DNA of 64,000 bases from Cyanobacteria bacterium REEB67 (GTDB taxonomy: Bacteria > Cyanobacteriota > Vampirovibrionia > Obscuribacterales > Obscuribacteraceae). The notes under the pieces are model-generated. The model saw nothing but the letters and a program-made list of their open reading frames with translations, was not told the origin of the DNA and did no database searches. A program made the translations under genes and the position numbers. Shown piece after piece: positions 1-64,000 of this stretch (position 1 is the first letter of the stretch; the number at the start of each line of letters is the position of its first letter). The DNA is taken from NCBI GenBank assembly GCA_018971775.1, contig JAGXAB010000012.1, positions 1 through 64,000 of the forward strand. Direction: 5' to 3'.

Positions 1-609
1 TCGCTGCATGGCGAGCTCTTGTGCCTCGATGTAGGCGGCTTCGCGAGGATCGATGAGCGGTGCCGACTCATCGACGATAAATTGATTGAGTGGCAGTGGC
101 TCTGGCTCGCCCGGCGATTCCGGCTCAGGCGACGGCACAGCAGGCGGTGCAAAAGTTTCCAGTGGAGCGGTATCCGGCGCAAACGACTGGCTATCGGATA
201 CTGAATCCGGGGCGAAATTTTGCTGGGGGGCCGGGGGCACCGCAGGAAATTGTCCGGAGGCGGAGCCAAAAGAGCGCCGACTGAGATACATGGACATATC
301 GGGCGTGGAAGATACTTGGGATGCTGTTGACTGCCCAGGCGTTTCAGGATCAGAATCTGGAGCGGCAGCCGGAGCCTCAGGTTCAGCGGCTGGTTGCGCA
401 GGCGGCTGCAAACGGCGCGAGTGCACTCGTTCTCGATATGGCGGCGCCACGAAAGGCTGGGGGCCGGCAGATGTGGGAAGCGGTGGCACCTGATTTTCCG
501 AAGCATGCGGTTCAGACACAGGCTGTTCAGGCGCAGAAAAACCAGGCGCCTTTTTTTCTCTGGCATCCTCTTCGTCTTCAATTTTGTTGTCGGGATTTTC
601 TTCTGTCAT
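1..609 (-). CDS. Proline/alanine-rich, probably disordered protein; 3' part runs off the window start
   Basis: Reading the minus strand from ATG at 609 gives an uninterrupted 203-codon frame (MTEENPDNKIEDEEDAREKKAPGFSAPEQPVSEPHASENQ...PLIDPREAAYIEAQELAMQR) to base 1. It is absent from the ORF track because no stop is reached. The start lies immediately after the upstream gene's stop (611-613). Confidence 0.72.
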   Translation of the reverse strand, partial: MTEENPDNKIEDEEDAREKKAPGFSAPEQPVSEPHASENQVPPLPTSAGPQPFVAPPYRERVHSRRLQPPAQPAAEPEAPAAAPDSDPETPGQSTASQVSSTPDMSMYLSRRSFGSASGQFPAVPPAPQQNFAPDSVSDSQSFAPDTAPLETFAPPAVPSPEPESPGEPEPLPLNQFIVDESAPLIDPREAAYIEAQELAMQR

Positions 610-610
610 C

Positions 611-2185
611 TCAACGCTGCTTCACTACCGGGAATTCCCTTAATAACTTGCCCTTCCAGAAAATCATAACGCCCAACTGATTACCTTCTTTTACTATGTT
701 AGGACATGAAAAATATAGAGTCCTCTCCGCCCCCGGAGCAAAAGGATTGGAATTGAGGGTGACCACGGGCAGAGCTACCGAACCATTTGACTGCCTGCGA
801 GTGTGATCAAAAAAAACGGCTGTCAGACTGAGTTCTGTCACGGCCTGGCCGGAAATGTTCTTTATCTTAATTTCGCCTTCCGGTGTAAGCGACCCAGCCG
901 AGAGCCAGTTGTGAGAAGCCATTACCGCCACAGGCGGCGAGCCAGCGCTCCAGGCGGCAGGCTTAGGCGCTTCCTTCTCCTCGTCTTTCTTCTCATCCTT
1001 CAAGAGCTGCGCCAGTTCTTCCTCCACTCTTTCAGCATGCCCTTTAACCGACATCGCTTCACCGGCTTTATTTTGCTTGGCTAAAAGTGCCGACCAGGTG
1101 TTGAGCGTGGTCAAAAGCTGCTTGAGCAGGGCGGGACTGGGCTTGAGAGCATTTGCTTCTTCCAGGCAGCGCACCGCGCCGGCATAGTTTTCAAGGCGCA
1201 GATTCAAATCAGCCAGGAGTTCGTAGTTTTCAAAGGTCTTTTCTTTATCGACAAGATCGGTCAATGCCACCTGAGCGGCATTCCAATCTTTTTTAGCGAG
1301 TAGCAAATCAATCAGGCGGTGGCGGATCGTCAGATTGTTTTTGTCGAAGTTGCAAACGGCCTGGTAATTTTCAATTGCCTTATCGGCCTTGCCTTCTTTT
1401 TCGTAGAGGGCACCAAGTGCGATGCGCGTCGCTGGTTCGTCAGAAACACTGAGCGCTTTTTCCAGCAGCTCGATGGCCTTGGTATTGTCTTCATTGCGCA
1501 ACTCGGCCGCAGCGGCCATTCTTCGATAACAATCGGCGAGGCGGTGCGGCACCTGCGATTTCAAGGGTTCTTCCAGGCTCTCGCTAAATTCGCCGGCCTG
1601 AGTCATGTGTTTGGTGGCACTGTCGAGATCGTTTTTGGCCAGGTCGGCATCGGCCCAGCGCATATACATCTGGGCACGGCCATTAGCCAGCAAATTTGCT
1701 TTGACAACGGTCATAGCAGCCGAATAGAGCCGCTCGGCCTGTTCGTAATCATTGCGCCCCTGGTAATAATCGCTGTAGCTCTCGACAACGAGCGGTAAAT
1801 AATTGTCACGGCAACGCACGCGGAAGGCCGTATCGAGCGCGGTGCGACCTTCGGCGAATCGTTCGGTATCGAGATAGGCCTGGGCCAGCCAGGGATAGAC
1901 ATTGAAATCCGGCGGACTTTGCTTCGACAGTTCTTCAAGCAGCGGCACAGCCAGTGCCGATTTATTTTCTTTGACCATTTTGACGGCCTTCTCTAAAGGC
2001 GTCTCTTTGGGGGTACATATAAAGTAGGCGCCCACAGCAACGATGAGCACGACTACAAGTATCGTTGCAATCGTCAGCCAATTATTTGGCTTTTTTTCCG
2101 AATCAGAATTACCTGTTTCAGCGTTATTGCGGTCAGCCAGATCGGTCATCGATTTCTCTTTGTGCAAATCTTCAGTCGAGGACAT
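611..2185 (-). CDS. TPR-repeat protein with one N-terminal transmembrane segment
   Basis: 524-aa ORF; hydrophobic segment WLTIATILVVVLIVAVGAYFI followed by TPR-like repeats (AIELLEKALSVSDEPATRIALGALYEKEGKADKAIENYQ). Confidence 0.82.
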   Translation of the reverse strand: MSSTEDLHKEKSMTDLADRNNAETGNSDSEKKPNNWLTIATILVVVLIVAVGAYFICTPKETPLEKAVKMVKENKSALAVPLLEELSKQSPPDFNVYPWLAQAYLDTERFAEGRTALDTAFRVRCRDNYLPLVVESYSDYYQGRNDYEQAERLYSAAMTVVKANLLANGRAQMYMRWADADLAKNDLDSATKHMTQAGEFSESLEEPLKSQVPHRLADCYRRMAAAAELRNEDNTKAIELLEKALSVSDEPATRIALGALYEKEGKADKAIENYQAVCNFDKNNLTIRHRLIDLLLAKKDWNAAQVALTDLVDKEKTFENYELLADLNLRLENYAGAVRCLEEANALKPSPALLKQLLTTLNTWSALLAKQNKAGEAMSVKGHAERVEEELAQLLKDEKKDEEKEAPKPAAWSAGSPPVAVMASHNWLSAGSLTPEGEIKIKNISGQAVTELSLTAVFFDHTRRQSNGSVALPVVTLNSNPFAPGAERTLYFSCPNIVKEGNQLGVMIFWKGKLLREFPVVKQR

Positions 2186-2222
2186 CTTAAGTGGTATCAG
2201 AAGCTATAATATCGTCCAGATC

Positions 2223-3119
2223 ATGCCTATAGATATTAACCTCACGCCAACGGCGTCTTTTGTCGGCATTAACCGACGCTCGAAGCCCGTTCATGGTGGC
2301 AACGCCATCGCCAATCCCATCCCGGCACGAACCTGGGGGCTTGCTCCCGATTGCCGTGCCGCCGCTCTGCTGGTGCATGGGCTCGGTGCCCACAGCGGCT
2401 GGTATGAAGCGCTCGGTCGTCGACTCAAGGTGCGGGGCATCTTTGCCCTTGCTTACGACCAGGTCGGCTTTGGCAAGCGCGCGGGCGAAGAGCTCTGGAT
2501 GAAGCAACAATGGCTTGACGACCTCAAAGATGCTTATGAGTATCTGCGTGAAACCGTCGGCGACAAACCTATTTTTATCATAGGCAACTCGATGGGTGCG
2601 CTCGTCGCTCTGAAATCGATGGTCAACACGACGCCCTCCGGACTGGTGATGTTCTCGCCAGGCTTTGACGGCCATCCCGCGACTTTTCCGCTGTCCTACA
2701 AAGTAAAAACTCTGCTGACGGCGCTGCTCAAGCCAGATACACCGATTACCCTGCCCTACTCGACCGACCAGATCACCCGCGACCCGATCGTCCGAGGCTG
2801 GCTCAATAACGACGTCGACGCGCGCATGACTGTGCCGGCCCGGATGCTGTTGGAATTGCTCAAATTGACGGAAGAAGCTAAAAACACAGGCCGCAAGCTG
2901 CCTTCGCCGGTGCTTATGTTCACGGCCGGACAGGAAACTATCGTCAACAATCAAGTCAGCGAAGCCGTTTTCGCCCGGCTGGTCGCGCCCAGGAAGCAAA
3001 AGCATCACTTCCCGGAAGCCTGGCATGATTTGATGTTCGATCCCGTCCTCGACGAGCTTGTCGACATCATGGCCGCCTGGATGCTCGAAATTGGCCGGGA
3101 AAAACTACAGGTCTCCTGA
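2223..3119 (+). CDS. Alpha/beta hydrolase (monoacylglycerol lipase-like)
   Basis: LLVHGLGAHSGWYEALGRRL, nucleophile elbow GNSMGALVA and C-terminal AWHDLMFDP. Start taken at internal ATG 2223 rather than 2043. Confidence 0.85.
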   Translation: MPIDINLTPTASFVGINRRSKPVHGGNAIANPIPARTWGLAPDCRAAALLVHGLGAHSGWYEALGRRLKVRGIFALAYDQVGFGKRAGEELWMKQQWLDDLKDAYEYLRETVGDKPIFIIGNSMGALVALKSMVNTTPSGLVMFSPGFDGHPATFPLSYKVKTLLTALLKPDTPITLPYSTDQITRDPIVRGWLNNDVDARMTVPARMLLELLKLTEEAKNTGRKLPSPVLMFTAGQETIVNNQVSEAVFARLVAPRKQKHHFPEAWHDLMFDPVLDELVDIMAAWMLEIGREKLQVS

Positions 3120-3280
3120 AAATTAGCCATTTTTTAAATAGGCTTCAATGCCTGACGGGGTCAGGCGATCATTTGGCGCGCCCGGAGCGCTGGATTGCAA
3201 GAGAAAATTTTTAAGCGACGGCGCACTTCCTGAAAACCATCTATAATATGTACTGGTGTGCATTTGAGGTTCTTCACAAG

Positions 3281-5221
3281 ATGGCTGAGCAGCAGCAATT
3301 AGAGCGCGTGACCGACCGCAACCTGGCGGCAGTTTTTTACAACCGGGCAAAAAAGCTCGGCGACATGGCCTGCGTTGCCTACAAAGAAAAGAAACAGCCC
3401 TATCGCACCATCAACTGGCGTGAATTTAGCAGATTGGCGCAACAATTCTCGCTCGGCTTAATGACGACCGGCCTCAGACCCGGTGAAAAAGCGGCGATTT
3501 TCTCCGCCACCTGTTATCAATGGGTAGCCGCCGACCTTGCCACCATATCTAATGGCGCGATTTCGGTACCGATTTACCCGACGTCATCGGCTTCTGATAT
3601 TGAATTCATTGTCAACAATTCGCAAGCACGCATTATTTTTGTCCAGAACGAGGCTCTCCTCAAGCGCGCTCTGGCAGTCAAAGACAGTATCCCCAATGTC
3701 CAGAAACTGGTGCTTTTCAATCTGCCGGAAGGCGTCAAAAGCACCGATGACCTGGCGACAAAATATGATGTGCCGGCTGGCTTCCTGAGCGACATCGACA
3801 CTTTGCGCAAACTCGGCGCCAGTCTCGACAGCGCTCATTTGAAGATTCTCGAAGACCGCATGAAAGCCACTCCCAGAGACGGTATCGCCACAATTATCTA
3901 TACATCCGGGACGACCGGTGTGCCCAAGGGTGTACCGCTCACCCACGGCAATATCATGAGCATTATCGAGAGCATCAAACCAGTATTGCCTATCGATGAG
4001 CAGGAAGTTTATCTATCCTATCTGCCGCTCTCCCATGTATTCGAGCGCATTTGCGGTGAATTTTACTGGCTGGCCTCGGGCGGCATGTGTGCCTTTGCCG
4101 AGAGTATAGAGATGATGGGTAAAAACATGGCGGAAGTAGAGGCCTCCATGCTTCTCTGCGTGCCGCGCGTACTCGATCGCATATACGCCAAGGTAAAAGC
4201 CGGTCTCGACGAAACAACGGGCCGCAAACGCCAGCTAATAGACTGGGCTCTTTCGGTAGGCAAGGAAGTGATCGCCAAGCAAGGCGAAGGCACCTTTGTC
4301 GGACCGATCCTGATGGCCAAACACGCCATCGCCGAAAAGCTCGTCTTCCAGAAGCTGCGTCAGAAAATCGGACCGAGACTGCGACTTGTCGTCTGCGGCG
4401 GTGCCCCATCCTCGCGTGAGACCCTGGCATTTTTCACCGCCATCGGTATCAACTGCCTGGAAGGGTATGGACTGACCGAGACGGCCGCTCCGACCCATGT
4501 CAACCGCATCGGCAAAATCAAGCTCGGCACAGTCGGCCCCAACTTGCCGATCGTCGATGTCAAACTAGGCAGCGATGGCGAAGTGATGGTGAAAGGACCG
4601 AGCATCTTCGGCGGCTATTATGAAAATGCCGAAGCGACCGCAGAAGGTTTTGAGGACGGCTGGTTCAAAACCGGCGATATCGGCTCTATCGACGAAGAGG
4701 GTTACCTCAAGATCGTCGATCGCAAAAAAGATATCATCGTCAATTCAGCCGGTAAAAATATTGCTCCGCAGCGCGTGGAAGCGGTATTAAAGATGGTGCC
4801 CTTCGTCACCCAGGCGGTAGTTTTTGGCGACAAGCAGAAGCACCTCGTCGCTCTCTTGACCCTCGACGAAGAAGCGGTCTGCGACTATGCCCGTGTCCAC
4901 GGTTGGGAATTCGACTCTTACTTTGATCTTAGCCGTTCGCACAATCTCTATGCTTTCCTCAAAGCTGAAATAGCCTCGCGCTCGACTGCGCTTGCCGAAT
5001 ACGAGGTTGTCAAACGTTTTGCCGTTATGGCCAATGAGCTCTCCGTGGAAGCAGGCGAACTGACCGCTTCACTCAAAATCAAGCGTTCGGTGGTGGCGAG
5101 AAACTACAGCGACATCATCAACGCCCTCTATGCCAATACATATGAAGGCGGCCTTGCCCCGGAGCGCGCCTCCACCCAGGCCAACGTCCGCGAGATGCAG
5201 CGCGAAGTGGCCTCGGTCTGA
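3281..5221 (+). CDS. AMP-binding long-chain acyl-CoA synthetase
   Basis: IIYTSGTTGVPKGVPLTHGN, EGYGLTETAAPTHVN, GWFKTGDIGSIDEEGYLKIVDRKKDIIVNSAGKNIAPQRVE motifs. Confidence 0.94.
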   Translation: MAEQQQLERVTDRNLAAVFYNRAKKLGDMACVAYKEKKQPYRTINWREFSRLAQQFSLGLMTTGLRPGEKAAIFSATCYQWVAADLATISNGAISVPIYPTSSASDIEFIVNNSQARIIFVQNEALLKRALAVKDSIPNVQKLVLFNLPEGVKSTDDLATKYDVPAGFLSDIDTLRKLGASLDSAHLKILEDRMKATPRDGIATIIYTSGTTGVPKGVPLTHGNIMSIIESIKPVLPIDEQEVYLSYLPLSHVFERICGEFYWLASGGMCAFAESIEMMGKNMAEVEASMLLCVPRVLDRIYAKVKAGLDETTGRKRQLIDWALSVGKEVIAKQGEGTFVGPILMAKHAIAEKLVFQKLRQKIGPRLRLVVCGGAPSSRETLAFFTAIGINCLEGYGLTETAAPTHVNRIGKIKLGTVGPNLPIVDVKLGSDGEVMVKGPSIFGGYYENAEATAEGFEDGWFKTGDIGSIDEEGYLKIVDRKKDIIVNSAGKNIAPQRVEAVLKMVPFVTQAVVFGDKQKHLVALLTLDEEAVCDYARVHGWEFDSYFDLSRSHNLYAFLKAEIASRSTALAEYEVVKRFAVMANELSVEAGELTASLKIKRSVVARNYSDIINALYANTYEGGLAPERASTQANVREMQREVASV

Positions 5222-5245
5222 ATCAATCAAAACAAATTCCTAGCA

Positions 5246-5278
5246 GAAAGCCCCACCATTCTAATTGGCAGGGCTTTC
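5246..5278. terminator. Hairpin between convergent genes, possible bidirectional terminator
   Basis: GAAAGCCC...GGGCTTTC 8-bp inverted repeat between genes ending at 5221 (+) and 5316 (-). Confidence 0.55.
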
Positions 5279-5315
5279 AATCTAGAGTTGTCTTTTTAAG
5301 GAGGGGGAGGGAGAG

Positions 5316-6461
5316 TTAAGGTAGGGCCGTCGCCGAAGCGGTCCGATCCGCTTTGTCTAATGCCGCCACCCGCAGTACCCGCGAGCGTCCCGCCTCTAGA
5401 ACGAAGAGCGCGCCGTCGGGTCCGAAAGCTACACCGGTCGGATTGAGCAGACCGGTTAAGAATGTTTCTGTGCGACCCTCGCGGTTGACTCGGATCACTG
5501 TACCGGCTCGGCCGGCGGTGACGTAGAGGCGACCGAGGGAGTCCATGGCCAGGTTGCCGTCATAGCCATCGGCAAAGTTGAAGCTTTCCGAATCGGCTAC
5601 AGGGATACGAGCCACTTCGCGGCTGTCCAGAGAACGTTTGACCACCGAGCCTGAGGCATGCTCCAGGCACCAGAGGAAACCGTCGCTGTCGAGCAGCAAA
5701 CCTTGAGTACCGTGACCGGGCCCACCCAGGAAGACTTCCGAATCGCCGGTCTTGTCGACTTTGAAAACTCCGCCGGTATTGGAGGGGAAATTGGAGACAT
5801 AAACTTCTTCCCGGGCGCCGATGGCGATGTCGGAGAGGAAGGTGCCGCCGCCGGTCAGATTGCCGTCGAGCTGGGCAAGGATACGGCCGGACTTGTTCGG
5901 GTCGATTTTATAAACCGTGCCCTGAATGGTCGCTACATAAAGAACGCCTTTGCGGTCGAAGCGCAGACCGGAGATAGTGCTGTTGCCGCGAATGCGAGCG
6001 TATTCGGAAAGGGCGCCGCTGCTGTCGATAAACCAGACAGAGCCGTCGCAGGAGAAATAAATGCCGCCCGGACCGGCGGTCATGCGTGAAAAGCGATTGG
6101 AATAAGAAGAATTGAGCTGGGAGAGCACCCGTACGCCATAGCCTCTCGGGGCATCGGGCAAGTCAATTACCGACAGAGCGCCGCCGGCCTTGCCATCTTT
6201 TTCGGTACCGAAGGAGTTATCGTCCTCCTCCGAAATCTCGGCCGAAGTGATGTCAATGTGCAGAATCAGGTGGAGCGGTACAAGAATGCGGCGGATATGA
6301 ATCTGACCGTCACTTTCATGGGAGTAAGATTCCACGTCAATGTGGTCGTGATCGACCGTCAAGACTCTACCGGTGACTGTGTTATGACAGCCCATCCCAT
6401 ACCAGATTTGTATTTTCTGCCTGCTGTCGACAAAGCCCTGTAATCTGGTCCTAAAACTCAT
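5316..6461 (-). CDS. SMP-30/NHL-like beta-propeller protein with a small N-terminal Sm-like domain
   Basis: Propeller-like repeats (GPGGIYFSCDGSVWFID, GLRFDRKGVLYVATIQGTVYKID, GVAFGPDGALFVLEAGRSRVLRV). The N-terminal ~75 aa form a separate beta-rich segment. Confidence 0.8.
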   Translation of the reverse strand: MSFRTRLQGFVDSRQKIQIWYGMGCHNTVTGRVLTVDHDHIDVESYSHESDGQIHIRRILVPLHLILHIDITSAEISEEDDNSFGTEKDGKAGGALSVIDLPDAPRGYGVRVLSQLNSSYSNRFSRMTAGPGGIYFSCDGSVWFIDSSGALSEYARIRGNSTISGLRFDRKGVLYVATIQGTVYKIDPNKSGRILAQLDGNLTGGGTFLSDIAIGAREEVYVSNFPSNTGGVFKVDKTGDSEVFLGGPGHGTQGLLLDSDGFLWCLEHASGSVVKRSLDSREVARIPVADSESFNFADGYDGNLAMDSLGRLYVTAGRAGTVIRVNREGRTETFLTGLLNPTGVAFGPDGALFVLEAGRSRVLRVAALDKADRTASATALP

Positions 6462-6516
6462 AGCAAATGCCCCTCAATAACTCCGAAGCTCTTTCCAATT
6501 GGAAGGCCCCCACCGA

Positions 6517-6945
6517 TTATTCTTTTACCCATTCTTCACGATCAACAATCAAGGCATGGTTCCAAAATTGTTCAATTTTGTAGAAATCGCGCTCTTTTTG
6601 CTGCAAGACGTGAACGATAACCGATCCAAAGTCTAAAAGCACCCATCTGCCCTCAGTTTTACCTTCGATCGATCTGGCCTTCAGACCGTTTTCGGTCAGC
6701 GAAGCATCGACAGCATCAACAATTGCCCTGATCTGGGCGGCCGAATCGCCCCCGGTAATTACAAAGTAGTCGGCGAGTAAAGTTACCTTGCTAACGTCGA
6801 GCACCACAGTCGAATTTGCTTTTTTACTTTCGCAGGCATTGGCTGCCATGAAGGCAGCGACCCTTGAATCTAAACCGGATGAATTAGCGGTAGTTGCGCT
6901 CAAAGGAGCCCCACGCAAAGGATATGACATTATATTTGTTCCCAA
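6517..6945 (-). CDS. rsfS: Ribosome silencing factor RsfS (Iojap family)
   Basis: VTLLADYFVITGGDSAAQIRAIVDAV...EGKTEGRWVLLDFGSVIVHVLQQKERDFYKIEQFW is characteristic. Confidence 0.93.
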   Translation of the reverse strand: MGTNIMSYPLRGAPLSATTANSSGLDSRVAAFMAANACESKKANSTVVLDVSKVTLLADYFVITGGDSAAQIRAIVDAVDASLTENGLKARSIEGKTEGRWVLLDFGSVIVHVLQQKERDFYKIEQFWNHALIVDREEWVKE

Positions 6946-7207
6946 ATCGAAGTGAATTTCACGCGCTTATTGCAATTTTTTTGACCTTTCTCGGGCCTTT
7001 CTTTATTCCTCTCAAAAACCGCCTGGCAAGCCAACCTTTGTATATTATGCCTGGCATTACTTATCAAGAGCGACTTTTTATGCCAAGTCTATTGCCTTTG
7101 CCTTGAAAGGTGCTGTATTCTTGCCTCTCACGCGGTTATTAGACCGCAAAGATACAATTACAGCTCTAGTTGTACTTTTGATTTAGGACCGGATAGGAGG
7201 AATCTCT

Positions 7208-7489
7208 GTGAACAAAGCAGAATTGGCTGCCGAAATCGCTGCTCGTACTAATACAACCAAAAAATCCGTCGAAGAAATGTTGGCCGCTTTCACCGATGTT
7301 GTTACCGAAGTAGTGGCCAAGGGCGATCGTGTTACCCTCGTAGGTTTCGGCACATTCTTGCGCCGTGACAGACAGGCTCGCGAAACCAACAACCCGCAAA
7401 AGCCTGGTGAGAAAATCAAGGTGCCTGCCAAAAAGGTACCCGCTTTCCAACCTGGCAAAGAGTTCAAAGATACAGTCGACAAGAAGTAG
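7208..7489 (+). CDS. hup: HU family DNA-binding protein
   Basis: MNKAELAAEIAARTNTTKKSVEEML...VTLVGFGTFLRRDRQARETNNPQKPGEKIKVPAKKVPAFQPGKEFKD; GTG start preceded by a GGAGG-like RBS. Confidence 0.96.
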   Translation: MNKAELAAEIAARTNTTKKSVEEMLAAFTDVVTEVVAKGDRVTLVGFGTFLRRDRQARETNNPQKPGEKIKVPAKKVPAFQPGKEFKDTVDKK

Positions 7490-7586
7490 GAAACTGCTTC
7501 TGATAGCAAAACCAGAAGTAGCGCTTAGCGATACTGCTGGCGGAAATATCAAAGATTGTAGAGCCAAGGCTCTTATCGACAAAACG

Positions 7587-7616
7587 AAAAGGAGAGGGTT
7601 AAACCTCTCCTTTTTG
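7587..7616 (+). terminator. Rho-independent terminator downstream of hup
   Basis: AAAAGGAGAGG-gttaaa-CCTCTCCTTTT followed by T-rich tract. Confidence 0.85.
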
Positions 7617-7628
7617 TTTTGGCCAATC

Positions 7629-7725
7629 TCGTTCGATAATTCCAGACATTTCTGACCGTCGAAAACGGCCTTGTTCGATAATTCCAGCCATATTGAACGT
7701 CCAAAAACGGCCTTGTTCGATAATT
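7629..7725. repeat. Imperfect 42-bp tandem repeat (two units plus start of a third)
   Basis: TcGTTCGATAATTCCAGaCAT...AACGGCC at 7629-7670, TTGTTCGATAATTCCAGCCAT...AACGGCC at 7671-7712, TTGTTCGATAATT from 7713. Confidence 0.8.
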
Positions 7726-7829
7726 TCTGATGCCTTATTCGATATTTTTCTGGCAAAAAAGCCCATTCCATGGCCGCTTTAAGGCCAGAACGGCCTTAGC
7801 GCTGGAATTTCAGTTCAAGCGCAATGTAG

Positions 7830-8768
7830 TTACTGGCCTGCAGCACTGTTGTCATTTGCTGATTTTTCTTCGCCTGCATCACCGCCCATAAAGCCGGCCA
7901 GTTTGCTTTGCAGGGCAGAAAGACGACCGTCATTTGGACATTCGCGCACAGCGTCGTTGAGCCAGTTGCGGGCCTGTTGCAGATGACCGCCGGTAGCCAG
8001 AACATTGACCAGGTGCAGATAAGCCTCTACGTAACCAGGTTTGGCTTTGACAGCGTGGACAAAACTATCGCGGGCCAGGCTAAGCTCATTGTCGGCTTCA
8101 GCCGCCAGGCCGAGCTCATAAAAGACCATGGCAGAAAGAGTTGAGGACTTGCCGCTGCGTTCGATCGAGCTCGCTTGATCGATAAGCTTAGCTGCCTCGC
8201 TAAGCTTATCGGTAGAAAGGCCGTAATTGCCCTTCAAACGCTCGTTCACGCCCTGATCGTAGAGAGCATAGGCGTTGCCCAGGAGCGAATAATTGCGCAG
8301 ACGAGGTTGCGCTTCGGCGGCAGCCTGAGCCTGCGCCTGGCTGTCGTCGATGTCGGAATTTTCGTGTTTTTTGGCGACGGGCTCGGTGTTTGCAGCTGCA
8401 TGCGTTTTGCCGAGCGGGTGAGAAAGATGAGTAGCATGCCCGACATGGCCGCTCCGACCGCCATGGGAGGTGACAACATGGCCATGGCTGTGGCTGCGAC
8501 TGCTGTGACCGTGACTGACAACCATGGCCGAGCCATGGCTAGCGTGGATGCTGCTGCGCCGACTGGATGTTTTCGGCGCAGTCTTTGCAGAAGTTTTTGA
8601 GGAAGTTTTTGAAGAGTGAGTCGCAGTCACCTTGTGAGTCCTGGCCATGGCACTCCCGGCCCAACCACCAGGGGTTGGACCTAGCAGGCCGGCGAAGTTG
8701 ATGAGCAGACTTAGGACCAGACTGAGGGCCGGGCCGACGTTACTGAAGGAGGCTCTCAAAGGGTTCAC
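7830..8768 (-). CDS. Exported TPR protein with Ser/Thr/Lys- and His-rich linker
   Basis: Signal-like N-terminus (ALSLVLSLLINFAGLLG), SSKTSSKTSAKTAPKTSS and HASHGSAMVVSHGHSSRSHSHGHVVTSHGG low-complexity, then TPR-like helices. Overlaps the pnp 3' end by 29 bp. Confidence 0.75.
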   Translation of the reverse strand: MNPLRASFSNVGPALSLVLSLLINFAGLLGPTPGGWAGSAMARTHKVTATHSSKTSSKTSAKTAPKTSSRRSSIHASHGSAMVVSHGHSSRSHSHGHVVTSHGGRSGHVGHATHLSHPLGKTHAAANTEPVAKKHENSDIDDSQAQAQAAAEAQPRLRNYSLLGNAYALYDQGVNERLKGNYGLSTDKLSEAAKLIDQASSIERSGKSSTLSAMVFYELGLAAEADNELSLARDSFVHAVKAKPGYVEAYLHLVNVLATGGHLQQARNWLNDAVRECPNDGRLSALQSKLAGFMGGDAGEEKSANDNSAAGQ

Positions 8769-10890
8769 GCTCTTCAGGGCTGACGCCCTTCATGGTCAGG
8801 TTGACGCGGTTGCGGTCGTCAATTTCTTTTACTTTGACGACTACTTTTTGTCCGACAGCAACAACATCTTCGACTTTTTCGACGCGACGGTTTTCGAGCT
8901 GGCTGATATGCACCATGCCCTCTTTGCCGGGCAATACTTCGACGAAGGCGCCGACCGGGATGATACGCGTCACCTTACCGAGATAAACCACGCCCGGCTC
9001 GATGCGCTTTACCAGGTTGGAGATCCAGGCCTTGGCAGCTTCGCCGCCTTCGGAATCGACGGAGCCGATGCGCACTGTACCGTCATCTTCGATGTCGATG
9101 GTGGCGCCGGTTTCTTCGATAATGCGGCGGATCATCTTACCGCCAGGTCCAATCACCGTACCGATGTCTTCCTGGTTGATGTGAATAGTGATGATGCGCG
9201 GGGCCCACTTGGAGAGCTCAGGACGCGGAGCGGCGAGAGCCGTTTCCATTTTTTCGATGATGTGGATGCGACCCTGACGAGCTTGCTCGAGAGCGATCTT
9301 CATGATTTCGAGCGAGATGCCCTCAATCTTGATATCCATCTGCATGGCGGTAATGCCTTCTTTAGAACCGGTCACTTTGAAGTCCATGTCGCCGAGGAAG
9401 TCCTCTAGACCTTGAATATCGGAGAGAACAGCGAATTTCTCGCCTTCCAGAATCAGACCCATGGCGATACCGCCGACGGCGCACTTGAGCGGTACGCCGG
9501 CATCCATCAAGGAGAGTGAGGAACCACAGGTGCTGGCCATGGAAGTAGACCCGTTCGATTCGAGCACTTCGGAAACGACACGAATTACATACGGGAAATC
9601 ATCCTGGCTGGGCAATGCCGGGATCAGAGCGCGCTCGGCAAGAGCACCGTGACCGATTTCACGACGGCCGGGACCGCGCATTGGCTTGACTTCACCAACC
9701 GAGAAACCGGGGAAATTGTAGTGGTGCATATAGCGCTTCTCTGTCTGCGGATCGATGGAATCGAGACGCTGAGCGTCGGAACCGACACCAAGAGTGGCGA
9801 TTGAAAGCACCTGGGTGGTACCGCGGGTGAAAAGGCCTGTACCGTGAGCGCGGGGCAAAACGCCGCATTCGACCGTGATCGGACGGATTTCGGTGGTCTT
9901 GCGGCCATCGGCACGGCGGCCGGTTTCCAGTACCTGAGCACGCATCAAGTCGGCTTCGTAATATTCGAGAGCTTCTTTGATGTAGCTGTCGGAGAGCTTT
10001 CTCAGTTCGTTGTCTTCCTCGGTTTCAGCGATCGCCGCCTTGACATTGCCAAAGGCTTCGTCGATGTACTTAGCGCGCACATGCTTTTCTGTAACGCCGT
10101 CCATGGACGCTTTGAGAGCGTCAGTGGAACGAGATTTGATCAATTCTTTGAGGGCGACATTGGGTTCGGGAGCGACAAATTCTTTTTTCTCTTTGCCCAG
10201 GTCACGCAGGAAGGTCTTCTGCGATGCGCACATCTTTTTGATGATCTGGTGGGCATACTCGATGGCAGCCAAGATGTCTTTTTCAGAGACGAAGTCGCAA
10301 CCGGCTTCAACCATCATGATCGAATTTTCAGTACCGGCAACGACCAGGTCAATGTCCGAAACTTCCATTTCGTCATAGGTCGGGTTCGCAATCATGCGAC
10401 CTTCGACGCGGCCGACACGCACGGCGCCAATCGGTCCGGCAAAAGGCAATCCGGCCAGTTCGATGGCGAAGGAAGCGCCGAGAATAGCGAGTGTATCCGG
10501 CGGATTTTCCATGTCGGCGCTCATTGTCGTGGCGACGACTTGCACATCATTCTTATAGCCTTCTTTAAATAGCGGTCTGATCGGTCTGTCGATCAAGCGG
10601 CAAGTCAAGATCGCTTTGTCTGGGGCGCGGCCTTCACGACGACCGAAGGAGCCGGGAATGCGACCGACGGCATAGAGCTTTTCTTCGTAATCGACGAGGA
10701 GCGGGAAGTATCCCAGGTCTCTGACTTGCTTGCTTTCGGTGCAGGTGACAAGCACCATCGTGTCGCCGCAATAAACTTCAACGGCGCCACTGGCCTGTTT
10801 GGCAGTGCGGCCGGTTCTAATCAAGATGGTTTTGCCGTCTACGACAATTTCGGTTTCCTTGATTTGAGCTGTAATGTTCTCTGTTTGCAC
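8740..10890 (-). CDS. pnp: Polyribonucleotide nucleotidyltransferase
   Basis: Full-length 716-aa PNPase with RNase PH repeats (GSFGRREGRAPDKAILTCRLIDRPIRPLF), KH (IGPGGKMIRRIIEETGATIDIEDDG) and S1 domain. Confidence 0.98.
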   Translation of the reverse strand: MQTENITAQIKETEIVVDGKTILIRTGRTAKQASGAVEVYCGDTMVLVTCTESKQVRDLGYFPLLVDYEEKLYAVGRIPGSFGRREGRAPDKAILTCRLIDRPIRPLFKEGYKNDVQVVATTMSADMENPPDTLAILGASFAIELAGLPFAGPIGAVRVGRVEGRMIANPTYDEMEVSDIDLVVAGTENSIMMVEAGCDFVSEKDILAAIEYAHQIIKKMCASQKTFLRDLGKEKKEFVAPEPNVALKELIKSRSTDALKASMDGVTEKHVRAKYIDEAFGNVKAAIAETEEDNELRKLSDSYIKEALEYYEADLMRAQVLETGRRADGRKTTEIRPITVECGVLPRAHGTGLFTRGTTQVLSIATLGVGSDAQRLDSIDPQTEKRYMHHYNFPGFSVGEVKPMRGPGRREIGHGALAERALIPALPSQDDFPYVIRVVSEVLESNGSTSMASTCGSSLSLMDAGVPLKCAVGGIAMGLILEGEKFAVLSDIQGLEDFLGDMDFKVTGSKEGITAMQMDIKIEGISLEIMKIALEQARQGRIHIIEKMETALAAPRPELSKWAPRIITIHINQEDIGTVIGPGGKMIRRIIEETGATIDIEDDGTVRIGSVDSEGGEAAKAWISNLVKRIEPGVVYLGKVTRIIPVGAFVEVLPGKEGMVHISQLENRRVEKVEDVVAVGQKVVVKVKEIDDRNRVNLTMKGVSPEEREPFESLLQ

Positions 10891-11052
10891 GGTATTTTTT
10901 CCTTATATATACGCGAGACCAGGACGAGCTAGATTGGCTCAGTCCCGGGAGATAGCTTTATGGCGAAACAAAACTAGATAAGTCTCAATTGTTCGGTCAA
11001 TGAAGCGGCAAATACTCGCCAGCTAATTGCCGAGAGGGTCTAGTTCTAAGAC

Positions 11053-11082
11053 AAAAAAGGCGAGCGCTAAGGCCCGCCTTTG
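11053..11082 (-). terminator. Rho-independent terminator downstream of rpsO
   Basis: Minus strand: AAAGGCGGGC-cttag-GCTCGCCTTTTTT. Confidence 0.8.
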
Positions 11083-11096
11083 ATTTAACCAGGTAA

Positions 11097-11366
11097 CTAG
11101 CGCCGCAGACCAAGCTTCTCGATGAGCTTTCTATAGCGTTCGTTTTCTTCCTTCGCCAGGTATTGCAAGAGGCGGCGACGTTTGCCGACCATCATGAGCA
11201 AGCCGCGACGGCTGTGAAAATCTTTGGAGTGTGTTCTCAAATGCTCAGTTAGCTGATTAATCCGCTCTGTGAGCATAGCCACCTGCACTTCCGGAGAACC
11301 CGTGTCTTTACCGTGGGTCTGGTTGCCAGTGATAAGTTCTTGTTTCTTTTCTGCTAAAAGTGCCAT
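11097..11366 (-). CDS. rpsO: 30S ribosomal protein S15
   Basis: [70 protein letters not shown]; start placed at the internal ATG. Confidence 0.97.
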
Positions 11367-11557
11367 TACTTTTTTCCGTCTTTTCCTTGAGATGTCTCTG
11401 TGTTCATATCCGATTTTTTTGGCGTTGGTAGATAATAGCATATCCACACCCCATACCTCAGAGCAGGCGGGTTTGAGACCGCTTGATTTCTTAAAAGTCG
11501 GGACAAATTTTTCTCATTTAGTCCAAAACAGCCTGCCAGGAGACCCCTAAATAAGTA

Positions 11558-12415
11558 GTGAAAAAGCTCCGAATACGTGATCTGCTGCTAAAGTACCCGC
11601 TTCTTGACAGGGCGAGGGTGCATGGCTTTGCGGCTTTCTTCAGATACGGCTTGCTGCTTTACGACACGTCATATCGAAGACTCTCCGTCATCCCCGAAGC
11701 AGCCAAACCCTTTGTCGGCACGGCCGGCATCTGGAACCAGAAACCCGGCTCAATGAACAGTTTGAAACCGGCTGTCTACGCCTATTTCCACGGTCATATG
11801 CATGTACTGCTCGGACTGACCCCGCGCGAGCGCCTGACCTTAATTGTCAGTAATAGTCGCGATGGCGAGATGATTGCCCGGGCCGCCGAAGACATGGGCT
11901 ATCAGGTAGCCCGCGGCTCGCGCACCGAAGGCGGTGTTAAGGGCGCCTTCAAACTGCTCGGGGCGGCCGGATCCGAGCGCAGCATTTTGTTTCCGGTTGA
12001 CGGCCCGCGTGGACCGAAGGAAGTAGTCAAGCCCGAGGTGATCCGCATCGCCCAATTGGCCGGACTGCCAATCATCCCAGTGGTGGCCAGGGCGCGCACG
12101 ATGGATAAGATGAAGTCCTGGGACAATTACAACTGCCCTTACATGCATTCGATGATGGTCTACGTCTATGGCGCCCCAATGAATGTGAGCGCAGGCGCAG
12201 GCGCAGGCGCAGGTGCAGGTGCAGGCGGAGGCGCAGGTGCAGGCACAGGTGCAGGGGCAGGTGCAGGCGTGGGTACAGGCATGGGTGATGAAAATGCCGG
12301 GGATAAAGAGGGAGTTGAAAAGTTAAGACAGGAACTGGAGACATATATGTTGGCGCTCAGCGCAAAGGCTGAACACTTCTTTGACCAGGACGTCTACAAC
12401 GACTATCTTGACTAG
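11558..12415 (+). CDS. DUF374/LPLAT-like lysophospholipid acyltransferase family protein with Gly-Ala insertion
   Basis: YFHGHMHVLLGL, ILFPVDGPRGPKEVVKPEVIRIAQLAGLPIIPVVARA typical of the DUF374 family; GTG start. Confidence 0.85.
   Translation: MKKLRIRDLLLKYPLLDRARVHGFAAFFRYGLLLYDTSYRRLSVIPEAAKPFVGTAGIWNQKPGSMNSLKPAVYAYFHGHMHVLLGLTPRERLTLIVSNSRDGEMIARAAEDMGYQVARGSRTEGGVKGAFKLLGAAGSERSILFPVDGPRGPKEVVKPEVIRIAQLAGLPIIPVVARARTMDKMKSWDNYNCPYMHSMMVYVYGAPMNVSAGAGAGAGAGAGGGAGAGTGAGAGAGVGTGMGDENAGDKEGVEKLRQELETYMLALSAKAEHFFDQDVYNDYLD
12188..12284 (+). repeat. Degenerate hexanucleotide microsatellite (GCAGGY)n in the DUF374 ORF
   Basis: gcaggcgcaggcgcaggcgcaggtgcaggtgcaggc..., encoding (GA)n. Confidence 0.95.
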
Positions 12416-12596
12416 TGCAAAACTCGACAGCGGCCCGGCGAGCCATTCGGCTATCCGGCTATCCGGTTATATAGATACGATATACGCCGGCCCGAATATT
12501 AATTAACACCTTCAAGAAGCGCCGGCAGCGAAAATGAATTTGCTGCTTCTTGCTAGTATTGGTAGCTGTTCAAGTGATTATTTCTCGGGAGGTCCT

Positions 12597-12872
12597 ATGG
12601 CTGATGTAAAGATAAACGTGTTCACGCCCGCCGGCAAACACGTTGGTTATTTTCTAAATCCAGCCATCAAGTCTTTTCCCGAAGGCGATTACGAGGTGCA
12701 GGGCGCCTTTTATGATGTCGACGGCGACAAGGTCGTCAAACTGGAATTTAATCCCCAGGTCCTGCCTTACTCCTGCGACATTTCGAGCCTTTCTGCGGCC
12801 CACAAACAATTGACCAGCTGCTACGTCCAGCGCGGCCGCCAACCTGTAATGATGACCGGACGGGGCGCCTAG
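12597..12872 (+). CDS. Small hypothetical protein (~91 aa)
   Basis: GGGAGGTCCT RBS before ATG; MADVKINVFTPAGKHVGYFLNPAIKSFPEGDYEVQGAFYDVDGDKVVKLEF. Confidence 0.65.
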   Translation: MADVKINVFTPAGKHVGYFLNPAIKSFPEGDYEVQGAFYDVDGDKVVKLEFNPQVLPYSCDISSLSAAHKQLTSCYVQRGRQPVMMTGRGA

Positions 12873-12921
12873 CGCACCGGGAGGTCTTAAGTAAGACTGC
12901 GGACGGGGCGCCTAGCGCACC
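12857..12921. repeat. Pair of 22-bp exact direct repeats (12857-12878, 12900-12921)
   Basis: CGGACGGGGCGCCTAGCGCACC occurs twice, 43 bp apart. The first copy contains the stop codon of the preceding ORF. Confidence 0.92.
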
Positions 12922-12941
12922 ATCGACAATCAAGCATAAAA

Positions 12942-12976
12942 AAAGAGCAGCGGCGGAGGGATGCCGGCTGCTCTTT
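12942..12976 (+). terminator. Rho-independent terminator
   Basis: AAAGAGCAGC...GGCTGCTCTTT followed by aattttta. Confidence 0.8.
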
Positions 12977-13177
12977 AATTTTTACCGGACGAGATTAAGT
13001 GAACTCTTCGTTCGAGGCTGGGGGGCTTGGTGAGGGTCAGGGTCTACTTGTAATATCTCGTCAGGCTTGGTTTATGGAGCTCATCCGAAATTCGGTCGAG
13101 CGCCTACCCCTCTGTTATAGCAGTCGTCCGAATAGGGCATCCTATAGGTTGGGGCATAAAACTCTATTGGCTTTCTT

Positions 13178-14512
13178 ATGTTAGGTTGGTACTTTAATCA
13201 GGATACGAGGAAGCAAGGACCGAGTTTGGAAAGCGACGTAAACCAGGCTAATGAAGCAGCGGTGGCGGAGGGATTCCACCGGGAGCGTCGCGTGCTGCTG
13301 GTCGAGCCGACCGAGAGCGACATGCTTTTGATGAAAAGTGCCATTTTGTCCCAGAGTCCTCTTTACGACGTCGATTTTGTCACGAGCTCCCAAAGCGCTC
13401 TGGAGAAGATCAAGAGTCAAAGCTATGACGTGTTCGTCGTCGACAATGACTTGCCCGACACAAGTTCAGAAGAGCTGGTGCGATCACTTGGCCGGCTCGT
13501 GCCAAATTCACCGATCATTGTCGTCACCACAGTTGATTCGCCGGGACTTGCTCTGAAATTGCTCTTGGCCGGCGCCAGCGACTATCTGCCGAAAATAGGC
13601 GAATTCCAAAAATTTCTACCGCGCATGATCACCACCAATTTGCACCGGGCGATCATAATCGAAAATCTCAAAGAGATGTACGATCGCCTCGAACAATCGT
13701 CGCGCGACGAAGCCCTGATGAATCGTTTCATCGTCAGCATCCACGGTTCGCTCGATCAAGCCGACATCCTCGAACGCGCTACTCAGAGCCTGCTTGCCGA
13801 ATTCAAAGCTTCGAGAGCTCTGGTTTGTTTGATAGGCGATCCGGATAATACGATGCGCATCGCCAGCCAGGTCAACCGCGATAATCTCAATCCGTTTTCA
13901 GATAAAAGTCTGCTTTTCTCAAAATACCACGATCTCCTTCTCGATATTGGAGAGCGGCGTCCCCTGGTCGTTTTGCAGGATGACACCTATACTTTTGCCA
14001 AGGATGTACGGAGCGAACTGATTACGCACCATATCCAGAGCATGGTGATGGTGCCGCTTTTGTACCGCGGTCGCTTGATGGGCCTGCTTCATCTCGACGA
14101 ACACAAGGTCGCGAGATTGTGGACAGCGCGCGACATCAATCTCCTCACCCGCATCGCCAATCAACTGGCGATCGCACTTTCGCAGGCCAAGCTCTACCAG
14201 ATCGTCGAAACGCAAAGTACATCAATCAGCAAACTGACCGACCTCTGCAGTCAATTGACGCAGGTGGTGGCAAGCACAAAAGAAATGACCGAGCGCACGG
14301 AGAGCCACGAAAAAGTACGCATCAAGCTCTCCACCCGCGAAATAGAAGTCTTGAAAAAAGTCGCTCTCGGGCTCTCAAATAAAGAGATAGCCGAAGAGTT
14401 ACATATCACCGAAGGCACCACCGAGGTGCATGTTTCGCGTTTGCGCAAGAAGCTCAATCTGGGCACGCGGGCAGCACTGGTGCGCTACGCTTACGAAAAT
14501 CACCTTTCTTGA
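13178..14512 (+). CDS. Response regulator: receiver, GAF and LuxR-type HTH domains
   Basis: VLLVEPTESD...DVFVVDNDLPDTSSEELVRSL receiver; GAF-like LERATQSLLAEFKASRALVCLI; LSTREIEVLKKVALGLSNKEIAEELHITEGTTEVHVSRLRKKLN. Confidence 0.9.
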   Translation: MLGWYFNQDTRKQGPSLESDVNQANEAAVAEGFHRERRVLLVEPTESDMLLMKSAILSQSPLYDVDFVTSSQSALEKIKSQSYDVFVVDNDLPDTSSEELVRSLGRLVPNSPIIVVTTVDSPGLALKLLLAGASDYLPKIGEFQKFLPRMITTNLHRAIIIENLKEMYDRLEQSSRDEALMNRFIVSIHGSLDQADILERATQSLLAEFKASRALVCLIGDPDNTMRIASQVNRDNLNPFSDKSLLFSKYHDLLLDIGERRPLVVLQDDTYTFAKDVRSELITHHIQSMVMVPLLYRGRLMGLLHLDEHKVARLWTARDINLLTRIANQLAIALSQAKLYQIVETQSTSISKLTDLCSQLTQVVASTKEMTERTESHEKVRIKLSTREIEVLKKVALGLSNKEIAEELHITEGTTEVHVSRLRKKLNLGTRAALVRYAYENHLS

Positions 14513-15042
14513 TCGGTGCCTCTACCTTGATTGGCACTCCTGTGCTTCCCGGTGGTTAGCACCACCCAGGTCGCTTTTTTCAACTGATTGATGCGGCCGC
14601 TGGATGGTACAGTCAAAACTTGCGCCCTTTTTGGTTCATCGAGCTGGCCGGCAGACTCGCCTCCGGCGCTGTTCTTTTTTTCCAGGGCGCGCTCGTAGGC
14701 ATACCATTTTTGACTATCGCCATCGGTACTGTTGCGCTTACGCAGGGCGGTTCTGTAAAGAAGGCCGTAATCGTCATTGTCCGGATACTCATCTTTAAGC
14801 ATGGCCAGATTATTTATTGCTTCGTTCAGGTTGGACGCCTTCAATTCCTTCAAAGCCATTGCCAGCAGTCCTTCTTCCGAATGATTAGCGGTACGTACGA
14901 CTGCACCCTCTTGGCTAGCTCCTCTTATGGCGGACGCCCCTTGAGCATGAGCGGGAGCGGCGATTTGAGCAACAGCCAGGAGCAGGAAAGCGCAAGCGAT
15001 CGGAAAGGCATGGGGCAAAATTTTCTTCAGGATGACCACCAA
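14500..15042 (-). CDS. Small exported protein with TPR-like segment
   Basis: Signal peptide (FPIACAFLLLAVAQIAAPAHAQG), EEGLLAMALKELKASNLNEAINNLAMLKDEYPDNDDYGLLYRTALRKRN. Confidence 0.65.
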   Translation of the reverse strand: MVVILKKILPHAFPIACAFLLLAVAQIAAPAHAQGASAIRGASQEGAVVRTANHSEEGLLAMALKELKASNLNEAINNLAMLKDEYPDNDDYGLLYRTALRKRNSTDGDSQKWYAYERALEKKNSAGGESAGQLDEPKRAQVLTVPSSGRINQLKKATWVVLTTGKHRSANQGRGTDQER

Positions 15043-15159
15043 ATTTAAAGGAAAGTGCCAGATCGCCTAAAAGCCTATCATTATCGCTCCATATAGAACA
15101 AACTAAGATGTTGTTCGTCATAGAGAGTTCCAGGCACCCGGAAGGCGATCGCACCCAAG

Positions 15160-18100
15160 TTGAATCAGGTCCAGGATAAAACCGGAGAAGTAAGCAGCGA
15201 GGGCAATAACCGCTCGCGCTGGCTGATTGTCCGCTTTTTATTGCTCTGGATGGGCTCGCTCGTTGTGATTGCCCTGATTTGTTTGCTGGTGGACATCAAC
15301 TGGACGCGTCCACGCCTTGAGACGGCGCTGGGGCAGACCTTGCATCGCCAGATCAAACTCGGACAGCTGCGCTGGCACCTCGGCCTGAACGGTCTGATGG
15401 TATTGACTCGTTCGTTAAAAATCACAGAGCTCGACGGCGACCCATTCATCGACGCAAGAGGCAGCAACATTGGTCTAGCCTTCGTGCCCCTCCTGAGCGG
15501 CAAATTGATCATCAAACATTTGCAGGTCGACCATCCAGAAATCTGGGCCGTCAAGCTCAAACCGGGCGCCTGGAATTTCGAGGACCTGCTCGACGCCAAA
15601 ACCACAGTCAATTTTATGCAATTCGATTCCGGCACCGTGCACATCGTCGATGCCACCAAAGACGCCCTGGTCAAAGAGTCGCTCGATCTCAACGAAGTCA
15701 ATTTCAAGTTCAACTGGCCGCGCAAAGGTCAGCATCTGCCTGTTTTCGCCTCTTGCACCGTAGCCGGGAAGGGTGGCGGCGACCTGGAAGTGGAAGGACT
15801 GACCACCACTCGCGATAAAAATCTGGCCGACACCGAATACGACCTAAACTGCAAAGTGACCCGTCTGCCTTCGGCCACTCTGGCCAAAGCGATGGCGATT
15901 ATCGTCGATGATCTGCAGGTGAAAAAAAGTTTCATCAAAGACGAAAAAATTGCCAATTTGAATGGGTCTCTAACTCTTAAATCAAAACTGAAAGGTAGCC
16001 TCAATAAAGGTTTTGCCGCCGACGTCCAGGCCAATCTGGAAGATGTCGTACTGGCCGGCCCGAGTATCGGCCAGGTGAAGACAAAAAATCTTAGTGGCGC
16101 CGGCAGTATCAACCTCAATAATCAGTTGATCGCCTGGCAAAACATCGTCTTCAAATTGGGCGGCATGGAAGTCAAAAGCAAAGGCGATTTGAAAAACTGG
16201 CAAAACAAGGATACCAGCTACACAATAGACTTGAGCGCCAGACCGACCGACCTGGCCAGCTTGAGCAACTCCCTGCAATTTTCCGGTCCGCAGAGCAAGC
16301 ACGCCCAGGCCGAAGAAGACAAAATGTTGCGCATCTTCAAAACGCTCTCGATGTCGGGCAAGGCCTTCTTCGATGTCAATCTGACCGGCGATCGCGAAAA
16401 AGCAAAGATGCTAACCCAACTGGAGGCGGAGGGTCTGCCGGTAAGCAAGTTGGTCGAAGAAATCGCCCCAGAACTCGCTCCTCTCCTGGTTATCTCCGGT
16501 GTCGGCCCGAGCGCCATCGTGCGCGGCCACTTCAATAGCAGCGGCGGCCGCAGGGTTTCAATAGAGCACGGCACGATCTCGATTCCCGACTCGACAATCA
16601 AACTCGATGGCGAAGTCGACTTATTGCGCGATTCTATCGATATGAAATTTGATCTGCAGGATTTTCCTCTCAAAAAAGCCTGGGACAACGCCCTGAGAGA
16701 TGAAAAGACGCGCAAGAAAATCACCGCCACATTGAGTGATACCAACCCGCGCAACATCGTCATCAATGGCTTCTTCAAGGCTCAGGGCAATATCGTCCGC
16801 AATAAAAAGGGGACAACGGCGACGGTTGTCGGTCAGGTCCATGACGGGGCGATTTCTTACAGCGATAACACCCTGGACACAACCAATATCAGCGGCACGG
16901 TCAGCTACAAAAACGACATCGTCTCGATTGACGGCTTCAAAGGTAAAATCGGCAAGGGCGGCCATTTCGACCTGTCCGGCAAAGTCTTCAATCTTTTCAC
17001 CAGGTTCCCTTATTGCGCCATCGATTTTGCCGGCACCGGCGTCAACTTCGCCCACCTGGGCTCGGTGATGAGCATCTTTGGCTTGAGCTTCCCGGCCATC
17101 ACCGAAGGTCACTTGACCGGCACCGTGAAGTCGCTGGCGATCAAGATCACCGGCAATCACGATCACCCCAATGTTTACTTCAATGCCGCCCCTGACGATG
17201 TCAGTTATCAACCACCGGGGCTGACACGCTCACTGAAAGCGGTCTCAGGCAACATCATCTACAACAACGACAAAATCACCCTGGCCAATGTCGGCATTGT
17301 GTCGCACGGCAATCGTCTCACTACCAATCTGAGTATCTCCAACCTGGGTAAAAAAGCCAAGCTCAGCGATATACACGTCAAAAGCGATGGTATCGAGCTT
17401 GGTGACATAGATTATTATCTCTCCTCTTCGGTGATGCCTGCCAGCCTGCGCAAATCCTACCGCGACCTGCTCAATGCCTATAAAATCAAAAATCTGCACG
17501 GCAAAATATATGGTGACCTCGTCGTCGTGCCCAAGCCGAACGACGACTTAGCCGATCTGGAAGGGGTAATCGGCTGCTATAGCGTCGGTGCCACAGTCAG
17601 CAAACTGAATCTGCCTCTAGAGCGCATCGCCGGCACCTTCGCCGCTTCGGGCAACGAGCTTTTGATCCAGGATCTGAGCGGCTACATCCGCTCCACTCAA
17701 TTTGAAATGAATGGCTGGGTGAAAGACTATAAGTCGAGCAATCCCCGCTGGAAGACAGACCTGAGAGCCAATATCGCTCCTAATGAATTTCTCGATCTGG
17801 TCCCTGCTCTCACTCAGACGATAAGCAACGGCAAGCTGAAAATCTATTCGGCCGGTCCCATGGCCCTGCGCTCGAAGGTCGAAGGGGACAATAAGCGCAA
17901 TGAAATCGTTTTTAGTGCCCATGCCGATGCCGACGACCATCTGCGCATCTCGACGCCGGTGGCCGTAATCAACCAACCTCGGCTGCAAGAACTGAATCTG
18001 GACGGCTCGGTCACCCTCGATCAAACAGCTCTCACTTTGCACAACACCAATCTCACCTTAGGAGACGCCAGCCTCAAGGCGCAAGGTCTGTGGAAGTGGA

Positions 18101-19440
18101 GCGAAGCGGATCAGCCGGTGACGGTCACTGTTTTATCGACGAAGCCGGTCTCGGCCAAACTACTGCTCGAGCTCGTTGCCCCGGGCATCGATACAAAATC
18201 GCTCAAGGGCTCGATTGACGGCTTCGTCTCTCTGACTGGGCCGTTGCGCCATCCGATCCTGACCGGCAAGGTTTCGCTCGATCACATCACCAATCCGGAT
18301 TTCAATTTATTTGATATGACCGGCACAATATCTACTGATGACAAAAAGACGACACCGACGTTCGTCGATACAGTCAAAACCGACGGTGAAAATGTCACGC
18401 CGCCCCCGACTCAGAACCCGACCACGGCCGCCACCATCGTCCCGTCCGTAAAACTCCAGACCGCCAAAGTCGAAGCGCCGCGGCTGGCCAGCGTCGCCCG
18501 CGTCGACCTGGATAGACTCAATCTGCGTAAACTATCCCTCACCGATGTCGGTGGCTGGATCCAGATCGAGCCCGGAGACGAGCAGCCTGACGAAACCCTA
18601 CCGGCGCCGCCCAAACTGAGCCTGCTAGGGATGACGGCCAAAACCGCCGGTGGACTGATCAAGCTAGACGGCGTAGTCGATATCGCCAAGCGCGCAGCGG
18701 TCATAAACACCTACCTGACAAACATCCACACTGAAGAAGTTGTAGACCGACTGTGGAGCGCGCCGGGGGAACTATCAGGCACCATGGACGGTGAGATCCA
18801 TTTGAGCTCGAGCGGCGAGAGCCTTAAGAAAATCCTCGCCAATCTCGAAGGCACCGGCTCGATAGTAGTAAAAGACGGAGTCGTAGCCCGCTTCGGCCAG
18901 CTGCAGACAAAAATAACCCAGGCCAATTTGCTCGAGCAGGGCATTTTTGGTTTCAACTTCAACAATCTTCTACAGAGCATGGTGCCGGTACGAACTGGCG
19001 AATTCAAAGAAGTGCGCAGCAAATTTTCAATCTACAAGGGCATGCTGGCCATAAAAGAATTACGTTACTCGGGCGATGACTTGCGCATGTGGGGCGCGGG
19101 CCAGGCAAACCTGCCCGCCGACACGATGGATCTAGAGATCGCCGGCAATATCCCCCGGGTGACTGAGTCTATGCTTGGTGGCAAAATCGGCAATATCTCC
19201 AGGCGAATAACCATTCAAAAATTTCTCAAGAGTGTCACCTTCGGTCGGCTGGAAAATCTGCCGGCCCTGCCCTTGATCGGTGATATCGCCTCCGACAAAC
19301 CGCGTACTTTCAGCTTCAAAGTCGACGCTTCGGCAAGCGACTCGGCCCAGATCACACATTCGATCGAAAAGAGCTTCAAATGGCTGCCCAACAAACAAGC
19401 CGCCAGTGCTCACCCTGTACCTGGTATCAAAGGCATCTAG
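15160..19440 (+). CDS. Large AsmA/TamB-like inner-membrane-anchored protein (1426 aa)
   Basis: Single N-terminal TM (FLLLWMGSLVVIALICLLVDINWTRPRLETALGQTLHRQIKLG) followed by long repetitive beta-rich AsmA-like sequence; C-terminal LEGTGSIVVKDGVVARFG...GAGQANLPADTMDLEIAG. Confidence 0.82.
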   Translation: MNQVQDKTGEVSSEGNNRSRWLIVRFLLLWMGSLVVIALICLLVDINWTRPRLETALGQTLHRQIKLGQLRWHLGLNGLMVLTRSLKITELDGDPFIDARGSNIGLAFVPLLSGKLIIKHLQVDHPEIWAVKLKPGAWNFEDLLDAKTTVNFMQFDSGTVHIVDATKDALVKESLDLNEVNFKFNWPRKGQHLPVFASCTVAGKGGGDLEVEGLTTTRDKNLADTEYDLNCKVTRLPSATLAKAMAIIVDDLQVKKSFIKDEKIANLNGSLTLKSKLKGSLNKGFAADVQANLEDVVLAGPSIGQVKTKNLSGAGSINLNNQLIAWQNIVFKLGGMEVKSKGDLKNWQNKDTSYTIDLSARPTDLASLSNSLQFSGPQSKHAQAEEDKMLRIFKTLSMSGKAFFDVNLTGDREKAKMLTQLEAEGLPVSKLVEEIAPELAPLLVISGVGPSAIVRGHFNSSGGRRVSIEHGTISIPDSTIKLDGEVDLLRDSIDMKFDLQDFPLKKAWDNALRDEKTRKKITATLSDTNPRNIVINGFFKAQGNIVRNKKGTTATVVGQVHDGAISYSDNTLDTTNISGTVSYKNDIVSIDGFKGKIGKGGHFDLSGKVFNLFTRFPYCAIDFAGTGVNFAHLGSVMSIFGLSFPAITEGHLTGTVKSLAIKITGNHDHPNVYFNAAPDDVSYQPPGLTRSLKAVSGNIIYNNDKITLANVGIVSHGNRLTTNLSISNLGKKAKLSDIHVKSDGIELGDIDYYLSSSVMPASLRKSYRDLLNAYKIKNLHGKIYGDLVVVPKPNDDLADLEGVIGCYSVGATVSKLNLPLERIAGTFAASGNELLIQDLSGYIRSTQFEMNGWVKDYKSSNPRWKTDLRANIAPNEFLDLVPALTQTISNGKLKIYSAGPMALRSKVEGDNKRNEIVFSAHADADDHLRISTPVAVINQPRLQELNLDGSVTLDQTALTLHNTNLTLGDASLKAQGLWKWSEADQPVTVTVLSTKPVSAKLLLELVAPGIDTKSLKGSIDGFVSLTGPLRHPILTGKVSLDHITNPDFNLFDMTGTISTDDKKTTPTFVDTVKTDGENVTPPPTQNPTTAATIVPSVKLQTAKVEAPRLASVARVDLDRLNLRKLSLTDVGGWIQIEPGDEQPDETLPAPPKLSLLGMTAKTAGGLIKLDGVVDIAKRAAVINTYLTNIHTEEVVDRLWSAPGELSGTMDGEIHLSSSGESLKKILANLEGTGSIVVKDGVVARFGQLQTKITQANLLEQGIFGFNFNNLLQSMVPVRTGEFKEVRSKFSIYKGMLAIKELRYSGDDLRMWGAGQANLPADTMDLEIAGNIPRVTESMLGGKIGNISRRITIQKFLKSVTFGRLENLPALPLIGDIASDKPRTFSFKVDASASDSAQITHSIEKSFKWLPNKQAASAHPVPGIKGI

Positions 19441-19476
19441 GCACCACGAAATAAACTTCTTGCCACCATCTCTTAT

Positions 19477-20811
19477 ATGTGTATGATATATGGCATGGAT
19501 TGGCAATTGAATAGTTTTAACGGGTCTGGCCCTGCCAGCCCCGAAAACGTCTCCCCTCTTCTTCCCGGAAGTGAGGCACCGCCGGCGATGCGAGCCCCGG
19601 TCGCCCGATTGAGGAGTGCTTTTGACACCGCCACCACCCGCGGTACGACTGATAAAAAACCTTTCCCGGGGGATTTGGCTCCCAGGCTGCAAGTAAAACA
19701 AGAAACCGCCAAGAGCCTCCCCAACGCCCGCGATATCCAGCTCCAGCAGAAATTTCGGGCTCGCTATCTACAGCCGTACATCTCTCACATCACCGTGGAG
19801 CGCGGTTTATCAGTCAATACCCAGGAAGCCTACCGCCGCGACCTGACATTTTTTTCCAACTGGTTTGCCGCCCGGGGCGCCATCGACGAAAGTCTAGGCC
19901 TGAAAATTTTGCGTCGCGACGTCACCATGTATTTGAGTTATCTCAGAGGCCATGGGCATGAGAGCTCATCACTGGCCAGGGTACTGGCCAGCTTGCGCGG
20001 TTGGTTTGTCTGGCTCAAGCACTTCAAATTGATCACCAACGATCCACTGGAAGGTTTCGAAAATCCGCACCGGCAAAAAAAACTGCCACTAGTGCTGACA
20101 CCGCAGGAGGTGCTGGCCATAATCGAAGCGGCCAGAGAACCTCGCGAAATAGCGATGATCGAGCTACTCTACAGCTCGGGCTTGCGTGTGTCCGAACTGG
20201 TCGGATTGAATATGAACGACATCAATCTCGGCCAGGGTTATTTGAAATGTCTGGGCAAAGGCTCAAAAGAGCGCATCGTGCCGGTCGGCTCGAAGGCTCA
20301 AGTAGTACTCGAAACTTATCTGGCCCTGCTCGAACAGGCTAAAGAAGAGCGTCTGACTGTAAAAGAAGAATCACCGCGCAAGAGACCGGGTCGGCCGCGC
20401 AAAATGCCACCGCTCGCCAAGACGAGCGCCCCGCTCAATCTGCCCGGCACGAGAAAGCGGCAGGCCATGCAAAACATGGCGCCCCTCTTTACCGATGAGC
20501 AGGGCAAGCGTCTTTCGCGTCTTGTCGTCTGGCAAATCATCAAGCGCCTGGCCAAAAAAGCGGGCATCACCAAAGATATTTCCCCCCACACCTTCCGGCA
20601 CTCCTTCGCCACCCATCTGCTTGAAAACGGTGCCGACCTTCGGGCCGTGCAGGAATTGCTCGGTCACGCCAATCTCGTTACAACCCAACTTTACACTCAT
20701 GTCTCCCGCGCCCATCTCAAAAACGCCTATGATCGCGCCCAGGGAAGCTTCGGACTTGGCTCCTCGGCCTTAATACAGTCACCCCCACCCGGCCCGATGC
20801 CGATAAAATAA
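19477..20811 (+). CDS. Tyrosine recombinase (XerC/XerD family) with N-terminal extension and internal basic insertion
   Basis: LYSSGLRVSELVGLNMNDI, GKGSKERIVPVG, HTFRHSFATHLLENGADLRAVQELLGHANLVTTQLYTHVS (R, H-x-x-R, H, Y catalytic set). Start could be 19477, 19483 or 19495. Confidence 0.92.
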   Translation: MCMIYGMDWQLNSFNGSGPASPENVSPLLPGSEAPPAMRAPVARLRSAFDTATTRGTTDKKPFPGDLAPRLQVKQETAKSLPNARDIQLQQKFRARYLQPYISHITVERGLSVNTQEAYRRDLTFFSNWFAARGAIDESLGLKILRRDVTMYLSYLRGHGHESSSLARVLASLRGWFVWLKHFKLITNDPLEGFENPHRQKKLPLVLTPQEVLAIIEAAREPREIAMIELLYSSGLRVSELVGLNMNDINLGQGYLKCLGKGSKERIVPVGSKAQVVLETYLALLEQAKEERLTVKEESPRKRPGRPRKMPPLAKTSAPLNLPGTRKRQAMQNMAPLFTDEQGKRLSRLVVWQIIKRLAKKAGITKDISPHTFRHSFATHLLENGADLRAVQELLGHANLVTTQLYTHVSRAHLKNAYDRAQGSFGLGSSALIQSPPPGPMPIK

Positions 20812-20846
20812 TAGGCCTTCCTCCGTTCTTTCGAGGCCTCCTGAAT

Positions 20847-22400
20847 TTGTTTGACCCGGCATCGACTGCTCGCTCCAAATCTATAGATAAATCCCGGCGC
20901 AAGGGCCCGCTCTTTTGCCTCAGCACTCTGACCATAGCAGTGTCGACTTTGGCCGCTAATTTGACGCTTGCAGCCGGAGCCCAGAGCCTGCCTGGCCGAG
21001 CGGGCCAATATCAAAATGACGCCCCTACTTATCAACGCTCGCGCGCTGAGCTGCCGGTTTACTATGCCACCACTCGCTTGAATGATGCCGGTCCTGGAGA
21101 TAGGCCTTGCTACGGCGGCGCTCGCCACCTTGATTTCGGTGAGGGTTCTACCGAATACGGCACGGCATTGATTACAGCGCCGGCGGGCTATCAAAGCATC
21201 TCCACCGCCCCCGATTGGGAACGACTGCGCTATCAAATGACAGCCGCCGACAACTATTTTGGCGTCGCTCCGATAACAGCGATTCGTCAAGATTCCCAGG
21301 CCGAATTTTATAAACGTATCGCCAATTTTCATGGCTTGATCGTCGTCTACGTGCATGGCTATGACATGCCCTTCGAAAGCGCCCTGCGCGAAATGGCCGA
21401 ACTGGTCCAGGAAATGCAGGCCCGCTCGCCTGGTCTGGCGATATTGCCGATTGCCTTCAGCTGGCCCTCTCCGGGCAACAAAGCAGCCTACAGCGGTGAC
21501 GAAGCCAGCCTGGAGTGGAGCGAAAAGCCCTTCCGCCAGATGATCAACCAGATCGTCAGGGTAAAGCCGGCGGACAGCAATCTCGACTTTGTCGCGCATT
21601 CGATGGGTTCACGCTATGCCTTCGCCTATGCGCAGGCCAAACACCCGCAGGAAGGACGCGAAGGCGAAGCCGAAACAAATGTCGTCCAGTTGCCTGGCCT
21701 GAGTGATCCCTCAGCTTCTAAGCCGCCCTTCCGCAATATTTTTCTCTCCTGCTCCGACGTCGACTGTCACACCGCCGAAGCGCGCAAGGAGTCGGTGCAG
21801 CGCTGCGTCAGCAATAAGGTCTATGTCTTTGTCAATGACAATGACGGTGCTCTCTTCAGCTCACAGATCCTGCACCAGGCACCGCGACTGGGGCGCCCCG
21901 TCGATCCCGGCTCGGCCGACAAAAACGCCGCTTTCAGCACGACAACGAACAGCATCATCGGCGGCTCACCAACGACCTTGTTTTCCGAGGCGGAAACTTT
22001 GCTCAGCGAAAAAGCGGTCAGCCTGTTTGGCCAGAAAGCGCGGGGCTTTGTCAATCAGCTCAGCTCCGGCGCCCAAACAGTGCTCGCTCTACCCAGTCAG
22101 GTCAGCCCCGAACAGAGCCCGGAAGTAACGGCCTGGCTCGCCCGCGATCCTTATTTGAGCCGCGACTGGGGCCCGAAGTCACGCCTGATCGACTCGACCG
22201 GTTTTATCACTCTCAATATGGGACACCGGCTGGCCTGGCCGCTTCTCGCCGGCTTGATGCTCGATCCTCCCCAGGACGCACCCTTCACTTTTGCTACTAT
22301 CAATAAGAAGCCTGACGCTGCCATGATGAAAGTGATGGGCGGCAGCCCCACATATCTTTACCGCTACGACCGCATCGACCTCTCCAGACTGCGCCCCTAG
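20847..22400 (+). CDS. Exported DUF900-type alpha/beta hydrolase
   Basis: VYYATTRLNDAGPGDRPCYGG...GLIVVYVHGYDMPFESALREMAELVQEM...LDFVAHSMGSRYAFAYA; signal-like N-terminus, TTG start. Confidence 0.85.
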   Translation: MFDPASTARSKSIDKSRRKGPLFCLSTLTIAVSTLAANLTLAAGAQSLPGRAGQYQNDAPTYQRSRAELPVYYATTRLNDAGPGDRPCYGGARHLDFGEGSTEYGTALITAPAGYQSISTAPDWERLRYQMTAADNYFGVAPITAIRQDSQAEFYKRIANFHGLIVVYVHGYDMPFESALREMAELVQEMQARSPGLAILPIAFSWPSPGNKAAYSGDEASLEWSEKPFRQMINQIVRVKPADSNLDFVAHSMGSRYAFAYAQAKHPQEGREGEAETNVVQLPGLSDPSASKPPFRNIFLSCSDVDCHTAEARKESVQRCVSNKVYVFVNDNDGALFSSQILHQAPRLGRPVDPGSADKNAAFSTTTNSIIGGSPTTLFSEAETLLSEKAVSLFGQKARGFVNQLSSGAQTVLALPSQVSPEQSPEVTAWLARDPYLSRDWGPKSRLIDSTGFITLNMGHRLAWPLLAGLMLDPPQDAPFTFATINKKPDAAMMKVMGGSPTYLYRYDRIDLSRLRP

Positions 22401-22573
22401 CCTAGTGTGAACAAAGATTAATCGACGGTAAGCCAGGAACGGCCGGCGCATGAGATACTTTATTATCTGATCTAGCCGACTTCAGGCCCTGGGTCCAGGG
22501 GCATTACGTGCACGGACCGAAGCCAAATGTTCGGAGATCTCGTTCTAGCTAAAAATTATAGGTTAACTATTAA

Positions 22574-23980
22574 ATGAGTCGAAGCAAGGTAGAGGGCACA
22601 AAAATTGCCCAGGCCGCCAAGGACCTCAACGTCACCTCAGTCACGATAAGACGTTACATCCAAGAGTTTGATATCGAAACAGCCACCGACGAAAACGGCA
22701 TTAAAGTATTGCCGGTACAGGCGCTCGCTGAATTGCAAGAAATCCGCAAGCTCAAGGAAGATGGTCTGACCAATCCAAAAGTACTGGAACATCTCGAAGA
22801 GATGCGCACCAGGAAGTCGGAAAAGCCGGAAAAAGAAGTGAAGGGTAAAGGCAAAGCGACTCGCATTGCCAAGCCGGCCGCCAAATCCAAAGCCAAAGCC
22901 GTCGCCGAAGAAAGCGATGACGATGAAGACGAGGAAGAGGAAGAAGAAGTCCGCAAGCCCGCCGCCAAATTCAAAGAAGAGGCGCGCTCCAAAGCCAAAG
23001 CCAGAGGCGGCAAAGCAGCGGCAAAACAATTAGCCGATGATGACGAAAGCGATGCCGTTGAAGCAGCGCCCCGTTCGAGATCGACCGGTAGAGCGGCAGC
23101 AGCTCTGCGTTCGACCGACAACGATGACGCCCCCGAAAGCGAAGGCGACAACGACGCAGAAAACGGAGAAGGGTCCGAAGGCGAAGGCCTCGGCGATGGA
23201 GATGGCTCGGAGCGCTCCAAGCACACACTCGTCTGCCAGACCTGCAGCAAGACCTTCGAACATATGAATCCGCGTTTGAGAGATTGTCTCGATTGCTATC
23301 GCGCCAAGCGCAAAGAAAGACGTCGTGGTGGCGACAAACACAAAAACGTCATCCAAAATCCGATTGCTCAGCAAGTGGTCAACAAGGCTCAACAGGCAGC
23401 TCTGCCTGCCGCTCAGGGCAATGGCGCCAGTGCGGCTCCGGCAGCGCTTTCCGGCAACGGTGGACGCGAAGGTCGACCGGCCAGAGAGCCCCGCGAGTAT
23501 AAGGATAGAGAAGATAAAGCAGTCAACTTCGGCGTGCAGGGTGAACCCCGCGAACCGATGCGCGATCCCCGCGACGTAAGAGAACCGAGAGAACCTCGTG
23601 AATCTCGCGAGCCCAGAGAAGTGCGCGAACCGAGAGAAGCTCGCGACTTCAGAGATCGCGAACCGAGAGAAAGAGTAGCCGCCGCCTCGGCTGCCCCGCG
23701 TCATTCATCGCCTCAGCAGGATCAACCGACCGCCTGGGCGCAGATGCAAAAGCCGGTGCGCTCATATCGTAAGGCAATCGAAGAAACAAGGCTGATCACA
23801 GGCTCGCTCAAGCGCCGCCTGGAAAGACCGGATCTGCCCGAAGGCGAAAGACGCTGGCTGGAGCAAATCTATGCTTATCAGTTGATCCTGCACCAGGGTT
23901 GGAGACATCTCTCCGAATACAAATCGGGCAGCCCGAGCCAGGCCAAGCAACAACAGCAAGCTCAAGAAGAAGCCAACTAA
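22574..23980 (+). CDS. MerR-like HTH N-terminus, acidic/basic low-complexity, CxxC zinc ribbon and RE-rich repeat protein
   Basis: AQAAKDLNVTSVTIRRYIQEFDIE; DDDEDEEEEEEV; LVCQTCSKTFEHMNPRLRDCLDCYRAKRKERRRGG; REPREPRESREPREVREPREARDFRDREPRERV. Confidence 0.75.
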   Translation: MSRSKVEGTKIAQAAKDLNVTSVTIRRYIQEFDIETATDENGIKVLPVQALAELQEIRKLKEDGLTNPKVLEHLEEMRTRKSEKPEKEVKGKGKATRIAKPAAKSKAKAVAEESDDDEDEEEEEEVRKPAAKFKEEARSKAKARGGKAAAKQLADDDESDAVEAAPRSRSTGRAAAALRSTDNDDAPESEGDNDAENGEGSEGEGLGDGDGSERSKHTLVCQTCSKTFEHMNPRLRDCLDCYRAKRKERRRGGDKHKNVIQNPIAQQVVNKAQQAALPAAQGNGASAAPAALSGNGGREGRPAREPREYKDREDKAVNFGVQGEPREPMRDPRDVREPREPRESREPREVREPREARDFRDREPRERVAAASAAPRHSSPQQDQPTAWAQMQKPVRSYRKAIEETRLITGSLKRRLERPDLPEGERRWLEQIYAYQLILHQGWRHLSEYKSGSPSQAKQQQQAQEEAN

Positions 23981-23994
23981 AGCTAAATAAAAGT

Positions 23995-25029
23995 CTAAAA
24001 GGGCTCCGGTAGCTCTTTTGGCAAAACAGGTTGACCGCCGCTGCGACCGGTCGGAAACTGCAATGCTGTTGGGTCAGCTTGCAAACCACCGGCGCTGGCG
24101 TTGGCACCACTATTGGTACCGGGCATACTAACGGACTGAGCGGTACTCGGACCGGATGGCCCCACCGCTGGTGGCACGATCGGAGCAACCATTTTGGTCA
24201 GATCGAGGGTGCGATTGACGCGCACTGGTACCAGTGTATCTTTTTTGATCTCAAACTCCGGGCCTCGATTGCGCAGCGACATGCCGAGCCCGGAGCCATT
24301 ACCGAATGATCCGAACATCGAAGAGAGCTGTTGACCGTATTGTTTGATGCCAAAGCCAGAGCCGACCACTTTCGGCGGCTTTTTCTGAATGGCGGCCGGA
24401 TTGTGATCGAGCTGCCCGCCGAAGGGCATCGATCTGCCGTCGGGGAAAACAAGGGTGGTCAGGCCAATAGACATGTTACCGGGCATCCCCATGCCATTGC
24501 TCGAGCGTGCCCGGGTGACAGAAACGACAGTGCCGACGATGCGTGCATTGCGCGGAATCACTTCATTACCATTTAGAAAGAAACCGTCCTTGAGTACAAT
24601 CGAGAAAAGATCGCCGACTTCCGATTTGTGCGAAGAAAGGTCGTCATTGAGCGTACCGGTCAGGACGGTGCCGGCCGGAATGCGCGTGCTGAGCAATTGC
24701 TGGATGATACTGTTCGAGCCCTGGCCGACAGGGAAATTGGGAGCCCCGGTCGCCGCTCCGTAACCAGCACCGGTGCCGGGTATGCCGCCACCGATCGGAG
24801 CGCCGCCCTTGTTTAGATCGGCGAAGGGATTGTTGGCCGGCTGCTGCAAAAAGCCGGAGGTAATGGGTCCACTCGGCGCCGGGCCGGCCGGATTTTGCAT
24901 CTGATAGGCTTCACGGGCGGCCGCCGGCAAAGCCAGACTGAGGCAGCCCAGGGCTAAAAAACTAGTGGCAAAAATCGCCAGCCGGTCGGTCAAAGTCACG
25001 TCTATCCCTTTCAGCTTGCCTGTTTCCAA
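23995..25029 (-). CDS. Exported hypothetical protein with VirB10/TrbI-like segment
   Basis: Signal peptide, Gly/Pro-rich region, then IPAGTVLTGTLNDDLSSHKSEVGDLFSIVLKDGFFLNGNEVIPRNARIVGTVVSV. Confidence 0.65.
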   Translation of the reverse strand: METGKLKGIDVTLTDRLAIFATSFLALGCLSLALPAAAREAYQMQNPAGPAPSGPITSGFLQQPANNPFADLNKGGAPIGGGIPGTGAGYGAATGAPNFPVGQGSNSIIQQLLSTRIPAGTVLTGTLNDDLSSHKSEVGDLFSIVLKDGFFLNGNEVIPRNARIVGTVVSVTRARSSNGMGMPGNMSIGLTTLVFPDGRSMPFGGQLDHNPAAIQKKPPKVVGSGFGIKQYGQQLSSMFGSFGNGSGLGMSLRNRGPEFEIKKDTLVPVRVNRTLDLTKMVAPIVPPAVGPSGPSTAQSVSMPGTNSGANASAGGLQADPTALQFPTGRSGGQPVLPKELPEPF

Positions 25030-25245
25030 TCGTCGAACACCGGAGAGATCTTCTCTTGAAATGTTCTTTGACCCCTATTCTATGTTGATTACAAGCAATT
25101 AGGCAAATAATTCTAAATAGAAAGCATGGGAAGAATACGCTCACACGCCTCGTGGTGCTAAGATCGGCAATCCCGACGAATCGGGTAGCAAGTACAGGAA
25201 GCACTTCAAAAAGCTTCTTGTCCCTTGCCTGCACAGCAGGACGTT

Positions 25246-25590
25246 ATGACCAAAGGGGATAAAGCATTGGCTGAATCTAAAAAACACAATAACTACGAAG
25301 TAGTTTTCATAATCAGACCAAACCTCGATGAAGACGCCGTGGACCGCACGGTTGCTACAGTCGAAGAGTTTGTCAAGGCTCAAGGTGGAACGATCACCAC
25401 CATTGATAAAAAAGGCCGTAAGAGACTGGCCTATGAAGTAGACAAGATGCGTGACGGCTACTATGTAGTGATGAACTACAAAGGTGCGCCCGAAGCAGTT
25501 GCTCCTCTGAAGAGAATGATGACTCTTTCCGAAGACGTCATGCGCTCCCTGGTGGTTTTCCTGGAGCCGGAAATGGTCGGCAAATCCTAA
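25246..25590 (+). CDS. rpsF: 30S ribosomal protein S6
   Basis: NYEVVFIIRPNLDEDAVDRTVATVEEFVKAQGGTITTIDKKGRKRLAYEVDKMRDGYYVVMNY; next to ssb and rpsR. Confidence 0.95.
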   Translation: MTKGDKALAESKKHNNYEVVFIIRPNLDEDAVDRTVATVEEFVKAQGGTITTIDKKGRKRLAYEVDKMRDGYYVVMNYKGAPEAVAPLKRMMTLSEDVMRSLVVFLEPEMVGKS

Positions 25591-25643
25591 TCCAATTAGG
25601 TCCCGATCAACCGCTTTAGTTAACCCTAAATGGAAGGTGCGCT

Positions 25644-26117
25644 ATGAGTTTGAGCAAAATTGTCATATCCGGACGGGTAGTGAAAGCGCCCGAAAAGCGC
25701 TTTACGCCTAACAACAATGTGGCCGTCACCGAATTCACAATCGGCGTTGATTCTCCCAATCGTCAAGATGGCAGCGTCGACACCAATTTTGTCAAGGTAA
25801 TCACCTGGAGAGATCTCGCCGAGCGTTGCGCTAACGAGCTCAAAAAAGGTGATCTGGTCGCCGTTGATGGGCGCTTGCAAATCAATAACTACACCAATGC
25901 CGAAGGTCAAAAACGGCGTGATGTGGAAATTGATGCTTCTAGTGTCGAAAATCTTTCCCAGACCGTCGCCACCGGCAGATCCGCTGCCGCCGAAGGAGAA
26001 GGCGAGAAAAAGCTGGCCCCCGTTGCCAGCAGCAAACCAGCCAAAGGCGGAGCAAAAACTGCCGAGCCCGAAGACCTGGACGCCATCTTCTCTTCCGAAG
26101 ACGAAATACCCTTTTAA
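25644..26117 (+). CDS. ssb: Single-stranded DNA-binding protein
   Basis: OB-fold SSB sequence and C-terminal acidic tail ending DEIPF. Confidence 0.95.
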   Translation: MSLSKIVISGRVVKAPEKRFTPNNNVAVTEFTIGVDSPNRQDGSVDTNFVKVITWRDLAERCANELKKGDLVAVDGRLQINNYTNAEGQKRRDVEIDASSVENLSQTVATGRSAAAEGEGEKKLAPVASSKPAKGGAKTAEPEDLDAIFSSEDEIPF

Positions 26118-26140
26118 ATTGAGATTAAGGAGCTACTTAC

Positions 26141-26383
26141 ATGGTTAGAATGTCCCAGGATTCAGCCCCACCGCGTCGTCGCAAGACCTGCGGATTTTGC
26201 GCTGACAAAGTCGATTTCATTGATTACAAAGACCCGAACCGTCTCAAAAAGTTTGTAACGGAACGCGGCAAAATTTTGCCCAGAAGAATCAGCGGCAATT
26301 GCGCCAAGCACCAGAGATCGCTCACGGTAGCGATCAAGCGCGCCCGCGATATCGCCCTCATGCCCTACATGGCAGAAGGCTAA
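26141..26383 (+). CDS. rpsR: 30S ribosomal protein S18
   Basis: [60 protein letters not shown]. Confidence 0.96.
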
Positions 26384-26509
26384 ATCAGGGTGCTACGACC
26401 CGCTATTGCAGATTAGATCTGGCGATTTGTGGCAAATAACCTTTGACGCTTCAAAGTAGAAACAAAATAGAAATTACTTTGCCGCTGTTGTAAGATTATT
26501 TGTCATCGC

Positions 26510-26592
26510 GCCGAAGTGGTGAAATGGCAAACACGCTACGTTCAGGGCGTAGTGAGCGCAAGCTCTTGAGGGTTCAAGTCCCTCCTTCGGCA
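26510..26592 (+). tRNA. tRNA-Leu (anticodon CAG)
   Basis: GCCGAAG/CTTCGGC acceptor stem with discriminator A; anticodon arm CTACG-TTCAGGG-CGTAG; long variable arm; T arm GGGTTCAAGTCCC. Confidence 0.95.
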
Positions 26593-26656
26593 AATCTTTC
26601 GCCAATCCGCGACAATAACGCGACAATAAAAGTAAGTAGAAAATCATGAGGTACGC

Positions 26657-27220
26657 TTGAGCACAAACGATCCCCGCCGTCCGGACGCTAGACGGGAACT
26701 TCCCCCTCTCAACGAGCGCATTCGCGATCGTGAAGTAAGACTGATTGGAGAGGACGGCAGCCAACTTGGGATCGTGCCAACGCGTGAAGCGCTCACTACT
26801 GCTCGTGACAAAGGCCTCGACCTGCTCCTAGTCCAACCAGATGCCAACCCGCCGGTTGCTCGCATCCTCGATTACGGTCGCTTCAAATTCGAAAACGAGA
26901 AAAAAGCTCGTGAGAGTAAGAAGAAGCAACATATCCAGGATGTGAAAGAGATTAAGATGCGTTACAAGATTGAAGACCATGATTTTCAGGTCAAATTGCG
27001 TGCCGCCCAGAAGTTTCTTTCAGAAGGCGACAAAATCAAGGTATTGACGCTCCTGCGCGGCCGCGAGCTGCAACATGCCGACATGGCAATCAACCTGCAA
27101 AGTCGCTTCGCCGACGAGCTCAAAGATTTAGGTTTGATTGACAAAGAAGCTAAACTCGAAGGCAAGAGTGTTATCATGATTCTCGCTCCCCTCCCGTCGA
27201 GGGGCAGACCTGCGTCTTAA
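26657..27220 (+). CDS. infC: Translation initiation factor IF-3
   Basis: LNERIRDREVRLIGEDGSQLGIVPTREAL...DLLLVQPDANPPVARILDYGRFKFENEKK; TTG start. Confidence 0.97.
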   Translation: MSTNDPRRPDARRELPPLNERIRDREVRLIGEDGSQLGIVPTREALTTARDKGLDLLLVQPDANPPVARILDYGRFKFENEKKARESKKKQHIQDVKEIKMRYKIEDHDFQVKLRAAQKFLSEGDKIKVLTLLRGRELQHADMAINLQSRFADELKDLGLIDKEAKLEGKSVIMILAPLPSRGRPAS

Positions 27221-27288
27221 CCCGAGTTTATAAAACTCCAAGGTTGAGAAGTCGGTCATCTTTTTTAGTTTATTGACTGGACACGACA

Positions 27289-27498
27289 ATGCCCAAAATG
27301 AAAACCAACAAAGCTGCTGCTCGCCGCTTCAAAATCACCGGTACCGGTAAGATTTTGCGCAGGCAAGCCGGCACGCGCCACTTGAACGAGTGGATGAAAG
27401 CTAACAAAAAACGCAACTTGCGTGGTACCGCAGCCGTTCACCCGGATGTGGAAGCGCATGTTCTGTCGATGTTCCCTTATCGCAAATACATTACCTAA
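27289..27498 (+). CDS. rpmI: 50S ribosomal protein L35
   Basis: MPKMKTNKAAARRFKITGTGKILRRQAGTRH. Confidence 0.95.
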   Translation: MPKMKTNKAAARRFKITGTGKILRRQAGTRHLNEWMKANKKRNLRGTAAVHPDVEAHVLSMFPYRKYIT

Positions 27499-27620
27499 GC
27501 TCCAGGGCTTCTGGTAAGACAATCAAACAGCCACGTCTGCACTATACCGGTCTAAGGGAACTCCTCTCCGACGACAGGCGCAGATAGGCAATCACCCATA
27601 TCTTCGAAGAAGGAGAAGAA

Positions 27621-28022
27621 ATGCCCAGGGTAAAACGAGGCAATGTCCTCCAAAAACGCCACAAGAAGATCCTCAAGTTCGCTAAAGGCTTCCGTGGTTC
27701 AAAATCAAATCTTTTCATCGCCGCCAACCAGGCGATCATGCAGGCCTGGAAAAACGCTTACCGGGATCGCCGTAAGAGGAAGCGTGATTTCAGAAGTCTC
27801 TGGATCACCAGAATCAACGCAGCGGCTCGCCAGCACGGCCTGAGCTACAGCTTGTTGATGAATGGCTTGAAGCACGCCAATATCGAAGTCAACCGTAAGA
27901 TGTTGGCCGAACTGGCTGTCAATAACAGAGAAGCTTTCGCAGCCTTGGCCACCACAGCCAAAGCCAACCTCGCTCACCACGCACCGAAAAAAATTCCGAT
28001 GCGTGAGACTGTTAAAGCCTAG
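27621..28022 (+). CDS. rplT: 50S ribosomal protein L20
   Basis: [70 protein letters not shown]. Confidence 0.97.
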
Positions 28023-28026
28023 AGCT

Positions 28027-28899
28027 GTGCAATTCAACAACATCACATCTGCACACAATCCACTTCTTAAGAACATTCGCTCTCTTCAGGAGCGCTCAGC
28101 CCGGCATAAAGCCGGGCTGTTCTTATTAGAAGGCGAAAAAATGTTCCTCGAAGCGGTCAGTCGCGGCGTCGAGATCGACGCCATCGTAATGGAAGATGTC
28201 TTCTATGAAAAAGGACTGAGCCCGGCCCTCGAACAGGTCTTCTCCGATTACGAAGACAGCCTGGGGGCAAAAAAGGAAGCGGCTGGCATTCTCCCCAGCG
28301 ATATAAACATCGTCTGGTCCGGTTTTTTCAAACATCTGATCACGACGGCGACGAGCTGCGGCATGGTCGCTACCGGCGTCCAGATCGAAGCGACTATCGA
28401 TAATGTCCTGGAGGATTGCCGCCGGCGCAAAGCGGAAGGCTTGCCGAGCACCGTCGTCATTTTGGAAGGGATTCAAGATCCGGGCAATCTCGGCACGATT
28501 ATTCGGAGCGCCCTGGCCTTCGAAGCCTCCGGCGTGATTTTGACCAAGGGGACGGTCGATCCCTACAACCCTAAGGTGGTCCGCTCGGCCATGGGCGCAC
28601 TGTTCGACATACCGGTGGTACTGGACGCAAGTCTTCAAGATACGGTGGCCATGCTCAAAGCAGAAGGCTTCTCTGTTTGCGCCCTCAATCCGGAAGCAGA
28701 GCAGAGCTTGAGCCAGGCTAAACTGCCAAGCGATCTGGTCCTGCTCCTCGGCAATGAAGGTGCGGGCCTCAGTCAGACCGCCACGGCCCTGGCCGATCTC
28801 GACTTGAAAATCAATATCAGTCCCTTGATCGAATCGCTCAATGTGTCGATCGCTGCTGCCGTCGTGCTCTTTCATCTGGCCAACGACAAGAACAGGTAA
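28027..28899 (+). CDS. TrmH/SpoU-family RNA methyltransferase
   Basis: ITSAHNPLLKNIRSLQERSARHKAGLFLLEGEKMFLEA...VVILEGIQDPGNLGTIIRSALAF...LLLGNEGAGLS...LNVSIAAAVVLFHLA. Probable GTG start. Confidence 0.92.
   Translation: MQFNNITSAHNPLLKNIRSLQERSARHKAGLFLLEGEKMFLEAVSRGVEIDAIVMEDVFYEKGLSPALEQVFSDYEDSLGAKKEAAGILPSDINIVWSGFFKHLITTATSCGMVATGVQIEATIDNVLEDCRRRKAEGLPSTVVILEGIQDPGNLGTIIRSALAFEASGVILTKGTVDPYNPKVVRSAMGALFDIPVVLDASLQDTVAMLKAEGFSVCALNPEAEQSLSQAKLPSDLVLLLGNEGAGLSQTATALADLDLKINISPLIESLNVSIAAAVVLFHLANDKNR
28097..28119 (+). promoter_or_regulatory. Perfect GC-rich hairpin followed by a U-rich stretch inside the trmH-family ORF
   Basis: CAGCCCGGC-ataaa-GCCGGGCTG-ttcttatt, 75 nt after the rplT stop. 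Confidence 0.6.
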
Positions 28900-28950
28900 A
28901 GAGCAAAGCACCTCATTTATAAAGCTTGACCCTTGCTAAAATGAGAGGCA

Positions 28951-29808
28951 ATGGATAACGTGCACATCACCGACGAGCAAAGCCTGGAAGTTTCCCGGCT
29001 AACCGATGGCGACAAGAATGAGCGCGACTTCCAGGCGATCACGACAGTAGACGATAGCGCAGACGGCATCGCCGGCGCCCAATCAGTATCCCTCGACGAA
29101 GGCGACGGTCACGGCCATACCATGACCGTGGTCGAGCACCTCGATGAATTGCGCACCAGACTTTTGCGCAGTATCGCCTATGTCTTCGTAGCCTTTGTCA
29201 CCGCTCTCTTTTTCACCAAAGATGTTTTGCGCTTTTTGGAAGCACCCGCCGGTGGTATCACTTTCCAGGCACTGTCTCTGGAAGAGCCTTTGATTGTTTT
29301 TTTCAAAGTGGCCTTCTATTTATCTTTGATCGCCGCCTCGCCCCTGCTGCTTTTTGAAATCAGTCGCTTCGTCTCTCCTGGTCTGACGCGCAAAGAAAGA
29401 AAAGTACTGGCTCCTCTAGTGGTCGGCGGACCGATTCTTTTTGTTTGTGGCGCGCTCTTTGCCTACTATTTCCTCCTGCCGCCGATGCTGCATTTCTTCA
29501 GCTCATTTGGTCAGGGCGTCACACCAATCAATCAGCGCCTCGATTTTTATATTTCCCTGGTCAGCTCGATCTTGCTTTACATGGGCCTTTGCTTTCAGAT
29601 GCCGATCATCATCTTTGCTCTGGCCATGGCCGGGGTAGTGACCTCGGGCATGCTGATCAAAGTATGGCGCTTCGCCATCTTCGGCACCGCTCTTGTCGCT
29701 TGCGTGATCACCCCTGACCCGACTGCCTTTTCGATGCTGCTCGTCATGGCGGCCCTGAATGGCCTATACATACTGTCGATAATCATGCTCAAATTAGCCA
29801 GGAAGTGA
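28951..29808 (+). CDS. tatC: Sec-independent protein translocase TatC with N-terminal extension
   Basis: VVEHLDELRTRLLRSIAYVFVAF...FVSPGLTRKERKVLAPLVV...FALAMAGVVTSGMLIKVWRFAIFGTALVACVITPDPTAFSMLLV. Confidence 0.95.
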   Translation: MDNVHITDEQSLEVSRLTDGDKNERDFQAITTVDDSADGIAGAQSVSLDEGDGHGHTMTVVEHLDELRTRLLRSIAYVFVAFVTALFFTKDVLRFLEAPAGGITFQALSLEEPLIVFFKVAFYLSLIAASPLLLFEISRFVSPGLTRKERKVLAPLVVGGPILFVCGALFAYYFLLPPMLHFFSSFGQGVTPINQRLDFYISLVSSILLYMGLCFQMPIIIFALAMAGVVTSGMLIKVWRFAIFGTALVACVITPDPTAFSMLLVMAALNGLYILSIIMLKLARK

Positions 29809-29814
29809 TCACCG

Positions 29815-31026
29815 ATGGACTGGCAGCTAATCTCCCACTACATAGTTGCCATACTGGTCCTACCGATTGTGGTTGCCACCGTCCGCAGTGTAGTCAAAAA
29901 CAGCGCGTCCTTATTCGATGACGATCTCACCGCTAAAGATCGCGCCATTCTCAAACAATTCGCCATCTTTTTACTCCTGCCTCTGGTAGCGCTCTTCCAC
30001 GAGCTCGGTCACGCCGTGGTGGCAAAAATGCTCGGTATCGACGTGATGGCATTTCACTGGAGTTTGTTCTTCGGTCAGGTCGACGTGGGCGGCAATCGCA
30101 CCCCGCTTCAAGATTTCATCATCGCCCTGGCCGGCAACGCCTTTCAGCTGGTTGCCACCCTACTGGCACTGCTCATCGCCGTCTTGAGCCGCTCACCGGC
30201 GATGGTGGCATTGAATATCTATCTCTATTTGTTCTCCGGTTTTTCCGGATTGATTTTTTACCCGCTGCTCTCGCTCTTTTCCTGGAATTACGATTTTCTG
30301 ATTATTTACGGCAGCGAAGAGCGCAGCCTTGCTTTGATCGTCGGCTTTATCCATATTCTCCTGGTCGCTCTTTTTGTCTGGACCTTTTTGAGTCAGCGCG
30401 CCCGCCTCTGGTACGCCAAAAAGACGAGACCGGCCTGGGCAAAAGAATACGACCGTGTCCTTGCCCGTGTGCAGGCGCAACCAAATGCGGTGAATATCCT
30501 CTCACAGGCCTGGCAATTTTATTTCGTCGGTCTCGATAAATCGGCCGAGATCGCTCTCGATAAAGCAGAAAGGCTGGACCCCGAGCTCAAAGACATCTGG
30601 CTCCTGCGCGGCTATTTGCATCAAAGTAAAGGCCGCTATCAAAGCGCCCTGCTTTGTTTCGATCAGATTACCGAATCGGTGAAGAATGACAAGTCTCTGC
30701 TGGCCAGGGGCTGGATGGCCCGCGGCCACTGCCTGGGCGAAGAACTGGATAATCGCTCGCGGCCGAGTAAGGACTTAGCTAAAGATTACGCCGAACTGTT
30801 AAAGTCCTATAAGGAAGCATCAAAGGCCGACGGAAATCTAGCCGATCCGCACTATTACCTGGCTGTAACACTCGTCAAAGCCCGGCAATTTAAGGAAGCG
30901 GAAACCGAGGTCGAACTCTGTCAAAACTACGCTAAACGCGGCCTGAACTGGCTCGACCCGATCCTGGCGACAATGATCCGCGAAGTCCTGGCAGATATAC
31001 GCCAGGGTCAAAAAGCGCAGTCATAA
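29815..31026 (+). CDS. Membrane M50-like metalloprotease with C-terminal TPR region
   Basis: HExxH motif in a TM helix (LLPLVALFHELGHAVVAKMLGIDVMAFHWSLFFG), multiple TMs, then TPR-like repeats. Confidence 0.78.
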   Translation: MDWQLISHYIVAILVLPIVVATVRSVVKNSASLFDDDLTAKDRAILKQFAIFLLLPLVALFHELGHAVVAKMLGIDVMAFHWSLFFGQVDVGGNRTPLQDFIIALAGNAFQLVATLLALLIAVLSRSPAMVALNIYLYLFSGFSGLIFYPLLSLFSWNYDFLIIYGSEERSLALIVGFIHILLVALFVWTFLSQRARLWYAKKTRPAWAKEYDRVLARVQAQPNAVNILSQAWQFYFVGLDKSAEIALDKAERLDPELKDIWLLRGYLHQSKGRYQSALLCFDQITESVKNDKSLLARGWMARGHCLGEELDNRSRPSKDLAKDYAELLKSYKEASKADGNLADPHYYLAVTLVKARQFKEAETEVELCQNYAKRGLNWLDPILATMIREVLADIRQGQKAQS

Positions 31027-31110
31027 TTTTCTCTCAGACTTGTCAGTATAAAAGCCTCCTATAATTGCCGCGTTGTCTGGTCTCAATCCCAGGAAAGGCG
31101 AAGGCTCTTT

Positions 31111-32451
31111 TTGAACTTCCAGCAGTTTGTCCACGAATTTTTCAGTAGCGATCCGCTTTCGCACAACTTCGTCTCCTGGTGCGCGACCGGACTGGCGATG
31201 CTGGTCAGTCTCGACACGGTAATCAGACTGTGGACCGAAAGACACCGCCTGCTAAAAGAAGATTTGAACGATGAAGATCGCGCCTTTGCCTGGCGCCTGG
31301 TCGTCTTCACCGTGCTGCCCCTGCTCACCTGGATCGATTGGCGCGCCACCGATGTCGCCGCGCAACTTAGTGGTGGCTACCTCTCCGCCGTCTCTTATGG
31401 CTTTATCTGGTATCAAGCGCTAATCGAAGGTCTCTCGCACGCGACCACGCCTGAGCAGGCGGCCCTCGTCTATGTCGCCGGCGAAGCAGCGCAAATAGCC
31501 TTTGCACTACTGCTGGTGCCGGCCCTTTTCCTCAGACCGCATCCATTTTTTGCCTCTTTCCTCGGATACACCATCGCCTTTACTCTCGGTTTCAACTTGA
31601 TAGTCGATCCGATCTTGTCTCTGGCCGGCTTTGGCTTACCGCGCTGGGCAGAAATCGTCCGTATCGGCATGACGCACCCGGGCAGCATCGACACCCTGGT
31701 GGCTTGCCAGGCTGGCATGACCGGCCTCTATCTCTTTTTCATCAGCAGCAGTGCGGTTAGATTGTGGTTTTCGGATCTGACCAGACCGGAAATCGCTGAA
31801 CATTTGAAAAATTGCCTGAAGGATTCGAAAGTCCATCTGCTCAAAAGTTCGCTCGCTGACGCCGATCAGCCGCCTTCCTCCACGGTCACCCTCAAGCTGG
31901 GTATTTTATATCTGCGCGCCGGATTGAACAGACAGGCCGGCAAATTGCTCAAGGAAATGGGCAAGCTCTTCCCAGGCTCGCTCAGCACGACATTTCTAGC
32001 AGCGATGCTCGCCTTCCAGGACCGCAACTACAAAGAAGCCCGGCTGGCTTTCGTCAAAAGCGCCGACTTTGCCCATGTGGACGGCGAGCTCAAAGCCAGC
32101 CTGCTTGCCGCCGCCGCCTGCTCGGCCTTCGCCCAGGGCGACACGGAAGGCGCCCTCGATCTCTGCCAGCGGGCTCTGGAATTTGAAGACGCCTGCCTGA
32201 CCGCCAGGCTGGTCAAAGTGGACGCCTATCTGGCCAAAGGCAAAAAAGAGCAGGCCGCTCAAGAAATCATGGTGGCCATGCACCTCGGCCTTGATTTTGA
32301 CCTGAAAGACAAAGTACCGGTCGACGCAGACCAGGTTTTCGACTTAATCTGCAAAGTCGAAGAAAAAACCGAAAACACGGCACTCATGGGGCAAATCGAA
32401 CAATTGGAGGCGACCCTGGAGAAATCCGGCAGACCAAACAAGCTCAGTTGA
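31111..32451 (+). CDS. Paralogue of the upstream M50-like/TPR protein lacking HExxH
   Basis: Same topology and order (DEDRAFAWRLVVFTVLPLLTWIDWRATDVAAQLSGGYLSAVSYGFIWYQALIEG, TMs, TPR); the HELGH position reads WRATD. Confidence 0.7.
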   Translation: MNFQQFVHEFFSSDPLSHNFVSWCATGLAMLVSLDTVIRLWTERHRLLKEDLNDEDRAFAWRLVVFTVLPLLTWIDWRATDVAAQLSGGYLSAVSYGFIWYQALIEGLSHATTPEQAALVYVAGEAAQIAFALLLVPALFLRPHPFFASFLGYTIAFTLGFNLIVDPILSLAGFGLPRWAEIVRIGMTHPGSIDTLVACQAGMTGLYLFFISSSAVRLWFSDLTRPEIAEHLKNCLKDSKVHLLKSSLADADQPPSSTVTLKLGILYLRAGLNRQAGKLLKEMGKLFPGSLSTTFLAAMLAFQDRNYKEARLAFVKSADFAHVDGELKASLLAAAACSAFAQGDTEGALDLCQRALEFEDACLTARLVKVDAYLAKGKKEQAAQEIMVAMHLGLDFDLKDKVPVDADQVFDLICKVEEKTENTALMGQIEQLEATLEKSGRPNKLS

Positions 32452-32614
32452 ACAATTTTTTTTGCGGCTCTTACGAAATTTCGCTATCTTCTTTTTACCA
32501 GATCCATATAATAACTTTGACTATTGTCAAGAACTAGCGGCGATTCAGATCCGGAAACCCTATCCTATCCCATCCCCTCACTCAATCCATTTGATTAGAA
32601 AAACGGGTATTGGC

Positions 32615-35611
32615 GTGGCCAACAACAGCATACGTCTAAACATTAGAGCCAGAATGTTGCTTCTGTGCCTTGGCGTTGCCGCACCTCTTCTGGCGATCGG
32701 CAGTTTTTCGCTTTTTAAAGAATACAAAACTCTCAAAATGGAAGCCGAGCGAGCAACGACGATGCAGGCCGCCACCGGTGTCGGCACGCTCAATAGCTGG
32801 GCGACTTCGCAGTGTCATTCCCTGAGCTCCGTCGCCGCCTTGCTGGCCACTGAACCAAAGCAAAAGCCAGAACAAATCAAAAAGACACTGGCCGCCGCTC
32901 TCACCAGTCAACCGACCTGGCAGGGCCTTTATCTCGTCAGCGAAGACGGGCGGGCTGTTTTGAGCGCCGCTACCGCTGCCGGAGCGCGCGATCTGAGCAG
33001 CGATCTGGTTAAGGATAAGAGTTTTGTTAGCGCCGTCAATCAGTCTATCCTGCCCCAGAAAGGCGATATGCTCGATACGCTGCTCATGGATCAGACCAAT
33101 GCACCGCATCTAGTCGCCATGGCACCGATCGTCCGCGGCAAAGCTATAAAAGGATCACTTGTCGCGAGCATCACACCAAACGCGGTGCTTGGACTTTTCA
33201 CCGGTCTGACCGGACCGCTCGATCAAAACAATGCAGTAATCGCTGTAATAGATTCGCAAAAGCGCGTCATTGCGCGCAACCTCGGCAACGCTTACTGGCA
33301 AGGACGCGACTTTTCGCATGCCAAGACAGTGCAGGCCTCGACCCACAAAATCCGGGGCACGATCGAAGGGGTTGGCATCGCCGACCCGACTGCCCGCGCT
33401 TATGCCTTTGACCGTGTACCGGGCACCAACTGGTTGCTCGTCGTCGGTGTGCCGACCACGGCCATCTACGGTACTGCTCACGACTGGCTAAAATTGATGA
33501 TCGCCCTGGCTGTCTGCGCTATCGGCATATCATTTGTCCTGGCTTACATGGCCACCCACCATTTCACCCGCACAATCAACGGTCTGGTGCGAGAAGCGCT
33601 GGCACTGGGACGGGGCGACTTCAGCAAGCGCGTGGCCGTCAACTCGACCGACGAGCTTGGTCTGCTCGCGCGTGCCTTTAACGAAATGGCCGGACTGCTC
33701 GAGAGCGAACGCGACCAGAAAGACATGGTGCAACGCATCTCCGAATCGGTCAGACAATCCCTCGATATAGATCAAATCCTCAACACCACTGTCGAAGAAC
33801 TCGGCCGAAACCTGAAAGCAAGTCGTTGTTGCCTGGCCTTGATCGACACCCATCAAACTCTGGCCACGGAAGACGACGAGCTCGTCTTTGACTATAACTG
33901 GTGGGACGAAGCGACTGGCGGCACGCCCTTGCAAGACCGGGTGGTCCTGATCGGCACGACTACGATCCTGCGTAAGATTATCGACCAGGGCTCGTTGATC
34001 TGGCTCGATATGCTGGCCATCGATCACAAAAACGAAATTTTCTGCTCCGGTAAATTCCGCAGCGACGACGTAAACAATATGAGCGAAAGCGATTGGGCCT
34101 CGGTCAAATCGCTGGTGGCCTGTCCGATTACGACACAGAGCGGCACCCGCGGCATGATTCTGGTCCAACAATGCGATCATCTGCGCTACTGGGGACAATC
34201 CGAGCTCGGCTTGATCGAAGCCGTGGCCAGCCAGGTAGCTCTAGCCATCGAACACGGCCGTCTCTACAAACACGCCCGCACTATGGCCGAGCAAGAACAG
34301 CTGATCAATCATATAGTGCGTTCGGTGCGCACGTCCCTTGATGTAGACACCATCCTCGATACTGTCACCATAGAGCTCTCCAAGGCTCTCGGAGCCGATC
34401 TGGTGCAGATTGCTCAACCGCGCGCCGAAGGGCCGCTCATAGTCACCCACGAATTTTCGGCCGGCAGTGGCCTGACAGACGACACCACCAGCGGTGTAGA
34501 TGACCATGCCAGCCCGGATGCCAACTCACCTGCAGATGCAGATATCGCCAGCGTGCCGACCAGGAGTAGCGACGTCAAACACAAGGGCCTGAGCCTCTAT
34601 CCCAACAATATCGATTTTCATCCCAATGCCAGCGCCGGCAATTTCATCGCCGAGACCTCAGGCTCGGTACTCGGTATAGACATCGCCAATCTGAAAGCCT
34701 TTTTCAAAGACAAGGCCACCGACCTCGAGCAGCCAATCAAAATCGAGCTCACGGTCAGCTCTTTGCAAAATGACGACAACACGGTCAACGGGCTGTCGGT
34801 AATCAATGACGTAACGGTCGACAAACGTTGCCATGCCTTCAAAGAATATCTGGAAACGGTAGCGAGCAAATCACTGATTGCTGCTCCATTGCTCAATGAC
34901 AGCCATTTGATCGGCGTGCTCATCGTCCATCAACGCTCCGGTAAACGCGTCTGGACCGAACGCGAAATCAGCCTGGTAAGCGGTGTAGCAGACCAGCTCG
35001 CCGTGGCCATCACCCACGCCCAACTTTTCGCCCAGGTCAAACATCAGGCGATCACCGACGGTTTGACCGGCCTCTACAACCATGTCTATTTAAAAAATCG
35101 CCTCTCCGAAGAGCTCCGTTTGGCCGAGAGGAAAGGTACGCCCGTCTCACTAATCATGATCGACCTGGACAAGCTAAAAGTGATCAACGACAACTACGGC
35201 CATCCAGTCGGAGACGCCGCCATTCGCCAGATTGCTGCCATACTGAAGACCCTTCTGCGCAGTGGCGACACGGCTGCCCGCTACGGCGGCGAAGAATTCA
35301 GTATCATCCTGCCCGAGACAAGCCTTTTGGAAGCGGCACTGATTGCCGACCGACTCTGCAGTCAGATTCGTAACACACCGGTCCCTGGTCTGGGCAAAGT
35401 AACAGCATCGCTTGGCACAGCCTGCTATCCTAAACAGGCGCGCAGCACCTCCGAGCTCATCGAAAAAGCCGACAAAGCTCTCTATGTCGCCAAGAACAGC
35501 GGTCGTGACCAGGTCAGAGTTTTCGAAGAAGACCTGCAGACAACTTCGCAACCGACATTTACCAATGTCACCCGCGAAATCGAAAGCCTCAAACAAAACA
35601 AGAAAGAGTAG
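32615..35611 (+). CDS. Membrane-bound diguanylate cyclase: sensor, HAMP, two GAF and GGDEF domains
   Basis: Two TM segments flanking an extracytoplasmic Cache-like domain, HAMP-like linker, two GAF-like repeats (LDIDQILNTTVEELGRNL; LDVDTILDTVTIELSKAL), GGDEF domain with RYGGEEFSIILPET. Start uncertain; GTG 32615 proposed. Confidence 0.9.
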   Translation: MANNSIRLNIRARMLLLCLGVAAPLLAIGSFSLFKEYKTLKMEAERATTMQAATGVGTLNSWATSQCHSLSSVAALLATEPKQKPEQIKKTLAAALTSQPTWQGLYLVSEDGRAVLSAATAAGARDLSSDLVKDKSFVSAVNQSILPQKGDMLDTLLMDQTNAPHLVAMAPIVRGKAIKGSLVASITPNAVLGLFTGLTGPLDQNNAVIAVIDSQKRVIARNLGNAYWQGRDFSHAKTVQASTHKIRGTIEGVGIADPTARAYAFDRVPGTNWLLVVGVPTTAIYGTAHDWLKLMIALAVCAIGISFVLAYMATHHFTRTINGLVREALALGRGDFSKRVAVNSTDELGLLARAFNEMAGLLESERDQKDMVQRISESVRQSLDIDQILNTTVEELGRNLKASRCCLALIDTHQTLATEDDELVFDYNWWDEATGGTPLQDRVVLIGTTTILRKIIDQGSLIWLDMLAIDHKNEIFCSGKFRSDDVNNMSESDWASVKSLVACPITTQSGTRGMILVQQCDHLRYWGQSELGLIEAVASQVALAIEHGRLYKHARTMAEQEQLINHIVRSVRTSLDVDTILDTVTIELSKALGADLVQIAQPRAEGPLIVTHEFSAGSGLTDDTTSGVDDHASPDANSPADADIASVPTRSSDVKHKGLSLYPNNIDFHPNASAGNFIAETSGSVLGIDIANLKAFFKDKATDLEQPIKIELTVSSLQNDDNTVNGLSVINDVTVDKRCHAFKEYLETVASKSLIAAPLLNDSHLIGVLIVHQRSGKRVWTEREISLVSGVADQLAVAITHAQLFAQVKHQAITDGLTGLYNHVYLKNRLSEELRLAERKGTPVSLIMIDLDKLKVINDNYGHPVGDAAIRQIAAILKTLLRSGDTAARYGGEEFSIILPETSLLEAALIADRLCSQIRNTPVPGLGKVTASLGTACYPKQARSTSELIEKADKALYVAKNSGRDQVRVFEEDLQTTSQPTFTNVTREIESLKQNKKE

Positions 35612-35621
35612 AAAGAGAAAA

Positions 35622-36335
35622 ATGTCCGAGACCAAACAGATCAAAAGACTCGTCCTGTTCGACATCGACGAGACGATGATTTCGTCCGACGGCGCCGGTC
35701 GACGTGCCCTTTCCAGAGCCATCGACGAACTGCACAGCTTACCGGAAGCGCTTGGTTCTTTGCCGATGTCGGGCAAGACCGACAAACAAATCCTGGGCGA
35801 AATATTCATGGCCGCCAATCTCGGCTTTGAAGGAGATCAACTCAAGCTCGAAATCGACAGAGCGCTGGAGCGCTATCTTCACTATCTTGACGAAGAAATA
35901 CCGGCCTCCAAAAATTATATTATCCATACCGGCATCCCGGCTCTCTTAGAGTGCTTGAAGGCCGATCCGCGCGCCTTTCTCGGCCTGCTCACCGGCAACG
36001 TTGCCGTCGGTGCAGAAAAGAAATTACGTCGCTTCGACCTCAACAAGTATTTCGCCATGGGCGCTTTTGGCTCCGACTCGGCCAACCGTCTCGACCTGCC
36101 GGCAATAGCCGTCGACCGCGCCGCCGAGCAGTTCCAGCAATATTTCCAACCGCATGAAGTGGTGATCGTCGGCGACAGCGTCAACGATATAGCCTGCGCA
36201 CACCACTACGGCGCTACCGCCTTGATCGCCAATACGGGCCGCACCACCTGGGAAGAGCTGGAAGCGCACAAACCAAAATATCTATTCAAGGACCTCTCCA
36301 ATCTGGAAGAAGTCGTTGCCGCGATCTTCAATTAG
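35622..36335 (+). CDS. HAD-superfamily phosphatase
   Basis: LVLFDIDETMISSDGAGRRAL, LLTGNVA, VVIVGDSVNDIACAHHYGATALIANTG. Confidence 0.9.
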   Translation: MSETKQIKRLVLFDIDETMISSDGAGRRALSRAIDELHSLPEALGSLPMSGKTDKQILGEIFMAANLGFEGDQLKLEIDRALERYLHYLDEEIPASKNYIIHTGIPALLECLKADPRAFLGLLTGNVAVGAEKKLRRFDLNKYFAMGAFGSDSANRLDLPAIAVDRAAEQFQQYFQPHEVVIVGDSVNDIACAHHYGATALIANTGRTTWEELEAHKPKYLFKDLSNLEEVVAAIFN

Positions 36336-36338
36336 CAA

Positions 36339-37601
36339 TTAACGTACAGTCTCGGAGATGCTTGCACTGACCGTTTTACTCGTCCAGGGCAAGTTGAGCG
36401 CAGCAATATTTTCCTCTCCGACCAATTGCACCATGATCGACTGCGAGGCGATCAGAAGTGTTTTGTTTTTGTGACGGATGGCCCGATCGTAAGCGCTCAC
36501 GCTCATCGTTGCTTCTTTATTGACGGTGCGCCAACGACTCTCGAGTCGTTTATCGAAATAAATAGACTTGAGTAATTTGTCGTCTTCTTTACCGCCTGTC
36601 GCCATAATGTAAGACGTACTGACGGCCTCGGCAGCAGTGGGGATGAAAAATCCCGGACCAAAAACGCTAATCACTGACATGCTGCCCTGCACCAGACCGG
36701 AAAATTTTTCGGCCAGGTAACTATGATCCGAATATTTATGCAAGCGTTTCTTCAATTGGGCAACTACCGGATCAGACTTCATCGCTCGATTGGTTAGCTC
36801 GCGGACTAGCTCTTCCTGCCTGGCCATGTCTAATTCATCGCTCTTAAAGACATTCGCTGGCAGAGTCTCACGTCGAGAAACTGAGCCAATCAGAGCAATC
36901 GTCTTATCGGCCTGCTCTATACCAACGAGGTCGGCAAGCTCCAGCCTGGCGCGTTCCATCTTTGACGACGGCTTGGAGGCAGCTATTACACCACCGGCGG
37001 CATCACGCCCCGGCTCCAGAGGAAGCGCCTCTGATTGACCGTAAGCCTCGGCCACCTGGAGAACAGCTCGAACGATGGCCGGATGAGCTTCATCCACCAC
37101 TCGCTGCTTGCTGTACGCCGCGGATTCGGCGTCAGTCGGATCGACCGGTTTTTCATCGAGGATAACGTCGGCTGCCGCTCGCGAAGGCCCGCAACCACGG
37201 TAGGGAACCATTACGTTGACGGCTTCCTTAGTTTTGGTCACGACTTTACTGCTGGTTGTGCGGTAGTGGGCAACACTTTTGGTCAGATCATCGTAATGCC
37301 GATCGGCACCAAGCGAGCTGTCGAGCAACAAATCCAGCTGCGCTCCGATCAGTTCAGGCGCCGTACATTGCTGTACACCACCGGTCAATACATTAGCCTT
37401 GTTGCCGGGCCCAGACTCTATCAAAACAGGGCTGGCATCGTGCAATGTAAGAAAAAGCGGTGCTTCTGAGGCGCTTAAGGATTCGTCGGAGCTCGCAGCA
37501 TAAGCTACAACAGAGCTACCAATTATAAAAACATTCGTCAGGGCGCCAATCAAGATCAATTTTACGGCAGCTCTTTCTGACTTCTTTAGACTCCAGTACA
37601 T
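36339..37601 (-). CDS. Exported hypothetical protein
   Basis: Signal-like AAVKLILIGALTNVFIIGSSVVAYAAS; start taken at internal ATG; no recognised domain. Confidence 0.6.
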   Translation of the reverse strand: MYWSLKKSERAAVKLILIGALTNVFIIGSSVVAYAASSDESLSASEAPLFLTLHDASPVLIESGPGNKANVLTGGVQQCTAPELIGAQLDLLLDSSLGADRHYDDLTKSVAHYRTTSSKVVTKTKEAVNVMVPYRGCGPSRAAADVILDEKPVDPTDAESAAYSKQRVVDEAHPAIVRAVLQVAEAYGQSEALPLEPGRDAAGGVIAASKPSSKMERARLELADLVGIEQADKTIALIGSVSRRETLPANVFKSDELDMARQEELVRELTNRAMKSDPVVAQLKKRLHKYSDHSYLAEKFSGLVQGSMSVISVFGPGFFIPTAAEAVSTSYIMATGGKEDDKLLKSIYFDKRLESRWRTVNKEATMSVSAYDRAIRHKNKTLLIASQSIMVQLVGEENIAALNLPWTSKTVSASISETVR

Positions 37602-37777
37602 TCTTGCTAGCAAACTCCAGTCGCTTGACAGATAATAACAGTCATTTTGCCGGGAAGATACACACGTGAATAAGACCATCTTAATTGCGCGACACAAGCG
37701 CGTCTTGACGCCGTGCGCGTCGGCGTCAGTTACCGCATCGCTTCAAACGAAACCTTTAGCCGCTCCCGAGAGCTTCC

Positions 37778-39139
37778 CTATTGAAGTTTCTTGCCCTTGT
37801 ATTCGCCGGTCAGAGACTCGAGGAAGGCGACAATAGAATCAGTCTCGGCGGCAGTCAATTTATTGCCGGCTTCATAAACGCCCATGACCGAGACGGCCTC
37901 TCTCAAAGTGGCGGCGGAGCCGTCGTGGAAATAGGGCGCAGTGAGGGCTATATTGCGCAGGAGCGGCACTTTAAACTTGCCCATATCGAGGCGGTCATGG
38001 CTGACATTGAAGCGACCATCATCGGCAGGGGTGTGGGGCATGTGCAAGGTATTTTCGCGATAGGCGAAATAATCTTTGTAGACGCCCATTTTCTCAAAAG
38101 ACATGCCGCCCATACCTACCCCGGCGTGACAAGTGGCGCAACCTTTTTCCATAAAAGTCAAATAGCCGCGCTTCTGCTGATCACTCAAAGCGGACTGATC
38201 TCCCTTTAAATATTTATCGAAGGCGGAGTTTGGCGTCAACAGGGTCTTTTCATAGTTGGCGATGGCATCTTTAATATTTGATTCGCTAAGCGAAGCCTTG
38301 TAAGCGGCTTTACTCATTGCACCATATGCGGTATCGCCAGCCAGTTTGGTCAGGATACTTTTAAAATCGGTTGCCATCTCATGCGGATTGGTAATCGGTC
38401 CACTAACTTGATCGGCAAGGTCTCTGGCGCGCCCGTCCCAAAACTGACAAAAGTTAAAAGCGCTATTGAATACCGTCGGAGAATTGATCGCTCCTTGCTC
38501 GCCGTGCACACCAGTGGAGACTCGCAACCTGTCTGTGCCCCCCTTATCGAGAGCATGACAGCTGGCGCAGGAAACCGAATTGTCTGTGGAGAGCCTTTTG
38601 TCGAAATAGAGCCTTTCTCCCAGCCGCGCCTTATCGACGTCGACATGAAATGGATTTTTTTCGGGAATGGCTGTCAGAGCGATGCCTGAATCCTCCTGCT
38701 TATCTTGAATGTAGGAGAGGATAGCTCCTTTTTGAGAATCGGACAGAGCGGCGCTCCAGTGCAAAAGCGTGTATTTGGCCGGGGGCATACTGCCCGATTT
38801 GATCACTGTCGCTATCTTGGCCAGGTCGATGGCACCGATCGGCTCAAGGCCGGCCAGCTGATTTTTGGAGAGACGAAAAGCAGTCTGCGCACTTTCAATA
38901 TCGTGGGCAATCATTTCTTTAGCGATTGGCCACTGAAAATAGATCGGATATGAGGTCATCCCCTGGGTATGACAGTCGACGCAGCTCACCTGCATCAACT
39001 TGGAAACCTCGATAAAGCGAGGATTGTCACTTTTATCGTCGATTTTTTCACGCCTCAGGAAATAATTGGAAATCGGTAAAGCCAGGACGGCAATGAAGCC
39101 TGTGGCGATAATGATTATCGAAAGCGTACGCAGATTCAC
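37778..39139 (-). CDS. Cytochrome c peroxidase family protein with an extra N-terminal haem-binding domain
   Basis: Three CxxCH motifs: CVDCH, CASCH, CATCH; GERLYFDKRLSTDNSVSCASCHALDKGGTD; N-terminal TM. Confidence 0.92.
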   Translation of the reverse strand: MNLRTLSIIIIATGFIAVLALPISNYFLRREKIDDKSDNPRFIEVSKLMQVSCVDCHTQGMTSYPIYFQWPIAKEMIAHDIESAQTAFRLSKNQLAGLEPIGAIDLAKIATVIKSGSMPPAKYTLLHWSAALSDSQKGAILSYIQDKQEDSGIALTAIPEKNPFHVDVDKARLGERLYFDKRLSTDNSVSCASCHALDKGGTDRLRVSTGVHGEQGAINSPTVFNSAFNFCQFWDGRARDLADQVSGPITNPHEMATDFKSILTKLAGDTAYGAMSKAAYKASLSESNIKDAIANYEKTLLTPNSAFDKYLKGDQSALSDQQKRGYLTFMEKGCATCHAGVGMGGMSFEKMGVYKDYFAYRENTLHMPHTPADDGRFNVSHDRLDMGKFKVPLLRNIALTAPYFHDGSAATLREAVSVMGVYEAGNKLTAAETDSIVAFLESLTGEYKGKKLQ

Positions 39140-39329
39140 CTGATCACCATCATCTTGTCACCATCAGGCCTGTTCAGGGCCATGCAAAAAGCATCCGCAA
39201 CTTGACCTGCTCAGAGTTTACCCTTGCCCTGCCTAGATCTGAACGAAAAATGTCGATTGTCGCTAACTCTCGTTATAATGACCTCTCCAGATATAATCGA
39301 CAGCTTAAACCGAGCAAGAGGGTAGATTT

Positions 39330-39893
39330 TTGACAGCTCAACGGCAACTGAGAGGCAATCGTCGCAAAGTCAGGGCCTACATCGGCCTCGGCTCCAATGT
39401 CGGAGATAAACTCGGCTATATCCAACAAGCCATGCAGTTGCTCAAAGACGTGCCTGGCGTGACCGTCCTCGAGTGCTCGAGCTTTTATGAAGCGGAGCCG
39501 ACCGGTGAGCTCTATAGCGAGTGGTTCGTCAATGCTGTTGCTTCGATCGATACCAGCCTGAGACCGGACGAATTGCTAGAGATCTGTCGCGATATCGAAA
39601 AGCGCTTGACGGCGATGGCTGACGTCGACGCCAGACAAAAGGCAAGTGGTCGCATCATCGATCTGGATATTTTATTTTACGGCCAAGAAACGCTAGAATC
39701 GGCCACTCTCCAGATCCCTCATCCTCGCCTGCATAAGAGAGCTTTTGCCCTGGTGCCGCTACTCGAAATCGCACCGGAAATCAGACATCCAGGTCTAAAT
39801 AAGAGTGTCGCCCAGCTTCACGAAGAGCTTGAAGAACCGGAGCAGATTTTTCTCTTCGGTACGCACCTCGCCGAAGAAGTAGAGCCGGACTAG
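39330..39893 (+). CDS. folK: 2-amino-4-hydroxy-6-hydroxymethyldihydropteridine pyrophosphokinase
   Basis: AYIGLGSNVGDKLGYIQQAMQLL...SSFYEAEPTG...RIIDLDILFYGQETLES...IPHPRLHKRAFALVPLLEIAPE; TTG start. Confidence 0.96.
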   Translation: MTAQRQLRGNRRKVRAYIGLGSNVGDKLGYIQQAMQLLKDVPGVTVLECSSFYEAEPTGELYSEWFVNAVASIDTSLRPDELLEICRDIEKRLTAMADVDARQKASGRIIDLDILFYGQETLESATLQIPHPRLHKRAFALVPLLEIAPEIRHPGLNKSVAQLHEELEEPEQIFLFGTHLAEEVEPD

Positions 39894-39913
39894 AGTCTGA
39901 TTAGAGCCAAGCG

Positions 39914-40297
39914 ATGAAAAATCTCAAAGTCGGATCTGATATCTGTTCAATCAAGCGTATCGAGGAAGTCTACGAACGCTATGGCGAGCGCTTTCTCGAC
40001 CGAATTCTCACCGAATCAGAAAAAAAATATGCTCTCTCGCGCAAGAAAGATTTTCTGGCCCGCGTAGCGGCGCGTTTCGCCGCCAAAGAAGCAACATCGA
40101 AGGTGCTGGGGACAGGTTTTTATGGTGTGGGCTGGAAAGACATAGAAGTCGTGCGCTTAGCGAGCGGTGAGCCGACAATCAAATTGCACGGCCGCGCCGT
40201 GGCTGTAGCGGACAGGCGCGGCCTGACAGGCTTTGAGCTGACGATGAGCCACGAGAAGGAATACGCTATAGCCTTTGTGATCGGCTATAGCAATTGA
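39914..40297 (+). CDS. acpS: Holo-[acyl-carrier-protein] synthase
   Basis: VGSDICSIKRIEEVYERYGERFLDRILTESE...ARFAAKEATSKVLGTGFYGVGWKDIEVVR...LTMSHEKEYAIAFVI. Confidence 0.95.
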   Translation: MKNLKVGSDICSIKRIEEVYERYGERFLDRILTESEKKYALSRKKDFLARVAARFAAKEATSKVLGTGFYGVGWKDIEVVRLASGEPTIKLHGRAVAVADRRGLTGFELTMSHEKEYAIAFVIGYSN

Positions 40298-40357
40298 GAA
40301 GCGCAAAGCTCTGCACCGGATATGGTGCGCAATTTATCCACTGGTAAGTACATTCGC

Positions 40358-40804
40358 TCAGGTAGGCGGATTACCGCTGCCACCAATCGGACGACCGATA
40401 GCCATGGCGATCATCAAACACTGATCGACCTTTTCCATCACTTCCTGAGGGAAGACACCGATCTTATTGACCAGAAGCGTTTTTGGAATAGTGGCGATAA
40501 CGGTGCAGTCGATGACGCTGTCAAGACGCAAACCACCGGACTGTCCTTCCGGCGAATTCATCAAGACTTCAACTTGCGTAGGTTCGCGGGCGGCCCGGGA
40601 GGTGTTGGATGTAAGGGGCACGAGCAACACATCATCGAGGCGGGCATTGTTGTAATCGTTGGAAATCAAAATCGCAGGCCGGCGCTTAGTTTGCGTCGAT
40701 CCGTCATCAGTGGTGTACGGGAAAGACACTAGAACAACATCGCCTTTCCTGTATTGGGTCGGCTTGCTGGGAGTTGGGCGCTCTGGATTATTTTGAATGG
40801 CAAT
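40358..40804 (-). CDS. PemK/MazF-like toxin-family protein, start codon uncertain
   Basis: RKGDVVLVSFPYTTDDGSTQTKRRPAILISNDYNNARLDDVLLVPLTS. The conserved RKGDVVLV lies upstream of the first ATG/GTG in frame; the proposed ATT at 40804 follows AAGGGG. Confidence 0.75.
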   Translation of the reverse strand: MAIQNNPERPTPSKPTQYRKGDVVLVSFPYTTDDGSTQTKRRPAILISNDYNNARLDDVLLVPLTSNTSRAAREPTQVEVLMNSPEGQSGGLRLDSVIDCTVIATIPKTLLVNKIGVFPQEVMEKVDQCLMIAMAIGRPIGGSGNPPT

Positions 40805-40949
40805 AAGGCCCCTTGGGCCCGCTTAAAGTGGTCGATTTGGTAAATTTGCCCCGGCTTGGACCTCGGGCTGTCAGCGAAGTTGCCGACTGGCATTAATTGT
40901 ACCAATTTAGACTGCCTTTGGCGGCGGTCGAAATCAGCATGGCAACAAA

Positions 40950-40970
40950 AAGGGGCTCCGCGAGCCCCTT
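40950..40970 (-). terminator. Rho-independent terminator downstream of the 41018-41332 ORF
   Basis: Minus strand: AAGGGGCTC-gcg-GAGCCCCTT followed by TTTGTTG. Confidence 0.8.
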
Positions 40971-41017
40971 GAGAATCTATATATGCCAGACTTGGCAGTT
41001 GCTGCCGAATACCGAGG

Positions 41018-41332
41018 CTAGGCGCTCTGGGTGATATGAGCGTAGTGGTCCATCTCATCCATCAAGTCAGGACGGCGGGAAAGAACCAGACCAGCGGCCT
41101 GGGCAGCGAAGTTGACCATCTCATCTCGCCCTGAATGACTCTCGCGGAAGAGGCCGAAGGCCTCGCGCATGCCATCTCCAAACCGCATATTGGGCTTGTC
41201 GAAGACGCTGATTGAGTCATCGTCGCTCACTTGGTGAACGGGCGGTTTATTGAACATAGGACCATCAAATGACATCTTGTAGGTGTCCCCATCCAGGATG
41301 AGTGAATTATCAGAAGTATAACAGGCTTTCAA
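41018..41332 (-). CDS. Small hypothetical protein
   Basis: 104-aa ORF followed by a strong terminator; no recognised domain. True start may be internal (MSFDGPMFNKPP). Confidence 0.55.
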   Translation of the reverse strand: MKACYTSDNSLILDGDTYKMSFDGPMFNKPPVHQVSDDDSISVFDKPNMRFGDGMREAFGLFRESHSGRDEMVNFAAQAAGLVLSRRPDLMDEMDHYAHITQSA

Positions 41333-41544
41333 GAGATAAGTCCAGCAGTTTTTAATCCGCCAGGTTCATATTTAATGTTTCTCGAGGGAACCCTTTGTTT
41401 TCTCATTTGGAACATACCCAGAATGTCTTACCGAGTAGACCCCTTCCGGATAAATTTAATATACGACCTTCGGGACGAATAAGTAAATGGGGAAGCTACG
41501 ATATCAAGAGATCCCGGACTTTTCCATGCTACTGGTTATATAGA

Positions 41545-41949
41545 TTAACCGCGGTTGGGAAATTCGCGGCGAAGAAACTCGATAGTGCGCTGGGTGGCGC
41601 CACCGGGCATGAATACTTCTTTGATACCTTTGGCCAACAACGCATCCCTGTCTTCGTCGGGCATAACGCCGCCGCCAAAAACGAGGATGTCTTCGGCACC
41701 TTGATCCTTCAAAATTTGAACGACCTTGGGCAGGAGTGTGAGATGCGCCCCCGAGAGAATGGACAGGCCAATAGCGTCGACGTCTTCCTGGATGGCGGTT
41801 TCGACAATCTCTTCCGGAGAGCGGTGTAGACCCGTATAAACGACTTCCATACCGGCGTCGCGTAGAGCGCGGGCCACAACTTTGGCGCCGCGGTCGTGCC
41901 CATCAAGTCCGGGCTTGCCAATCAGTACGCGAATCTTTCCTTTAGTCAT
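41545..41949 (-). CDS. Stand-alone cobalamin-binding subunit, methylmalonyl-CoA mutase C-terminal type
   Basis: IRVLIGKPGLDGHDRGAKVVARALRDAGMEVVYTGLHRSPEEIVETAIQEDVDAIGLSILSGAHLTLLP: DxHxxG cobalamin signature. Confidence 0.94.
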   Translation of the reverse strand: MTKGKIRVLIGKPGLDGHDRGAKVVARALRDAGMEVVYTGLHRSPEEIVETAIQEDVDAIGLSILSGAHLTLLPKVVQILKDQGAEDILVFGGGVMPDEDRDALLAKGIKEVFMPGGATQRTIEFLRREFPNRG

Positions 41950-42075
41950 TAAAAGCCCCGAGTATCCTTTATATGCGGCTTGGGTCGACACTTGAAAAAC
42001 CTGGAGGGAAAAATTCCCCACTGCCACCGTTTGCCGCCCTCAATATTAGCCGAGAGCGAAAAGGGAGCGAGACAT

Positions 42076-42546
42076 TTATTTACCTGCAGGCTTAGCGCCG
42101 GGAAGCAGTCTCTGAGCAATGAGGACGGCAAGCTCATCGAAATTTTTGATGTCAGACCTGTTAATCAAATAAAAACATCTTTTCGTCCGGAGCAGACCCC
42201 AGGTCAAAGCTCGAGGCACTGAAAAACTGACAATGTCAGCGGCGCAGAGCCTTGCCTTCCAGAGTAGCGTGTTTACTACCAGTTCGTCGCCTTGCAGAGT
42301 GATGGACTTTGGTTCTAGTAAACAGACTGGTAAAAAGTACATGTCGCAGGCGAGTAGAAATAGTCCCTGCACCGCTTCGAAACCGAAATTGACCGTGCCG
42401 TGATGGAGCACTCGGGTAAGTACACTGATCGGCAGGAAAATATTGAGGCCGACCACGCAGAGCATGAGCAACCAGCGCATGATGTCTATCCAGATCGCCC
42501 GCTTAAAAACTCTATCTTCGTTCATCGTCTGATTATACTTCTCCAA
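42076..42546 (-). CDS. Small membrane protein with possible bacterial PH-like domain
   Basis: Two hydrophobic segments then SITLQGDELVVNTLLWKARLCAADIVSFSVPRALTWGLL. Confidence 0.55.
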   Translation of the reverse strand: MEKYNQTMNEDRVFKRAIWIDIMRWLLMLCVVGLNIFLPISVLTRVLHHGTVNFGFEAVQGLFLLACDMYFLPVCLLEPKSITLQGDELVVNTLLWKARLCAADIVSFSVPRALTWGLLRTKRCFYLINRSDIKNFDELAVLIAQRLLPGAKPAGK

Positions 42547-42598
42547 GCTAGTGACGAAGAGCGTCGCAGAGGAGTCGAGTGGCGATAATCTTTAGTCT

Positions 42599-44263
42599 AT
42601 GAACAAACAAAAGATTGCCGATTACATTTGCCAGCGCATTGAAAAAGCCGGTGTTTCCCACACCTTCGGCATACCGGGAGATTTCATCCTACCTTTTTAT
42701 GCGGCCCAGACACGCAGCTCACTGAAGACTGTGGTCATGACCCATGAACCTTCAGTCGGTTACGCAGCCGACGCCTACGGGCGCCTGCGAGGCCTTGGTG
42801 TGGCGCTCGTCACCTATGGTGCGGGCGGATTGAATATGGTCAATCCGGTCGGTCTGGCTTACGCCGAACAGTCACCGCTACTGGTGATAAGCGGCGCTCC
42901 GGAAACCCGCTTCCGAGCCGATAAACCGCAACTCCACCACTGCGTCAAAACGTTCAACACTCAGCACGACGTCTTTTCGCACGTCACCGAATCTACCACC
43001 ATCGTCGACAACGCCTCTTCTGCCCAGGCCGAAATCGACCGTGTTTTCGACACGACACTGAGCACTTCCAGACCGGGCTATCTTGAGCTCTGTCGAGATA
43101 TGGTCAACACCGAAATCGAAGTCAGCGAGCGTCGGCCTGCCGCCATCGATCCGAACAGCCCGGCCGCCCAGATCAAGGCTCATGCTCTCAAAGAAGCAGT
43201 CGGTGAAATCATCGAACGTCTCAGCCAGGCCAAACAACCGGTCTTGTTGGTCGGCGTCGAAGTGCGTCGCTTCGGCCTCAAAGACGATGTCGTCGAACTC
43301 GCCGGCGCTCTAAATATCCCGGTCGTCACCTCGATTTTGGGTAAAGCCACTTTCCCCGAATCGCATCCAAATTTCATCGGCAATTATTTCGGCCAGTTCG
43401 GCGGCCCGGCCGTCAAAGAGTATGTGGAAAATTCAGACTGCATCCTTTCTCTCGGCGCCGTCATGACCGAGATGGAAACCGGCGGCTACACGGCCAAGTT
43501 CAACCCGGATCGCCTGATGCAAGTAACCGCTTCAGAAGTGCAAATCGGTCACCATATCTATCATGGTCTGCATCTACAACCAGTGGTCGAAGCTCTTTTG
43601 CAATCTGATCTGGCCGGTCGCAGCAATTTCACCATCCCGACCGTCCTCGCGGAGGACATCAAAGGCGATCCCGCCGATAAACAGCTCACGGTCAGCGCCA
43701 TGATCGAGAGACTGAATGATCTCTTGAGCGGACCACGGGGATCCGATTTCAGTATCGTCACCGATACTGGTGATTGCATGTACGCCGGCATGAGTCTGAA
43801 AACCGACATATTCCTGGCTCCGGGCTATTACGTAAGCATGGGCTTCGGCGTACCGGCGGCAATAGGCGCTCAAATAGCCATGCCCGAGCGCAGACCGATA
43901 GTGCTCGTCGGCGACGGCGCCTTCCAGATGACTGGCCTCGAGATTTCGACGGCGGTCAAAGAAAAGCTAAACCCAATCATCATCGTCTTCAACAATGCCA
44001 GCTATGCCATGCTTCGTTTCATCGATCAGCAGCGCGATTATTTCGACCTGCCTCGCTGGGACTATGTTGGTCTGGCCAAGTCGGTCGGTGCCGACGGCAT
44101 GCGCGCCGAAAGCAGCGACGATTTTGGCCGCGCCCTGCACAAAGCAGCCCTTTCGGACAAGGCTTTTGTCATCGACGCGATACTTGCCGGAGACGACATT
44201 TCGCCCACCCTGCGGCGTCTGACCGACCATTTCAGCAAAAAGGTGAAAGCGGCCATCGCCTGA
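42599..44263 (+). CDS. Thiamine-pyrophosphate-dependent decarboxylase (indolepyruvate/pyruvate decarboxylase-like)
   Basis: HTFGIPGDFILPFY, MTHEPSVGYAADAYGRLRG, VLVGDGAFQMTGLEISTAVKEKLNPIIIVFNNASYAMLRF (GDG...NN TPP motif). Confidence 0.9.
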   Translation: MNKQKIADYICQRIEKAGVSHTFGIPGDFILPFYAAQTRSSLKTVVMTHEPSVGYAADAYGRLRGLGVALVTYGAGGLNMVNPVGLAYAEQSPLLVISGAPETRFRADKPQLHHCVKTFNTQHDVFSHVTESTTIVDNASSAQAEIDRVFDTTLSTSRPGYLELCRDMVNTEIEVSERRPAAIDPNSPAAQIKAHALKEAVGEIIERLSQAKQPVLLVGVEVRRFGLKDDVVELAGALNIPVVTSILGKATFPESHPNFIGNYFGQFGGPAVKEYVENSDCILSLGAVMTEMETGGYTAKFNPDRLMQVTASEVQIGHHIYHGLHLQPVVEALLQSDLAGRSNFTIPTVLAEDIKGDPADKQLTVSAMIERLNDLLSGPRGSDFSIVTDTGDCMYAGMSLKTDIFLAPGYYVSMGFGVPAAIGAQIAMPERRPIVLVGDGAFQMTGLEISTAVKEKLNPIIIVFNNASYAMLRFIDQQRDYFDLPRWDYVGLAKSVGADGMRAESSDDFGRALHKAALSDKAFVIDAILAGDDISPTLRRLTDHFSKKVKAAIA

Positions 44264-44379
44264 AGATTGGACTTCTGGCCAAGTTGGGGGAATTACCGGG
44301 GGGTAAATCCGCCTATTTTGGGGTATTAATTAACTAGCACTCAGTTTTTGCTGAGACCTCCCTCCTCCCACGAGAGATT

Positions 44380-46596
44380 TTGCTAGTGACCTCCCCATTT
44401 TTAAACCCGGACAAACCGTCAAGCCAGGACACCGACCGGGAAAAACCGGCCACCCTTGACCTGAACCACGGCGACCAGACTCAGACAGCGGCAGCCAATA
44501 TGTTGGCCGAGGTGCAGGCGGTAAGCGCCACCACCCGCGCCCATTTTGCCGAAAATAAGGCGCTGCGCGATAGTGAGCCCAAGCAGTACAACCATGACGG
44601 CTTTCTCGGAGCCCTGGTGGAAAATGCCGGTTACAGCGGCATCCAGCAAACGACCCGCTCGCTGGCTCAATGGAGCGACCTGGCCACCGGCGGTAAACTA
44701 GCAGACCGCGTTAATCTCGTCGCCAGGCCTCTGGCGGCGGAATACAAATCATCGGAATGGTATGGCGAACAATTCGGCGGCGCCGTCGGCAAAATCGCCC
44801 CCTTCCTGGCCGCCTTTGCCGTCACCCGTGGTGTTGCGGCAAAAATTGGCGTGAATGCCGCTCTTGAAGGCGAAAGCGGAGCGGTCTTCACTCGCGCCAA
44901 TGCCATTTTGACCGGACAGGCTGCCGTAGCCGGTTTTGGCTCGGAGGCAATCTTCACCCCAAACGAAAAGAACAATCAAAGTCTGCCAGCGATGGCCACA
45001 GAAAGGCTGAAAAATGGCGCTATCGGCGCTCTGGACATGGCCTCGATCACGGCCGGCAGTCTCAGTTTAAAAGCTCTCGGCACGGCGGCGGCTGAGGATA
45101 TGCCGCTGGCCAGCGCCATGCTGCGCAATGGCGGGGTGTCGGCGGCAATCAGCGGCTATCCGACCGGCATGCTCAGTGCCGAAGCCCACTCCAGATTATT
45201 CGAGGATCGCGCCTCGACAGCGGCCGAACGCGAACAATCAGCCCTCGGTATGGCTGCCGTCGGCTTCGGCCTCGGCGCACTGCAGGGCAGGGCCACCGAA
45301 ACGGCGGAGAGTCGCAGCGGCTCTAATTTGCCCGGCATTAAAGACGTGCTCCAGGTAAAAGCTGAAAACACCATGCAGCACATCGACAATTTCGCCAGTT
45401 CGCTGGGCTCCTTCGACGGTCTGATCGGCGGCGGCAATCGCCTCGCCTATGCCCAGGCCGGCGCCCAGTTTGGCCGCGTGCCTTTGCGCAGTATGGCCAT
45501 GGAGTCGACCCTGCGCGATCTCAATTCTAATGTGATGTTCCGCGACGGCGACAAGGCGGCCGGCAACGCTGATGGCGGTAAGACCAGCGCTGAGAAAAGC
45601 AGCAGCCGGCGTAGCAGCGATCGCTCGAGCGAAAAAGAAAACACCACGGATAGTGGCAAGGGTACGCCCCTGAAAAAAGCACTCACCGATCTCCATCTTG
45701 GCGATGTCGCTGATTTTGTCGCCCGCGACAAGGTCTTGAAAAATCAAACGGTGGTGCGCAGTCTCGGTGAAGGCAATGACAGTCCCGCCGTACTCGAGCT
45801 AGCCCCAAGCAAGGCCTTCCCCGAAGGCGGCGCTCTCAAGGTAACGATTGCCGAAGGTGGATGGCAAAAGGATTGGGGCACGAGACCCTTCGACGCAAAA
45901 ATGCTCAGCAAAGTGCACGACGTCGAGCTGAGCGGCTCAAATTTCAACGGCTCGGCCGCTGTTTACGTACAAGAACTGGTCGACACCCAGCCTCGATATG
46001 CCCAGGATCTCGTCGACAATTTCTTTGCTAAAGTGCAGCAGTCAGGTCTCGAATTTGGCGACGGTGGACCGGAGATCATGAAACAGGTCGGCATCAGTCG
46101 CAAGACCGGCGATCTTGTTTTGATCGACCTGCCCTCTATCGATCAAGCCGGTGCCCATGAAACTTTGCGTACGATTATCGAAGGTCATGAAGGCGTCGAA
46201 GAAGCCTACGAAAAAGAAAACAAGGCGATTCGCGACGGCAACCACGAACCTGAAAAACCGGATTTCGAACAGATCATCGATGTCGACCGCGAGGCTCACA
46301 GTCAGCAAGCCCTGCGAGAAGGCCAGTTTACAGCCCATGAGCAAGAGTTGCTTTCGCAGCTGAAAGAAGGCATCTCGCCGCGCGAAGTGCTGGAATTTGC
46401 CGCCCTGCTCGAAGGTAAATTAACCCCCAAAGGCATGCCCGACACCAAAGCGGTCAAGAATCAATTTGATGCTATGGTACGCCGTGCTCAAAAAGCGGGA
46501 GTGCTGGACAAACCAGGCAAGCAATCGAAGGCGAGTGCAGGCAATGATGCTAGTGATTTTGGATCAGAATCAGATTTTGCCGATAACGACTATTAG
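44380..46596 (+). CDS. Large hypothetical protein: Gly/Ala-rich N-terminal half, Ser-rich linker, unknown C-terminal domain
   Basis: 738-aa ORF abutting the MATE gene start; no family recognised with confidence. Confidence 0.7.
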   Translation: MLVTSPFLNPDKPSSQDTDREKPATLDLNHGDQTQTAAANMLAEVQAVSATTRAHFAENKALRDSEPKQYNHDGFLGALVENAGYSGIQQTTRSLAQWSDLATGGKLADRVNLVARPLAAEYKSSEWYGEQFGGAVGKIAPFLAAFAVTRGVAAKIGVNAALEGESGAVFTRANAILTGQAAVAGFGSEAIFTPNEKNNQSLPAMATERLKNGAIGALDMASITAGSLSLKALGTAAAEDMPLASAMLRNGGVSAAISGYPTGMLSAEAHSRLFEDRASTAAEREQSALGMAAVGFGLGALQGRATETAESRSGSNLPGIKDVLQVKAENTMQHIDNFASSLGSFDGLIGGGNRLAYAQAGAQFGRVPLRSMAMESTLRDLNSNVMFRDGDKAAGNADGGKTSAEKSSSRRSSDRSSEKENTTDSGKGTPLKKALTDLHLGDVADFVARDKVLKNQTVVRSLGEGNDSPAVLELAPSKAFPEGGALKVTIAEGGWQKDWGTRPFDAKMLSKVHDVELSGSNFNGSAAVYVQELVDTQPRYAQDLVDNFFAKVQQSGLEFGDGGPEIMKQVGISRKTGDLVLIDLPSIDQAGAHETLRTIIEGHEGVEEAYEKENKAIRDGNHEPEKPDFEQIIDVDREAHSQQALREGQFTAHEQELLSQLKEGISPREVLEFAALLEGKLTPKGMPDTKAVKNQFDAMVRRAQKAGVLDKPGKQSKASAGNDASDFGSESDFADNDY

Positions 46597-47967
46597 ATGA
46601 CAGCCCAGGCAACTAAGGACAACCGTAAATCGCTGGTTACAGGCAATTTGTGGCGAGCGATCTGGGTGATGAGCTGGCCGCTTCTGCTGACGACGATCGG
46701 CAATTCGCTGGTCGGCCTCACCGACGTCAAGGTATCGAGCTACCTGGGATCGAGTGCCCAGGCGGCAGTCGGTCTGGCCGAACAATTGCTCTTTACTTTT
46801 ATGCTCTTCATCATGGCCGTCGGCGTCGGCACCACCGCCCTGGTGGCACGTGCCTACGGCGCCGAAGACACGGAAGAAATGCTCGATTGCGCCGGCCAGT
46901 CTTTCACCCTGTCAATCATGCTCGGCGTCACCATGGCGTTGATTTGCGCAGTCACCGCCAATTTTATGCTGCCCTTCTTCACGGCCTCACCACAGGTGGC
47001 TGTGATCGGCAGTCAATATCTGGGCGCTTACAGTATCATGCTTATTCCATTCAGTATCACCGTAATAGCCAACTCTTCTTTTCGGGCCATCGGCGACAGT
47101 AAGACACCGCTTTTAATCGTCACGACCATGACCATAATCAATGTCGTCGGCGACTATTTAACCGTGCTCGGCAACTGGCCGGTAGCGGGACTTGGTGTCA
47201 TGGGCATGGTCTATGCCGCCCTGGCAGCCAGTTTGACCGGGGCCATCCTGGCCGTCCTTTTGATGCGCCGCTCGGTTTTGAAAAATTCACTCACCCGCAT
47301 CTTGCCGGCCAATTTCAAAACGATCAAAAGGATCAGCAATATCGGCATGCCCTCCGCCTTTCAGAGGCTGGCCTGGTCGATGTCAGTCTTTGTCGTCTTT
47401 TTCATTTTGAAAGACTGCCAAAACAGCACCTGCGCTCTTGCTTCCTGGACGATTGGCATGCGCTGCGAATCGGTTATCTTTATGCCGCTCATGGCTCTCA
47501 GCCTGGCGGTCTCATCGATAGTCGGTCAGAGTCTCGGCGCCCACGAAGCGGACCGGGCCTTCAAAGCAGGCTGGCGAGTCACCTGGATCGGCATCTGGAT
47601 GATGGTTTTCATGTCGGTGGTTCTCTATGTCTTTGCCCGCGAAATCGCCTGCTACTTCGCCACCGATCCAGGTACCGTCGCCTATACGATTTCATATTTG
47701 CGCATCAATTGTCTGGCCGAGCCCTTCCTCGCCCTTGCTCAAGTTTTGACAGGAGCCTTGCAAGGGGCGGGGGACACCAAACCTGTTATGTGGTTTTCGA
47801 TCTCATGCAATTGGCTAATTCGCCTGCCTATCGCCTATATCGGCGTGCTCTATCTGCACATGGGACCGGACGGTGTCTGGTGGGGCATGAGCATTTCGAT
47901 CATGCTGCAGGCCTTTATGGTGCTGTGGCGCTATCAGTCGAAGCAATGGATTCAGTTGAAGATTTAG
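46597..47967 (+). CDS. MATE-family efflux transporter
   Basis: 12-TM-type sequence; NLWRAIWVMSWPLLLTTIGNSLVGLTDVKVSSYLGSSAQAAVGLAEQLLF...FRAIGDSKTPLLIVTTMTIINVVGDYLTVLG. Confidence 0.92.
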   Translation: MTAQATKDNRKSLVTGNLWRAIWVMSWPLLLTTIGNSLVGLTDVKVSSYLGSSAQAAVGLAEQLLFTFMLFIMAVGVGTTALVARAYGAEDTEEMLDCAGQSFTLSIMLGVTMALICAVTANFMLPFFTASPQVAVIGSQYLGAYSIMLIPFSITVIANSSFRAIGDSKTPLLIVTTMTIINVVGDYLTVLGNWPVAGLGVMGMVYAALAASLTGAILAVLLMRRSVLKNSLTRILPANFKTIKRISNIGMPSAFQRLAWSMSVFVVFFILKDCQNSTCALASWTIGMRCESVIFMPLMALSLAVSSIVGQSLGAHEADRAFKAGWRVTWIGIWMMVFMSVVLYVFAREIACYFATDPGTVAYTISYLRINCLAEPFLALAQVLTGALQGAGDTKPVMWFSISCNWLIRLPIAYIGVLYLHMGPDGVWWGMSISIMLQAFMVLWRYQSKQWIQLKI

Positions 47968-49249
47968 AGGCACCATGAGCTTTCAGATCGCTTGCATTTT
48001 TCAACGCAGCAAGCAAAAACCACTGGGCAAGCTTGACTTGCGCCGTGCCAAAATTGTATTCAAAAAGGCCCGCCACCATGAGCGATACCAGAGCCGCCAG
48101 CGTGCCCAGTCCTACGCCGCCACTCCAGTAATGGTCCAGACTGTTGATGTAAGCTGCGCGCAGACCGCTAAAAAGGAGAAAGGCAAAGGCGAGAAAGCCT
48201 ATCACTCCAAGCGTGCTTAGAATCTGAAAATAATTGCTGTGGGCATGATTGAGGTCGGAAGAATGCCCCGGAACCAGCGCCTCCGGTATATCTGTGATGC
48301 GCGGGAAGTGGGAGGGACCGACGCCGGTGAGCGGACGTTCTTTAAAAGCATCAATGGCCCGGCCCCATATTTTGATCCGCGTCGTGACGCTGACATCCTG
48401 CTGCCAGTGAGCTAGAGGAGCCATTCTTGCCTTGAAGGCTGGTACAAAAATCCAGGCCAGGGTAAGAGCGATGATGACGCCAAGGCTACTCGCAAGCAGA
48501 GTTTTGGCAGACAGCCGCCCTCTCATTACGATCAAGGCGACCAGCACTATCAGACCGGCGATCAGGCCAAGCCAGGCGGAACGCTCACAGGCGAAAACGA
48601 GACCGAGAAAGTTGGTCAATGTAAGCAGGGCGAAAAAGATTTTGTTCGAGAAAGGCGCCGGCAAAAAACGATTGGCTCCCTTTACCATCAGGCCGAGAGC
48701 AAGGAAGCTGGTCAGTTGCATCAAGCCGGCAAATGGCATCGGCGCGCTGCAAAAGCCGGTACCTTGCAAATATTGATAGGTAAAAGGATGATAGTTGCAC
48801 ACCTGTTGGACGCTGCCCCAGAGTCCGGCCAGCGCACCAAAAGCGATAAAAGAAGCAAGCGCCGTGCGTTCGCAGCTTGAAGCTTCGCCTGGCCTGGAGC
48901 AGGCATTGAAAGCCTGATAGACATAAAAATAGATGATGAAGGCGCGTACATTGGGGAAGAAATCGCGAAAATCATGCAGACTGCCAGGGGGACCCGAAAG
49001 GGCGGAAACGGAGAGGCTGACGAGAGTGGCGGCGATGAAGATCAGGAGTGGCACCGTCAGCGGTGCGGCGCCTAGCAACTTGAGAGGCTCAAGCCCCGCA
49101 TTATTACCGGTGCGGCGGCAGCTCTCGGCAATACTGAGGGCGATGCCAGCAAGAATAATCACCCAGGAAAAAGTGACCGAAGTATGTAAGGCCACCGCCA
49201 GAGCCAGACAGAGAAGGATTTCCAGCTGTCGGAGGCGATCAGTCTTCAC
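47915..49249 (-). CDS. O-antigen ligase/polymerase-like membrane protein
   Basis: Multi-TM with Wzy_C-like VTTRIKIWGRAIDAFKERPLTGVGPSHFPRI...HAHSNYFQILSTLGVIGFLAF. Confidence 0.88.
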   Translation of the reverse strand: MKTDRLRQLEILLCLALAVALHTSVTFSWVIILAGIALSIAESCRRTGNNAGLEPLKLLGAAPLTVPLLIFIAATLVSLSVSALSGPPGSLHDFRDFFPNVRAFIIYFYVYQAFNACSRPGEASSCERTALASFIAFGALAGLWGSVQQVCNYHPFTYQYLQGTGFCSAPMPFAGLMQLTSFLALGLMVKGANRFLPAPFSNKIFFALLTLTNFLGLVFACERSAWLGLIAGLIVLVALIVMRGRLSAKTLLASSLGVIIALTLAWIFVPAFKARMAPLAHWQQDVSVTTRIKIWGRAIDAFKERPLTGVGPSHFPRITDIPEALVPGHSSDLNHAHSNYFQILSTLGVIGFLAFAFLLFSGLRAAYINSLDHYWSGGVGLGTLAALVSLMVAGLFEYNFGTAQVKLAQWFLLAALKNASDLKAHGASKSSTESIASTDSATAP

Positions 49250-49272
49250 CAGGTCTACCAGATTAGTCGACT

Positions 49273-50298
49273 CTACCAGTTGGTCATTCCCATGATGTCG
49301 CGTACTTCGGCCAGTGTTTCGCCGGCTACTTTGCGCGCCTTCTGGTTGCCATGAGCGATGATTTTGTGCACCTGCTCGGGATTGGCAGCCAGCTTTTCGC
49401 GCTTTTCGCGGAAGGGGCGGAAATAATCATTTATATGATCGGCAAGGCGACTTTTGCAAGCGACGCATCCGATTTGAGCCGTTTCACATTCTTCTTTGAC
49501 GAGGGCGAGGACGTCGGGCTTGTCGCGATCGATGACGTTGTACCATGGCCACGGTACCTCGCAGAGATCGACATGTCCGGGATCGGACTTGGCGATGCGG
49601 GTGCGATCGGTGATCATTTGTTTGACTTTTTTAGTGGTATCGCCATCGGTATCAGCGATTTTAAGATCATTATTGAAAGACTTGCCCATCTTCTGACCGT
49701 CGACGCCCTTTAGAAGAGGCGTCGTCGTAAATTCGGGCTTGGGCTCGGGGAAATAGTCGACGTTGAAGACATGATTGAAACGCCTGGCCACGGCGCGGGC
49801 AAATTCCAGGTGCGATTCTTGATCTTTGCCGACCGGCACACATTCGCCCCGAAAAGTAAGAATGTCGGAAGCCATCAACACCGGATAGCCGAGCAATCCG
49901 TAAGTCACTTTTTCTTTGGCCGCCGCTTCGTCGTTATCGAGCATGCGCACCATGTCTTTGAGTGTGGGCTCGCGCTCCACCCAGTTGTGCGGCGTCAGCA
50001 TCGAAAACAAAAGATGCAATTCGGCGATCTCGGGCACGGCCGACTGCACGTAGATTGTCGATAATTCCGGGTCGATGCCGACACAAAGCCAGTCGAGGGC
50101 AATCTCGAAGATATTACCTTTGACTTCACTGGTGTTCTGATACTTGGTCGTCAGGGCGTGCCAGTCGACGATACTAAAATAAGGGTCGAAACCGCCCATA
50201 TTTTGGAAGTGCAACCAGTTGGTGAGCGCCCCAAAATAGTGACCAAGGTGCAAACGACCGGTCGGGCGCATGCCCGACATTAATCTCTTGGCTGTCAT
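49273..50298 (-). CDS. trpS: Tryptophanyl-tRNA synthetase
   Basis: SGMRPTGRLHLGHYFGALTNW (HIGH-type) and DGQKMGKSFNND (KMSKS-type). Confidence 0.97.
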   Translation of the reverse strand: MTAKRLMSGMRPTGRLHLGHYFGALTNWLHFQNMGGFDPYFSIVDWHALTTKYQNTSEVKGNIFEIALDWLCVGIDPELSTIYVQSAVPEIAELHLLFSMLTPHNWVEREPTLKDMVRMLDNDEAAAKEKVTYGLLGYPVLMASDILTFRGECVPVGKDQESHLEFARAVARRFNHVFNVDYFPEPKPEFTTTPLLKGVDGQKMGKSFNNDLKIADTDGDTTKKVKQMITDRTRIAKSDPGHVDLCEVPWPWYNVIDRDKPDVLALVKEECETAQIGCVACKSRLADHINDYFRPFREKREKLAANPEQVHKIIAHGNQKARKVAGETLAEVRDIMGMTNW

Positions 50299-50316
50299 TG
50301 CTATGCTGCTCTGAGC

Positions 50317-50427
50317 CTATTTGTTAGCGTTGGCTTTGGCGATCGCTTCTTTGACGAGAACCTTTTTGCGGTTTTCTTTGGCTTTTCTGCGCTGTTTCTT
50401 TTCACGGCGATTGTACTTGTGAGTCAT
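50317..50427 (-). CDS. 36-aa Lys/Arg-rich small protein upstream of trpS
   Basis: Minus-strand ATG-TAG frame MTHKYNRREKKQRRKAKENRKKVLVKEAIAKANANK, SD-like GGGAGAG upstream, 18 bp before trpS. Below the ORF-track length cut-off. Confidence 0.6.
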   Translation of the reverse strand: MTHKYNRREKKQRRKAKENRKKVLVKEAIAKANANK

Positions 50428-50496
50428 GAAACTCTCCCAATTAAGACGTATAAGTTTGAAAGAGTGTACCGAAAAGACAGGAAAATTGCAGGCTTC

Positions 50497-52518
50497 TTAG
50501 CGCCTTGCAAACCTTTCTTTTTCTTGAGTAAGACGGTCCCAGTCGGAGGCTGTCATGAAGCCCAACTTGACGAGCAGGTCGGTGAGCTTGATCCCTTTCT
50601 GGCGGGCCACTTCAATCACATCGCGCAGCTCATCGCCGGTAATACGCCGTCTTTGCAGCAGATATTGCTCGAGTTCTACCCGTCCGAGCAGCAAATCGGC
50701 GGTCAGACTGGCTACGGCATCGGGCGGGTCAAGGTAACCACGCTCCAGGCAATATTTGCAGTCGTGCAAGATTTGAGCGGGCACGACATCCGATTCTGTG
50801 GCAACAGTGATAAAAGTTTTACCCTTTTTGAAATCTTCGACAATTTTTTGCAGATTGTCGTCGAGCACTCCGTTGCCGACGGATATATGGCCAAATGGCG
50901 ACACATGAAAGCTGGTCTGGAAAAGCCGCTCGATGTCGATAGCGACGATTGGCAGTGGATCGGTGCGGACGATGTCAAAGAGCCTTTTCTCCGGACTTTC
51001 CTCGACAGCGGTGGCGGCCAGAGCGCCAGCCGAAGAAGAAGAAGAAGAAGAAGAAGAAGAAGAAGAAGAAGAAGCCTGCACCGTCACTTTCATTTTTTCG
51101 TCGCTGACCGCCGCCGCCCAGGCGTTGACGGTGGCAATCGGAGTGGAAGCACCGGCCGAAGCTGTGGAAAATTCTCTGGCAGTCGATTTAGTGTCGGTCG
51201 TGCTCTTATCTTTGCTGCTCTTGTCCAGGTTAATACTTTTATCCAGGGTCTGCCTGGCCAGAGCCGCCGCCTTGGCTACGGCCAGACTGTCCGAGGAAAC
51301 TGCGGCGATCTTGTCGGATGATGTACGAAAAGATGTAGGCAAATGAATCTGCTGCGTATCGACTTGAGAGGCAGCGGCCCTGGAGGCATCCGGATTTTCG
51401 AGAAATTCCTTCATCACATCTTTGGCATACTCGAGCGGCTGCTCTGAGGCTTTTTGCGCCTTAGCCATGATTTCGGCAAATTCGGGCGAGCCCACCGCCG
51501 GCAGAGAATCGCAGGTGATGACGTCACGGTCGCCGGTCATCTTCCCGGGCACGGCATTAAACGTAGCACCGGTGGCGGTGCCGACGGCGCTCTGTTTGTC
51601 GGCTTCGACAGGCGGAGTGAAATCAGCTTTAACAGCCGGTAGTGCCTCTTCGGCGGCTGGCCCAGACAGAGAATCAGAAGCAGACGCCTCTGCCTCGACA
51701 GGGGAAAGATCGGGCTCAAATTGTTGAGGCTTCGCTTCAGTTTCAGTATCGATGGCAGGAGCTACTTCAGACACAACTTCAGACACCACTGGCCCGGGAG
51801 TGGCGTCGAAAGCGTCACTTCCACCTTTACTTTCACTGGCACTTTTGGTTTGCCCCGGCGGCGCTTCTTCGTCGTCGACCTGCATGCTATCGAGTATGGC
51901 GGCTAGGCCGTTGATTGGGGTTTCGCCGGCGTCTTCGACCTGCACTTCCTTGGTCGCCCGCAAAATTTCGACCGAACCGGTAATCAGCAAGCGAAAAAGC
52001 GAGCTGGTGGCACGCACAACATCAAAACTAAATTCGCGCATGGCCTGACGCATGGTGCGACCGTCTGTGATCCAGCCGAGCACGGCATAATCTTCTTTGA
52101 GCAAGGGTTGCTTGGCGAGCGCCTCTTGCCAGGATTGGGTGCCGAATGTGGGCGAAGGAACGATTTCACTGTTCAAACCAACGGCGGAGTCCCGCAAAAA
52201 AGCCATTTGATCGGCAAAAGTATTGGATTGTTTGAGGGGGATTTTGAGGCTGTCGCTGCCACCACCACTGGAGGCGGTCGCCTCGCTATCTAAACGCTCG
52301 ACCTTGAAATTTCCCTCGGGCCAGAACAATAGTTCGGTCAAGGCATCATTTCCTTCGAGCAGCCCAAAATTAGCGCTTTGAATCACGCCTGAGCAAACAA
52401 GCAAACTACCCTTCTGACCGGCGCTCTCCAGATTTACCTTGTAGCTCTTGTTTGACTCGGTGGCCAAAAATTGTAAAAGCCCCGGCAGTGAGACGTCGGA
52501 CAGGTTTCCCTCAATCAT
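50497..52518 (-). CDS. DUF4388/PATAN-domain protein with disordered linker, poly-Ser tract and C-terminal helical domain
   Basis: IEGNLSDVSLPGLLQFLATESNKSYKVNLESAGQKGSLLVCSGVIQSANFGLLEGNDALTELLFWPEGNFKVE; SSSSSSSSSSSSSS; C-terminal LEQYLLQRRRITGDELRDVIEVARQKGIKLTDLLVKLGFMTASDWDRL. Confidence 0.82.
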   Translation of the reverse strand: MIEGNLSDVSLPGLLQFLATESNKSYKVNLESAGQKGSLLVCSGVIQSANFGLLEGNDALTELLFWPEGNFKVERLDSEATASSGGGSDSLKIPLKQSNTFADQMAFLRDSAVGLNSEIVPSPTFGTQSWQEALAKQPLLKEDYAVLGWITDGRTMRQAMREFSFDVVRATSSLFRLLITGSVEILRATKEVQVEDAGETPINGLAAILDSMQVDDEEAPPGQTKSASESKGGSDAFDATPGPVVSEVVSEVAPAIDTETEAKPQQFEPDLSPVEAEASASDSLSGPAAEEALPAVKADFTPPVEADKQSAVGTATGATFNAVPGKMTGDRDVITCDSLPAVGSPEFAEIMAKAQKASEQPLEYAKDVMKEFLENPDASRAAASQVDTQQIHLPTSFRTSSDKIAAVSSDSLAVAKAAALARQTLDKSINLDKSSKDKSTTDTKSTAREFSTASAGASTPIATVNAWAAAVSDEKMKVTVQASSSSSSSSSSSSSSAGALAATAVEESPEKRLFDIVRTDPLPIVAIDIERLFQTSFHVSPFGHISVGNGVLDDNLQKIVEDFKKGKTFITVATESDVVPAQILHDCKYCLERGYLDPPDAVASLTADLLLGRVELEQYLLQRRRITGDELRDVIEVARQKGIKLTDLLVKLGFMTASDWDRLTQEKERFARR
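51032..51074 (-). repeat. (GAA/TTC)14 trinucleotide microsatellite encoding poly-Ser
   Basis: Uninterrupted gaagaagaa... tract of about 43 bp inside the DUF4388 ORF. Confidence 0.97.
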
Positions 52519-52814
52519 CTATTTATCCCTTGCATCCCCAGCTCGTTTCAAATTATGGCCGCTTGGAGTTCTCTTTTCGCTTCCATATATTGAAGAAAAA
52601 CCTCCGCTGCTTAACCCTATACCAAAAAGATGCCCCGGCAAATCGTGACGGTCACGTAGCGGCGCATCAACAAAGGCGCGGAAAGCCAAATTTACAAAAC
52701 TTAATCCACTTCTTGACTGCTTAGAGTTTCGGGAGTTTTGGGTAAATAGCAGGTAAGTGATACGGCTCCGAGAGTTGGATCGCTTCTTACTAAGTAAACG
52801 GGAGTGGGAGCGCG

Positions 52815-53759
52815 TTGGCTTCTAGAGTAACTGACGAAGTATCGGATGAATATGCGGACGTTTTTGGCGCCGACGAAGATCCGGCCATAGAGCCCGAAGT
52901 CGAGGCTGAGCCTACATCCAGTGAGGGCTTTAGCGAAGACTCGGTGCGTCTCTATTTAAGAGAAATCGGGCGCGTCAAAATGATCAAGCCCGACGAAGAG
53001 ATCGAGCTTGCCCGCATGATCGCCAAAGGCGATCCCGAGGCCAAAAAGAAGCTGATTCAGGCTAATCTGCGCCTGGTCATATCGATTGCAAAAAAATACG
53101 TCAACCGCGGCCTTCCCTTCCAGGATCTCATCCAGGAGGGCAATCTCGGCTTGATCCGTGCCGCCGAAAAATTCGACCACACCAAAGGTTTTAAATTTTC
53201 CACCTACGCCACCTGGTGGATAAGACAGGCTATCAGTCGGGGCCTCGCCGACAAATCGCGGACGATTCGCGTGCCCGTGCACATGGTCGAATCGATCAAC
53301 AAACTAAAAAAGAATAGCGCCAGACTGGCTCAGGAGCTGGGTCGCAAACCGACCGAGCAGGAGCTTTCACTGGCTCTAGACATACCGGTCGGCAAAGTGC
53401 AGGAAATTATGGCCGCGGACCGCGAGCCGGTTTCTATGGAAATGCCGCTTAACCGCGACGACGAGACTTATATCGGCGATCTGATCGAAGATAATGAAGC
53501 GACGCGTCCCGATGCCACCACCGCCGAAGAATTGATGCGTCAGGACCTGAGCCGCATGCTCAGCCAGCTCACCCCTCGCGAAAGAGACATCATGCATTTG
53601 CGCTATGGCCTCGAAGACGGAAGACAGAGAACACTGGAAGAAGTCGGCCGTCTTTTCAATATTACCCGCGAGCGCGTGCGGCAGATCGAGCACAAGGCTT
53701 TCCGCAAACTGCGCCAGCCCAACTGGTCGTCCAAATTGGCCGGCTATCTTGACGACTAA
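52815..53759 (+). CDS. Primary/group-2 RNA polymerase sigma-70 factor
   Basis: [28 protein letters not shown]...[73 protein letters not shown]...[49 protein letters not shown]. rpoD/sigA likely, but paralogues cannot be excluded. Confidence 0.96.
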
Positions 53760-53921
53760 CTAGCCTTAGAGTTGCCTAAATGGCCTCCCCCATCTAAAAA
53801 TTCTTTGCAGCATTAGACAAACGCTCTTCTTACAACCCTCCGGGCTTGATAGGGTTATGCTGTGGACTTACCGGCCTTTTTTAAAGTCTGGGCGTCCTTC
53901 CTTTGATGACCGGCAACCTTT

Positions 53922-55313
53922 ATGACCGAAAAGCAGCTTCTAGCTCCAAGCGCCTTGAGCGAACTGGTCGACCTCGGCCAGCGTCAGAAGCTGCGCTCTC
54001 TGCTCAACGATCAACACCCGGCTGATCTCGCCGAATGTTTCGAGGAGCTCAGCCCCTCCTATCGCATCTCCTGCTTTCGCCTGCTCGACCTGGACAATGC
54101 TTCCTCGCTCCTGGCCGAGCTCGAGCCGGATCGCCAGTCCGAGCTGATTCGCGATCTGGGTGACATCTCGGTCGTCGCCCTGATCGGGGCCATGTCGCCG
54201 GACGATGCCGTGGACTTGCTCTCCGGCCTGCCCTCCGAAAAGGCGAAAGAGATCATCAACCAGATGAGCGATGCCGAGGTCAAAGAAGACCTCACTCAGC
54301 TCATGACTTTCAATCCGGACACGGCCGGCGGCATCATGTCCACCGACTATCTGGCCCTGCATTCACGCATGACCGTAGCCGAAGGCCTGGTCTATCTGCG
54401 CGAAAAATACGAAGACATCGAAGAAGAAATCTATGACGTCTATGTCGTCAACGAAGAAGAAATGCTCGTCGGCGTCGTTTCACTCAAAGATTTGCTCACC
54501 GCCTCGCCGGAAGTCTCGGTACAAAACATCATGGACGAAGATGTTGTCTTCGTCGAAGCCAGCCTCGACCAGGAACAGGCCGCCGAAATCGTCAGCCGCT
54601 ATGACCTATTGACCCTGCCTGTCGTAGACGGCAAAAAACATCTACTTGGGATTATCACCGCCGATGATGTCATCGACGTTTTAAAAGAAGAACACGCCGA
54701 AGACATCTTTCAATCGTCGGGTATCAATACCGGCTCGGACAATCAAGATATCCTGACCTGGGGCGTGCGCCGCGCCTTTGGTGCTCGATTGCCCTGGCTG
54801 CTTGTCACCCTGTTCATTGAAACAGGCTCGGCATCGGTGATCAAACACTACGACGCGATCATTCAGCAGACAGTGCTCGCTGCTTCTTTTATGCCGCTCT
54901 TGTCCGGCGTCACCGGTTCAGTGGCTACGCAGAGCACCTGTATCGTCATCGCCTCCAGCGCCAGTCGCGGTCAAATCAGTCTGCGCACCGCCCTGCGCAA
55001 TATCTGGCATGAACTGCGCGTCGGCATGATGCTCGGTCTTTTTTGCGGACTGTCCACTTATTGCATCTCGCACTTTATGCATCAATCCAGCAATGAGCTC
55101 GGCATCTTAGTCGGCATGTCGCTTTTCCTCACCATGTCTGTGGGAGTTTTGATGGGCACCCTCATGCCTTTCATCTTTCAAAAAGTAGGCGTCAATCCGG
55201 CCCATGCCTCTGGACCCTTCATCACAAGTATTTTAGATGTCTGTACAATGTCCATTTACCTGACAATCGTCCACTTCTTCCTGACAAACTCGCCGGCCGG
55301 TTTTAAACTGTAA
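53922..55313 (+). CDS. mgtE: Magnesium transporter MgtE
   Basis: N-terminal MgtE domain, two CBS domains, membrane domain LPWLLVTLFIETGSASVIKHYDAIIQQTVLAASFMPLLSGVTGSVATQ. Confidence 0.95.
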   Translation: MTEKQLLAPSALSELVDLGQRQKLRSLLNDQHPADLAECFEELSPSYRISCFRLLDLDNASSLLAELEPDRQSELIRDLGDISVVALIGAMSPDDAVDLLSGLPSEKAKEIINQMSDAEVKEDLTQLMTFNPDTAGGIMSTDYLALHSRMTVAEGLVYLREKYEDIEEEIYDVYVVNEEEMLVGVVSLKDLLTASPEVSVQNIMDEDVVFVEASLDQEQAAEIVSRYDLLTLPVVDGKKHLLGIITADDVIDVLKEEHAEDIFQSSGINTGSDNQDILTWGVRRAFGARLPWLLVTLFIETGSASVIKHYDAIIQQTVLAASFMPLLSGVTGSVATQSTCIVIASSASRGQISLRTALRNIWHELRVGMMLGLFCGLSTYCISHFMHQSSNELGILVGMSLFLTMSVGVLMGTLMPFIFQKVGVNPAHASGPFITSILDVCTMSIYLTIVHFFLTNSPAGFKL

Positions 55314-55346
55314 GGCCTCCTCACCTATCTTTGCAAAGGACCTATA

Positions 55347-56900
55347 ATGGAAACGATCAAAAAAGATCCCAATAAAGAAGTCTTGAAAAGACGGCAGGAA
55401 GCCGCTTACGTATCGGAAGCGGCAGCGGAAAAAAGACACAAGCAGGGCACCCTGCTCGCTCGCGAAAGAATAGAGAAGCTTGTCGATGAAGGCAGCTTCC
55501 AGGAGATCGATCGCTATGCCATGCATCAATGCCGCGATTTCGGCATGGAAAGCAAGATGGTCTATGGGGATGGTGTAATCACCGGTCAAGCCAAAATTGA
55601 CGGCAGACCGGTTTATCTTTTTGCCCACGACGCCACCTTTGTCGGCGGAGCACTGGGCGAAGTCTTCGCCCGCAAAGTCTGCAAGATCATGGATCTGGCC
55701 CAGCAAGCCGGAGTGCCGGTGATTGGGCTGAACGAGAGCGGCGGCGCCCGCATTCAAGAGGGCGTGCGTTCACTGGCCGGTTACGCCGATATCTTCTATC
55801 GCAATGTCAAAAGCTCGGGCGTCATTCCGCAAATTTCGATTATTTACGGAGCCTGCGCCGGTGGCGCCGTTTATAGTCCGGCCGTGACCGACTTTACGAT
55901 CATGGTCAAAGAGAAGAGTTTTATGTTCGTCACCGGGCCGGAAATCGTGCGCACCGTCACCGGTGAAGACGTCAGCCTGGAAGAGTTGGGCGGCGCCATG
56001 ACCCACAACAGTCGCTCCGGTGTGGCCCAATTGCTCGCCGAAGACGAAGAAGATTCGTTCTATCTGGCCCGCAAATTGCTCTCCTATTTGCCTTCCAACA
56101 ATCTCGACACGGCCCCGATCGATGAGGAAGGCCCGGACGCCGAACCAGCGGACGCCGCCTCCCTCGACACGATCGTGCCCCATGACGCCAGCAAACCGTA
56201 TGACATGTACGAAGTGCTCGCCCGAATTTTCGATTATGGCGATTTCTTCGAAATTTCGCCACTTTTTGCCACCAACATCATCGTCGGCTTCGCCCGCCTC
56301 GGAGGCCATTCGGTCGGCATCGTCGCCAATCAGCCAAAATCTCTGGCCGGCTGTCTCGACATAAACGCTTCGGTAAAAGCAGCTCGCTTCGTGCGTTTCT
56401 GCGATGCCTTCAATATCCCCGTGCTCACCTTTGTCGACGTGCCGGGCTATTTGCCAGGCACTCAGCAGGAATTTCAGGGCATTATCAGACATGGTGCCAA
56501 ATTGCTTTACGCTTACTGCGAGGCAACCGTGCCCAAGCTCACAGTTATCACCCGCAAGGCATATGGTGGCGCCTTCGACGTCATGGGCTCAAAAAATGTC
56601 GGCGGCGATTACAACCTCGCCTGGCCGACCGGCGAGATTGCCGTGGTCGGAGCGGAAGCGGCGGTCAATCTGCTCTATCGCCGCGAGATCAAAGAGGATA
56701 ATGGCGGCGGCCGCTTCAAAGAGCTCGTCTCCGAATTTCGTGAGCGTTTTGCCAATCCATATATCGCCTCTCAGGAAGGCTATATAGATGATGTGATTTT
56801 GCCCTCCGAAACACGGGCAAAATTGATCGCCGCCCTGGAAGTACAGAAGAACAAGCGGGTAGAAATGCCCCGCCGTAAGCACGGTAATATTCCACTTTAG
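55347..56900 (+). CDS. Acyl-CoA carboxylase carboxyltransferase (propionyl-CoA carboxylase beta-like)
   Basis: GTLLARERIEKLVDEGSFQEID...LNESGGARIQEGVRSLAGYADIF...GACAGGAVYSPAVTDFTIMVK...VPGYLPGTQQEFQGIIRHGAKLLYAY. Confidence 0.96.
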   Translation: METIKKDPNKEVLKRRQEAAYVSEAAAEKRHKQGTLLARERIEKLVDEGSFQEIDRYAMHQCRDFGMESKMVYGDGVITGQAKIDGRPVYLFAHDATFVGGALGEVFARKVCKIMDLAQQAGVPVIGLNESGGARIQEGVRSLAGYADIFYRNVKSSGVIPQISIIYGACAGGAVYSPAVTDFTIMVKEKSFMFVTGPEIVRTVTGEDVSLEELGGAMTHNSRSGVAQLLAEDEEDSFYLARKLLSYLPSNNLDTAPIDEEGPDAEPADAASLDTIVPHDASKPYDMYEVLARIFDYGDFFEISPLFATNIIVGFARLGGHSVGIVANQPKSLAGCLDINASVKAARFVRFCDAFNIPVLTFVDVPGYLPGTQQEFQGIIRHGAKLLYAYCEATVPKLTVITRKAYGGAFDVMGSKNVGGDYNLAWPTGEIAVVGAEAAVNLLYRREIKEDNGGGRFKELVSEFRERFANPYIASQEGYIDDVILPSETRAKLIAALEVQKNKRVEMPRRKHGNIPL

Positions 56901-56933
56901 AATCCGCCGCTTGCGGATTTGTCACTTAAAAAT

Positions 56934-57677
56934 TTAGCGCCGAGAAATCTTCGGATAGTCGAGGACGATTTCAATCGGCTCGCCTGCCGATGCATGACTA
57001 TAAGTAAGCAAATTGATATGCGCTGAGACGGGAGCAGGCATGATCGATTCGGCTCGCGACACCGGATCGACTGCTCTGGTGCTCTTTTCGATAAAGGCCA
57101 GCAGGCTCTCCTGCAAAGGAGCGGGGGTGACTACAAAAATCCCTTTTACACCATTGGCACCAAGGCGAGCCTGGATCTTCATCACCTTCAAAAGAAAGTC
57201 GCGGAGCAATTCGACGTAGATTTTGCCCGGATCGTTTTTGGTTTTACCACCATAGCTGAAACCATCCATGGTGTTAACTTTTCCGTCAATCACCAGAGCG
57301 CAAATCGGGCTCTGTCCGACTGCCGTTTTGAAGACGACCTCGTAGACCGGAATCAGCCAACGCGAAAAAAATCCGCGCTCGATCTGTCTCACCTCGGCCG
57401 AGGTGACTCGCGAAAACATTTCCCAGAGCCGGATTTGACGATTGTATAAGCCGCTCTGATGGGCAAAGGCGAAATAGTCATGAAAGAGCGAGTGAATCAC
57501 AGCCAGCGGTAAGGGGTCGATGTGCGCTCCGGTCGGTGCCTCGATCACTAGATTGTCCAGCCCGGCCTTGATGTCAACAGCGGTCGCTCCACGAGGATTG
57601 CCAGTGACTGCGCCGAGGTTGTAGGCCTCATCTTCGAGATTCTTGATCTGCACGGTGCAATTATTTACAACAGCCAT
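56934..57677 (-). CDS. Hypothetical protein
   Basis: 248-aa ORF from internal ATG (MAVVNNCTVQIKNLEDEAYNLG...); convergent with the carboxylase gene. Confidence 0.65.
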   Translation of the reverse strand: MAVVNNCTVQIKNLEDEAYNLGAVTGNPRGATAVDIKAGLDNLVIEAPTGAHIDPLPLAVIHSLFHDYFAFAHQSGLYNRQIRLWEMFSRVTSAEVRQIERGFFSRWLIPVYEVVFKTAVGQSPICALVIDGKVNTMDGFSYGGKTKNDPGKIYVELLRDFLLKVMKIQARLGANGVKGIFVVTPAPLQESLLAFIEKSTRAVDPVSRAESIMPAPVSAHINLLTYSHASAGEPIEIVLDYPKISRR

Positions 57678-58106
57678 TTGAATCCCATCCGAGCGCCGGG
57701 CAAAAACCAATCAACAAACGAGCTAATAAATCAGCCAACAGGCAGATTTTATCAAAGAATTGCCAAGTAAACCGCTATGTGAAATCAAGGGCGAAATTGT
57801 CCGAATATTTGCCAAGAGCAGCCTGCCCCATGTGCTTGCTGAAGGGAAATGGGATTAGCTGCCGTCAAACGTGGTACATCTACTATTAGCGACTGAGCGT
57901 ATGGGCGAACAACGGGCAAGGAGGTAAAAAAGTTCGCCATAAAGTGGGCTATGTGCTCGCTTGCTTCAGTCCCCTATCAGGTAAACTGATAATAGGCGCT
58001 TGGCGGTTGCAGCTTCTCGGAATTTAGAGGCAGCCAGAAGGTAGCCCATTTGGGTTCCTGAGCACTTGCATGTCTATCTAACTTAAGGACTTGACCGAGT
58101 TAAGTT

Positions 58107-58688
58107 ATGCCTCTTCTCCCCGCAAAAAACAGTACAAAAGAGTTTACCCAGACTGCTTTGGACGTCCTCACTGACCTGAAGAAGGGCAGCGGCGAAAAAC
58201 GCAACGAATTTGTCTGGGTGCATCAGGAGCGTGTCTACGCAGTGGCCTACCTGGGCACTGACAACCACGACCATGCCACCGAAGTGACGATTTCGGCGTT
58301 CAACAATGCTTTCAGTGCACTCAATCAGTCATTGCCGAAAAATCCGGACATTTCGATCTGGGATTGGCTCTCCCAATTTGTTGTCGAGGCCATGGGCGAA
58401 TATCACGCTCAAAATTCCGACGATCCGGTCAATAACGAAACAATGGACCCGACTCAAGATGGGTCAGCCAACATGGATTGGGAGACGACGGTTTTACTTG
58501 GCGTGCAAAGAGTCAAACGCTGTATTTCATCCCTTTCCCCCGAACAGAAAAAAGCCTTTCTTTTGCGCCACCACTACGACCTTAACTACGAGCAGATTGC
58601 CACCGTTGCCAACGAAACCGTCGAATCGGCAATGGCAACCCTTTATAGAGCCAGAGTACAAGTAGTTAAGTGCCTGGGCCGCGGATAA
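58107..58688 (+). CDS. Divergent ECF-like sigma factor
   Basis: C-terminal region-4-like ISSLSPEQKKAFLLRHHYDLNYEQIATVANETVESAMATLYRARVQVVKCL; weak region-2-like N-terminus. Confidence 0.75.
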   Translation: MPLLPAKNSTKEFTQTALDVLTDLKKGSGEKRNEFVWVHQERVYAVAYLGTDNHDHATEVTISAFNNAFSALNQSLPKNPDISIWDWLSQFVVEAMGEYHAQNSDDPVNNETMDPTQDGSANMDWETTVLLGVQRVKRCISSLSPEQKKAFLLRHHYDLNYEQIATVANETVESAMATLYRARVQVVKCLGRG

Positions 58689-58771
58689 AACTTATTGAGC
58701 ATTCGATTTTTAGATGATACGCCCTGGTTCACTGACCAAGTTTCGATAAATTTGAGGTTCGGCTTACAGAC

Positions 58772-61700
58772 ATGACTTGCAACCGGTTCAGAACATTAGT
58801 CCAACAGAGATTCGACCAGGATCTGGAGACCCAGGACCATCGCGCCCTGATCAACCACCTGGAAGGTTGCGAATCTTGCGCCAAGTTTGATCATCAACTC
58901 GACCAGATGATTCAAGCCGCTCAGGACACGCCTGCACCGGACGAAGTCAGACCACAAAACCCGGAAGCGCTGGCCAGACAGATCATGGAGCAACTGCCCC
59001 AGAAAAAGGGCTCGCTCGTAAATATGATCTTGGGTATGTTTTCGGGCGGATCAAAAACGCCCAAAGCACCGAAAGCAGCCAAAGGCGGCAAGGACAAAGG
59101 CGCCAGAGACATGCGCGAAGATGGCGGCAGCGTCATCAAAGACAAGCTCAAAGCCAAGACCAAAGGCAAGTCCAAAGACAGTTACACTGATAAAGAACCG
59201 GATATGCGTCCCGGTGGTGTCAGCTTCGGACGTAAAAAAGACGATCAGATCGATAATGCTGCTATTGAAAGTCAAGTCGGCACTTTTTCTCGTCTGAAAT
59301 CGATATCTTCCAACCGCGGCGGCGAACAGCTAGACCGCGAAGCTCAGTCAACAACGCGCTCGCTCGGCGAGAAATTCGGCATGCCCGGCTCTAATACGAT
59401 CCTGGACGAAGGTCCGCTGACGCTCGCCGAATCGATCAAACGCAAAGTTTCCGAATCGCAAAAAATGAGCCCACTCGACGGCGACGACGGCGAAGCTTCA
59501 GGCTCCCTCGTACCAGTCAACGATAACGGTGCTGGCTCGCCCTTCGGTCGCGGAGACGCGTCTGCTGGCGACGGCAACTGGGGACCGCCGGCCTTCGGCG
59601 CCAAACAGAGCATGTCAGACATGCCTGCAGCCGCCACGCAAGTAGGGGGCGGCATGGACTGGGGCGGAGGTGCAGCAAGGAGCGGCAGCGCTCCCAATTT
59701 TGCCGCACCGACACCGATTGGTTTCGATGAACATCCCGGTTCTTCGATCGGACTGGCACCGCCCGGAGGTCGCAGACCTGATTTACAGGAAGGGGCTGGC
59801 AAGGCCGGTATCGGCTTGAGCAGTGCGGCTCCAGCACAGTCTGCCGGTTGGGGTGCCAGCGACAATGCCAAAGCGGCCGACAACAGCTCGGCCTGGGGTG
59901 GCGCACCAGCGGCCAGTCCGACGGCAGCAGTTCCGACTCCGGCGGCAAGCACCTGGACATCAGGATGGGGCAGCGAAAGCGCCCAACCCGTACCACAAAA
60001 ATCGTCGGATTCCTGGGCTGTGCCCGGATCTGATTCGACTGCCTCCTGGGGACAAGCAGAAAATACCGAAAGCGGCAATCAAGCCGGGTCGGCGCCCTCT
60101 GCCCCGGCCAGTGCACAGGGCATGCCCGCTCAGGAGAACGGAAGCGACCCGTGGGGTGCGCCCGCCGCCGCCGCATGGGGTGCAGGTCAGGCCGCAGCCG
60201 ACGCGGCAAATGCCGTTGCGCTAGCTTCTCAACAAACTCTTCCCACCGGCACCCCTGCTCCAGCGACACCTTCTAATGATGCCTGGGGAGCGCCATCCGG
60301 CGCCGCACCGGCCGCCTCTGATGCCTGGGGAGCGCCCGCGGTCGCGCAAGAAGCGGCATGGGGTGGCGCTCCTGCCGCAAGCCCACAGCCCGGACCAGCT
60401 ATCATCAATGAAGTCGCCGAAACTCAGCCCGCTACGGCAAACGCTGATGCCTGGGGCGCACCGGCCCAGACTCCCGCTCAGGCAACACCGGCTAACGATG
60501 CCTGGGGCGCACCGGCCCAGACTCCTGCTCCGGCAACACCGGCTAACGATGCCTGGGGCGCACCGGCCCAGACTCCTGCTCCGGCAACACCGGCTAACGA
60601 TGCCTGGGGAGCAGCCGCTCCAGCCACCTCATCCAGTGACGCCTGGAATGCCGCCGCCTCAACCTCGTCCACAGCGGGCGATGCCTGGGGTGCAGCGCCG
60701 CAAGCAGCTGGTCAAGCCGGCCCTGAAGCAGCTGGCGATGCCTGGACACAGCCGGCACCAGCTCCGGATCAACCGCCGATCACCGGCGTGATGGCCACCG
60801 GATACGCCACCATTCCTCCCGGTCAATTCGCCACTCCGGCAAATGCCGGCTCTGCCATCGCCAGTAGTGGCTGGGGTCAAGCCCCAGTACCGCCCGCGAC
60901 TCTTGACGCAGCCCAGATCGAAGCCAAGAAAAATGCCTGGTCCGCCGAAGCGGAGCAGCTCGAAACTGGCACATGGCGAGCATTTGCTCCGAAAATGAAT
61001 GCCGATCTCGGCGCCAAAGCACCAGCAGCACCACCGGCAGCGCCACCCGGCGACCGCTGGGATGTACCGATTCAAGAGCGGGCAAAAACCGGAGCCGAAC
61101 AGAGCAATGCGGCAATGCCGGCCATGCCACCAGCACCAGTGACGCCAGCGCAAGCTGCCGCACCGGCCGATACCCAGGGCCGATGGGATGTGCCGATACA
61201 GGAAAGATCAAAACAAGAGGAAGCCGCACCGGTCGTGGGCGGCACGAATATTGGTATGAATATCGGCATGCCACCAGGCGCTGTGGGCAATGGCGCCCCC
61301 GTGCTCAGCTCGGGCATACCGGTCAATCAAATCGTCGAGAAAATGGGTCAGGTCCTCGGTGGTCAATCGCAAGGGGCATCGGCCGGCGATCAGGAAAGCC
61401 GCTGGGATGTGCCTATTCAGGAAAGAGTCAAGAGCTCGCAAGAGATCGCCCCGGTACAGGCAGTCCAGGCCGCGCCACAGGCATTTCAAAATGCACCAGC
61501 TCCAAGCTGGGGCCAACCAGCGCCCGTCGAAATGCCGGCGTCTCCGCCGCCTGCAGTCGACAACAATGCCTGGGGCGCACCGGCGCCGGCAAATTCATGG
61601 GGTCAGGAAGCCGCTCCGGCAGCTCCGGCCGCTCCATCCTGGGAAAGCACGCCCGCTTCGGCAGGCAGCGGATGGGGCAGTGGCGACGGCGTACCTCTGC

Positions 61701-63373
61701 CGACGGCCCAGCCAACCAGCACCTGGGGGCAACCAGCCACCAGCGGTTGGGGAGACCCACCGGCTGCGGCGAATAATCAGGCCGCGCCTGCCATCTCTCA
61801 AAGTCAAACGCCTCTAGCCGGCTCCGGTTGGGGCACTCCAGCCGATCCGGCAAATGGTGGTCAGACCAACGGCGGCAGCGCCTGGGGCCAACCACCAGCA
61901 CCGGTGGCGACTGGGTGGGGAGCACCACCGCCGCCAGCCCCCGAGGCAGTCCCTTCGTCACCGCCTCAGGCCGCCCCTAGAGCCGAAATCACCGACAAAG
62001 TACAGGGCGGTGGTTTGCTTACCGGCATCGACGATAAAGCAATCGATCGTATCTTCGGTGAGATCGGCGTCCAGGAATCGGTCAGCAAAACCGTCGTCAA
62101 CAGCGGCGGCGAGCCAGTATCGAATTTCTCTCCACCGACATCGGCCGCTCCGCAATTTATGGAAGCACAGCCACAGCCGGCGCCAGCTCCGGCACCGTCC
62201 TTTGCCCAGACTGCCGCTCCGGAAGCGCCCGTAGCCAAAGGCTTGCTCGGTGGTATCGATGATAAAGCGATAGATCGCATCTTCAGTCAAAATCTCGGCG
62301 TCAGCGAATCTTCCGTTCCGGTTGGTCGTGGTGCTGAAATGGCCGGCGCGCCCGCCATGGCCAGTGCCGCGGCTGCATCGAGTTGGGGTAACCCTCCCGC
62401 CCCAGCTGTGCCCACAGCTCCTGCTCAAAGTCCGGCTGAAGTAGCCCAGTCCAATGGCTGGGGCGCTCCCTTGCCGCCCGCTTCCTCCGGTTGGGGCATG
62501 CCACCATCCCCGATGCCTGACGCTCCTTCCGAAGCCGCTCCTCCAGCCGCAAGCGGCTGGGGAACACCACCCGCCGCCCCCGGTCAATGGGGTATGCCTC
62601 CGGCCCCGATGGCCGCACCAGCCCAGCCCGCTCTGCCTGACGCCGCCGCTATGGCTCAGGCCAATTTTGGACAGGCCGCCGCAGGTGGTGCCCCGAAATT
62701 GTTCTCGGTCGATGACAGCGTCATGGATCGTATTTTCTCCGAAAATCTCGGCATACCACAGGATGGTCAGCCCGGCCAGGTAGCCGCTGCTCCAGTGCAT
62801 CAGACCATGCCCGAAATGCAGCAACCGGCAGCTCCATTTACCTCCGGACCGCCGCCGAAGATCGCCGGCATCGGTCGTCTCGATTCTAATGCCGATCCCA
62901 ACCAGGATGCAGGCTCGGGACGTATCGCTTCGATCGGTAAATTCCTGCTCGATCAAAAAGATCTCGACAAGATCGGCAAGCTCACCAATACCGACAATAA
63001 CGACGGTAAGCTGCGCATTCTCACCAAGGAAAATTCGGACGACTTGCAAGCCCTGCTCGGTCAAATCGGTGCCCAGGTGGGTGTGCTTGGTTCGGTAATC
63101 GTCGGCCACGATGGCTTACTAATCGCCAACACCATGCCTCCCGATATGGACGCGGAATCGGTCGGAGTCTGGGCGCTCGGCGTCTATATGAACACCGAAC
63201 ACGTCACCAAGAAAATGGGACATGATCGCGTCCACCAGGTCGTTTCCAGAACTCCCCGCGGTTATGTGATCATCGCCGACTTCGGCGGTGGACTGCTGGT
63301 CTGCGTCACCGAAGGCACGAGCATCGATTCGCTCATCCCCTTGATGCGCACGATCACTCAACTGGTCAACTAA
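58772..63373 (+). CDS. Anti-sigma zinc-finger (zf-HC2-like), WG-repeat scaffold, Roadblock/LC7 multidomain protein (1533 aa)
   Basis: N-term MTCNRFRTLVQQRFDQDLETQDHRALINHLEGCESCAKFDHQL; more than 30 WG/GW-type motifs; C-term LQALLGQIGAQVGVLGSVIVGHDGLLIANTMPPDMDAESVGVWALGVYMNTEHVTKKMGHDRVHQVVSRTPRGYVIIADFGGGLLVCVTEG. Confidence 0.82.
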   Translation: MTCNRFRTLVQQRFDQDLETQDHRALINHLEGCESCAKFDHQLDQMIQAAQDTPAPDEVRPQNPEALARQIMEQLPQKKGSLVNMILGMFSGGSKTPKAPKAAKGGKDKGARDMREDGGSVIKDKLKAKTKGKSKDSYTDKEPDMRPGGVSFGRKKDDQIDNAAIESQVGTFSRLKSISSNRGGEQLDREAQSTTRSLGEKFGMPGSNTILDEGPLTLAESIKRKVSESQKMSPLDGDDGEASGSLVPVNDNGAGSPFGRGDASAGDGNWGPPAFGAKQSMSDMPAAATQVGGGMDWGGGAARSGSAPNFAAPTPIGFDEHPGSSIGLAPPGGRRPDLQEGAGKAGIGLSSAAPAQSAGWGASDNAKAADNSSAWGGAPAASPTAAVPTPAASTWTSGWGSESAQPVPQKSSDSWAVPGSDSTASWGQAENTESGNQAGSAPSAPASAQGMPAQENGSDPWGAPAAAAWGAGQAAADAANAVALASQQTLPTGTPAPATPSNDAWGAPSGAAPAASDAWGAPAVAQEAAWGGAPAASPQPGPAIINEVAETQPATANADAWGAPAQTPAQATPANDAWGAPAQTPAPATPANDAWGAPAQTPAPATPANDAWGAAAPATSSSDAWNAAASTSSTAGDAWGAAPQAAGQAGPEAAGDAWTQPAPAPDQPPITGVMATGYATIPPGQFATPANAGSAIASSGWGQAPVPPATLDAAQIEAKKNAWSAEAEQLETGTWRAFAPKMNADLGAKAPAAPPAAPPGDRWDVPIQERAKTGAEQSNAAMPAMPPAPVTPAQAAAPADTQGRWDVPIQERSKQEEAAPVVGGTNIGMNIGMPPGAVGNGAPVLSSGIPVNQIVEKMGQVLGGQSQGASAGDQESRWDVPIQERVKSSQEIAPVQAVQAAPQAFQNAPAPSWGQPAPVEMPASPPPAVDNNAWGAPAPANSWGQEAAPAAPAAPSWESTPASAGSGWGSGDGVPLPTAQPTSTWGQPATSGWGDPPAAANNQAAPAISQSQTPLAGSGWGTPADPANGGQTNGGSAWGQPPAPVATGWGAPPPPAPEAVPSSPPQAAPRAEITDKVQGGGLLTGIDDKAIDRIFGEIGVQESVSKTVVNSGGEPVSNFSPPTSAAPQFMEAQPQPAPAPAPSFAQTAAPEAPVAKGLLGGIDDKAIDRIFSQNLGVSESSVPVGRGAEMAGAPAMASAAAASSWGNPPAPAVPTAPAQSPAEVAQSNGWGAPLPPASSGWGMPPSPMPDAPSEAAPPAASGWGTPPAAPGQWGMPPAPMAAPAQPALPDAAAMAQANFGQAAAGGAPKLFSVDDSVMDRIFSENLGIPQDGQPGQVAAAPVHQTMPEMQQPAAPFTSGPPPKIAGIGRLDSNADPNQDAGSGRIASIGKFLLDQKDLDKIGKLTNTDNNDGKLRILTKENSDDLQALLGQIGAQVGVLGSVIVGHDGLLIANTMPPDMDAESVGVWALGVYMNTEHVTKKMGHDRVHQVVSRTPRGYVIIADFGGGLLVCVTEGTSIDSLIPLMRTITQLVN
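60446..60598 (+). repeat. Three tandem 51-bp units encoding DAWGAPAQTPAPATPAN
   Basis: gatgcctggggcgcaccggcccagactcctgctccggcaacaccggctaac at 60446, 60497 and 60548; a partial degenerate fourth from 60599. Confidence 0.95.
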
Positions 63374-63406
63374 AAGCTAAGCTCGGAAAACCAACGACCG
63401 GCCCCT

Positions 63407-64000
63407 TCAATGGCTGAGCAAATAACTGCACAATGTACGGATGCCGAAGGCCGTGCCGCCTTTGTTCAACTCATCGCGCTCGCGCTCGGTCCAGGCCACT
63501 CCGGCGATGTCCATATGCGCCCAGGGCTTTTCTTCGACAAATTCCTGCAAAAACATGGCGGCACAGCTCGAGCCGGCCTCACCTCGCGAACCGGCATTTT
63601 TCAAATCGGCTACGTCGCTTTTCAGAGCTTCTTTGTATTCGTCAAACATCGGCAGTTGCCAGTACTTTTCACCACTGGGCAGACCAGCCGCCTTGAGATT
63701 GTCGATCAAATCCTGATTATTGCCCATGATACCGGCGGCGGCGCGACCGAGGGCGCTGACTACCGCTCCAGTGAGCGTGGCGATGTCGATCAGCTCGTCT
63801 GCGCCCTGCTGACAGGCGTAAGTAAGTGCGTCGGCGAGGATCAAGCGGCCCTCGGCGTCGGTGTTGTTCACTTCGATTGTCTTGCCGTTCATGGCGATTA
63901 ATACATCACCGGGGTGCAGAGCGGCAGACCCGGGCATGTTTTCGGTGGCCGGCACCACACACAGTACCGAGACCTTTGGCTTCAATTTACCGATCACATC
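63407..64000 (-). CDS. pepA: Leucyl aminopeptidase (M17), N-terminal part outside the window
   Basis: NTDAEGRLILADALTYACQQGADELIDIATLTGAVVSALGRAAAGIMGN signature; frame stays open to the window end. Confidence 0.95.
   Translation of the reverse strand, partial: DVIGKLKPKVSVLCVVPATENMPGSAALHPGDVLIAMNGKTIEVNNTDAEGRLILADALTYACQQGADELIDIATLTGAVVSALGRAAAGIMGNNQDLIDNLKAAGLPSGEKYWQLPMFDEYKEALKSDVADLKNAGSRGEAGSSCAAMFLQEFVEEKPWAHMDIAGVAWTERERDELNKGGTAFGIRTLCSYLLSH

Follow-up and report, generated by a model that had tools for sequence, protein, structure and literature searches.

The two adjacent genes described here appear to encode an ECF sigma/class-I anti-sigma complex that has been withdrawn from transcription. 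We put at about even the chance that a transcription-incompetent sigma is locked on the head of a Roadblock scaffold linked to the GTPase MglA. It is promoter recognition that defines a sigma factor; if the reading is right, this would possibly be the first case in which the work is done by the complex itself and not by a sigma set free from it.

The window, i.e. the whole stretch of 64,000 nucleotides that was analysed, corresponds to contig C3 of a 6.75-Mb genome in 209 contigs (93.6% complete, 6.2% contaminated). A 193-aa ORF with an ECF sigma fold, apparently without promoter- and core-binding determinants and hereafter called the pseudo-sigma, lies at 58107..58688 on the forward strand. 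After a gap of 83 bp follows a 1533-aa ORF on the same strand (58772..63373), hereafter the giant, which consists of an anti-sigma domain, a disordered linker and a Roadblock domain. An earlier note on this DNA had proposed just this layout, a sigma ORF and, 83 bp further on, a 1533-aa ORF of the zf-HC2/Roadblock type, and it is borne out by the ORFs and by Pfam. The same gene occurs in named relatives (Candidatus Obscuribacter and other Obscuribacterales), and the Obscuribacterales are 'Melainabacteria', on the non-photosynthetic side of the cyanobacterial phylum. Upstream of the pair, on the reverse strand, lies a divergent orphan gene of 258 aa (56934..57710), which adjoins the pair at nearly all orthologous loci with enough flank. 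The Pfam search of its window copy gave no match, and apart from a weak match to DUF7527 no fold or family was found for it; whether it is a member of the system is uncertain.

The 193-aa protein has the ECF region-2/4 fold that had been claimed for it. Pfam returned a Sigma70_r4_2 match (E=3.2e-9), the AF2 model is a two-domain sigma2/sigma4 ECF fold (pLDDT 81), and the best Foldseek match of this model is SigW from the SigW-RsiW complex, with PhyR structures also among the matches. A profile of 24 sigmas of the family matched AlgU, RpoE, SigE and SigW at 3e-10 to 1e-7. We then compared its residues with those of two control sets. The first comprised 38 ECF sigmas, three of solved structure and the others from this and related genomes; since these were mostly best-scoring, the second added 16 weaker-scoring true ECFs. 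The family was represented by 28 members and two further ones, L192 from the same genus and L184 from the sister family, giving a total of 30. The region-2.2 Gln was present in 38/38 and 16/16 of the control ECFs versus 0/30 family members; its position is occupied by I, V, L or M in 28/28 as well as in the two further members and, as judged by alignment with the controls, by Ile at codon 62 of the window copy (58290..58292, forward strand). Region 2.3-2.4 of the window copy (aa 79-106; 58341..58424, forward strand) is acidic, with no Lys or Arg and a net charge of -6. Across the family this charge ranged from -6 to 0, versus +2 to +6 in the control ECFs, with no overlap, and both L192 and L184 are without the Gln as well as without basic charge in this region. 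An Asn in region 2.3-2.4 was seen in 36/38 controls but in only 2/28 family members, 25/28 having Asp or Glu, and the Lys or Arg found in the recognition helix of 36/38 sigmas of the first control set is replaced by Met in 22/28 of the family. From these alignments the promoter-reading and core-binding determinants seem to be gone from every orthologue examined, and the 193-aa protein is probably not a working sigma.

The residues that would hold an anti-sigma factor are retained. In RpoE, R149 and R178 pair with D11 of RseA (PMC7406223); according to the residue mapping made in this analysis, the equivalents are R154 and R183 of the pseudo-sigma, each kept in 28/28, and D15 of the anti-sigma domain of the giant, kept in 27/28. 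The dN/dS values of the pseudo-sigma were 0.008-0.013 in the five closest pairs and 0.07 in the sixth, and because they are so low the gene is not decaying, which rules out a pseudogene.

The earlier note had modelled the protein as a sigma that still works, although its promoter and core contacts are very divergent, and that a soluble giant anti-sigma holds until a signal through the Roadblock domain frees it. Fold and operon order do match an ECF/anti-sigma pair, the sigma-4 recognition helix retains two arginines, the conservation in terms of dN/dS is extreme, and about one third of class-I anti-sigmas are predicted to be soluble (PMC7406223). Nevertheless, we regard this model as unlikely, and the proposed sigma release fits poorly with promoter-reading and core RNA polymerase residues that are absent in all orthologues examined: the region-2.2 Gln and the basic character of region 2.3-2.4 are lost in every one of them, as against 0/54 controls. 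Nor does the upstream DNA point to a set of target genes. A conserved block, TATCAGGTAAACTGATAA (57975..57992, forward strand), and after it AGGCGCTTGGCGGTT, is located 115-132 bp before the pseudo-sigma start, and many orthologues have it in recognisable form in their upstream DNA, with the distance varying. The genome search found one site for TATCAGGTAAACTGATAA in the whole genome, and a regulon sharing this block was therefore rejected, although the block and the sigma's own promoter may be different things.

For the transcription-incompetent complex that we favour, the partner of the pseudo-sigma would be the N-terminus of the giant. Its first 80 residues (58772..59011, forward strand) form a class-I anti-sigma domain with an Hx3Cx2C motif, C3, H29, C33 and C36 all being present. 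The zf-HC2 match of the N-terminal 143 aa scored 26.1 bits in Pfam (cut-off 22.2), and a profile of 22 such N-termini matched B. subtilis RsiW (PDB 5wuq_C) over positions 5-80 with E=1e-6, in agreement with the anti-sigma type already assigned in the earlier note. Since the RsiW profile match and the SigW Foldseek match were obtained independently, both halves can be read as a SigW/RsiW-like pair. H29, C33 and C36 are all present in 21/28 orthologues; in the remaining 7/28, namely the Ca. Obscuribacter phosphatis clade (L035-L042) and L047, zinc ligands have been lost. Class-I anti-sigmas without zinc are common, and binding by RsiW is not strictly zinc-dependent (PMC7406223). No TM segment was found in the giant, the top 19-residue Kyte-Doolittle mean of 1.63 lying within the Roadblock core, so that the protein is cytosolic as had been suggested; a search for a hidden anchor yielded merely a short hydrophobic stub past the anti-sigma domain (e.g. 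SLVNMILGMF).

Directly after the anti-sigma domain comes a Lys-rich segment (aa 77-136; 59000..59179, forward strand) with a net charge of +11. In most orthologues no other stretch of the giant, which is otherwise acidic, is as basic; the net charge of the segment ranges from 0 to +11 with a mean of +6, compared with -43 for the rest of the linker, and is near neutral in two orthologues (L049 and L052). The more acidic sigma region 2.3-2.4 is, the more basic this segment tends to be (Spearman -0.63 between the two charges), and the same co-variation was obtained with phylogenetic contrasts on the Roadblock tree (r=-0.60, p=0.0006); the idea preceded the statistic, but both columns of numbers had already been seen. 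The charge of region 2.3-2.4 showed no correlation with four other segments of the giant. We take the co-variation as a hint of locking read from the sequences, that is, as supporting evidence and not as proof.

The two genes are also strongly co-conserved, as the model of the earlier note required. The pseudo-sigma and the giant are adjacent in 28/28 complete loci, i.e. those with a long enough contig, which come from the Obscuribacteraceae and the sister family (L070 being the sister-family genome among them), and the order of the neighbourhood is largely fixed: MgtE, PccB, divergent orphan, sigma, giant, PepA. Close matches to the tail of the giant (E<=1e-34) were found in 34/39 genomes of the order and in 0/21 genomes of other orders in the class. 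The 5/39 genomes of the order without a close match include one that is 98% complete (G008), and the pair is therefore not indispensable. When 294 genomes were searched phylum-wide with the sigma profile, 1/293 other genomes gave a match; this sole candidate for an orthologue outside the order was rejected as an ordinary ECF with the Gln and a basic region 2.4.

These data also bear on the possibility of a decoy, in which the pseudo-sigma would be a PhyR-like anti-anti-sigma that competes with a true ECF for the anti-sigma domain of the giant, the Roadblock domain and MglA setting the release of that other sigma. The sigma-like domain of PhyR, by structure a correct ECF but degenerate in its promoter and core regions, does titrate an anti-sigma (PMC8103513), PhyR structures are among the Foldseek matches noted above, and the genome has ECF sigmas for which no nearby zf-HC2 match was found (C23:205581 and C86:983). 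On the other hand, a second sigma is absent at the conserved locus, the gene is placed like that of a cognate sigma, directly upstream of the anti-sigma and with no receiver fusion, and the charge co-variation suggests a dedicated partner. We therefore hold a decoy to be rather improbable.

Returning to the favoured scaffold, what the orthologues of the giant share is the anti-sigma domain, the Roadblock domain together with its N-terminal extension, and a small number of linear motifs. Full-length copies span 744-1845 aa. In the window copy the linker of about 1300 aa is disordered by composition (21% Ala, 13.5% Pro, 12% Gly, 3.2% Trp) and contains 41 WG and GW motifs (31 WG, 10 GW, overlapping), whereas 1000 shuffles that preserved the composition gave 9.8 on average and never more than 21. 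The enrichment seen in the earlier note thus holds for this copy, but it is not general, because the number of WG motifs across orthologues runs from 1 to 59 and the size of the array is not conserved. Consequently, we rejected WG/GW as a functional array, and the key multivalent role given to it earlier is not upheld; in this the giant differs from the AGO-hook GW/WG proteins, which have a conserved Argonaute-binding array. Other linear motifs are conserved instead. At least one copy of LFxxDDxxxDxIF (motif A), and often two or three, was present in 28/28 giants, and RWDxPIQER and EAEQxETGxW were found in many orthologues; none of the three occurred in the shuffled linkers. In the window copy, motif A appears as DDKAIDRIF at 62009..62080 (profile A5, E=8.6e-7) and 62237..62311 (E=3e-10) and as LFSVDDSVMDRIF at 62693..62761 (E=1.9e-11), while RWDVPIQER lies at 61055..61081, 61181..61207 and 61400..61426, all on the forward strand. 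The LFxxDDxxxDxIF pattern gave no match in other ORFs of the orthologous loci, and a profile search of the whole genome found it in the giant only, in three copies, so that a motif common to other proteins of the genome was rejected. These linear motifs, e.g. LFSVDDSVMDRIFSENLG and RWDVPIQER, would be the likely client-binding sites. In the AF2 model of the tail the helix of motif A was predicted with a pLDDT of about 50-60, a confidence too low to judge whether it touches the Roadblock domain.

The C-terminal Roadblock/LC7 domain, together with part of its conserved N-terminal extension, covers 62975..63370 on the forward strand. That the giant ends in such a domain, as first proposed from the letters, is confirmed by the Robl_LC7 match in Pfam (E=1.7e-9), by the complete alpha-beta-beta-alpha-beta-beta-beta-alpha Roadblock fold of the AF2 tail model, and by its Foldseek matches, which were Asgard Roadblocks, p14/MP1 of Ragulator and MglB. 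By sequence, the C-terminal 171 aa match an Asgard Roadblock at 2.3e-8; MglB was not among the sequence-profile matches of the tail at E<=1, and the domain is no closer to MglB than to other Roadblocks. Its dN/dS in close pairs was 0.000-0.02. Two other Roadblock proteins are encoded in the genome, one of 125 aa that stands alone (C177) and one of 1053 aa with N-terminal hydrophobic segments (C23). Roadblock matches were obtained in 39/39 genomes of the order and in 0/21 outside it.

The search of the genome for an MglA-like GTPase proposed in the earlier note was successful. Two MglA proteins were found, at C177:106384-106959 and C188:33239-33811, and the former matches M. xanthus MglA at 1e-79. 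MglA is present in 38/39 genomes of the order versus 0/21 of other orders, and the closest copy in the genomes of the order is mostly 92-97% identical. Neither mglA gene is adjacent to the pair. Taken by fold and by matched distribution, a link of the giant to GTPase signalling is plausible. The co-distribution of MglA and Roadblock is one order-level event and could reflect nothing more than shared ancestry, and the other Roadblock proteins of the genome could be the MglA regulators. A giant that is mainly structural or condensate-forming, with a sigma/anti-sigma head that only caps the protein for folding or oligomerisation and a Roadblock domain that dimerises and has no GTPase link, would suit the low-complexity, disordered linker of variable length and the known ability of Roadblock domains such as p14/MP1 to act as scaffolds, but is very unlikely given how strongly the Roadblock domain is constrained and that MglA is kept in almost all genomes of the order.

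In the mechanism proposed for the locked complex, the pseudo-sigma, in which promoter-reading and RNA-polymerase-binding residues have been exchanged for acidic and hydrophobic ones, would be permanently seated on the anti-sigma domain at the N-terminus of the giant, and the Lys-rich segment would cover its acidic former DNA face. The motifs LFxxDDxxxDxIF, RWDxPIQER and EAEQxETGxW of the disordered linker would recruit clients, and the Roadblock tail would dimerise and bind or regulate an MglA-type Ras-like GTPase. More tentatively, and with somewhat less than an even chance, we infer that in a whole bacterial order an ECF sigma/anti-sigma pair has given up transcription and become a docking head, that the disordered Roadblock scaffold on which it sits organises MglA signalling, and that the sigma is by now a structural part of a GTPase/polarity apparatus. 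A giant disordered protein of bacteria here carries a Roadblock domain, in genomes of a non-photosynthetic cyanobacterial lineage in which MglA is highly conserved, and the pair suggests that what was once a transcription switch now serves as part of a cell-signalling scaffold.

A literature search, with subscription journals mostly outside its reach, returned nothing joining Roadblock with anti-sigma and nothing on Obscuribacter sigma factors or this locus, and the novelty of a Roadblock anti-sigma locus is accordingly provisional. Among known systems, MglA-MglB of Myxococcus and Thermus is similar in that a true MglA is present here and that the Roadblock fold matches MglB structures. MglB is small, however, whereas the Roadblock described here ends a 1533-aa protein, is not MglB-specific in sequence and is not encoded beside mglA. 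The cvnB Roadblocks of the Streptomyces conservons, of which cvnB5 was a weak profile match, likewise represent bacterial Roadblocks in a signalling setting. Conservons combine Roadblock, histidine kinase and GTPase in one operon, whereas the locus of the pair has no histidine kinase or GTPase genes.

SigW-RsiW of B. subtilis (5WUQ) shares the sigma fold, the anti-sigma domain fold and the sigma-then-anti-sigma gene order, and the zinc that is dispensable in RsiW (PMC7406223) parallels the ligands lost in 7/28 giants. It differs in that the giant has no TM segment or membrane release, that the anti-sigma domain is fused to a linker and a Roadblock, and that the pseudo-sigma is apparently without core- and promoter-binding residues. 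The closest precedent is the sigma-like domain of PhyR from the PhyR-NepR-EcfG general stress response, described as structurally a correct ECF whose promoter and core regions are degenerate (PMC8103513), just as the pseudo-sigma combines an ECF fold with such degenerate regions. In PhyR, however, this domain is joined to a receiver and its partner is NepR, while the pseudo-sigma is a stand-alone 193-aa ORF from an unrelated lineage with a zf-HC2 class-I partner. Because of this receiver fusion and NepR partner the pseudo-sigma is not a member of the PhyR family, but by analogy it may work like PhyR. A sigma apparently blind to DNA and polymerase, yet kept by strong selection as the dedicated partner of an anti-sigma domain, would constitute a second, independent case of sigma mimicry after PhyR.

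Divergent from the pair formed by the pseudo-sigma and the giant lies an orphan gene of 258 aa (window positions 56934-57710, minus strand), for which no Pfam match was obtained. Almost every locus whose flank is long enough has this gene beside the pair, conserved at 25-46% identity, and a weak match to DUF7527 was seen in 8 of 23 orthologues. The orphan gene may be a third component of the pair's system.

Among the giants themselves, those of loci L035-L042 and L047 have lost zinc ligands of the anti-sigma domain (for instance HLETSDSG) with the partner sigma retained, and they constitute a natural zinc-loss series. At the other end of the protein, the Roadblock domain is locally expanded behind the giant in two genomes, where additional Roadblock ORFs lie in tandem directly 3' of it: two of 149 and 125 aa in L058 (5660-6493), and one of 273 aa in L048 (8389-9210).

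Shorter paralogues combining an anti-sigma-like N-terminus with Roadblock are found at L074, L075, L076, L081, L082 and L091; no sigma gene was evident among the neighbouring ORFs of L074, L075, L076, L082 and L091. A second Roadblock family of the order (L084, L086, L087 and L090) is laid out as N-terminal hydrophobic segments, a long linker and one or two Roadblock domains. L090 belongs to the REEB67 genome itself (contig C23), and its repeats, IMNVSDNEMSDLFDNLL, resemble motif A (LFxxDDxxxDxIF) of the giant linkers. Elsewhere on the contig that carries the pair, at G000:C3:78432-79203, the gene of a canonical ECF sigma precedes that of a protein in which zf-HC2 matched three times.
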